Shown in pieces: positions 1 to 64,000 of a DNA stretch of 64,000 nt. Position numbers and translations under genes: made by a program. Origin of the DNA: Sipunculus nudus (taxonomy: Eukaryota > Annelida > Sipuncula > Golfingiida > Sipunculidae); the NCBI GenBank assembly GCA_026874595.1, contig CM049311.1, positions 32,445,176-32,509,175 on the forward strand, written 5' to 3'. How positions within the stretch are numbered: the stretch's first letter is position 1; each line of letters opens with the position of its first letter. Below the pieces are notes generated by a model, which was given only the letters and a program-made list of their open reading frames with translations, made no database searches and had not been told where the DNA came from.

Positions 1-499
1 TGCCAGATAGGGATTGTCAGTAGTTTTAATGCAAGGAAGGCCCATTAAAGAATTCTATGTATAAAGGGGTCTTAAATTTTCTGTCACTTGGTCTTGAAAA
101 TCTTAAATTTGCTTTTTGCAGAGAGATGCAGGAACCCTGATATAGAGATATTGAGAAATGTTTATTTTCAGATGATAATATGACTATGATGAATAGAGTT
201 TAAAATTAAACTTCAGAATCGTGACGTGAAACATTTATCAAGGATGTATATCAGACCTGTCAGTTAATTGCTCAGTGGTGGCTCTGTGTCATTGTTGTGC
301 CACTACATTATCATATTTCATATACAGTCAAGAGTACAGGAAGCTTAAATATCATGATCGTACAGCTGCATGTCACATACACACATTTCTTGTTATCTTA
401 CACACATCATGTCACATCGAGCATGATTTATGAAAGAAACATTGTTATAAATTATTCATTGTTATTGTTACAACTAATACTCTGTTATTATTAATTATT

Positions 500-556
500 C
501 ATTATTATTATTGATACAATTATTATTGTTTTTATTATTATTATTATTATTATTAT
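500..556. repeat. (TTA/ATT)n microsatellite
   Basis: Imperfect run of ATT/TTA trinucleotides, purest at about 530-556. Confidence 0.8.
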
Positions 557-1701
557 TTACTTGTTGTCTGATGTCTGATGTTCTGAATAATAATAAAAAA
601 CACTTATTGTTATTAGGAATTATAAAAAACAATGATTTGCATTCCATAGATTGTTATTAATTCAAAGAGGAAAAAAAAACATTTGGGGAGATTCGTGATA
701 ATTATTTCACACAAACTTCTAGTGACCTTTCTTATCAGTTGACAAAATTAAACTGGATTGCTGTAGACTTAATAAGCATATAATTTATATAATGATGAAG
801 ATTTAGCAGGTTCTACATTTTTCAGGCATGGTTTAATTCATGTATGTACTTTGCACACTCATTACATAATTAATTCACGAGTTTAAATTTTGGTCCTGAT
901 GAAATTATTTTTTATTTGATTTGGTCAACACAATCTGTAAACATAAATCATTTTTTCATATTTATTACCAGCAAAGCTATATGTTTTTTATGAGTTTCCC
1001 GTGTTTTCCTAACCATTCAAATTCCCAGCTAAATATATATTTATTATAGAATGCAGTGTATCTGTGATAGAACGCATGACCGCTTTTCAGTTTATATAAT
1101 CTCCCAGGGTAAATAGTCTTAATTACACAACAACACTTACTAGGTACATTATCATAATTAGAGAGAGGATAACCATCTGAATTGTTTAATAATTTAAACT
1201 CCAGAATACGGTCAGAGATCATAGTGAACCTGCTCATTATAAAAACAAGGAAGTTAAACATGACTGTTGACATGAAATAAGCAAAGACGGCCATGTGCGT
1301 TTTTCATGGTTTGAGTCATGTCAAGGAAACTTAAGGGCATATATACATGACTTCAAATTCTTCTGTGAAAATGATTAGCATTCACATGCTGTCTCATTAT
1401 AGTTGTGTATGAGTAAAGGTGAAAAGATTTTGCTGACATATGAGAAATACTGGAAAGTGGATGGTAAGTCCAGATGATGTATTCGTCTTAAGAATGGCGG
1501 CTTACTCATTTATACCAATAAATTTGATATGATTGGTTTTACATAGGAAATCTTGACAGTACAGTCTCATTCGAAAATACCAAAAATCATGTCAGTGTTT
1601 TTTCAAATATTTAACATGTTGAAGTTCTTAAGTATAACCAAAGAACATCTTTTTGTTTCAAAATTTAGTTGTGTCAGTCTTGGGTTGGTCTGTCAAGTTA
1701 T

Positions 1702-1832
1702 GACACAGTTTACTTTATATATAAATGGATATTAACCAGTTCATTCAATACCCATTGAGCATATGACAGCTTATCTTATATATAACTGGATATTAACCAG
1801 TTTATTCAGTACCCATTGAGCATATGACAGCT
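1702..1832. repeat. 61-bp tandem duplication
   Basis: Two adjacent copies of a 61-bp unit. 'GGATATTAACCAG' recurs 61 bp apart (about 1727 and 1788), as does 'CATTGAGCATATGACAGC' (about 1753 and 1814). The copies differ at a few bases. Confidence 0.8.
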
Positions 1833-2339
1833 TAGATATTTTTCCTCAGCTCCTAAAACAAAGCCCGAATTTTACCCCCAAAGGCTGTTGTTTTAATATG
1901 TCTAGTTAATATCTTGAAAATCAAAGACAATTCTTATTTGGTAGTATGACTATTATAAAAGGACTATTTTTAGTGTGACTAACAGGTAACAGGTTTCTCT
2001 CTCTGGTGACTGCTTCATGGTAGGGAAAACACTGCATTCGATAGGATGGAAAATATCAATATTCCCGTAACAATTAATGGAATAATCTCTTGTTTGAAGA
2101 TGACTCCAAGTAAACAACAGTGGCAGCCAGTGTAGCTATCAAAACACTGTTGTTATTTGCTGAAAGAGTTTTTGCCCTGTGTGTGTTTACTTTGTATTGT
2201 TATTGGTGGGTCAGTATAAAGAAATAGCAATAGGTTTATACCCGAGGCATTAATATAATAATTTAGCAACTGAATCGGAATAGCTGCCTTTCATTTTTGC
2301 TTCAGAAAAAGCATATATACAGACTTGTCTGTTATTGGT

Positions 2340-2515
2340 GTATACAGTGAAACCTGTGTTATAGGACCAGCTGAGGGACTGGCCGAAGTGGTGTTAATTC
2401 ACAGGTGATGTAATTGGACAGGTCAGTCACAACCAGTATGAATGGGGTCTGTTCACTCAGAGGTGGTTTTTACAGATATATAGACAGGTGCCAATATTAG
2501 AAAGGTCCAGCTGTA
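2340..2515. mobile_element. short pogo/mariner-type MITE candidate
   Basis: It begins TATACAGTGAAACCTGTG and ends GGTCCAGCTGTATA, so both ends are TACAG in inverted orientation next to TA. No coding capacity. The TACAGT-start and TA target suggest a pogo/mariner-derived MITE. The inverted repeat is short and imperfect, so this is tentative. Confidence 0.35.
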
Positions 2516-2572
2516 TAAATAAATATATACATATTTTATATTTTACATATATATATATATATTTTGTTTCAG

Positions 2573-16620
<14,048 letters not shown>

Positions 16621-17243
16621 ATCACATCAACACAAGGGACCATTCCTTATATTTATTGGCATTGCCTTCATCCTTCGGGGTTTATTAATTATGGGTCATT
16701 ATATTTGATCACTTGTACAGAGACTTTAAATGTTGTTATCATTGTTGTTTATGTATTTCATGTGTCTATAAAATATGTAAAACCAATCTTTGTTGGGCTT
16801 ATTTTGATACCCTTCTGATAGAGGTTGTTTCAAACCAAAACAAACCCCTATAATTAGCGGCCTGCACTATATGTCTCAACTATCAAACTTTAAAATCAGA
16901 ATTTGTTACATTTCAAGGAAACACCTTTCTACATTTCACATGCATATGGAGTCCATTCCACAGAATTGCCTTGAAACAATTTTTACCCAATATATTTGCA
17001 CATGCACCATTGCCCTCTTCACTACATTCAAACCCAAGCCGCTGCTGAATTTAGAAGCATTGTCAGAGGCAGAATTTGATGCCCACCATTTCTAACCAGC
17101 AGAGCTGTACTCTTGTGAGTCAAATTCTGTGCTGTGTGCTTATTTTGATATCGGTGATTTCCACAAGTTGTTTGACTGGCTATATATAGCAGAAACGTAT
17201 CTGTTACATGTAATTGTTATGTTTGATAGATTCTTTCAGTAGA
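16621..17243 (+). other. CNK 3' UTR and downstream intergenic
   Basis: No canonical AATAAA was found by eye. A weak TATAAA variant lies at 16767-16772, 147 bp after the stop. The rest is unremarkable. Confidence 0.4.
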
Positions 17244-18103
17244 TTTTTAGCTTAGCTGACTATAAGTTGTCTGAGCTATAGTCATGGCCCGTTTTCAGTC
17301 CGTCTGTCTGTAAGACTGGCAGGTTTTCAAACCTTAAGACCTGTGAATCCAAAATTCGGCATACAGTTAGATGTTCCCAAAATCTACTACTATACTGAAA
17401 ATTTGGTTAACATGAATTCCTTACCTTTGAGATATTTAGGAAAAAACCTCAAATTTCCATTAGAAATCAATTATCACACTTCAGTGGGCCAGCCAAAGTT
17501 GATTTTTTTTTTCACTTTTAACGGCATGGCTTGTTAATAGGAAGCATCCATGCTAGATAAATCAACCACAGAGTGAAAAAAATTTTGAATTTCAAGGTTA
17601 TTTTCAAGATATAACCAAAGTTATATAGTCGTTGTCCATTGTCTGTCTGTCTGTCTGTCCCTTAAACTGACATGATTTGAAACTGTTAGAGCTATGAATC
17701 CAAAATTCAGCATACTGTTAGATGTCCCCAAAATCTCCAACCATATACCGAAAATTGGGTCAATATGACTAAGTTCCTTCGAGATATTTAGGAAAAACCT
17801 CAAATTTCAAATATAATATTGTCATGCTTCAGGACTGCCTAATATCAAAACCATATGTTTTTCTTAATATTTACCAGAAGTAATCTCCTATATATTTCCT
17901 ATATACATGCCAGAAATTAAGTCTGCTTACTATAATTTCTTTAAGTTATGGGCCGGAACATTATGGACTTTGTAAAAAATTAGGAAAAATATTTACTCAC
18001 TTAACATGAAAATTGTTCAACTAGAGACTATTTTCCCCAAGTATATAACTTTGTTTAATTAAGATTCAATTGTTAACCCAAAATAAGATCTGAATTTTGT
18101 AAA
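17244..18103 (+). mobile_element. Dispersed element family B, left part (interrupted by copy C)
   Basis: Head TTTTAGCTTAGCTGAC...TTGTCTGAGCTATAG, then CCGTCTGTCTG. It contains two related units, each with GAATCCAAAATTC(G/A)GCATAC and GAGATATTTAGGAAAAA (near 17345 and 17696). The same order occurs uninterrupted at 44987-45660. The part matching that copy's 3' third reappears after 19700, so element C is inserted here. Confidence 0.7.
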
Positions 18104-19700
18104 TTTTTAGCTCAGCTGACTGAAAGCCATCTGAGCTATAGTGATCACCCTTTGTCCTTGGTCTGTCCGGCCGTCCGTTAACAGGGCACAAATTGTAACA
18201 GCTGGACCTGGAATCTTCAAACTTGATATCCAGAGAGGTCCATGAAAAATATCCTTGGAAACCTGAAATTAGCTCTCTGTTACCAATTTCTCCGAGCTAT
18301 GGAGCTGGTAAGTACCCTCCAGAATAATCAAAGATTTGATACAAAAGCTCAAATATCTGAAAAACTACTGCATTGATCACCATGATTTTTTGCATGAATA
18401 TTGATTATTGAGTATTACATCAGTTCCTGCAAACTGGTGGCGCCACTTGTACATTTTCTAATTTATACGTTTTTTTTCTCTATTTTTGATACTTTCAAAG
18501 AAGCTGTCATCTGTCAACAATGCACAAATTGTAACTGCTGGACCTGGAATCTACTAACTTTACATCCTGGGAGACCCATGAAAAATGTCTTTGGAAACCT
18601 AAAATTAAGTCTCGGTTACTCATACCCTCTGAGCTATAGGGCTCAGAAGTACCCCCCAGAATAATTAAAAATTTGATACAAAAGCTGTTCTACCTTGACA
18701 ACTACTGCATTGATCAAATTGATTCTTTGCATGAATATTGATCATGGAGTGTTCCGTCTGTTGCTGCAAACTGGTGGCACCTACTTTTTTTCTAATTTTT
18801 ATGAATTTTTTTCTTTTTTTTTGATATCTTCCGAAACCCAGCATAGTTGTTCCTGCATCTATGTTGTTGAGCCTAACAAAGACAGGTGGCACCACCAGCA
18901 ATCCTTTCTGTGCAGTAAGAATCTGGGTGTCTTATAGATAGCAGCCCAAATCTCAAGAGTGGCTCAATGTATTGTGCTGAAAGTTTGCTTGTCCATAGAA
19001 CTTGGATCTCTCCAACTCATAATTGCGAATGGTGGCGCCACCTACAATACTTATTGCATAGTGTCCATCTGTACATTTGTCATCTGTTCGTCTTAGTGGT
19101 TCTTCAATGTATTGTGTTGAAATTGTGCATGTTCATAGATCCTCAACACCTAGATCTCGTAAACAATACGGGTGGCGACGTCTGCAGTCGTTTTTTTCGC
19201 GGCATCCATTGATATATTTGCTTTTTGTGAAACTTGCTCATATCTCAGGAATGGTTCCAGATATTGGTCTGAAATTTGGCATATCCGTCCTTTTTGGAAA
19301 GTTTTCTCGTAAAACAGACAGGTGGCACCACATACTTTCTCGGTTTTGTAGAGTAAATAAATGCCTTTTACTCAGGAGTGATTTGCCGTATTGGCCTGAA
19401 TTGGTGCATACCCATAGATCTGGGACTCCTACATCTTGTACTCAAGACTGCAATCGTCTGCCTGTGGCGTCCATACCTTCATGTACTTTGGGTGAAAATT
19501 GCTCATATCTTAGGAGTGGTTCAAGATATTGGTCTGAAATATGGCATGTCAATCTGTCTTGGAGAGTTTTCTCATGAACCAGGCATTTCTAAGGACCCTT
19601 CCCAAAATTCATGATTTTTAGCACTCTGGCAGTCATTTTGCTCATTGTTCAACATTCCTTGAATTTAGCTGAGCGTCATGGCCCATGGGCCACTAGTTTA
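18104..19700 (+). mobile_element. Dispersed element family A, copy C, nested in element B
   Basis: Head TTTTAGCTCAGCTGACTG with the GTCCGGCCGTCCG run. Tail CATTCCTTGAATTTAGCTGA then GCGTCATGGCCCATGGGCCAC. Two ~335-bp units (near 18176 and 18510) match those of copy A. The right half (18830-19640) is a diverged array with GGTGGCGCCACC at 19031 and two ATATTGGTCTGAAAT repeats. ORFs of 80-166 codons here are repeat artefacts. Confidence 0.72.
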
Positions 19701-19850
19701 AGTTATTAGCATAAAAATAAAATCAGTACCTTCGATTTTGCCCAACTTGGACTTTGGCACATTTTTCCCGTGTAAGTACTATTGATTTAATTTTTATTTA
19801 ATTTGTTTTTATCTGAAATTTGAAAATAAAAGCTAGAAAATTAGGCAAGT
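19701..19850 (+). mobile_element. Dispersed element family B, right part after the insertion
   Basis: TTATTAGCATAAAAAT, TTTTGCCCAACTTGGACTTT and GGCACATTTTTCCCGTGTAA align with 45525-45600 in the uninterrupted copy D. This continues element B across the inserted element C. Confidence 0.6.
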
Positions 19851-20077
19851 TTTTTTTCATGAGGCTCTGTAGTCATTTGCTTTGTCCAGATGCAGGGTCC
19901 CACTCCAGGTCACTGGAAGTCAGATATGCCAGGGTTTCTGATTTGTTACAGTCACTGGGGGAGATCCCTGCTGTGACAGGTGTATAGTTCCCCCCCTTAC
20001 AAACCCTTCCCACCAAGTCTTATGCAGTAATTGTATCCCCAGACAAAGTCGGGGGATACTATGTTTTCATACCGGTC

Positions 20078-20108
<31 letters not shown>
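20078..20108. repeat. (CCG)n microsatellite
   Basis: About ten CCG units near the 5' end of the Helitron-like element. The only long GC-pure trinucleotide run seen in the window. Confidence 0.9.
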
Positions 20109-20699
20109 ATATGAATCTTGTTGGCGCGATAACCCAAAAAATATTTCACGGAACTTTACCAAACTTGGTATATGTATAGATATGGGTAAGAGGACGATGC
20201 CTATGTAAAATGAGGTCATGACCTTTACTAGGAGAGTGTCCTTGACCTTGAATAGGTCCAATTTTGGGGAAAATCACACAAATTCTTTAATATCTCAAGA
20301 AATCTTGCATGGATTTATCCCAAAATCAAGTTGATGGAAGATCATGGATAGGGTTGTCATGTTCCAGAAACTGGTGGCGCCACCTATTATTCTTTACTTT
20401 TTTTCGTGCCGTTTAATACCCCCTAAATTGCCACCTTACAGCACTGTGAGCATTATAAGTCAAAAACTAATGGACAGATTTCTTTTATATTATGCATATA
20501 CATAGGTATGGGTTATGGGATGATGCTTATTTAAATTGGGGTCATAACCTTTCCTATGATAGTGGCCTTGACCTTGAATATTGCCATATATGGTGAAAAT
20601 CACACACCTCTTATGATATCTCCAGTGTTGATAGCCATATGGATTTCAAACATGACTTATGTATGGCCCACCACTAAAGTAAGAACCCTATAGGTTCTA

Positions 20700-23350
20700 G
20701 GGTCATGAGGTCAAAGGTCAAGGTCACTGGACTGGCATTTTAAAAGATACTTTGGATGCATTTTAAGCCAAACTTTCATCCCAGGTCTTCCATCTTGAAT
20801 ATATAGCTCACTTGCCAATAATGGATGATCCATATAAATTTTGGGGTCACAAGGTCAAAGGTCAAGGCCACAGGAGCTATCTGTCCAAAAATTAGTTTCT
20901 GGATGATAATTCCTGCTTTTATTGATGTAATGATTTCAAAATTGACTTATATATGTCCCATTGAAAAAGCAAGACTCAAATTGATTTTGGGGTCATGAGG
21001 TCAAAGGTCAAGGTCACAGGAAACCTCTATAAAAAGATTGTGGATGCATTTTCAGCCAAACAATTCATCTCAGATCTTTCATCTTGCACATATAGTTCAC
21101 CTGCCAAGAGTGGAAGACCCCTATCAATTTTGAGGTCACAAGGTCAAAGGTGAAGGTCACAGGAGCCATATGTCCAAAAATTAGTTTCTGGATCATAATT
21201 CCTGCTTTTATTGATGTATGGATTTCAAACTTGACTTATATATGTCCCATTGGAAAAGCAAGACCCAAATTGATTTTGGGGTCATGAGGTCAAAGGTCAA
21301 GGTCACAGGACACATCTTTAAAAAGATGTGGATGCATTTTCAGCCAAACATTTCATCTCAGACCTTTCATCTTGCACATATAGTTCACCTGCCAAGAGAG
21401 GAAGAACCCTATCAATTTTGAGGTCACAAGGTCAAAGGTGAAGGTCACAGGAGCCATCTGTCCAAAAATTAGTTTCTGGATGATAATTCCTTCTTTTATT
21501 GATGTTTGGATTTCAAAACTTGACTTGAATTTGACCCATTGGAAAAGCAAGACCGGAATTGAATTTGGGGTCATAAGGTCAAAGGTCAAGGTCACAGGAA
21601 ACCTCTATAAAAAGATTGTGGATGCATTTTCAGCCAAACAATTCATCTCAGATCTTTCATCTTGCACATATAGTTCACCTTCCAAGAGTGGAAGACCCCT
21701 ATCAATTTTGAGGTCACAAGGTCAAAGGTGAAGGTCACAGGAGCCATATGTCCAAAAATTAGTTTCTGGATGATAATTCCTGCTTTTATTGATGTATGGA
21801 TTTCAAACTTGACTTATATATGTCCCATTGGAAAAGCAAGACCTAAATTGATTTTGGGGTCATGAGGTCAAAGGTCAAGGTCACATCTTTAAAAAGATGT
21901 GGATGCATTTTCAGCCAAACATTTCATCTCAGGTCTTTCATCTTGCACATATAGTTCACCTGCCAAGAGAGGAAGAACCCTATCAGATTTGAGGTCACAA
22001 GGTCAAAGGTGAAGGTCACAGGAGCCATCTGTCCAAAAATTAGTTTCTGGATGATAATTTATTCTTTTATTGATGTTTGGATTTCAAACTTGACTTGTAC
22101 TTGACCCATTGGAAAAGCAAGACCGGAATTGAATTTGGGGTCATGAGGTCAAAGGTCAAGGTCACAGGAAACCTCTATAAAAAGATTGTGGATGCATTTT
22201 CAGCCAAACAATTCATCTCAGATCTTTCATCTTGCACATATAGTTCACCTGCCAAGAGTGAAAAACCCCTATCAATTTTGAGGTCACAAGGTCAAAGGTG
22301 AAGGTCATAGGAGCCATATGTCCAAAAATTAGTTTCTGGATGATAATTCCTGCTTTTATTGATGTATGGATTTCAAACTTGACTTATATATGTCCCATTG
22401 GAAAAGCAAGACCCAAATTGATTTTGGGGTCAATAGGTCAAAGGTCAAGGTCACATCTTTAAAAAGATGTGGATGCATTTTCAGCCAAACATTTCATTTC
22501 AGGTCTTTCATCTTGCACATATAGTTCACCTGCCAAGAGAGGAAGAACCCTATCAGTTTTGAGGTCACAAGGTCAAAGGTGAAGGTCACAGGAGCCATCT
22601 GTCCAAAAATTAGTTTCTGGATGATAATTCCATCTTTTACTGATGTATGGATTTCAAACTTGGCTTTGTTATTGACCCATTAGAAAAGCAAGACCCAAAT
22701 TGATTTTGGGGTCATGAGGTCAAAGGTCAAGGTCACAGGAAACCTCTTTAAAAAGATTGTGGATGCATTTTCAGCCAAACAATTCATCTCAGATCTTTCA
22801 TCTTGCACATATAGTTCACCTGCCAAGAGTGGAAGACCCTATCAGTTTTGAGGTCACAAGGTCAAAGATGAAGGTCACAGGAGCCATATGTCCAAAAATT
22901 AGTTTCTGGATGATAATTCCTGCTTTTATTGATGTATGTGTTTCAAACTTGACTTGTATATGTCCCATTGGAAAAGTAAGACCAAAATTGATTTTGGGGT
23001 CATGAGGTCAAAGGTCAAGGTCACAGGACACATCTTTAAAAAGATGTGGATGCATTTTCAGTCAAACATTTCATCTCATATCTTTCATCTTACACATATA
23101 GTTCTCCTGCCAAGAGAGGAAGAACACTATCAATTTTGAGGTCACAAGGTCAAAGGTGAAGGTCACAGGAGCCATCTGTCCAAAAATAAGTTTCTGGATG
23201 ATAATTCCTGCTTTATTGATGTATAGATTTCAAACTTGACTTGCATATGTCCCATTGGAAAAGCAAGACCCAAATTGATTTTGGGGTTATGAGATCAAAG
23301 GTCAAGGTCACAGGACACATCTTTAAAAAGATCAAGGTCACAGGACCAAC
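20700..23350 (+). repeat. Tandem array of about nine ~287-bp dimeric units with AGGTCA motifs
   Basis: Alternating half-units of about 145 bp. One carries GGTCATGAGGTCAAAGGTCA then AGGTCAC; the other GAGGTCACAAGGTCAAAGGT then GAAGGTCAC. The first type recurs near 20707, 20997, 21287, 21577, 21867, 22147, 22436, 22718, 23005 and 23290 (spacing 280-290). Shared segments include CAAAAATTAGTTTCTGGAT and CATCTTGCACATATAGTTC. ORFs of 67-97 codons in the array are repeat shadows. Confidence 0.9.
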
Positions 23351-23503
23351 ATCTTCAACAAGATTGTGGATCGTTAGATGGAATAAACAATAAATATGCC
23401 AAGTGTCAGTATATGCTGCTAAAAATGGGGGTCTGTTCTTGTAGGAGGGGGGCCTACTATGTCTGGGGATACTCTGGCACCTGCGGTGCCAAGAAATGTC
23501 TAG

Positions 23504-23859
23504 TTGTTATTGTTTTCACCGTATCTCTTTAATTTTAATGTTGTTTCCACTCCAATGTACAAAAACTTTCCTTGAAAAAGTAATTCAAGGTGTAATCCAG
23601 AAGACGCTATGTTATGTTAATGTAGCATTTTTAAAGAAATCAGTTTTCTTTTAAATGATTTTAACAAATATAATTTAAACCCATTTTTAAATTAAACCCA
23701 TATTTTATAAAATATGAAGCAAATTTTGGATAAATAAAGGCACAATTTAAAAATGTGAAATCTGAATCAAGTATTTTTTTAATATATTTTCGGGGTTTAA
23801 TTAATAGAGTTTCGGGGTATGTTTGGGCACCCCAGAAATAATGCAAAATACACACAATT
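23504..23859. other. Intergenic, nothing recognised
   Basis: AT-rich sequence following the Helitron-like element; no feature supported. Confidence 0.5.
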
Positions 23860-24055
23860 TGCCAGAATCCTCATGAAAGGCTGGTTGGATTGCCATCAAA
23901 TTTGGTGTGCTTATGGGTCTTGATGAACTTGAGCGTATATGCATAGACGATGATGTCACCTACAATATCTTAATTAGTTGCTTGTGCATAGGACAAATGG
24001 ACATATTGTCAACATGTTAATCGGCTGAGCGTCATGACCCATGGGTCACTTGTTT
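23860..24055 (+). mobile_element. Family A tail fragment (copy E)
   Basis: Ends CGGCTGAGCGTCATGACC then CATGGGTCACTTGTTT, the family A tail. The upstream part (GATTGCCATCAAATTTGG) is diverged and no head is seen, so it is truncated. Confidence 0.6.
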
Positions 24056-26275
24056 CAAATGGTGGCGTATTTACCGCATAAAATGTTCACGAGTCCAGTG
24101 AATGCGGACGCTGTACACACTCTACAGGAAAACAGAATAAAACAAAAGGCCAAATTTGATAATGCAGGATAAAAGCTAAACATAATAAGGTCCTCATAAT
24201 TTTTTTCTGGGAGCGAGTTGTTGGTATCAGAACAGGGGCGCATTCAGGATTTAGGAAAACGAAAGGTCGAACCCAGGAGGACTAATGATCAAACCTGGAA
24301 AAGTCTCCAGGTCCAGAAATTCGAGGGTCCATGCAGGCCGCAATAATTGGTTCGAACCCCTTAAAGAAAGGTTGTGGCGGCTGAATTAAAAGAGTGGGCG
24401 CGGGTGTCCCAACCCCCGATCCCTCCTTTGGATCAGCTTCTGCAGAAGACCCTGGATAGACGTTTTACATTTAAAGTTAAAAAGATGCACTTTAACATTC
24501 AAAATGGCTTTAAAAGTAGCCGTTACAATGATGAAAAAGGCGATTTCTAATATTATAAACTAGTCATAAAATATAAATGTTTTTTTAGAACGTGTTTTAG
24601 TTCAAATAGGATCATTCAGTGGCATTTATCGCCAACCAAGCTCTTCAGGCACCCACATGAATATTGTAACTGATCCATGGATTTGTTTATGCTTTACATA
24701 AGGGAATTTGTCGATCAGATGTAGACAATATATAAGCCACAATTCTAGCATGTGGAATTCGAGGAAACAAACTTTTCAAGTTTCCTAAACTATCAATGGA
24801 CGCCAGAATATATTGAAAAATAATAGTTGCCCTGTTAAATTCGAGATTGTAGCCAATATGCTCACTATATAGGTAAAAGAAGGCCCTTTAAATATCTTTT
24901 GATGGTTACATGTACGCGATTCTTATAGATACTCTTTTAAGGTTACAGTGATAATTTTCCTGGTGTTTAAATTATAGGTGTTGAGGCTCTATAATCCTTG
25001 GATGATTATCCAACACAGCTACTGTTGTTTATTTTGGCATCTTTTCCGTATTTTCGTAATATCCAAATGTGTTAAAGACACTTTTGGAACGTTAAAAGGT
25101 GGTAATATAAATTTTAATGCCGTGCATAGGGGACCCCTTAACATTCCTGTCGAATATGTATTATAACCTTATTTACCCATTAAACTTTTTAAAAAGGAAT
25201 TTGTATTAGAGAAAACCACCTCCATTTTCGTAATGCAACTTCTGTATCATTACCAGCGCATATCATTTCCCGGCACCTTGGAGGGTGTGCCTGTCAGGTT
25301 CTTAGCCGTGACAACCCGACTCAGTAGGCAATCGGATAATTGGGCTGGTAAGCCTACTCTGGCGCCAGTAATCTGGTCGTAATGCCAGAGGGTCAATATG
25401 ACGCTAGGTTCTTGTTAGATCTTCAGATTGCTCAACATAAATAGATAAATAAAGCATGGCACGCGTGACAATAGGTTTGTGCCTTTTTTTTATTATACTG
25501 ATGAAACCATATGTGATAAACGATATACTTAATGTCACAATCATCTAACACTGTTACATTTTTAGAGCTGTACCTGTAGAATTACAAGCTAATCCAATTA
25601 ATTTTAAAGATTTATAATGGGTGCCTATAATGTAATTATGCAGTTCGACAACCAACACATTTTAATCATATATATGATAAATCTTTAAAATTACTTGGGA
25701 TATCTTTTGGAAATGACTTCAGTTTAGAGACACAGCGGAAATGTGCTCCAAAGCAAGTACACAGTCAGAAGTGCTTAAGCTTATTAATATTTAATCCATT
25801 GGACAGGTAAAGCCTTTATTTCCTGTATATCGCTTTTAAGAATAGCCTTTATTTTATATATCACTTTTGTGGTAATGAAAACTCAGAGATGTAGAGGTGC
25901 GGACCGGAACTGCCCCTGGTGGTTTGGTCCTTAACTTAAGCAGCCCAGTCCTGGTCCGGCCCAGCTTTAGGCGGTCCGGTCCAATAGGTGGACCGGTCCT
26001 TTTATCAAAATAGCATAAAAATTAAAATAAAACAATTTTTTTTTTATTTTGTGTTTGTTGGACTTTTTTTTCTTTTAAATATATTTGTTCGAATATTTAC
26101 CAAAACCAAATATCATACACAGCAAAATGTGCAATAAATGTAAAATTCTAATCTGTACCTGAATCGAAAGATCTGGATTTTAATTTTTGACGACAAATTT
26201 AAAGTCACAATAATTTTACAACAGTGGAATATTTTGTGTTACTGTGTGGAGCATGGTGGTTAGAGAATAAATCAA
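24056..26275. other. Intergenic, no gene supported
   Basis: No coding or RNA feature is supported. A GC-richer patch (24236-24460) and a GGTCCGG-rich patch (about 25895-26005) look like old repeat fragments that I cannot classify. Confidence 0.5.
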
Positions 26276-26276
26276 A

Positions 26277-26523
26277 TTGTGCAGGGTGCATCGAACTGAT
26301 TTAAAGAATTTACTGGGCGAGGATGAATGCAGGCTGACATTAGCGGATAAGTTATGTAGTGGTTTAAGTGCGATTTGATATAGAAAACTTATTAATCTAA
26401 TGTGCAGGGTGGGCCGAGCTTATTCAAAGAATTGGCGATGCGGGGATGGATGAGGATTGACATTAGCTGATTAGTTATGTAGTGCTTTAAGTGCGATTTG
26501 TTATAGAAACTCATTAATCTAAT
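26277..26523. repeat. Tandem duplication, ~123-bp unit x2
   Basis: TGTGCAGGGTG...GAGGATGAATGCAGG...TTTAAGTGCGATTTG...ATTAATCTAAT is followed by a second copy about 122 bp later. The copies differ at about 15% of positions by eye. Confidence 0.75.
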
Positions 26524-28308
26524 GTTAAGGTATTCAACGTATAGTTATTGGTCTTCTATACAGTGAAACACAGTGATACAGAGGAAAAGTATAAGGCATC
26601 GTGGAACACAGCTGGGGACAATGACCCTATGTTGAAAAAGTCACTTAAATCATAAGTTAATAACAAAAATATGACCCATAACTGTTACCCAGAGGTAAAA
26701 ATATATAAAATATATTGTGATATTTTGTATTATGTATTGTGGCAAAAAATAAACGTATGCATGATGTGGTGTAATCTGAAAAATTTGAGTTTTATGATGA
26801 TGCAATTTAGAATTATGAATCCAACTTTTATATTCTGATATATATTTTATATTGATAATGTTTAAAAATATAAACTTATAATAAAAAGTTGATGTGATAA
26901 AAAATGAGGATCTAATACAACATTTGTTCATTATTTTCCTGCCTCAGCAGTATAGGAGATCTGCCCTGTATGTATATGCAGAAGTGTTGTTAATCCCCCC
27001 CCCCCCCCCCGCTGCCATCGATTCCTTTGCACCTCTATGCAATGGAACATTATTTTTTTTTGCAAATGTATAAAATTTATTTAATTAAACAAATAATTGG
27101 ATTTTAAAAAAATTAGATCTTATTGAAACATATTCTTGCCTCAGGAGAATGGAACATAAAGTGTTCAGCTCTGTTTGTCCATCATCTTTCCGTTATCATT
27201 AAATATATATTAATTATGAAATTTTTCCTATAAGCACTGTTTAAATAACTTTAATATACTATGAGTATCGATTTGACCTAATAAAGTCTGAAGTTTGAAA
27301 GCAACTTATATATTCGGTGTATTATTGCAGATGTTAAACTTAAAAAAATGAAATAATTTGATGCTATATAAAATCGGCAAACAAGGCACCTTTAAATGGT
27401 AGTCACCATTTAAAAATAATAAATAAATATCATAACGTATCATACACCCGGCTGTTCATGTTAACACATCCATTTCGCCTTACATAGAAGTGAACATAGA
27501 TGCAAAACAAAGAGCTAAGAATATGAAACATAAAAAGATAATTAAATAAAAAATACAATAAAAACATAAATGCAAATGTTACACCAGTGTTTAAACATTG
27601 CCCATTATATATTTGAAGAAAATACAAACTTATAATTTAGCATTCTCTGCTCAGTATGAAATGAGACTTGCAGGGCCCTATAACAATATGGTAATGTCTA
27701 CATATATCTAAGTCTATATTTTTTTCATTATAATAATAAACCTAGAATGTCAACATGAATATACGATTATATATAAATATTAGAGAAATAACAGTCTGTA
27801 CAAGTTGCTACCAGAGGCAGTTATATGTTCTGGAGTCTTAATATGAGGGATCAATTAAAGTCAATCATTTAATCATTGGCATGAAAAGTGATTTTGCGGT
27901 CCGTGAACAGAGCAAAGCTTTATTTATCTTAGTATAAATATTATATTACTAAAACTGAATTACTGTATAACAACTTCACTAATTGGGGACAACTTCACGA
28001 TAGAATATACCTCGATATTGTATTTAATCGAGACTTTAGGACTTAATGTCCCTTGGTTTTATTTATATTATAAGAATAATTATCGTAATTATAAGTGGGT
28101 AATACACTGATTTGCATACTGTGGCAAAACTTGTCAACTATAACAGGTTAACAAGTAACTCCTGCCGGTTTCGAAAGGAGTGCCCAAACATATGACACCA
28201 GTTGTTTATTAGGAACATAATTTGCAGAGTTCAGTTGACCTGACAATGTTTTCAATATATGGACATGTGAAGTGCCCAGGGGCCTGACTATCCCGTGTTA
28301 AGTAAGTA
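26524..28308. other. AT-rich intergenic
   Basis: No gene. It has a 16-C run (26995-27010). Stretches around 26900-27230 resemble 46127-46390 (TTTGTTCAT...TTTCCTGCC...GGAGAATGG), indicating another old dispersed repeat. Confidence 0.5.
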
Positions 28309-28313
28309 AATAA

Positions 28314-28470
28314 GAGTTTATTCAGGAATAGAGGCCTCAGGCCCAAAGTTCCAACTGTCAACATTCAATATACCATAACATCAACAAACGAATTCTTACA
28401 AACATGTGCATTCAAAGTTAAATCAAATACAAATAAGTACTTGTGATTCTGTAAGATAGAAAAGAACATT
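28314..28470 (-). mobile_element. LINE 3' UTR fragment, copy 3
   Basis: GTTTATTCAGGAATAGAGGC and CCAAAGTTCCAACTGTC match the terminus at 3880-3930. It is the 3'-most part of the same LINE on the minus strand. The coding part is not seen. The right boundary is uncertain. Confidence 0.45.
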
Positions 28471-29338
28471 CTTAAGAGGGAATATAAAAATGAAAAAAAA
28501 AAAAACATAATTAAAAATTCTCCAATTTATCACAAAGTGGTGCTATAAATATCAATTATCTAATATTTTTTGTCTTTTTATAAAACCATAGTGAACAAAG
28601 TTAAGTGCTGGTAAGCAAGTTGTCACTAACAATCAGCCGCACGTGGGCCCGGTTATCTAAGAAAACGTGAGGGGGACAATTTAGTGGAGTAAACCGACAG
28701 ATCCCCCCCCCCCCCCCCCGAAATGAAGCCACCCACTCTCCGGCCGAGCAAGTGGCAACAGGACAAAAATCCTCTCCCAGCTAGAATGTCAGAAGATTTC
28801 TTCCCTCCCATTCTCTTAAAACGTATCAGAAAAGATACGTTTTCGTCACACGAAATTTGTTCAATTTCAATACTTCATTTTCATGATATACCTCATTTAA
28901 AACATTAAAAGCCACGGGGCTTCCATGTATGACAACCTGCGTTTCAATAAACACATACAATTTCCTATTTTATTGCCACTTCCTCGGAACAGGGGACATT
29001 GATTTGGGGGTTTCCGTCTTTCTGTCTGTCTGTACGGTATCTTTCCTAAATATTTTCCGATTTCATTCATATTTTGGTCCGTGTTTGCTCCCATGCATAC
29101 CTTGGTTGGGATTAGTTCTCGAGTGTCTGTCTGAAAATGTATGACCAGCAGCTCAAAACCAAAAAAAAACTCCCTGTCGTCCAATCCATAACCAAAAATT
29201 ATGACGTGGAGACATTCTCAGGGAGCATTGAAAACTAAAACACAGCTACAATGAAATGTGGATACATTTTCAGGGGACAATATACACTAAAACATATTTA
29301 TAGGTCAAGCAGGGGACAACAATAAACGGAAGCGGGGG
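28471..29338. other. Intergenic with poly-C run
   Basis: Contains a 17-C run (28703-28719). The ORFs (28723-28908 and 28897-29184) overlap low-complexity sequence and match nothing I recognise. Confidence 0.5.
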
Positions 29339-29827
29339 TGTTACGACCCATATTTTAATAACCGGCCAATATTTTAATACCCTGCCTTATTGTTTTAAAA
29401 AACGGCAAGTCGGAAAAACGACCCATATTGCAATAAAACGTGTTTAAGCTCAAGAATGAATCCCAAATCTAACAGGCGATACGTCGTTTGCGAATATCTT
29501 CTCAAACGACAACCATTTTGGTTCGTCATTAGTGTAACAGTCTTAACAGACGCAGTCAAAATTGAAATCAAGTGTTTTTAATATTTGTTTGATCACGTAA
29601 ATATTCGCGTCACAGGAAGTCAACATTTATTGTCTACGAAAATGTTATCATAATCTCCTAAGCTTCATTTTTTAAAATATTTGCCTTTTTGCCCCTTTAA
29701 ACCCCACCAAGCTGATAACAGCAAATTTGGGGTACATAGGCCGTTTCTACAACAAAATTTGCCATTTTTATTTCAATATTAGCCATTATTACAATATGGG
29801 ACGGTTATTGCAATATGGGTCGTAACA
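29339..29827. mobile_element. Foldback/MITE element with TGTTACGACCCATATT termini
   Basis: A 16-bp perfect inverted repeat, TGTTACGACCCATATT (29339-29354) and AATATGGGTCGTAACA (29812-29827), bounds a 489-bp element. Homology continues inward (AATAACCG-G/T-CC-AATATT), giving arms of about 40 bp. A further internal CGACCCATATTGCAATAA occurs near 29419. No coding capacity and no clear target duplication. Similar motifs continue to about 29945, perhaps a second degraded copy. Confidence 0.75.
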
Positions 29828-31200
29828 ACTACCCAAAATGTAATGACCGTCCGATTTTGTAATAACGGCCAATATTGTAATCAAAACTATCCATACTGTT
29901 TTAATTTCAAAGTGCCAATATTGTGAAGAAGCTGGACAATATTGTCCTTTTTCAGTCCAAGAACATAAGCGCATCTGACTATGACTTATTCTCCGAGCTA
30001 CTGATCAAAGACAGATATATGCATCTTAAGATTATTCCTAGTATAACGAATGGATTGGCTTTGAATTTGGTATGCATAATTATCTTGAACAACGTGAACT
30101 GCTCCATTTTCTAAATTTTAATACGTTTCTACTTTTTTCAGAACAACATTACAACAGTTACCCTAAACGTCATTTATTAAAGGGACATAATAAAGGTCAA
30201 TATTATGCCTATTCTTTCACACTATCAGTTCAGTTTTGCTTCATACGAAAGTATCCCAGTAAGACCATCCCAGCAACCAACCTCAGTACCTCGCATACGG
30301 CTGTGTAACACCTTGTTAGGGCTCTGCGTGTTTGTCCACAGTCCACTTTTTGTATGTTTACCCTATAACAAGACCGCGTGACCAGAGGTCCGATTGTGAG
30401 CCGCAAAACGCGGTTGTTTAAGCCAACGGGAACATGTATTAGATTTTTTGGACCAATTCAATCAGGGCATCTCCTGATTGACACGCGTTGTGGCTCCGCG
30501 ATTCACACGACCCAACTCACTGTGTTTGTGTTGACACCTATATGATTGCGCCCGGTCCACTGTTTTTGACACTTGTTTACAGGAGTTAGCAAACGGTTTC
30601 AAGGTATTATTTTTTCCAGGTACAGATTTATTTTAAAAATGGAAGCAGCTATTTTTTATGTTAATTCAGCATGCTTTAAAGGTGATTGGGCCCCTTTAAG
30701 CCCCCGTCTGTAGGGAGGGGACCCCCTAGTAGTTAATGAGTTTATTTCTTTATCAATATTCGGGGTTAAATATTTTGTTGAACTAACTTAGGTCTCCCGA
30801 GTAAAAAAACACCGATTATTTTTTTTCTTCTGCCCTTGTGTGAGCTTCAATATGACTGTTTTTCAAATCTGACCTTCGACTACAATTTTAGCCACGGGAG
30901 ACAGATTTGCACCTGTTATTGACCTTATTTCCAAACTCGTATAATATATCCGATCACCCATTATCGCTCGGTTCAGTCCCAGTTTGAGCTAGCTCTCCAA
31001 TACGGCTGATAATCCAAAACTTACCTTGGGTCAGAATAATATTTACAGGTAATTTATTTTCAACGGGTGTTTATTTTAGACCATAACCTAATTTTTGAGC
31101 CATACATATTCATAGAGCTACCCTTATTCATAAGCGCTGGAACAGCATTTTGGGGACGGGTTGCAAATATATAACATGGTTATAAGATGTTATACACTGA
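29828..31200. other. Intergenic, no gene supported
   Basis: The first ~120 bp continue the foldback motif family (AATATTGTAAT, CCAATATTGTG). After that nothing is recognised. Confidence 0.5.
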
Positions 31201-31204
31201 TACA

Positions 31205-31222
31205 AACACACACACACATATG

Positions 31223-31269
<47 letters not shown>

Positions 31270-31345
31270 TTATCCAGGGTATAACCTTTCAAAAATCATG
31301 TGGACGATATTTTTTGTAGAGACGAGAACTGATATTTTAACGTAT

Positions 31346-31392
<47 letters not shown>

Positions 31393-31537
31393 TTTATATT
31401 AGCTTTAATGCATTCAGGCACTTACTCAAATCCTAGTAATGTATCAAGGAGAATTATTGTGGTGTTTATAGCAATCCAAAATATAACATTCAATACATGT
31501 TTTTGTTGGGTTTTATACCGACGTCAAAAAACAACCA

Positions 31538-31590
<53 letters not shown>
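31205..31590. repeat. Cluster of (TA)n microsatellites
   Basis: Three (TA)n tracts (about 31228-31265, 31356-31389, 31540-31586), preceded by a short (CA)n. ORFs encoding runs of Ile-Tyr are artefacts of these tracts. Confidence 0.9.
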
Positions 31591-32840
31591 TCATTTTAAA
31601 AATTATCCTTTTAATCCTGTTTAATTAATTATCAGCCCATCAGAGCACTGGTTAAACAAAAGGATGTACATGGGTCATGGCCATATTTGGCTCATATAAG
31701 CTTGGTCGCCGGCATTTTGGTTCATTTAAACAGATAGTGATTATGTAAATCTAGTGGTGTTCATACCTGTATGTTCACTTACACATGCGTGTAACGAGAA
31801 ATTAAAATTTGAATTGTCAAGGTTAATTTGCATGAAATTTGAAATATAAAATTATATGCCGTTTTACCCACCTGCGATTATTTTACAATATTGGCCGTTT
31901 TTTCCCACTTGCAATTTTATCAAAATATGGTCAGGATATGGTTATTATGACATAAACTCTGATATGATTACTTCAGGCTCTCAAACGATCATAATTTACA
32001 TGCAATTTCCATCCCCCCCCCTTTTTTTTAAATCCTTTTTCTCACTTTTTTTGTGAGTTTTCGCTCTGTAAGACTCACTTTTATGATGCTGTGAATTGCT
32101 GTAAAATTGTCTTTGTCTTATTATACGTAATTATACTTTTAAGATAATCCCTTAAAATAAAAACCAAACAATATCTGAAAACCCTGTTTATGTTGTTCCT
32201 CTATATAGGGATGTTCGTATATATAGGCTCGTAAAGAAACTTCAGGACTTCGTGACGACAGTCGAGAGATGGAAAACGACAAGAGCCCAAATATATTCTT
32301 GTTTTTCATGGGATAATTGTTGTATTGTTGATCCAAGGTGAATGCTTTTCCCCCATAATAATTTCCCCATAACTCAATTGTACATATATATTCCAACCAA
32401 TCAAACCCCATCTGTTGGTGTAAAAACAAGACTGCACAGCGAGAGGAAAACCATGCCTGCGGTAATGCATCCATTGTAAGGGTCGGTATAGCCTTTCGAA
32501 CAACACGTGGACGATATTTGTGTAGAGACGAGAACTTATATTTTTCAATTACACTTTTGCAGTCATATCCTCCGACATATGAGGCACAGGGTGCAATTCC
32601 ATAAACTTGTATTCCAGACCGTGTTCATGTATGTATTTAAAATAGATGTAGATGGTCACAAGCGTTTTTATGTAGTTGGCCGTGTACCTGTATCCTTCCG
32701 ATAATAGCTCTGTAAACTTTTCAAGAACCTTCACCTTCCCTGTAAACAAGTATGCCGGGAGTGCAAGTCGATATATACATATTTCCTACGTGACAAAATA
32801 TCAGAAAGAAAACGATTCGAAATTAGGCGCTGCTTTTCGG
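31591..32840. other. Intergenic with a 65-bp direct repeat
   Basis: GTGGACGATATTT...GTAGAGACGAGAACT near 32510 repeats the segment near 31310. No gene supported. Confidence 0.5.
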
Positions 32841-32845
32841 TATTA

Positions 32846-33000
32846 ATACAGTATACAGTAAAACCCCGCCTAACAAACACCCAGGTTTAGTGGCTGCCTC
32901 AAAATAACGACCACTTTTCCCGGTCCCGTTTCATTTTAAATCTTCATATAAGAACTCGGTTAGGCGACCACTTCGAAAATGCGACCACTGTATCGAGGGT
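32846..33000. mobile_element. pogo/Tigger-type terminus fragment
   Basis: ATACAGTAAAACCCCGCCTA followed by AATAACGACCAC and AGGCGACCAC motifs. TACAGTAAAACC-type starts are typical of pogo/Tigger-like DNA transposons. No opposite end was found. Confidence 0.35.
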
Positions 33001-33640
33001 CCCATTGGAGATCGTAATTTCTTGGCTTTACTGCTTCAAGGTGTGTTTCAATGTGCGCGTGTATGCCTGAGCTGCCAGAGTAATGTATTTTTACAGTGGA
33101 TCGAGCCGGCCTTCATTAAATAGATGGTGAAATGACGTCATTTTTCCTGGAGCCCCGAATTCACGCAGACCACATGCGTAAAATTTCCTCCGCTTGCGAT
33201 CTTCACGCATATACGCAAATACGCATTTTCGCAGACGGACACATGGAAAAACTCCAGTTACAAAATCATATGAGCGTTTTTTACGCATATTCGCACAAAC
33301 ATGGAAATACAGCTTTAAAATAAATCGGAAATCATAAATCGTTACCCATGGACCTAGAAACTCCTTGACCAATATCCAGACAGGTGCTGGTGATAATCTG
33401 CTCTCAAGTCAGAAAAATTAGGTCACTGAAAAAGAAAGACATAATCTGCAATGTAGCTGCGTTGTGAAAACAAAGTTGTGATCACCATGCAAGGTTATGT
33501 AACAAAAATTTACCGTTTGATCACAATATTAAAAAAAAAAATTACCTCATTAGATATAAATCACTGTCAGTACACATAATTTGTACAAAATTTGGACAAC
33601 TAGTTCAAAAGCAGTGTTATTTAATGTTTCACTGAATTTT
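33001..33640. other. Intergenic with CGCAT-rich repeat patch
   Basis: 33130-33320 has repeated ACGCATA, TACGCA and CGCACA motifs and a perfect CRE (33133-33140). A related patch in the opposite order lies at 40255-40510 (also with a CRE, 40397-40404). This suggests a shared unclassified repeat with no gene. Confidence 0.45.
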
Positions 33641-33649
33641 GTAACTTTA

Positions 33650-34945
33650 AAGTAAAATTTCATTAAAGGACACAAATATCTCAATAATGAATGAATCGAT
33701 TGCCATGAAATTTGCCATGCATAATCATCTAGGTAAGTTTTTTTTTATGATATACGTTTTTCATTTTTCACACATATTCCTTTTGAAAAAAAAAAAAACT
33801 TAGACTGCCATTTTCAGCCGATCGCCATTTTCTCAACTGGGTATTTATGTATTTTTCAAACGTGGTTTTCTAATTATCATGGAGAATGTCATGACTTGAA
33901 CAAGACTTGTGGTTCCACCTTTTTTATTTTGTTTTAATGTATATTACTTGTGTTTTTAGACTGCAAATTACAGGTGGTCGGTCAAATAATCCATTGAACG
34001 TCGTGTGTTGATCGTTCATATATTAGCGGTGCTACATATTTACAAAAAATTATCATACACATTTTATATATATATATATACACATATATTTTACTTATAT
34101 AATATTAGACTGACAGATAACATAAATTTTGTCAGTTTCTCTGCGATGGATTAATGAATTACGCTAAAACTCTGTATTTACACTTATTCATTTTATCAGT
34201 TGAATAAGAGAGCTTGTGCGAAATTTTATTTTTTTCTAAAATTTTTTTCTAAACATTTTTTGAAAACTGCCAAGTTGAAAGCAGTAGTGTAATTTTCTGC
34301 AATGTGGGTTCATTCCTGAAACTCGTACGCTCCTCACATAGCAGTAATACACTGCAGTCGTCCCAGACATTCTTTAGTGTGGAACAGTTGCTGTCTATGG
34401 CAAGGTTCTTTGAGCAGAAACACCAGGGTGCGCATAGAGCATGAACAGAATTATTATCAGACCACTGATATTGCATTGTGCATCCATCTCAAAATTTAAA
34501 ACATGAGACACCCTCTCTCATTGGTTTTATTACATCCGGGACAAAAGCTGCCATTAGTCTAATTCTTGACCCTATGCCAAAAACGGTGTATAATTTTTAT
34601 TTATTTATTTAAGACTGATGTTGTTACCGTTATTTTCCCCCGTTTATTATGCATTTTAGTTTGAGTACAATTTTGCGCAAATAACATAAACCTGTCATTT
34701 ATACACAGATAAGCTTAAATATTGTTATGTTTACTATGTTGAACTTGGGTAGATCACTCGTATAGGCCCTTAAGTTCCATCGGATACATTTTCCTTTCAT
34801 TTTTTTACATGCTGTTATCCTATATATTTGAACAAATCGGCAAACGAGTTGTTAGAAAATGTAACTGAAATGGTTGGATATTGGTCCATAGTGTCATTGA
34901 AGTCTTGCTTAGCAGCTGAGTGTCATCACCCATTGGTCACTTGAA
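33650..34945 (+). mobile_element. Degraded family A-like element with tail (copy F)
   Basis: The tail AGCAGCTGAGTGTCATCACC then CATTGGTCACTTG matches the family A tail with several substitutions. Upstream text such as GATTGCCATGAAATTTGCCA parallels copy E. The left boundary is a guess. Confidence 0.4.
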
Positions 34946-35089
34946 AAGTCGCTGCCAAACACACCGTTTCATACAGGTGGAAGCGAGCAGCAACTGAACT
35001 TGATGCGTATATACCGGGATACCTGTGGTGGCAATATATGTATCCAATGGTTTCGGGTCAAGTAAGAAACCACTCGGTTGACCATTTAC

Positions 35090-35250
35090 AGTAATATCAT
35101 AACACAGGTAGATAAATAAAGTGGTCACGAAATGAGATGGGCATATAACATTGCTATGCAAGCCAAGGGATATAAAATTATCATATAGCACAGATGGGTG
35201 TAGGAAATTATCAGACAACATTAACTGATACAGAAAATATCATACACTAC
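35090..35250. repeat. Copy of the 38.2-kb degenerate repeat
   Basis: ATATCATAACACAGGTAGAT...ACGAAATGAGATG...AAATTATCATATAGCACAG aligns with 38190-38310, so these blocks derive from one repeat. Confidence 0.55.
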
Positions 35251-35354
35251 CTGATAAACCCGGTAACCGGGCTTTTTATTGGGACTGAGGTGATCTATAT
35301 AATGAGATGAATGTTGGCTCGATTTTTTTTTATTCTTAAAGTTACAATAAAATA

Positions 35355-36599
35355 TAGTAGAGCGCCGTTTTTCGAAATGCCGAATTCCTTAAAATTCGTT
35401 TTTTTTTTCGAAATTTAAAATCTGGAACCGAAATTTTATTCGTATTTACGAAATATGTTTCAAGCATGTAAATATCTCAAATGATATTAGTTTGTAATTA
35501 CGACTAACAAGGGCCTGCAACCAGGTGTTTAAGTCCCGCGGTGACCTAATTTAATTAGATCTGGGCCGATGTTGTCGCCGGGCAAAGGTGTAAAAAGGTA
35601 CAGCCAGCCTGGTAACACAAGGTTGCCTATACCCCACAGAAAGCGGCTGAGCAGTTTCTCCGAGAACACTTGTATGTTATCAACCATATCTTGTATTCAA
35701 GCAAGCACAGTTCGTCAGCTCATGCTGGGATGTCAAACCAAATAACTGAGCAGTTTACTCGCATGGACATTGGTGAGGTATCATTCGTACATCGCTTGTG
35801 CTCGAACAGGTTTATGTGCGAGGCCAAAGCATGCGGATCTGGCCATACAAATGAGCAGTTCAATCCCAAGAGCAATTGTGTCATCTACTAAAACTTGCTG
35901 TCCTTCAGCTAATTCACCATTTCACTGTCGAGAAGCTCACCCCTCAAACCCGATCGTCTTGCTGTCACTTGTCAGAGATGTGGTGTCACCGAAGAGAAAA
36001 CCGACGGCTTATGCGTTGATGAAAAGTTGACAATCCTTGAGCGGCTCGACCGTGGTGAAAAGCCTGCCATCATCCAGATGTTAAACAATTGAGAGAACAT
36101 TCTTATAAAACAAAGTCAGGAAGTTAAAAATTCGACGGCGGTCAGGTTATTCAATAAGTTTTAACTTATGTTAGATCTAAAAATTTTAAAAAGGCTCTAC
36201 TATTGGTCAAAAGCTTTTATTCCCTTGCCTTTCACTCGTTTGCCTGAGCCGCTTTGGTGCCCTGTGGGCAGTAAAAGAAACTTACGAAGCTTTCCCAATG
36301 GCGATGATATTTGTCCTGTCCCTCCGGTGAATTTGTTGAAAAAAGGGCATGCCCGTATCCTAAAAACAGGTACGACTGATCTTTACCAATCAAGATCTGC
36401 ATTAAATCCAATACTTTCTATATATCAATTACGTAGGTTTAAAGGAAACACGGTTTCCTCTCAGTAAAATGGCGTTAAATTTATCATTAACTGTCGTTCG
36501 AACTTTACGCTTGATCCCTGACCGATTTTCCGAATATTCGTTTTTTTTTTCGACAGAAAAGCTTGTCCTCCGACGCTTTCGGAAAACGGCGCTCTACTG
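35355..36599. mobile_element. pogo/Tigger-like DNA transposon remnant
   Basis: Inverted termini: AGTAGAGCGCCGTTTT then TCGAAA at the left (35356), and TTTCGGAAAACGGCGCTCTACT at the right in pieces (36577-36598). The arms continue with a T-run/TTCGAA motif. Inside, 35985-36096 translates to VDEKLTILERLDRGEKPAII and then a stop. This resembles the N-terminal helix-turn-helix of CENP-B/pogo-type transposases. The rest of a transposase is not readable, so the copy is dead. TA flanks are only partly preserved. Confidence 0.6.
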
Positions 36600-37585
36600 C
36601 ATGTATAGATTTTCAGTAGGATACTGTCGCAATAAGATATGTACAAATAGTAAAAAAAAAGATTTTTTGTGGCGCTGTGCATGTGGCAAGAAATTCATGC
36701 ATCGGTATGTTTACCTTGAAGACCTGGTCAGTGATGATGTTCACTTTTGCGAACCGGAATGGGACGTGGAGTCATTCAGATTTTCGAAGATCTTTAACTG
36801 GTTACATATATTATTAAAGGTAGACGTAGGCCTATAAAGGCTAGATTGATGTAAGGAAGATATGAAGGATGTTTTAAATGTATGTTTGAAGGCAAGGAAG
36901 CTGTTCTTGAAGAAAGTAATGGTAATATGCCTCGTTAGTAGAAGCGGAGGATCCAAGCGGACCTTCGTTTTTTTCAGCCGAGAAAACCAAAATAAAAGTA
37001 ACCAGATCCGGAGAAGGGGAGGAGACAGGTCTCAAAAATTGGTCTGAAACACTTAAAAAGGTTGCGTCCGGACCCCTTGCACCCCCCCCCCCCCCTCGCC
37101 GATCCGTTTCTGCCATTATTGCATGCGGACTTTAAAAATAATGAGTGCCAAGGGATCAAGGGTCACCGGTTGTGCACTTTTACTGACCCTGAAAGTGGGT
37201 CAGTGACAGGGTCAAATGTCAGGTAATACAAGCTAAAATCCGTCACTGACAGCAGGGTTTACTCAAATGCAAAAAAGACCTTAATCCAACGCTGGACGAT
37301 GCAGGAATTCTTGTCTTAGCTGAAGGGAGTACGGCTGTTCTCGTTGGTAACCTCTACGCAATTTAAAAAAAAAAAACAAAAAAAAAAACAGAAATTACTC
37401 AAAATGATGTGTCCTTAAAACTTATTTATTCCCATATCGGCGAGGTCACTGCGTGAACAATTACCTTTAAATGAGGTATAGCACAGTGTTAAACGCAACG
37501 CGGTTTTAGAGAACACTGAGGACAAACGTGGAACAATTTCCTTTTATAAATATAAGATGATAATCTTCTGTGCCCTCCTTTTCTA
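36600..37585. other. Intergenic, no gene supported
   Basis: Includes a 14-C run (37082-37095) and a poly-A/purine patch near 37365-37390. ORFs here match nothing known to me. Confidence 0.5.
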
Positions 37586-38310
37586 TAACACAGGTATGTA
37601 TCGTAAAGTTTCGTAAAGCGCACATGGATTTCTGGAATTTATCATATAGCACACGTGGGAATAGAACATTATTGTATAACACAGGTGGGAAATAACACAG
37701 GTGTCAAATTATCATATAGCACATATAAGAAATTATCACATAGCCCAGGTGGGTATAAAAATCATATAGTTGGATACAGGAAATATCATATAGCATAGGT
37801 GGGAGTAGAACAGTAGCGTATAAAACAGGTGGGAATAGAAAATTATCATATAGCTCAGGTGGCTTTAGAAATTTAACATGTAGGACATGGAGATAATGAA
37901 AGATTTCATGTTAACTTGACACAGTTTCAGAAAATTATAATATTTCGCATGTGGGTATAAACATTTGTCATGTAACACAGGTGGGTTATTGAATTATATA
38001 ATTTCAGCGAAAGTTAATCTTAGAGAACAATATACAGTACTCATGTATTAAGTACATTTGTTTGTTATATTATTATCTAAAACAATTTTGTATTGGAAAC
38101 TCATTATAACACAAATAGGTTTAGAAATAATCTCAAAACTCAAACAGTTATACAGAAAATAATGATTCAACACAATTACCTAATGTTATCGTAACACAGG
38201 CAGATATATAAAACCTATACGAAATGAGGTGAGGAAAAAGCGTAGTTATGGAAACCAGGTGGGAAAGAAAATTATCATATAACATAGGTGGTTAATGGAA
38301 ATTATCAGAT
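37586..38310. repeat. Degenerate minisatellite, unit about 35-40 bp
   Basis: The motif ATTATCATATAGCACAGGTG then GGAATAG recurs about a dozen times with heavy divergence and irregular spacing. Spacer identity is too low and variable for CRISPR, and the context is eukaryotic. Confidence 0.65.
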
Positions 38311-38329
38311 AATACAGATGTCTCTTGAC

Positions 38330-38790
38330 ATACAGAGACTTTTTGTGTCAGTGGTTATAGTGGCCTCTGGACTGCCATGTGACCTAGACCAGATGTACAT
38401 GTGCTTTTATACATCCGATAATTTCACACTTGCAGCAAGAGGTCACACTTTGACCATACAGATTTCTGAGTGTGGCGTCAGGCTCAAGGTCAAGTAAACG
38501 TACTCCAAATCTCATTATATTATCATGTAACACATTTGCCCATGAAAACGTTTTATATTTATTTATCCACAAGAAATTGTATATTACCTTCGTTGTGTCA
38601 GTGGTAATGACCTTCTATGTGACCTAGGCCAAATTTACACGTGCTTTTATACATCCGATAATTTCAAACTTGCAACAAGAGGTCACACCATGACCATACA
38701 GATTTCTGTGTGTGGCATCAGACTCAAGGTCAAGTAAACGTACTCCAAATCTCTTATATTATAATGTAACACATTTGCCCATGAAAAATT
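38330..38790. repeat. Tandem duplication, ~240-bp unit x2
   Basis: Two copies share GTGCTTTTATACATCCGATA, GACCATACAGATTTCTG and CTCAAGGTCAAGTAAACGTA, offset by about 240 bp. Both contain GTGACCTAG and AAGAGGTCAC half-site-like motifs. Confidence 0.85.
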
Positions 38791-39344
38791 ATGAATAAAG
38801 ATTTAGCATAAACGAAACCCCTTTCCTGGAGAAAAAAACACTTTTTTATACATTTTTCCACATAGAAAAAGATGAGGTTGTGTGATTTGTTCAAACACTT
38901 TTTGGTACATCTATGATTTGAGCACTGTGACGTCAGTAACCCCCTGTGCCTAAAAATTGTAAATCTCATTAAAAGCTCAGTATTTCTTACACTGTCAGTC
39001 CCAAATTTTCAGGGAAGAATAAAACCAACATGTATTGCTAGATTCATGTCATTTCTACATATTGCCTGTGACGGCACACTTTGCACCAGTCAGATCAAGT
39101 CCTCGCCTCTACTCTGGATGCAATGATCTGTGCACATAACAATCCTACGTGCTATTGGTTTTACCGAACCTCCAGGCTTAAGGTCCACATAACAATACCA
39201 TCAGAGACCATGAACTTCTGGTCTACTTCTGTAAGGTGTTAATTGCCATCACCTCTTTCGACGACATGAACTGGTAGGGTTTGTACGGGACAAAGTTCAA
39301 CCTCTAACCTGAAACGTTGGCTGATTGCTGCTTGCAGTTAACAG
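38791..39344. other. Intergenic, no gene supported
   Basis: Contains a perfect CRE palindrome (38928-38935). Nothing else recognised. Confidence 0.5.
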
Positions 39345-39627
39345 TGATTAAGATGTGTAAAACCGATTAACACTATTTTCCGCGAATGGCGAGGAGGTGT
39401 TAGGGACAGAACTGGCACGGCCATTGATCGGGCTTTGATGTCGGATATTCCTGACGAGACCAGAAGTAGACCTGTCAGGGTACATACTGGACCAATTTTG
39501 GTACGCTTGCGAATGGCGTTAGAAAATGAGCCGGATGGCTTATGTCGAACAGCCGTGCATACTTCAGGACGTTTCAAAATTTTATATAGTCACATATATA
39601 CATTTAATATATTATATATATTTACTA
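39345..39627 (+). other. Open GC-rich segment, possible exon or gene fragment, unrecognised
   Basis: An open frame runs through here with good amino-acid complexity (VRDRTGTAIDRALMSDIPDE and later GPILVRLRMALENEPDG). Base composition is richer in GC than its flanks. I do not recognise it and no clear splice sites bracket it. It could be an old gene or transposon fragment. Confidence 0.2.
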
Positions 39628-39784
39628 TGTAACGGGGTGACATAAAAAGCGGACCGAACTGTCTCGGTAGGGAAGCTTGCTCTGCTAGCGAAGCGGTTGG
39701 TACGCCGGACTTGCGCGCCACCGTTATAGGTTCGAATCCCGGATCGGCCCGATGTTTTCCCCTGAGCTATTTGTCTTCGTAACA
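39628..39784 (+). repeat. TRIM LTR 1
   Basis: 157 bp, TG...CA. It contains A box TAGCGAAGCGG (39686-39696) and B box GGTTCGAATCC (39729-39739). A ~16-bp segment (GACATAAAAAGCGG region) is missing from LTR2 but present in LTR1 of the antisense copy. Confidence 0.75.
39686..39739 (+). promoter_or_regulatory. Internal Pol III promoter-like A and B boxes in LTR1
   Basis: TAGCGAAGCGG fits the A-box consensus TRGCNNAGYGG at every position. GGTTCGAATCC fits the B-box consensus GGTTCGANNCC. Start-to-start spacing is 43 bp, within the usual tRNA range. In LTR2 the A box is intact (39947-39957) and the B box has one mismatch (39990-40000). Activity is inferred only. Confidence 0.65.
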
Positions 39785-39787
39785 AAA

Positions 39788-39805
39788 TGGGGGCTCGTCC
39801 GGGAT
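39788..39805 (+). other. Primer-binding site complementary to tRNA-Pro
   Basis: TGGGGGCTCGTCCGGGAT is the classical proline-tRNA PBS sequence, placed 3 nt after the LTR end. It is the strongest evidence that the unit is LTR-retrotransposon derived and not a tandem SINE. Confidence 0.8.
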
Positions 39806-39903
39806 GACGGTAAACTTTGAAGCCCAGGGAATAAGCTCACCAAAGTGTGACTCCTGGGATAATAAGTCTTGTTCTGACAGCAGAACGCTCTTAAGAGGGG
39901 GTG

Positions 39904-40045
39904 TGTTACGGGGTCATAACTGTCTCACTAGGGAAGCTTGCTTTGCTAGCGAAGCGGTTGGTACACCGGACTTGTGCGCAACCGTTATGGGTTCGAATTC
40001 CGGATCGGCCCAATGTTTTCCCCTGAGCAATTTGTCTTCGTAACA
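39904..40045 (+). repeat. TRIM LTR 2
   Basis: 142 bp, TGTTACGGGG...CGTAACA, homologous to LTR1 apart from the ~16-bp deletion and scattered substitutions. Confidence 0.75.
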
Positions 40046-40074
40046 AAATAGGGGCTCGTCCGGGATGATGGTTT

Positions 40075-40945
40075 TCAATGCGCCATGGCCATATATGGAA
40101 CAAAATATGGTTATTTCCTAGGCCATGCATAACATTTTGACCAAGTTTGAAGACTTTGCCCTCAGGCAAGCTTGGAAAAATCGATTGACAGACAAACAGA
40201 CAGACAGTCTGAAGCTTGCGGCTATAATAAACGATTTATACAATTAAAGGAAAATCCTGCTTTTTGCATCGCACATACGCATGCTTTTCAATGTGCGTGA
40301 CAATCGCTGATATGATTTTGTAACTGTGATATTTCTATGTGTCGGTATATGTATATACATGTGCTTTTTAGCGATAAACATGGACTCGTTGGAAAATGAC
40401 GTCACCGGCTTCTTTTTTGGGGGAAACCTGCTAGATACATGGTAAAACTAAACATACACGTACTTCCGCCAGTTCACGCATATACCCATTTACATACACA
40501 TAGAAACACAACTTAAATCAGCAGAGAAGTACTTGTTTTTTTTCTTCTGGTTGTACTCGTGTGAGTACGATTCGGTGCAGGGTGACCTCCAGCTACCGGT
40601 ATCGTCAATAATCCTGTAGGAATTGAGTGGTCTTACGACGTTACCGTCTGCCGTTCGTCAAACGATTAGGCCTAGAGTCTATGTTTGTCCAACGATTATT
40701 ATCTCTCACAACACGACCAGAACACGAGCAATCTTAATTGGCTCTCAGCTATTCCGGTAGGGACGGGAGGTATAGGGATTCATGAGTTTATTTCTATTTT
40801 GATACCTGGATCTAGTTTTTTGCAGGGTTTGTGCTTTGTTGGGTCATCCGAAGTGCCAGAACAACAACAAAACTATTTTTTTTGGTCTTTTTTTCCTTCT
40901 GCCCGTGTTTGCTATTGTACGGTTAATGATTAAGAACACAGGATT
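40075..40945. other. Intergenic, repeat-like CGCAT patch, no gene
   Basis: 40255-40510 is related to 33130-33320 (see there). The ORF at 40685-40933 is unrecognised and not supported. Confidence 0.45.
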
Positions 40946-40957
40946 TTTTTTTATTTT

Positions 40958-41092
40958 TCTCGAGATCTCGAGATGACATCTCGAGATCGCGAGATAATTC
41001 ATTTTCGACATCGAGATAATGTTTTCGAGATCTTGAGATAACTTATTTCGAAATCCTGAAATAGTACTGTCTCGAGATATCGAGATAAAAAA
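40958..41092. repeat. CTCGAGAT palindromic repeat cluster
   Basis: Tandem, nearly palindromic motifs: CTCGAGATCTCGAGATGA, then CTCGAGATCGCGAGATAA, TTCGAGATCTTGAGATAA and CTCGAGATATCGAGATAA. Units are separated by short AT spacers, so the block can fold on itself. Confidence 0.85.
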
Positions 41093-41520
41093 ATTGTTTT
41101 ATCCTGAATCAACCACCGCACAATAGCTCCAAAATTAGCTTACTTTCAAAAACTGATATTTTGTCAGAGTTTAGGCCTACGGTAACAGGTGACAACTTGA
41201 TTATGATCCCCGGCGACTGACGACGTAGAATTCCTGTGAGCCGCTGGGGTCATTGGAACCATGGAAACGTCCAAACCTGATATCATCACAGTATTGGAGA
41301 GTAGACTGTTACGTCATCAGTGCAGTAGGAAGTCCGGAACGTTCGGAAGGCATTTGCGACATACATTTACATCGCCTCTTTAGTATTACAAGTCAATAAA
41401 TTGTCAATTTGTAACAACAAGCTGACACAAGCATTCGCGCTTGCGCTGTCATCTATTGCTGCTTGAAAAATAGGTCCAACGTGTTCTAGATAGTTCACAC
41501 GACAGATTCGCATTCAAAGC
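41093..41520. other. Intergenic, nothing recognised
   Basis: Mixed-composition sequence with no ORF or repeat I can support. Confidence 0.45.
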
Positions 41521-41720
41521 AGGGGTAGGGCGTAGCCTAGTGGTGAAGGCGTTGCACTAATTTAGAGCTGAAGGTCCCGATTCGAACCCCGCCGGTTACT
41601 CAATGGCATAATGGTGAAATCTCGTTATAGAACCTCAGAGATTCGATCAACAGGATTTGACTTCTGGATTTTTCCTAACCCCGTGCATATGAAACCTGAA
41701 ATCCAGAAGGCTTAAAAATA
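41521..41720 (+). mobile_element. tRNA-derived SINE candidate
   Basis: A box TAGCCTAGTGG (41533-41543) fits TRGCNNAGYGG exactly. The B box GATTCGAACCC (41579-41589) has one mismatch. Spacing is 46 bp. The sequence cannot form a complete cloverleaf by eye, so it is a SINE head, not a tRNA gene. The tail and 3' boundary are uncertain; CTTCTGGATTT and AAATCCAGAAG inverted motifs occur at 41660-41710. Confidence 0.6.
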
Positions 41721-43685
41721 GCATATCTTTCTTATCATATGGATACCATCATCCTCATTCAATAGACAGTGCTACCAACAGATCATGGACCTATCCTTTA
41801 AAGAATAAAGAATCGATACCAAAACGGTTTGAAAAACGCCTTGGATTGCCGTGTGAACGCTTTAGAATGGGCATTCAAAACGGTTTGAAACTGCCGCGTG
41901 GAAGGGGTATCATCTCATTCCAGTATTACCCGAAACTCCTGAAAGCAAAACATTTATAAATTAATAATTCAGATCGCGCATTGCTTACACAGGTACATAA
42001 ATTTGTCTGTTCGTCTATTTGGGTTCGTCATTGGGACATTACATAACCTGTAGGATATAACACAGCCATTAATTCTGATATGTTCTAACAGTCCGCCAGG
42101 TTTTTTTTTGTAGAGCCCAGCTGACGATTGTCATGGTAGCTCACGTTGACTTACACACAGCAGTGCTTGTTTATTTAAAATATTTTATTTTTTTCCTGTT
42201 TTTTTGTCTTTTGTTGTTTATTAGGCCTACAAGATATTATCAGGAAGATTTTCTTTATTCGCGAAAAATGGTAATGTTCTGACCCTTGTTTGATATCTAG
42301 TTAACGTCAGCCTTGTGTGAAACACGTGTTTTTACTGTTATATGCACGAAAATGAGGCAACTTGTTGTGAGCTATACTGGCCCTATAGGATAAAGGCTTG
42401 GCGAGAGAATGACAACCAGAAAGATTCGGATCTGAGGAGCATATTCTTTAATGTTAAATAATATTGTACACTTTTTTTATATATTGTTTGAAGTATTTTG
42501 TTTAATCCGAACTTATTAAAATCTACCCATAGAAAGGAAAAGGTATATCATTTACTCCCAATGAATTACGTTTTCATCAAAAATTTATGCCGCGAAAATA
42601 TTTTTTTGCGGAATTCATATTTTGCTGCCCGGAAAATGAATGCTTGAATGGTGAAACGTACTGTCCAGCTCTACTGGGAAGACGTAACAGAAACGCGTAA
42701 TTACTTTGTTAGTTATTCAATTTTTTTACATAAATTGGCAGAATCTATATGCGGTATATATCTTAAGGCGAAAATCATATTTCAAATATATAAATGCACC
42801 TAAAACAATTACCTCGAAAAAAACATGCGGGCACGGGTTCTGAGACGAACTGTCGAATTTCTACAAAATTAGTGGCGTCAACTTGCGAAACTAATTTATT
42901 TTTTTTTCATGCAAATTAATTTTAAGACCGACAAAGAGTAGTCATGCCAAAGCAGTTTAAGTTCTGCATTCATGTATTTTGAAATAGATCAAGGGACTGA
43001 AATATTAGCTCTATATCGCTTCAATCATGGAATGTGCGGAAAAATATGGCCTTACAACCCTTTTGAAATTTCACTTCAGTGACGCTCAAATCTGCATTAA
43101 AATTATACAAAAGCAACAATATCTCATCATCGAATGCATGGACTTCCTTAAATTGTCATTTGCATTGCCTAATGAGTCTGAATAGTTTTAAATGTGGTAT
43201 GAAAGTACTGGCGCCACCCATTTTTACGTGTTTGATTGTTCTTTTCAAACTGATAAACATCCCTTGTGTCACTTTATTAGCTCAACAATCAATATTTTCC
43301 ATTGGGTCATAACACTAAAATAACATGAAACATAAAAATCACTGTCATTAACCACTGTGCAACAAAAATGGTTCGATCAGTCTTTCAAACCTTTCACTAA
43401 TATTTGCGGAATGTCAATAACGGATACATTTCGAGTAGAAAATCCAAGAAAAAGGTATATTTTTTTGCCACATAAAAACTAAAACAGTTGACTATACACA
43501 CAAAATCTTAGAAACGATGTTTTGGTGTGCTTGCAAATATGAAGTAAATTTTTATTAACCTGATATTTGATTAACTATACATAAGCTCCCAAGTTTCACT
43601 GCAATAGATTTTATTTTAAAAATTCTCTTGACCTTACTGATCCCTATAGGTTTCTATACAGTTCGTTTGAAAGAGAGTTTTCTCG
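41721..43685. other. Intergenic, no gene supported
   Basis: AT-rich. 42977-43026 contains a ~46-bp segment (GAAATAGATCAAGGGACTGA and onward) repeated inside the nested element at 43961-44010. 43209 has a partial GGCGCCACCC motif. No coding evidence. Confidence 0.5.
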
Positions 43686-44217
43686 TATAAGGCCAAAAAA
43701 AATAAAAGGTATGGTTCTAAGACAACGCCCGCGTCAAATTTTTCAACATCAAAATTCAAGAAGATAAAATACGACGGTAAAGTGCAGTAAAGGTGACCTG
43801 CCCTAAACTGGCTTCCTTACTGATGGTCTGGCCTTATTTTTCTTGCTCCCACATGGAGCCTATACTTGATGATTTCATCAACATGCACACATTTTTATAA
43901 GAATCACATAAAAATGACACTCCAACAAACTTGTTTAAAGGAAAATTAAGTATATCTGAGTTGAAATAGATCAAGGGACTGAAATATTAGCCCTATATCG
44001 CTTCAATGCCGTTTTGGGCAGGTCACCTACGTGTACTTTTACCAATAATACAATTTTGATAAGGGTTCCTTTGTGATGTAGTGTTATTTACCTGTTTACA
44101 AAAACAGTTCTTATTTTCAAGCTTGTCCCTGATCATATTACATTTTTATCAAAACATACAAAAAAATAAATAAAATTTCGCCCGCCCGCACTGATTTCTG
44201 AAAAAAATGCCTAAGGC
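43686..44217. mobile_element. MITE family M, copy 4a, interrupted
   Basis: Left end ATAAGGCCAAAAAAAATAAA then TATGGTTCTAAG. The body matches the other copies up to AAGATAAAATA (43771) and resumes at ATAATACAATTTTGAT (about 44045). A ~273-bp element sits in between. Confidence 0.7.
43772..44044. mobile_element. Nested MITE inside copy 4a
   Basis: Imperfect inverted termini of about 27 bp: GTAAAGTGCAGTAAAGGTGA then CCTGCCC at the left, and GGGCAGGTCACCTACGTGTA then CTTTTAC at the right. The AGGTGACCTGCCC/GGGCAGGTCACCT core is perfect. AATA appears on both sides in the interrupted MITE, so the target duplication is short. No coding capacity. Confidence 0.65.
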
Positions 44218-44519
44218 CAAAAATGGTATGGTTCTCAGGCACCGTCAATTTTAACCCCCCGCATCAAAAATTTTGATTTTGATTTTCATCTTTCAAGAAG
44301 ATAAAATAATACAATATTGATCAGACTTCCTTTGTGATGTAGTGATTTTACCTGTTTAGCAAAAAATTCATGATTGTCCCTGATTATATAGCATTTTAAT
44401 CGAAACATACAAAAATGTTAAAAAAATAAAATATTGTCCGCCCGCACTGATTTCTGAAAAAAACGTGCCTGAGAACAATACCTTTCCTTGCCTTAAAACC
44501 ATAACTTTTTTGGCCTAAG
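44212..44519. mobile_element. MITE family M, copy 4b, abutting 4a
   Basis: Begins CCTAAGGCCAAAAATGG then TATGGTTCTCAGGCACCG. Ends GTGCCTGAGAACAATACC...TTTTTTGGCCTAAG. It is head-to-tail with copy 4a and shares its end. Confidence 0.7.
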
Positions 44520-44986
44520 CTATCACCTTCATCTACTCTAATAGTACAGGCATTTTACCCGAAATAAGCGGTCAACCTCACACAAATTGCAACAAAAGCA
44601 AACGCAACTGATTTTGATTCCTTAGTATGGCCTTAATGTAAGAAAAAAAGTCCTAAGCAATTGTGTGGTGGGAAAGTTTGAAAATCGTCAAATTTGACAA
44701 AGTAGAAAATACCTTTTATTTCACAATATATACATCAGCGTTCAAACGGTGTTGTATGAATAATCTCTTGGTTATCGTCTTATAACCTCTTGCTTATTCT
44801 TGTTCAAGTAGTTTTGAAATAAAGTGTATTTCATGAACTATAAGACACTATGGTACAGATATAAAATCAGCAATCAGTGAATTAAAGGGACATCATGAAA
44901 TGAGCAACACTATCTGAAAATGGCAACAATAACCAAAGATCTCCGGAAAACCTTATCAATCTCCAAAGTGTTGACATACATTACAA
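44520..44986. other. Intergenic, nothing recognised
   Basis: AT-rich sequence between a MITE and element D; no feature supported. Confidence 0.45.
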
Positions 44987-45660
44987 TTTTTAGTTCAGCC
45001 GCTTATAAGTCATTTGAGCTATAGTTATGATCCATTGTATGTCATCCGTCCGTCCGTCTGTCTGTCCGTTTGACTGGCACGTTTTGGAACGATTAGACCG
45101 ACAAATCCAAAATATGACATACAATTCGATGTCCATAAGTTCCCTTACTTCTCCTACCAAGTCCAAAATTGGGCTAATGCGACTTCGGTCCTTCGAGAAT
45201 TTAAGGAAAAACCTGTTGTTACACTTCATGACTGCCTAAAATCAAAACCCTCGTCTGTGTTTGTTCATATTTATAAACATTTATAAATTTCCGCCATATA
45301 TTTCCTATGAACGGGCCAAAAATTAGGTCAATATTACATAATTTTTAAAAATTATGGACCAAAGCATTATTAAGATACCTTATCAAAATATAAAGAAATA
45401 TATTTTTTTGTCTTAACATGGTAACTGCTATAGTTGGAGATTTTTTTTTTCAAGTTAACAACTATTTAATCAAGATTTAATTGTATGAAAGAAATTAGAT
45501 CAACTTTTTGTAAATTCTTAAAATTATTAGCATTAAATTTAGTAACTTAAATTTTGCCAACTTTGACCATGGCACATTTTATTCTAGTAAGCACTGCTGA
45601 TTTGACTTTCACAGCATATACACATAGGATTTAATCGGTTAAAATATGAAATTTGAAATC
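44987..45660 (+). mobile_element. Dispersed element family B, uninterrupted copy D
   Basis: Head TTTTAGTTCAGCCGC...CATTTGAGCTATAG, then CCGTCCGTCCGTCTGTCTGT. AAATCCAAAATATGACATAC and CTTCGAGAATTTAAGG match element B at 17.3-17.8 kb. The right part (about 45525-45600) matches sequence that lies after element C in the other copy. Confidence 0.65.
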
Positions 45661-45695
45661 AAAGCTCACAAACAAGGCGAGGTAAAACTTGACTT

Positions 45696-45717
45696 GGGGG
45701 GGGGGGGGGGGGGGGGG
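45696..45717 (+). repeat. Poly-G tract (22 G)
   Basis: An uninterrupted run of 22 G. Such runs can form G-quadruplexes and are also prone to assembly error. Confidence 0.9.
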
Positions 45718-46437
45718 CTCTATTGTATTCACTTGCATTGCCAAGATCCACTTGCATTGTCAATAATCTTCTCCTGTCGAAGGTGCACAGTTATTCTCAA
45801 ATCACTCCAATTACACCCACAGCAATATACATAAAGTGTAAGGGAATAATTGTAATTGCTTGAACTGTATTTCCAAAACTGAAACGCTGTTTTATCTCCA
45901 ATTTAATCTACAAGATGCCATGTTGTGGTTTTGTGGCTCTTAATTCCTTTTGAATAATTTCAAAATAAGATTAAATCCATCAGTTTGCATAATGTGATGT
46001 TATATGAGCAAATTTAGCGATAAATGATGATGATATTAAGAATTTCTAATTGACTTATATATGTATATCCAAATATATATGATATTTCAAATGTATGAAA
46101 ATTATAACCTTAAAAAAATGATAAAATAAAAAGTGAGGAACTAATTCAAACTTTTGTTCATCAATTTCCTGCCCAAGGAGAATGGGAAATAATGTGATCA
46201 GATTTGTTCGTCTACCTGTCTGTCTGTTGATTTATAAATATTCAGTAATTATGCATCTACTGTTTTTTCCTGTACGAACTGTTGAATTAAGTTTCATATC
46301 CCATATGTAAATGCAGAGATGTTGAAACTCCCACTATTCAGCGCCTCAAAATCCCTCCCCCACCATAAGTCCTTGCACCTGTGGACTGGGGACGTTAATT
46401 ATCAGACAACTGTATAAAATGGTATGAAAAAAAAAAT
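45718..46437. other. AT-rich intergenic
   Basis: 46127-46390 resembles 26900-27230 (old dispersed repeat). No gene. Confidence 0.5.
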
Positions 46438-46614
46438 TTGGATTTAATTGAACAAACGTTCCAACTACTGAGCTGTCAACAACTTATCAACATGTCAACC
46501 ACAGATCATGGAAATGGTATAGATCTCATGTTTACAAATTGCTCACATGCTCCAGTTTCACCATTAGAAAACACATGGTCAGATCACAAAGTATTATTTG
46601 CAACAATTTTCTAA
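46438..46614 (+). pseudogene. LINE endonuclease (EEP-type) C-terminal fragment
   Basis: A 58-codon open stretch includes FQLLSCQQLINMSTTDHG, then GIDLMFTNC and NTWSDHKVLFATIF before a stop. The order L-x-x-L...T...G-x-x-IDLxFTN...SDHxxL is the C-terminal part of AP-endonuclease-like domains of non-LTR retrotransposons, with the conserved SDH. No upstream catalytic motifs or downstream reverse transcriptase are present, so it is a relic. Confidence 0.6.
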
Positions 46615-47825
46615 CTTATCAGTTCAGATCAATCATATCAACCAATATCTAGCTTATACTACCTTTTCCGCTCAGACGTTATCTTTATTAGTTTATATTT
46701 TAGATTTTTTTTTAAAATCATGTAGATATGTAATGAGCACATGTTAAATCAGACGTCATCTTGTCCATTCTTATCACAAAGTGTCTGTTGTCAGTTACGC
46801 ACAGGGTTTCCAGCAGTCAACTCGGATAAAAAATCTCTGACTTTTAAATTTAACCTTTATTTATTTGATATAGCGCCTTTTTTTTATAAATATTTTTATT
46901 CAGTGGCGCTTTACAAAAGTACTAAATTATATTATGACACAAGAGTTAAACTTTAATAAAAATCTAAGTCAACAAAAGGTACGTTTTCAATTTTCTTTTA
47001 AAGTCGTCAATATTTTCGCTTCATTTAACATCATTAGAAAGTTTAATCCAAAGAGATCGTTCAAATGTTGAAAATACCCGATCAGCAAACGTTTTGTTAG
47101 ACTATTCCCGGACTTTCAGCCGGTTTTCTTGAAAAAAAACTAAGCCACCAAATTCAATTTCTTCTCAAAAAAGTCATTCTACTGCAAACCGAGTTTTTTT
47201 TTAAAATTGTAACTGAAAAGCAAAGCAAAATGAAACTAAAAAATTGGAATTGACATTCAAAATTAATTATTTATAATATTCAAGATCCATGCACTCTGTT
47301 ATCAAGCATATATCATGTGTATAAATTTATCCCACAATGACAAAAAATGACTTCAGTGGATCAAAGTAACTGCTTTTGTCTTTGTACTTTGTGACCTGTG
47401 CAGATTCATGTCCTTGTGTAAAATGTTTTACTTGTACTATATATTAGTTATGTATTACCTTTAAGAAACAGGTAGCCTTGCTTTAATGGTTGGTGCTACA
47501 TGTATACATTTTGTATATCAATGCTATGCATTGTCAACTTACAACTTTACAATAATCTAAAGGAAATAAGATTTTACCTACAGACACAACAAAACTTTAA
47601 TTAAAAGAAAAATAAAAATGTAGTATGAAATTATTGAATGCTGGCTCATGACATGAAAAAAAGGCTTCCTACCTGATAATCAACCACAGTCGCCATAGCC
47701 AGAATACACGCTATGTGATTATTTTTGCACGTGCATCTGATGGTGCTGCAGTTATAACTCTGACAGTTGCATCTAATAACCTCTTGGAGCATTTCAAAAG
47801 AAGGCGACTCGTCATTTGACATTAA
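46615..47825. other. Intergenic with GGCGC/GCGCC repeat patch
   Basis: 46870-46915 contains AGCGCC...TATAAATATTTTTATTCA then GTGGCGCT, a small inverted repeat. Otherwise nothing recognised. Confidence 0.45.
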
Positions 47826-48030
47826 CCAGACCAATCGTGACTGTTTTAGTATACTTTCTAACAACCCCTGCCTGGCGAGAACAATTCCGTTTTAACCCAG
47901 CATATTGGTCAAGCCCTCTTCATGTTTGTTGAAAATCTAATTACTACAATATCATTGCAACAGGTTAGGTGAGCGCTGCACATTACCAAATTAGGGTTAC
48001 CTGCTCAATATAAATGCCAACTGAGTCGTG
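47826..48030. repeat. Dispersed repeat family R, copy 1
   Basis: CCAGACCAATCGT, ACTTTCTAACAACCCCTG, TTTTAACCCAG and CAATATAAATGCCAA occur in the same order at 57935-58345 with different spacing. Class unknown. Confidence 0.55.
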
Positions 48031-48720
48031 CTACAACCCCCACCCCTACCGCACCCCATGCTTCAGACCGTTTCAACATTGACCCCCACATATGAGTCTT
48101 GTGAATTTTTAAATTAACAAATAAAGACCAGAATTGGATTCTGTGACCCCCCAAAAAACCTGAAATTGTCGTATTACATATTTATACCCTTTTGATTAAT
48201 TAAATTTGATGGATTCTAGGCCTTCTGGCGGCCATTTTGGATATTCCCAAATTTTACTACTTTCCCCCAGGAGAATATCTTAGGACTTTTTATATGTTCA
48301 AAAGGATACCTTCTGGGATACAAAACAAATGAGATAGCTTTTGTTGCAATTTGTGTGAGGTCATGTTACAAAATGACTGTACTATAAATATATATGGGGA
48401 GAGCATTATTTTTTTTGCAATGGAAAAAGAAGGGTTTTTTTATTGAACATGAACGACACTCGATTTTTCTCTGTATGGTTTATTCGGAGGTTATCTATCC
48501 CGCTGACAGATATGGGTTGTCGATGTCAAATGCTAAATTTAGTCAATTAATTTCTAAAAGGTCACAAACTTAATTAACCTCTGATATGACATTATAAAAT
48601 ATACTTAATATGTGTATGTATTTTATCATGTTTCACGCATTATGGACATAATGGACATTATGGACATATTATGTCCATAATACCCTTCTCTTTCCACTGG
48701 GTAAAATAACATTATACTCC
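48031..48720. other. Intergenic, nothing recognised
   Basis: Contains a short inverted repeat of TTATGGACATAATGGACAT-type motifs (48640-48685). No gene. Confidence 0.5.
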
Positions 48721-48721
48721 C

Positions 48722-48782
<61 letters not shown>

Positions 48783-48874
48783 CATATAATTTACACACAT
48801 ATATATATATGTATAAATATATTTACATATAAATTTAAATACATATATATATATATATGTAAATTTGCTATATT

Positions 48875-48916
<42 letters not shown>
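48722..48916. repeat. (TA)n microsatellite cluster
   Basis: Long (TA)n tracts at about 48725-48779 and 48879-48914, with TACATATA-rich sequence between. Confidence 0.95.
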
Positions 48917-48917
<1 letters not shown>

Positions 48918-49819
48918 GATGATAAAAAAAGTCCCAAACTTTAGGGGTTAATAATTTTATCAATATTGCATATAAAGGTGTGTATAAGTTGAATATGTTT
49001 CTAAAATTTCATTGGTTCGTGAATTAAACTCTCTGATTTATGATAAGAATAATTTGCATATTACTTTGCATAATAATAATTTGCATAATGAAACTAGTTA
49101 TATCCAGTCCTGGGTACTGCAGGTGACACCTGGCGGTCGGGGTCAAGTCTCATCCTGGGTCATACAGGTCACTTGGTACAGATGTGGTCTTACCGTTAAC
49201 AGTTTTTCATTAAGAGATTTAAGTCATTTGTGAATCTTTGTATCGATGTTTGATTAATTATCCCCCAGTTACTGGCAATTTTCCTCTGGGACTGTACCCG
49301 GATTGTCCTCTTAAGAAGAATTTTCTTTTTACTAGTGTAGTTCTTGTTCGCCGCAGTTCTTGCCGATCAACTGAAAAAAAAGTTTTGTTTGATAGTTTGA
49401 TTATACCCCATTCACCGAACGTAGATTCAACCCTTTCCATGAAAATCTCGTGTGATGCGTGCTCCTCTCCTTCCCTTTTCCACAAAAAACAATACTTGAT
49501 CAATTCCTAATCAGCAGAGCAAAAGTCATTCTGTACACAACAAGGTATCAAACTCAACTGAACAGAATATTATTTTGTTTTTGGCATGAAAAGGATGTAC
49601 CTAGTCATCCCGGAGTCACACCTACGTGTACCCAGTGTCTTGTACCATGATGACACGTGATGACCGCAGCTCTATACCCAGCACTGGATATAGCAAATTT
49701 CGCTATGCAAATTTATTCTTGTCACAAATAATGAATTTGAACACATGGATCAATGAAATTTTACAGACATAATAATATTCACCTTTATACATACCTAGAA
49801 TCAAAACCTTGCATAAAGT
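48917..49819. other. Intergenic, nothing recognised
   Basis: Overlapping ORFs on both strands near 49.24-49.51 kb have no recognisable product and no splice or promoter support. Confidence 0.45.
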
Positions 49820-49872
49820 ATTTATGAAAGTATTAAGACCTCAAGTTCGGGACGTTTTTACTCAATCACCCA

Positions 49873-49922
<50 letters not shown>

Positions 49923-49966
49923 GAAAGTATTAAGACCTCAAGTTCGGGACGTTTTTACTCAATCAC

Positions 49967-50018
<52 letters not shown>
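49820..50018. repeat. Tandem duplication of ~100 bp with (TA)n ends
   Basis: TTTATGAAAGTATTAAGACC then TCAAGTTCGGGACGTTTTTA, CTCAATCACCCA and a (TA)n tract occurs twice with identical unique parts (49820 and 49918). The identity points to a recent duplication or an assembly artefact at the microsatellite. Confidence 0.9.
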
Positions 50019-50021
<3 letters not shown>

Positions 50022-50148
50022 CATAATCTCGTTGCGAAAAAGATTGCCATCCTTTGTACGTAGAAAGGCTATTATATTATGATTATATCTAATAATATAT
50101 ATTTTAAATATAACTTATATATGTAGTTTATATCACATGTAATACATA

Positions 50149-50181
<33 letters not shown>

Positions 50182-50315
50182 CTATACATATATGTATACA
50201 TATATATACACACCTCTTTCTGTATGCGTATATATATCTCTGGTATTATTATGTTAATTTGATCAAGTGGAAGTTGAGAAAGAAGGGTCTTTTTAGCCTA
50301 AATATTAAAACCAAA

Positions 50316-50318
<3 letters not shown>
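50019..50318. other. AT-rich intergenic with short (TA)n
   Basis: Includes a (TA)n tract near 50154-50180; no gene. Confidence 0.6.

Positions 50319-50319
<1 letters not shown>

Positions 50320-50375
<56 letters not shown>
50320..50375. repeat. (GA)n microsatellite
   Basis: About 27 uninterrupted GA dinucleotides, ~1.1 kb upstream of the phosphatase-like gene. Confidence 0.95.
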
Positions 50376-50379
<4 letters not shown>

Positions 50380-50534
50380 TTAAACATAACACAGGATTTT
50401 GACCTTTGTTACGAGACCACACTTTGATGATCATTTCAGGTCAGTGCCCGGTTTGGTCCTCTGGCGTCACTTCCATTAAGCTTCCGCGCGTGTCCCGCCT
50501 CAGCATCAGCCGCTGGCCATAAATAACCCACCTG

Positions 50535-50548
50535 GTCTCCATGGTAAC
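50535..50548 (+). promoter_or_regulatory. RFX X-box-like motif
   Basis: GTCTCC-AT-GGTAAC fits the X-box consensus RYYNYY-N(1-3)-RRNRAC at all positions. It lies 943 bp before the ATG at 51491. Function is inferred from sequence only. Confidence 0.45.
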
Positions 50549-51176
50549 CAGTACCATATTTAGTGCGTGTGGGCAGCGAGTTCTAACCAGGATGGGTATT
50601 TAATATCCGGTGAACTGTATTCAGAATATACCTTACATATCAGGGAAAAAAGTCAGAACTGAAGCCCGGCCGCGTCGATACCTTGTTGACGCACACCTAA
50701 TGAACATAGTGTCTCTCCTGAGCGGCTGCTTAGGAGCTGTCAGCACGACAGTTTCATATTGGCGTTTTCAGGAGCGCAGTTTGATATAAACAGCAAAGGG
50801 AAAGTGGATCAGCATCAGTGGGATTGGAACAGATGAAAGTGGATCTGCCTAGCTCAGGTTTTCCCCCGTGCCGTTCAAAGGGAGACTTTGTTTGTCTGTG
50901 ATATTGATCCCTGCTACACGGTGACACGTCGTTATCAATGTTGGCGGCAACAGATTCCTAACCACGTATAAGATATCGACAAGACAGCCGGTAGTTGGAA
51001 CACACCCTAAAAGAACGGGGGGCTTGATATTCCGACGGTACGAATTCAGTGTTGTGTCCATGCTGTTAATTAAGCACGTGGACATTTTAAAGTGGACTGA
51101 TGATGCAAACGGTCAGCTGTCCGTGAGATGAGTACGGCAAAGAACCTGTCTCATTCAATTATCTTTAGTCTTACTC

Positions 51177-51184
51177 TGACGTCA
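51177..51184. promoter_or_regulatory. CRE palindrome TGACGTCA
   Basis: Perfect CREB/ATF palindrome 307 bp before the ATG. Some MAPK-phosphatase genes are CREB-responsive, which makes the position plausible. Several other copies occur in non-promoter sequence in this window, which lowers confidence. Confidence 0.45.
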
Positions 51185-51221
51185 CTAACTGAAATGCTAA
51201 TTATGGAAAGCGACGGTTGGC

Positions 51222-51413
51222 TTGTTAGGCTGTGATACCTGCGGTATGCGCAGTGGTGTGCGGCGCAGCAGTATAACTTTATACACCAGCGCCACGCAGG
51301 ACAATACGCCCGCTACAGAACACAGACAACCACCTCTGTACCTGGCGGGCGCAGTTATCGACCAGTTTGTCCTCATGCAGCGTTATAAGCGCTACATGTT
51401 ACAGCTGCTGTGA
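51222..51413 (+). other. Upstream ORF (63 codons)
   Basis: ATG at 51222 to TGA at 51413, ending 77 nt before the main ATG and out of frame with it. If transcribed in the 5' UTR it would be a candidate uORF. The peptide matches nothing recognised. Confidence 0.3.
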
Positions 51414-51490
51414 GTGCCAGTAGTCAGCATCCGTGCAGCATCGCAGCTACGGTTTAAGGAGGCGATTCCTGAGGACACTATATTTGTAGC

Positions 51491-52924
51491 ATGGCGTCTT
51501 TGACCGAGACTTCAGGTCATAGGAGCCCAGGTGAGACTAGTATCGGTGCCATGGGCGTGGATGAAGATGAATTTGACGTTAATAGGACTTTGCCCCCAGA
51601 AAGCATGAATTCAAGGTCTCAGTGGCGAAGCCGTTTGCGAGCCCAACCAACGGTTGATGGGTCTTACGCAGATGCATCCCAGGAGAAAAGGGGCGCTGGT
51701 GCTCGCCAACTTAGGAAAAGACTAACCCGGACTGACACGATTACCTTTGGGGGCCCAATAGAAAACTTTGAAGTGGATAAGTTCGTCGGTCATAAAGAGA
51801 AAAAGGGCCCCGAGAATGCAGCGATGGCAGGCCCCCCAATCAGGATCAACCATGGCACCGCGGTAAAACCGCGCTCTCCTCGCAAGGGAACTTTAGGAGA
51901 ATTCGTGAAAAAGCAAATATTGAATATCCGAAAACTGCGATCGACCAAAGGTAACTGGAATATGTCTAGTTCTTCGTTTTCATCTTGTCCAAATCTTGCT
52001 AGTGACGCCATTATGACGTCACCGGCCGAGAGTAAAATGAGATTGAGTGTGTCGTCTGAAGCAGGGCTTCAGGCTTCATCTAGCAGCGGGTCTGGGTCAC
52101 CGATAACCGGAAGTCGTCTGCTGACTGTCCCAGATGTCTTTACGACATCTTACACGTATTCAACAAGCCCTGACACAGCGACTTCAGATGAGAGACAAGG
52201 GAGACAACACAGCGCTCCTGCTGTGTTATCCTGTGAAAGACAATTCGCGAGACAGAACCGAAAAGACCCTTTGAAGAAAAGTTTGTCAGATAATCCTACA
52301 TGTCGAAAAGGATCGGATTTTTCTCTGCCGCGGGCCGCTCCGTTAAGTGATTTCTCCCCGGAACCGGAAGCCGCGGAAATACTGGAGTATTTATATTTGG
52401 GCAATATCGAAGCCGCATACAACAAAAGACTTTTGTGTAAGCTTAAAATTTGCTCTATCATTGACATGAGCGGCCTTACGCCGGAAGAGGTCCCAGCGAG
52501 CAAAAAGTCGGATGTACCGTGTATGTGTGAAGAGTCTAATAAGCACTTCCGGGCCAAATTGTGTGTGACCCTGCTCGAATCCCGTACCGATGATACAGAG
52601 AGTGCTTTTGAACAAATAAATCGATTTATAGAAGGGGGTAGGCGTTCTGACCGACGTGTGCTATTGCATGATTATTGTGGGTGTAACGCCGCAGCGGCCG
52701 CTGTCATTCAGTACTTAATGCAGATTCGTAATATGACGTTACGTCACGCATTCAGCCTCGTTATGAAACAAAAGTCGGACATTGACTTGAGTCCGTTTTT
52801 TCAGCATACTTTGGAGCTACTTGAGCGCCGCCTGTCACCCCAAACGAAACCCTCAATGAAATTTCGACCGAGGCTCGCCAAAATGGACAGCTTAACACCA
52901 AAAGAAGCCTGGGCAGACTGCTAA
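51491..52924 (+). CDS. Dual-specificity-phosphatase-like pseudophosphatase, single exon
   Basis: A 477-residue intact ORF with strong Kozak context (AGCATGG) and, 250 bp after the stop, an AATAAA. Residues 1-290 are Ser/Arg-rich, probably disordered, with a 14-3-3-type RQHSAP (238-243). From about 296 a DSP-like fold is readable: EILEYLYLGN, ICSIIDMSG, then FEQINRFIE, LLHDYCGCNAAAAAVIQYLM and a helix with MTLRHAFSLVM. The C-terminus is basic. In active DSPs the loop is HCx5R. Here H393 is kept, Cys is D394 and Arg is A400, so cysteine-based catalysis is not expected and a scaffold or binding role is inferred. No frameshift or internal stop, so it looks conserved and not decaying. The lack of introns in a gene of this length could reflect retroposition. 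I cannot assign a named DUSP/STYX orthologue. Confidence 0.82.
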   Translation: MASLTETSGHRSPGETSIGAMGVDEDEFDVNRTLPPESMNSRSQWRSRLRAQPTVDGSYADASQEKRGAGARQLRKRLTRTDTITFGGPIENFEVDKFVGHKEKKGPENAAMAGPPIRINHGTAVKPRSPRKGTLGEFVKKQILNIRKLRSTKGNWNMSSSSFSSCPNLASDAIMTSPAESKMRLSVSSEAGLQASSSSGSGSPITGSRLLTVPDVFTTSYTYSTSPDTATSDERQGRQHSAPAVLSCERQFARQNRKDPLKKSLSDNPTCRKGSDFSLPRAAPLSDFSPEPEAAEILEYLYLGNIEAAYNKRLLCKLKICSIIDMSGLTPEEVPASKKSDVPCMCEESNKHFRAKLCVTLLESRTDDTESAFEQINRFIEGGRRSDRRVLLHDYCGCNAAAAAVIQYLMQIRNMTLRHAFSLVMKQKSDIDLSPFFQHTLELLERRLSPQTKPSMKFRPRLAKMDSLTPKEAWADC

Positions 52925-53200
52925 GTCACGTGGTGTCACGTGACTTGATTGCATCTACGTCAGATTAAGTGGAGTGACACCAGTAAGTGATAGAACAAAC
53001 TTTGACATAGACAGTTTCATGTGCTCAAAGCAGTTCATTCTTTTGTAACCATATCGTTTTTGAAAATTTGCTATTTCAAATACCTAATCTTTACGACAAT
53101 TGGAACTTTCTTTTTAATGAATGTGTTTGCCCTAGTCTCTTAACTTTTGAGTATTATTTGTGTGTACTCTCTGGAATAAAGCTATATATAAGACAAATAT
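52925..53200 (+). other. 3' UTR of the phosphatase-like gene
   Basis: TAA-proximal sequence followed by AATAAA at 53175-53180; cleavage expected about 10-30 nt later. No other feature. Confidence 0.55.
53175..53180 (+). terminator. Polyadenylation signal AATAAA
   Basis: Canonical hexamer 251 bp after the stop of the phosphatase-like CDS. Confidence 0.65.
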
Positions 53201-54935
53201 TAGTTGAGTATTGCACATTTTGATCTTATCTGTAGTTCTGCCTGGAGATACCTTCTTACAAAACCAAAACAGTTTGTTTCATTATATTTACTTGAAATAT
53301 TTCCGTAGTTAGAAGCTTCTGGTACTCTAAAGGGGCATATACTATTATCAGACGTGTACATTAGATAAAGACTATTTTTTGAAACTTTTTATCACATGGT
53401 GCACATCTTTTCCGTTTTGCTTATGTTCACCAGCTGATACCTGGGGGGGGGGGGGGGGTGCTAAAACGACCGCAAAACACATAAAAAAAAAACATCTGTC
53501 GGTAAATCAGACGAGTTTTGCAATTGACCGAAGATGGTATTGCTCCTCATGCCCCGCCGAACAACTAGTGACCATGCGAAGTCTACCACCTCCGGTCACA
53601 CGTTTTTTCCCTTTTTCCAATATTGACACGTGCACCGTGTTTATTAATATGGTGTATATAAACATGTTTGTACAACCCATCACAGGTACTTCATAAACAC
53701 TTTTACTAACAGGAGTTTCTTGCATTTCAGTTATATGTATCCAAAGTAAGTAAGAAACCCACAACCGCTACATATAAGGCAGGGGAATTCTATATTTAAC
53801 GTTAGAATTTTTAAGGGGCCTTTGATTTTCGTGAATCCCCTTATGTAAACAGTTTATGATTTAATGGATATACAGAATATGATCGTTTTGCCAAATGTTT
53901 ACAAAGTAAGGCTAATTGGTGTGACGTTTATAGTGTATGGGTCCATGCTGCACGCATCTGCCAGCGAAAGGACCGGCTTTGTTTGACTGCATGTATCTGC
54001 AGTTATAATATTAATGGGCACACTGTAGACATTTTTCAGGCTTTTAATGCATAATGCCACTAAGCTTACGTTAGCGATGAATTGTCACACGATATGGGCG
54101 AAGGCCTCCGCAACCGTGTGTATTCTATTAGCAACTTCGTTATGTGAATCCACACGAATCTGCAACCAACCAAAGAAACACTTACCCTTCAATAAATATA
54201 AAAAAAAATAATCTCAATTTTTTCCACAGACCAAGTTTTAGTCCCGTTTGGGACTGTGTTTAAATTACACAATAAAATTATACATTGGAAGCGGGATTAT
54301 TCGCGAGCAGGTTATTTTCGCGAATTTCTCGAGGTTCCTTTGTTCCTGCAAAATTCATAATTCTCGAAAAGTGCCAGCTTGATTTTAGTGAATCTCCTTG
54401 AAGTATGTACTTGCATAACTCGAATATCAGGTTAAATATGCAATATTTATAATTCTTAAATTTACTTATATGAAGGGTAGTGAACATCAAGACTGTCATT
54501 CAAAATATTTTGTCGCTACAAAACAAACTGCTTTTATTTATATTATGATTATTATTATGGTTATTATTATTATTCTTTTATGATGATGATGATGATTATT
54601 ATTATTGTTACTATTATATTATAATGACCCCACCACAGCCGGAACGGGAGTTAAATAATGGTGAAATTAAACAAATACAGTTGTGGATGGTGACAAGACA
54701 TTTCTTCTGCCAGGACACGTTTAAAGATGGTACACTGAAAATAACTGATACGAGCTGAACTGTACGAAGAATATTAATGAACGTGCGCTTATAAAAATGA
54801 GCGTTACATACGTATATATATATAACAAAAGTATAACAAATATATATGCATGTATATATGTATATTCATACATACATAATACTAGTTTTTATAATAACCT
54901 TATACGTTATAACAAACAGGAAAAATAAAATTACT
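53201..54935. other. Intergenic, no gene supported
   Basis: A 16-G run (53443-53458) and an ATT/ATG low-complexity patch (54540-54625). Nothing else recognised. Confidence 0.55.

Positions 54936-54937
<2 letters not shown>

Positions 54938-54975
<38 letters not shown>
54938..54975. repeat. (TA)n microsatellite
   Basis: Uninterrupted TA run of about 36 bp. Confidence 0.9.
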
Positions 54976-54978
<3 letters not shown>

Positions 54979-57934
54979 AGGATATAACAATATGTTAAAT
55001 GAAAATTGTATAATAATTAATTGTGTCGTATCATTGCCTAAATATTGCACTTGGCAGTTTTATTTTTTATGTATTTCTGCAAGAATCGTTCTCGTATAAT
55101 TCTTACAAAATTACGTGTATATGGAATTCTTATCGTTTGAAGACATAATTTTGAATACACTCTATGCGTCAATAAAGTATCCGGCAATTCATATAACGTA
55201 GTATTAACATAAATTTTATAGCATTTAAAGCTCATATAATGTGGTATAAACTTAAATCAGGAAGCATACACAAATATCTCAGGAAAAAAAAATTATGTGC
55301 GTTCAAAAATACATGTGTAAATCATTGGTGCTTCATTATCTTGCACAGTATGCATTATATCTTCATCAAATTTTAAATAGTTATTACAGAACGGGTAAGC
55401 TTTAGGAAAATGAAAATATTATAGAACTGAATAGATGTATGCTATGTGTTTGACCTCCGACAATCTAACAGATTCTGGAATTTTTGGTGCCAATGTCAAG
55501 GAAGCAGTATAAAGCAGGGTTCCCACACTTTCAGCAGATCAATTCATCATGAATTTTCTGTTTTTTTTAGACCGGTAATAAGAATCCATAACCCTTTACC
55601 CACAACTGTTACTGTTGTGTTACTGTTACTGTTACAAGGAGACAGGCATTAAAGATCATTCATAACAACTGTATGCATAATAATAGGGTGAAGAGTGCCT
55701 TGTTAAACAAATTAACAGAATTGTTATTTCTTCAGCTATGATTTATTTTGCGTTCTTTAATGTAAAACCCAACGGTGGTGTTAACTGTGTTCAATCACTT
55801 TGGCATTATTATTGGTCCAGAGTTGCAAGCTTTGTAGGAAGGTGCTTCTAAATTATCATCGAAATACGGATGGCAAGTCTCTGTCAGGTAGTGTCCTCAA
55901 ATGCCCCAGATCTGCGATCCACAAAGTGAAATGCAAAATGAAGGCGTGTGTGTGTGTGGGGGGGGGGGGGGGGGGGGGGAGGGGGGATCTTAGTTTTATC
56001 TGGTGAGGACATCAATTACTGCATTATTCTATATCTTTGATAATTAACTATGAAAAAAATGCATTTTACTGGTCAGAGAAAGATTTAGATATCCTTAAAA
56101 TTTTAGACATTCTCAGCTTTCATAAACTGCCCATGGCTTTTTGAATAAATTTTTGATGATGACTCTTTATGGACTACAATTTAAAGTTAAAAAAATCATG
56201 ACTTTTTCAGGAAGTTGGAATAAAAATGCGGTTGCGAATGTCATACGGGGTTACATTGCAATATCTGAGTATGGGATAACATTGAGACTTATATAGCAAT
56301 TGAAAGGAGCACTATTTCCAAATATTAATACAGAAAGCTAAATATAATTGTATCCAGTACAAGTTATTTTGTGTTAAAGCTAGAGATAAAATGAATGACA
56401 CTCTGAATAAACTATATTCTAATGGTGTCTGTTAATCATGCGACTAAAATAACACTTTGAGCTGGCGCCATAGGTTCACTATGAACATTTGTTTGTTCAT
56501 GTTTTACTGCACTTCAAGGCGAGTTTATATTAGTGATGAAAATAACCAATTTTGATTTGAAAGTCTGTGGATATCGGCTACATGCTGTGGTACATGCCTG
56601 TGGGTTCAGCCACTAGCTACTGCATAAAAGGCCTGACTATAATGATATATTATATAAAATGCTATCGATTCGCTGCCAATGACGTCACTGCACGGCTGTA
56701 CACACTGTCATGAAAGATTATACGCGTCAACTCCCCCGTTTTTATCATACATGTAACGCTGGTTAATAATTACATTAAAGACACATCATTTCCTTTTTAC
56801 AAAAGGGTGAGTTTAGTTTTTCTATTTGCGCGCCATAATTCATCTCTGGTCACACCTGTCCGACGAAATATAAAATGCTGTTAGTCCAATATGAGGCTAG
56901 AATGAATAAACCCGATTTTTTTGTTGAAGGTAACTGCGTCCATGTTTTAACCGCGTCCAACTTTTTTTTTATCTTAGTGAATGCAATAATATCCTTGCCA
57001 GCATTCACTTCGCTTCTGCCTTTAAATCAATTCGGCTAAGGTTTTGTTTTGACTTTGCCGAACTGGGTTCAAAAGGCCGAAGCGTAGTGAATGCCTTGCG
57101 AGTTGTGACGGTATGGCGTCTTCCTGTCACACTTACATGCAGCAACTATCTCAGGTGTCACCCTGGGCCAGCCAACACTGGTTTATACACTACGCATGAC
57201 ACCGGTTCCTTCACGAGAGACTAGCCGTGCTGTTGACAAACTCTGACATCTCCAGTCCCAAGCGGCATGACCACCTACGTTCCCATTTTTTATTGTTAAA
57301 CCCCGATACCAGGAGCCAAAACTATAAAATAACCGCTACTAGAAAAAAGACCCTTTGGATGAAAGTCCGGCATTGGTCGACACCTGCCATTGTCAGATTT
57401 GTACCCACAACACCCGGGCACTGGAAGTGTTGTAAATCAGATACTTGACATAAAATTTATTTAATTGCTTTACATAAACGCATGAGCGTGTTATATGTCA
57501 GAATGCAAATGCCCAACCAACATCACATACAAATGAGCTTAAATGTATATGAAAATATCACTGAACATGTCATTAAATTATATGCTGATATGAACCGAAG
57601 AGATTCTCCCCTGATTGTGTAATAGTTATTCTGTTTTAAAAATTGGTTCTTGTACTTTTTCACGGAAAGAACAGAACGCTATATTTTTTGAGAACTGAAT
57701 ACAATCAGTGATGTAACCGAAATCGGATGATTCAAGTCCAAGACCGTTACCAAAGGACCCGAGACCAACACCAAATCAGAGAGCCACTGCGGCCGTCTGA
57801 CATGTGAGAGTCTATCAGTGTATTACTCTGGTACGAAGAGAACAGCACTGAAATAGGATACAACTACATGCGTCATTTTTGACAACGCCTCACGGCCTAC
57901 AGGTACGAGGTCACTTAAAATAAACCGGACCAAT
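54976..57934. other. Intergenic, no gene supported
   Basis: Contains a (TG)n-G22 tract (55945-55979) and a perfect CRE (56680-56687). The ORF at 57227-57448 is unrecognised. Confidence 0.5.
55945..55986 (+). repeat. (TG)n followed by poly-G (22 G, A, 6 G)
   Basis: GTGTGTGTGTGTG leads into 22 G (55958-55979), then A and six G. Low complexity, G-quadruplex-prone. Confidence 0.9.
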
Positions 57935-58345
57935 CCAGACCAATCGTTTGATATTTTTGTGTTCTTTCTAGCAACACCTATCATGTGCTAGAAAATTTAA
58001 AATCCCATTTTAACCCAGTTTTGATGGTAAATCCCCCTGAATGATTGTTCGTTGAATTTCTAACAGCATGCATACAAGCATGGCTCACACACTGGATTTA
58101 GCCAACTGGTATGCAGCACTGAAAATGACTTGGTACCATAAAAATGGATTTTCACTTTGGCTTGTGAGTTCACATTTTCCTTTTCTGTTAATTCATCACA
58201 TTTAGCCTTTTTACGACTACCTGCTATTAACAACAATATCGATTTAATAGGATGGCTGAATGTTGCGGTGCGTTTCCCCGTATTACTTGTATCACGCCTC
58301 GAGTAGGCTTACCAGTCCAATATAAATGCCAAATGAATCGTACAC
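57935..58345. repeat. Dispersed repeat family R, copy 2
   Basis: CCAGACCAATCGT, TTCTTTCTAGCAACACC, CCATTTTAACCCAG, TGTTCGTTGAATTTCTAA and CCAATATAAATGCCAA occur in the same order as in 47826-48030. A ~200-bp segment is present here and absent there. Confidence 0.5.
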
Positions 58346-59930
58346 TTACCACAAATGATGAGTTTACCCTTCGTTAGTAAATTGATGTTATATTGTTATC
58401 AAAGTAGGAGATTATTTCGCAGAGGAGAGAAAATAACTGTTTAACAGTTCAATATAGTGGCACATTTTCTTGCCTTTATTTATAATCAGGTAAACGGTCT
58501 CAATCTTTCGACTGACATAGCAATATCCAATATACATTACTGCAATGACTGTTAAAATATATCCTGTGAATAAACTTCTCTTTGGGCAACTTTTTCCCCA
58601 CAAAATATTGGAAATCTAATATAAATTAATAATTTAGGTAACTGTTAAATTTCGACAATACCTCAATTGTAGTAATGTAGAAGTTGAAATTCTTTCGTGA
58701 ACCAAAACTGAAAATCTATTTTGTTATCATTGATATTATATTAATATAATTACGTTGCTCATACTTTGCATTGATTTATAACAGTGTGTAACAGCAAAAG
58801 CTTTAAGCAGTCTCCAGTTTTGGACATGGTGAGTGATATGAATCCTGTTATTATGTCTTTGATTTGACCAAGATAAAAAAAACATTGTCTGCAATGACGA
58901 AATACTACATGCCAATTTCTGCTAATACTTCCACCTCAGAAAATAAAATCGACAAAGACATTCACTGTATTTAAATAGATACCTATGAATATTAATGTGA
59001 CCTTTTGACCGGTGGTAAAACTAAACACAGGTATGGATCTGCATGACGCAGGTTTCTGGCTGAGCCCGGGAAAGACAGTCCCGCAGTATCGATCCCGTCG
59101 TGCAGTGATTCATCAATAATTACCAAACGTAATTCTAGTACAACATGTGGCATTTTATCCGGGCTCGCTATCTGTTTACACCCTTTGTGAAGAGGTATCA
59201 ATTTTTATATCATCCTTGACAACCGGAGGTAAAAAGAACTTAAACTGACAGCTGCAAAGCACAAACCAGTCGTGTTTCACAGGCTTCCTCGTAAAACGTG
59301 CTACTTTGCAAATTTCCCATTTGTTTAACGATTGAATTGAACTCAGATGTAGGAAATAAAGAACGAAACAAAAAGAAGGAAATGCATTTATTTAAACCTC
59401 TACTCAAAGGATTGATATGCACCAAGTTTTTGCATGATGGAATGGCTATGGTTATTCTATCTCATATATGGTTATATTATCGTTGTAAATTGAAATATCG
59501 ACTTCCTAATTTTCTGCACCGTCAACGTCAGTAATATCACTTGACTGGTGCAATTAATGTTCTTAATATAAGTGTCCTTAATCAATACTTGTTTCCGTCC
59601 TTTCCTGATGACATTACTGCTGCACTTGTCATCTTAATATTTACCATATTTTAATAACAGACAGGTATGCACATGTTCAAAATAATAAACCCTCCACCTT
59701 TCTAATTAGCTCTTTTAAAATAGGTCACATAATTAGGAATTTTTAAAAGAATAGAGTATAGGGGAAAAAGACTCTTATGAGATAGGCGTTAGGGACACTT
59801 TAATCAGAAGAAAGAAGGAAAAATAACCGAGAAAATAAAGACACGGGTAACGGGTAAATAACAGAAAACTGGTTAAACGATTTACATAGTTTAATAACAA
59901 AAAAGTAAGGACAGACCACAAATACAGTTA
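58346..59930. other. Intergenic, no gene supported
   Basis: No coding, RNA or clear repeat feature was found. Confidence 0.5.
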
Positions 59931-60275
59931 GCTAAGGAACAGAGAACAACAGAAATATTTAGGAGACCGGAAGTTAAGAGAAATTTAGGAAACAGGAATA
60001 ACAGAGGAACTTAGGAAGCCGGAAGAACAGAGAAGTTTAAGACACCAGAAGGAAAAAAGCAATTCAGGAACCCGGAAGAGAAGAGAAATTTGAGACACCA
60101 GAAGACCTGAGACCTTTTGGAAAGTAGAAGAATATAGAAATTCAGGAAACCCGAAGAACATAGAAATTTTAAAACAGAAATTTAAGAAACCGGAAGAACA
60201 GATAAATTTGGAAAATCAGAAGAGCAAAGTGTTTTTAAAACTCGAAGAAACGATAAATTTAGGAAAATACAGTAA
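59931..60275 (+). repeat. Purine-rich degenerate minisatellite (~31 bp) with GGAA motifs
   Basis: The motif AAATTTAGGAAACCGGAAGA then ACAGAG recurs about ten times with drift. Many units carry (A/C)CCGGAAG cores. The whole block is strongly purine-biased on the + strand. Confidence 0.75.
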
Positions 60276-61965
60276 TAGCGAAAAAAAAGTAACTCGGATA
60301 ATCAAGATGGAAAGAAAATTGAATAAAAGGGAAATGAAGGAATTTAACTGACAGACAGATACAAAAAAATTATATAACCAGAAAGAAGGATATGTTATAC
60401 CAGATAAAAAGATAGCCCAAGAATAGAAAAATTAAGAACAATAGTACTACCAGAGTTAGCCAGTAGACACTCGCATGCAGAAGAAGAAACGAAAACGGTG
60501 CTAGACACGAAAGCCTGCGCCTTTTTCGGTTTTAAGTGTGATTCGTATGATTTAGGCCGTAGGGGTGTTATCCAAAGTACTTGGGCTTGCGTCGATCGCG
60601 CCTCGTCTGGCTCGAAGCTTTCATTTACCTACCGGTAGATCCATGAAACGAGATAGTCCGTAAAACTGGCAAAGAGTGTACTGGGGATTGAATAGCGTAG
60701 GCGTGATGCAAAAGGTATCTTAAAGGACATCCATTTTAGTTGACATTTAAATGCCAAGAAGACAAATGTCACAAAGTGTATTGTTCTTGCTTTGAGGTAT
60801 TCATTCTCTGACAAATAGATTTCTTCTTGTTCTACACTAAAAAGAAAAAGAACAAAAAAAAAAGGAATAGCAAACGAGCGTATTTTTCAATTTTTATTTA
60901 TACCGGTCAAGAATCAAAACATGGATCTGGCAAGCTTGTCAGTAAATAATACAAAAAAAATCAAATATACATTTTATTTAAATAAATAAAAATAACAAAA
61001 ATAATTTAGTTCTTGAAGTTGTCAATATATTAAACATAAAATAAGTCAATTTTCCATATTTAAAGGACCCTTTTAAGAATTCGATACAAAAGCACAAATT
61101 AGCTGCATTACCCAGGACATGGTCCTTATTTTGAACCAAATATCCACGGAAAACATGAGAGGCATATCTGTAGAGCAACATATTTCTTTCGTGTGGCTGT
61201 ATTCACAGAAGATTAACGATGAGATCATGCAAATTATGCCATGGTGTTGTACATATTAAAATAATATAGACATATTAAAAAATATTTTGAATATTTAAAA
61301 TATATGAAAAAAATTAGTATGTTAAAGTACGTACCATTCAAGTCATTAAGTCATGAAAATAATATTCTGTCCTTAGAGTTACCTTTCTCCAAAAGATAGG
61401 AATTTCCATGGAAAATCTTAAGGAAACCCACGCAAATTAAGGTCGACACCTGAAGTCTCACAGAAACTTACACTCATTTCGGTAACTTGGTGGATGGGAA
61501 AGATGCGCAAGGCTACCTAGGATATTTTATTGGGTGTACCGTCTCACTTTTAACCAATCAGGGAGCTCAGATAATGGAAAGTCGCGTCTGTGCACAGGAC
61601 TCACAAAAGTACAACTCTGCTTTTTGGGTATTGTTGGCATCACAATCTGGCCCCACAATGCACCGCGGCTGCAACATACACAGATAGGGTAGGTATGAAT
61701 ATAGTGTAGAGGGTAATGTAGTCAATTTCAAGTACGTTGGATAAGAATTGTTTCAAGGCAAATTACATTAATGTGGGTTTTTGTACTAAGGACTTTCACA
61801 GAATTTTGTGAGCATACGCAGGGGAAATGTAAACAGAAGGTGTTTCCTTGAAAAAAAAAACAAATATTCATCTTAACATTTGACAGTTGAGACAAGTAGT
61901 CCCGGCTGTCACACAGTGTCTAATAGGAAGACGTTCGTTTCGGGTAGAAACGACTCTTACCACAC
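60276..61965. other. Intergenic, no gene supported
   Basis: Continues A-rich, then ordinary AT-rich DNA. The ORF at 61487-61687 is unrecognised. Confidence 0.5.
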
Positions 61966-62130
61966 TCTAAGAAAAAAGGGTTCTTGGGGGTTCCATGCAG
62001 AACCTGTATGGTTCCAGCTGGAACCATGGTCCAACATAGAACCGTTTTTGATATCCATGGGTTCCAGATAGCCCACTTAAGGTTCTTCGTGTGTTCTGCC
62101 CGTAGAGAGGGTGCCTGATAGAACCCGATA
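61966..62130. repeat. GGTTC/GAACC palindromic repeat element
   Basis: Dense alternation of GGTTC and GAACC, with a perfect 20-bp palindrome ATGGTTCCAGCTGGAACCAT (62008-62027). Outer arms AAGGGTTCTTGGGG...ATAGAACCC are inverted. It could be a foldback MITE of about 160 bp. Confidence 0.7.
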
Positions 62131-62359
62131 GTACCAATACGTGTGTGGGTCACTGTCCCAAGAAGCACTATATGAATCAGTATTCACTGACTTTGTGTGA
62201 TAAATGATGTCATTATCTTATCTTATTTCATCATTTCTCATATTATCTTATATTAAATCGTATTATAGTTTCATTTTTTTATCTTACCTTATGTTATATT
62301 ATATTTATAAATAATAAAACTAATAGAAATATAGAAATATATAATATGATATAATATTA

Positions 62360-62470
62360 AATTATAATAGCATATTATATATTATAAACATATATATATA
62401 CATATATATACACCACAAATATATTAATATATATATACATACATATTTGTATATGTTTATACATATACAT

Positions 62471-62540
<70 letters not shown>
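62360..62540. repeat. (TA)n / (CA)n microsatellite block
   Basis: TACATA-rich sequence, a short (CA)n, then about 55 bp of (TA)n (62483-62535). ORFs here encode Ile-Tyr runs and are artefacts. Confidence 0.95.
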
Positions 62541-62542
<2 letters not shown>

Positions 62543-63263
62543 GCAGTGGCGGATTCCCTTTTGATCCAAAACAACCTTTTCTCGGGGGGATAAAACCAAA
62601 TTTTGCGACCCTGACATTTGCGACATTTTTTTAAGTTTACATTCATATATAACTACACCTGATGGCGTTATCGATTTTGTTCATAATGCAAGGCAAGATT
62701 AACATTACACTGACAACATAAATTCGACATTTTCCCCCTAAACTCGTCAGAAAAAACGAGAAGTGATCCCGCCTGAGTCCCTCATCAGCCGGATGGGTTA
62801 GTCCAAGCAGCGGGAGGCGGGCTACGGGTGACGACCAGGCGTGAACAAGGGGGGGGGGGGGGTCGCCTGGCAGCATCTGGTCACTCTTGTGTGCTGCCAT
62901 TCGCAGGCTACTGTCACGTGGCAGCATCTCAGCGGCCTTTTCGAATGTCCAACAGCTTTGAACGAAGACATCCACAACGGCCATTTTGAATATGCTTTAC
63001 CAGTCCCTCTTGAAAAGTGAAAATTTGCTGAAAAAAAGAAGAAGACTAAGAGTACGGGTAAGTTGCTGTATGGTGGATCGCTTACAAAGGCCCGCTATCA
63101 CTCTGATGTTTAGTAAATCTAGGTGTTTTTATACAGCATTAAGCCAAGATTCAGCCCTCACCACTGCCCAGGCAAAAGGCCAGTTAATACCACGTGTTAC
63201 TGTATTGTGTATATGGGTGCCCTGGCAGAGTGGTCATAGCATATAAAAATTTGTTCTTTTCAG
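62541..63263 (+). other. GC-richer flank upstream of the terminal gene
   Basis: Includes a 14-G run (62849-62862) and a strong donor CGG|GTAAGT at 63057/63058. In the frame matching the next candidate exon, the sequence before this donor reads KFAEKKKKTKST, bounded upstream by a TGA. An upstream exon ending at 63057 is therefore possible but unproven. Confidence 0.35.
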
Positions 63264-63331
63264 AACTGACCATCACTGCTGCGGCAAGGCTGTTTAAAGA
63301 GAAAGATTAAGAGCTGTTTGTCCTGAATAAG
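63264..63331 (+). pseudogene. Candidate penultimate exon with in-frame stop
   Basis: Acceptor TTCTTTTCAG and donor GTAGGT bracket 68 bp. In the frame continuing into the last exon it reads LTITAAARLFKEKD, then TAA (63308-63310), then ELFVLNK. The reading looks coding on both sides of the stop and the phase joins the last exon exactly. This suggests a recent nonsense change, a sequence error or a wrong exon model. Confidence 0.4.
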
Positions 63332-63673
63332 GTAGGTGTGTGCAGAAGTGGTCTGCATTATTGAATATATCTTATTATTCCTTCAGAATTCAAACTTTTT
63401 TTTTTATTAAAATTGAAACTTCAAGCACAGGCATGTTTTACAATTAAAGAGGTTTAATCTGGATCATGCATTTGTTCATTTATTGTTGCTTTGTTATATT
63501 TTGTTTTAACAGTGTTACCAGGTAATACATAGGTTGTACATATTATACATTATATCCCACCTGTATCACATATTTTAACAAGATGAGACATTGGTCACAG
63601 TGAGTTGCAGGACAATGTTCACAGATTTCCATGTTCAGATTGATTACTTATTGTTTCCTTCTTTCTTTTGCAG

Positions 63674-63946
63674 GTTGATGCCAAACTGACGCCGTGTGTA
63701 CTGTTTAAGGATTGTCAGGAAGGGAATGCATTGACTGCCAAGAGGTCATCAATCCTGGTAGATCGCGCCATCGTCAAGGACGAGCATCCAACTATGGACG
63801 CGACAACAACCTTATGTTGTGTCAATGGGTTGTACTTTATGTTTAGTACAGTTTATCCTAAGGGACTGACAAACACGTTGGAATTTCTCCGTGCACAGGT
63901 CATGAACATGCCAGATCCACCCAAACACAAAGGCCAACAGTCGTAA
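63674..63946 (+). CDS. Terminal exon of an unrecognised gene
   Basis: Acceptor CTTTCTTTTGCAG is followed by 90 codons and TAA. The peptide begins VDAKLTPCVLFKDCQEGN, has ILVDRAIVKDEHPTMDATTT and then VNGLYFMFSTVYPKGLTNTL, and ends with a Pro/Lys/Gln tail. The pattern LxxxNxxYxxFxxxYPKxLxNTxxFL reminds me of the C-terminus of large, multi-copy uncharacterised families in fish and invertebrates, some annotated SAMD3-like. That is recollection, not a search, and I assign no function. ATTAAA at 63972-63977 is a possible poly(A) signal. See the preceding candidate exon for a possible pseudogene state. Confidence 0.5.
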   Translation, partial: VDAKLTPCVLFKDCQEGNALTAKRSSILVDRAIVKDEHPTMDATTTLCCVNGLYFMFSTVYPKGLTNTLEFLRAQVMNMPDPPKHKGQQS

Positions 63947-64000
63947 GGGTCTGTGGGGCCCTAGGATTGTGATTAAAGATCAAAGGCGACAAAAGAAAAT

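Follow-up and report, generated by a model that had tools for sequence, protein, structure and literature searches.

TRIMs whose LTRs are tRNA-like have been named Helenus (Kojima 2024, PMC10886601). As described in that work, elements of this type have a total length of 311-1263 bp and occur in fungi, in the plant Selaginella moellendorffii, and in six animal phyla. In pteriomorph bivalves, 51 Helenus families are reported across five orders; some of them are primed by tRNA-Pro, and Gypsy-13_CGi is listed as a published tRNA-Pro Gypsy element (PMC10886601). The target duplication of animal Helenus elements is given as 4 bp (PMC10886601). In the view expressed by Kojima (PMC10886601), it takes experiments to conclude that the Pol III promoter of Helenus elements is functional, and Cassandra is the only validated TRIMp3 lineage. 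The Helenus group is also mentioned in a 2026 meeting report (PMC12859917), and nothing else evidently related was found in the literature on Helenus retrotransposons/TRIMp3; a literature search on TRIMs with tRNA-like LTRs and a box B found no paper. The element presented here was initially recognised in a reading made from its letters only (hereafter, the sequence-only reading), which was not aware of a described animal counterpart with tRNA-like LTRs; the suggestion that there is none has to be withdrawn, as Helenus was described in 2024, with bivalves and tRNA-Pro priming included.

Other systems resemble the element in part. Cassandra, as portrayed in PMC7215508, is likewise a TRIM whose LTRs contain a Pol III promoter, and it also forms tandem arrays, but it is found in plants and its promoter is that of 5S rRNA. 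The bivalve element biv-TRIM, as characterised in PMC6934838, is a TRIM that is found as solo repeats and as tandem units; it differs from the element described below in its TDRs (202-218 bp), its interior (77-80 bp), and its PPT (mostly GGGGAGA), and no unambiguous primer site is given for it in that source.

In the window, i.e., the whole 64-kb stretch of DNA that was analysed, we found two copies of one element, best explained as a Helenus-type TRIM (TRIMp3): a miniature LTR retrotransposon that is old and non-autonomous. To this kind of element we assign a probability of roughly 0.88. The first, copy A, lies on the plus strand at 39628-40045. The sequence-only reading had described it as approx. 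119 nt enclosed by two short LTRs (157 and 142 bp), and the measured parts agree with this description: LTR1 is 157 bp long (39628..39784), the interior is 119 bp long (39785..39903), and LTR2, in which some bases close to the 5' end are deleted relative to LTR1, is 142 bp long (39904..40045). Copy A contains an ungapped direct repeat of 155 nt with 92% identity; when LTR1 and LTR2 are compared at full length, their identity is 88.7% over 142 aligned bases. A TGTTACG/CGTAACA inverted repeat had been claimed as well; it is perfect in LTR2 only (TGTTACG...CGTAACA), whereas LTR1 starts with TGTAACG and ends with CGTAACA. The two priming signals named earlier were both located, with an 18-nt primer binding site, which we take to be of the tRNA-Pro type, at 39788..39805, 3 nt past LTR1, and the polypurine tract AAGAGGGGG at 39893..39901, 2 nt ahead of LTR2. 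Copy A therefore has a primer site after its 5' LTR and a purine tract before its 3' LTR, as is characteristic of TRIMs. With up to three mismatches allowed, the primer site occurs twice in the 64-kb window, both times at copy A, and 100 shuffles yielded none.

The second of these primer sites, which has one mismatch, belongs to a part of the locus that had been missed. The homology in copy A extends 27 bp past LTR2, to about 40072, through the second primer site, and this segment (40046..40072) corresponds to a second interior start within a truncated tandem unit. Judged by this arrangement, copy A seems to be what is left of a tandem unit (LTR-interior-LTR-interior), which may have originated by recombination between LTRs. 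As the right side of copy A has no LTR end, a target duplication is unreadable there.

Copy B, which also escaped the sequence-only reading, is situated on the minus strand at 14036-13662 and matches copy A with 82% identity over 295 bases (E 7e-79). It consists of an LTR1 of 147 bp (13890..14036), an interior of 119 bp (13771..13889) that is 86.6% identical to the interior of copy A and has a partly decayed primer site, and an LTR2 of 109 bp (13662..13770) that ends with CC. The order of parts, LTR-PBS-interior-PPT-LTR, is common to both copies, and both interiors are exactly 119 bp long. Each copy thus combines two short LTRs with a short interior within less than 1000 bp, the size expected of a TRIM (157 + 119 + 142 bp in copy A and 147 + 119 + 109 bp in copy B). 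Copies without this order of parts had been named in advance as the observation that would refute a TRIM; the sole other copy found in the window keeps the order. A possible target duplication of copy B is weak, with CAGT on the left (14037..14040, minus strand) and AAGT on the right (13658-13661), i.e., three of four positions match; such agreement is expected about 6% of the time from base composition, and it requires that one LTR end has been mutated. The copies are old and decayed.

The LTRs carry the internal promoter boxes of tRNA genes, for which the consensus is TRGCNNARYGG (box A) and GGTTCGANNCC (box B). In LTR1 of copy A, box A (TAGCGAAGCGG, 39686..39696) and box B (GGTTCGAATCC, 39729..39739) both fit these consensuses exactly and are separated by 43 nt, start to start. 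In LTR2 of copy A, box A is exact (39947..39957), whereas box B has one mismatch (39990..40000). The A and B boxes at tRNA spacing that were noted in the sequence-only reading are confirmed. Copy B LTR1 has both boxes 43 nt apart with one mismatch each; in copy B LTR2, box B is retained with one mismatch, while an internal deletion has taken out box A. Both boxes, with no more than one mismatch per box, are therefore found 43 nt apart in three of the four LTRs, and the conservation of boxes A and B in LTRs that marks Helenus is seen here apart from this one deletion. The exact pair in LTR1 of copy A is the only one on either strand of the 64-kb window and was absent from 60 simulated sequences of that length (first-order Markov); looser boxes still gave a single pair in the window, against a simulated mean of 0.033. 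When box A was spelled with 12 nt and box B was kept loose, the window contained no pair. Pairwise agreement across the four LTRs, counted in cells that are not independent, is 89/96 in the box columns and 524/637 in the remaining columns, which we regard as a weak sign that the boxes may have diverged less than the other LTR positions.

It should be noted that the resemblance to tRNA does not go beyond these boxes. ARAGORN, run with the bacterial code setting, reported 0 tRNA genes in the 64-kb window, and Rfam returned no family at gathering score; when its cutoff was relaxed to an E of 10, none of the three stretches searched (501, 421, and 89 bases) gave a tRNA family either. The full tRNA gene that had been looked for as a candidate was thus recognised by neither program. 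The tRNA-like stretch also does not fold better than its shuffles (z +1.03). Thus, it is by its promoter boxes, and not as a tRNA, that the stretch is tRNA-like. According to Kojima (2024, PMC10886601), few bivalve or fungal Helenus families could encode a tRNA, yet tRNAscan-SE still assigns tRNA types to many Helenus elements; the present LTR, which is recognised by neither ARAGORN nor Rfam, differs in this respect, and its lack of recognition argues somewhat against a recent tRNA origin.

A further regularity concerns termination. One TTTT, a possible Pol III terminator, is present in each of the four LTRs, 26-27 nt past the start of box B, and none is present in either of the two interiors. 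In copy A, the sole TTTT of LTR1 lies at 39755..39758 and that of LTR2 at 40016..40019 (plus strand); by our own estimate, it is unsurprising that an interior of 119 bases has none. The tRNA-type internal promoter in each LTR would probably recruit RNA polymerase III. In the cycle that could follow, transcription would begin shortly before box A of the 5' LTR and stop at the TTTT of the 3' LTR, and the tRNA-like stretch, being present at both RNA ends, would presumably be the R region. Minus-strand synthesis would then be primed at the primer site by a cellular tRNA-Pro and plus-strand synthesis by the purine tract, and reverse transcriptase and integrase would be provided in trans by a putative partner, a Gypsy-type element. 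Because the TTTT inside LTR1 lies before the primer site, Pol III could stop early, and a full-length RNA would need read-through. It is conceivable, and we put this forward only tentatively, that the TTTT is a leaky terminator for Pol III, so that mostly LTR RNAs of roughly 100 nt would be made, together with rarer read-through RNAs that stop at the second TTTT, and that the Pol III start and the terminator would in this way set the R region. If this proposal is true, the unproven TRIMp3 cycle in animals becomes directly testable. The main value of the element is indeed in the mechanism, as a TTTT in each LTR gives a clear Pol III prediction.

The same observations can be read in another way, in which the element is the same TRIM, is transcribed by Pol II, and carries the boxes as a relic of a captured SINE or tRNA fragment; this explanation departs from the preferred one on the polymerase only. 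It gains from the failure of the tRNA-like stretch to be recognised as tRNA and from the TTTT in LTR1, which would tend to halt Pol III ahead of the primer site. Nonetheless, three of the four LTRs have kept both boxes at the distance seen in tRNA genes, neither box deviating at more than one position, and the boxes are somewhat more conserved than the remaining LTR; transcription by Pol II appears unlikely to us.

Much less can be said for a tRNA-derived SINE, or a satellite of tandem tRNA-like units, that has been taken for an LTR element. Such sequences would explain the box A/B promoter and the repetition of the unit beyond LTR2 in copy A, but they would not be expected to combine a primer site 3 nt past one LTR with a purine tract that stops 2 nt short of the next, to have TG...CA ends, or to show the same order of parts at another site, as copy B does (although its LTR2 ends with CC), and neither of the two copies has a 3' tail. 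Copy B largely refutes this interpretation, which we consider highly improbable. The assembly of these motifs by chance in AT-rich DNA has no point in its favour and can be dismissed as practically nil, refuted as it is by the 155-nt repeat at 92%, by a second copy with 82% identity over 295 bases (E 7e-79), and by the absence of the primer site from shuffles and of the exact box pair from simulations.

The TRIM of the Helenus type remains, and several lines of evidence converge on it: two copies on opposite strands and at different sites have the same order of parts and 119-bp interiors; both boxes are 43 nt apart in three of the four LTRs, with the exact LTR1 pair absent from 60 simulated windows; each LTR has one TTTT and the interiors have none; and bivalve Helenus families primed by tRNA-Pro have been published, as has a tRNA-Pro Gypsy element. 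Counted against it are the unrecognised tRNA, the folding z of +1.03, the one LTR without box A, the early TTTT, the weak target duplication, and the failure to see a partner element among the frames scanned.

Placed beside the published descriptions (PMC10886601), the element shares with Helenus the boxes A and B in its LTRs, a primer site complementary to a tRNA 3' end (with tRNA-Pro among those of bivalves), and a purine tract, and its tandem arrangement has a parallel in the tandem arrays of the zebrafish family LTR-11_DR. It differs in box A, which reads TAGCG here and TRGCY in most Helenus elements (PMC10886601). For the 4-bp target duplication of animal Helenus, there is a weak candidate in copy B, with agreement at three of four positions. 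Judged by the published descriptions, the element is a further Helenus member, perhaps of an already named family. Exact patterns of the element had 0 matches in viral contigs (four patterns) and in prokaryote genomes (one pattern), and no match to phage records was found; as an animal element is not expected in any of these collections, such results are uninformative about novelty. With this element, the Helenus group gains a case that was spotted independently; it also illustrates that intergenic promoter boxes of the tRNA type are not necessarily the marks of a SINE. Should the host belong to some group other than the pteriomorph bivalves, Helenus would have a wider range in molluscs than is known so far.

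As regards a partner element, four of the six open frames of at least 120 aa in the window were scanned with Pfam, and no reverse transcriptase was found among these four. A match was obtained for one of the four, a plus-strand frame of 483 aa (51473-52924), which has a dual specificity phosphatase domain at residues 307-452 (Pfam DSPc, E 5e-14). The window also contains repeats of other kinds. A tandem array at 10658-12012 has a period of 337 bp and about 4 copies (81% matches), and a longer one at 20638-23332 repeats a 289-bp unit, which contains AAGGTCA-type motifs, about 9.4 times (89% matches). At 49819-50015, a 97-bp unit that includes AT repeats is duplicated nearly perfectly (99% matches).
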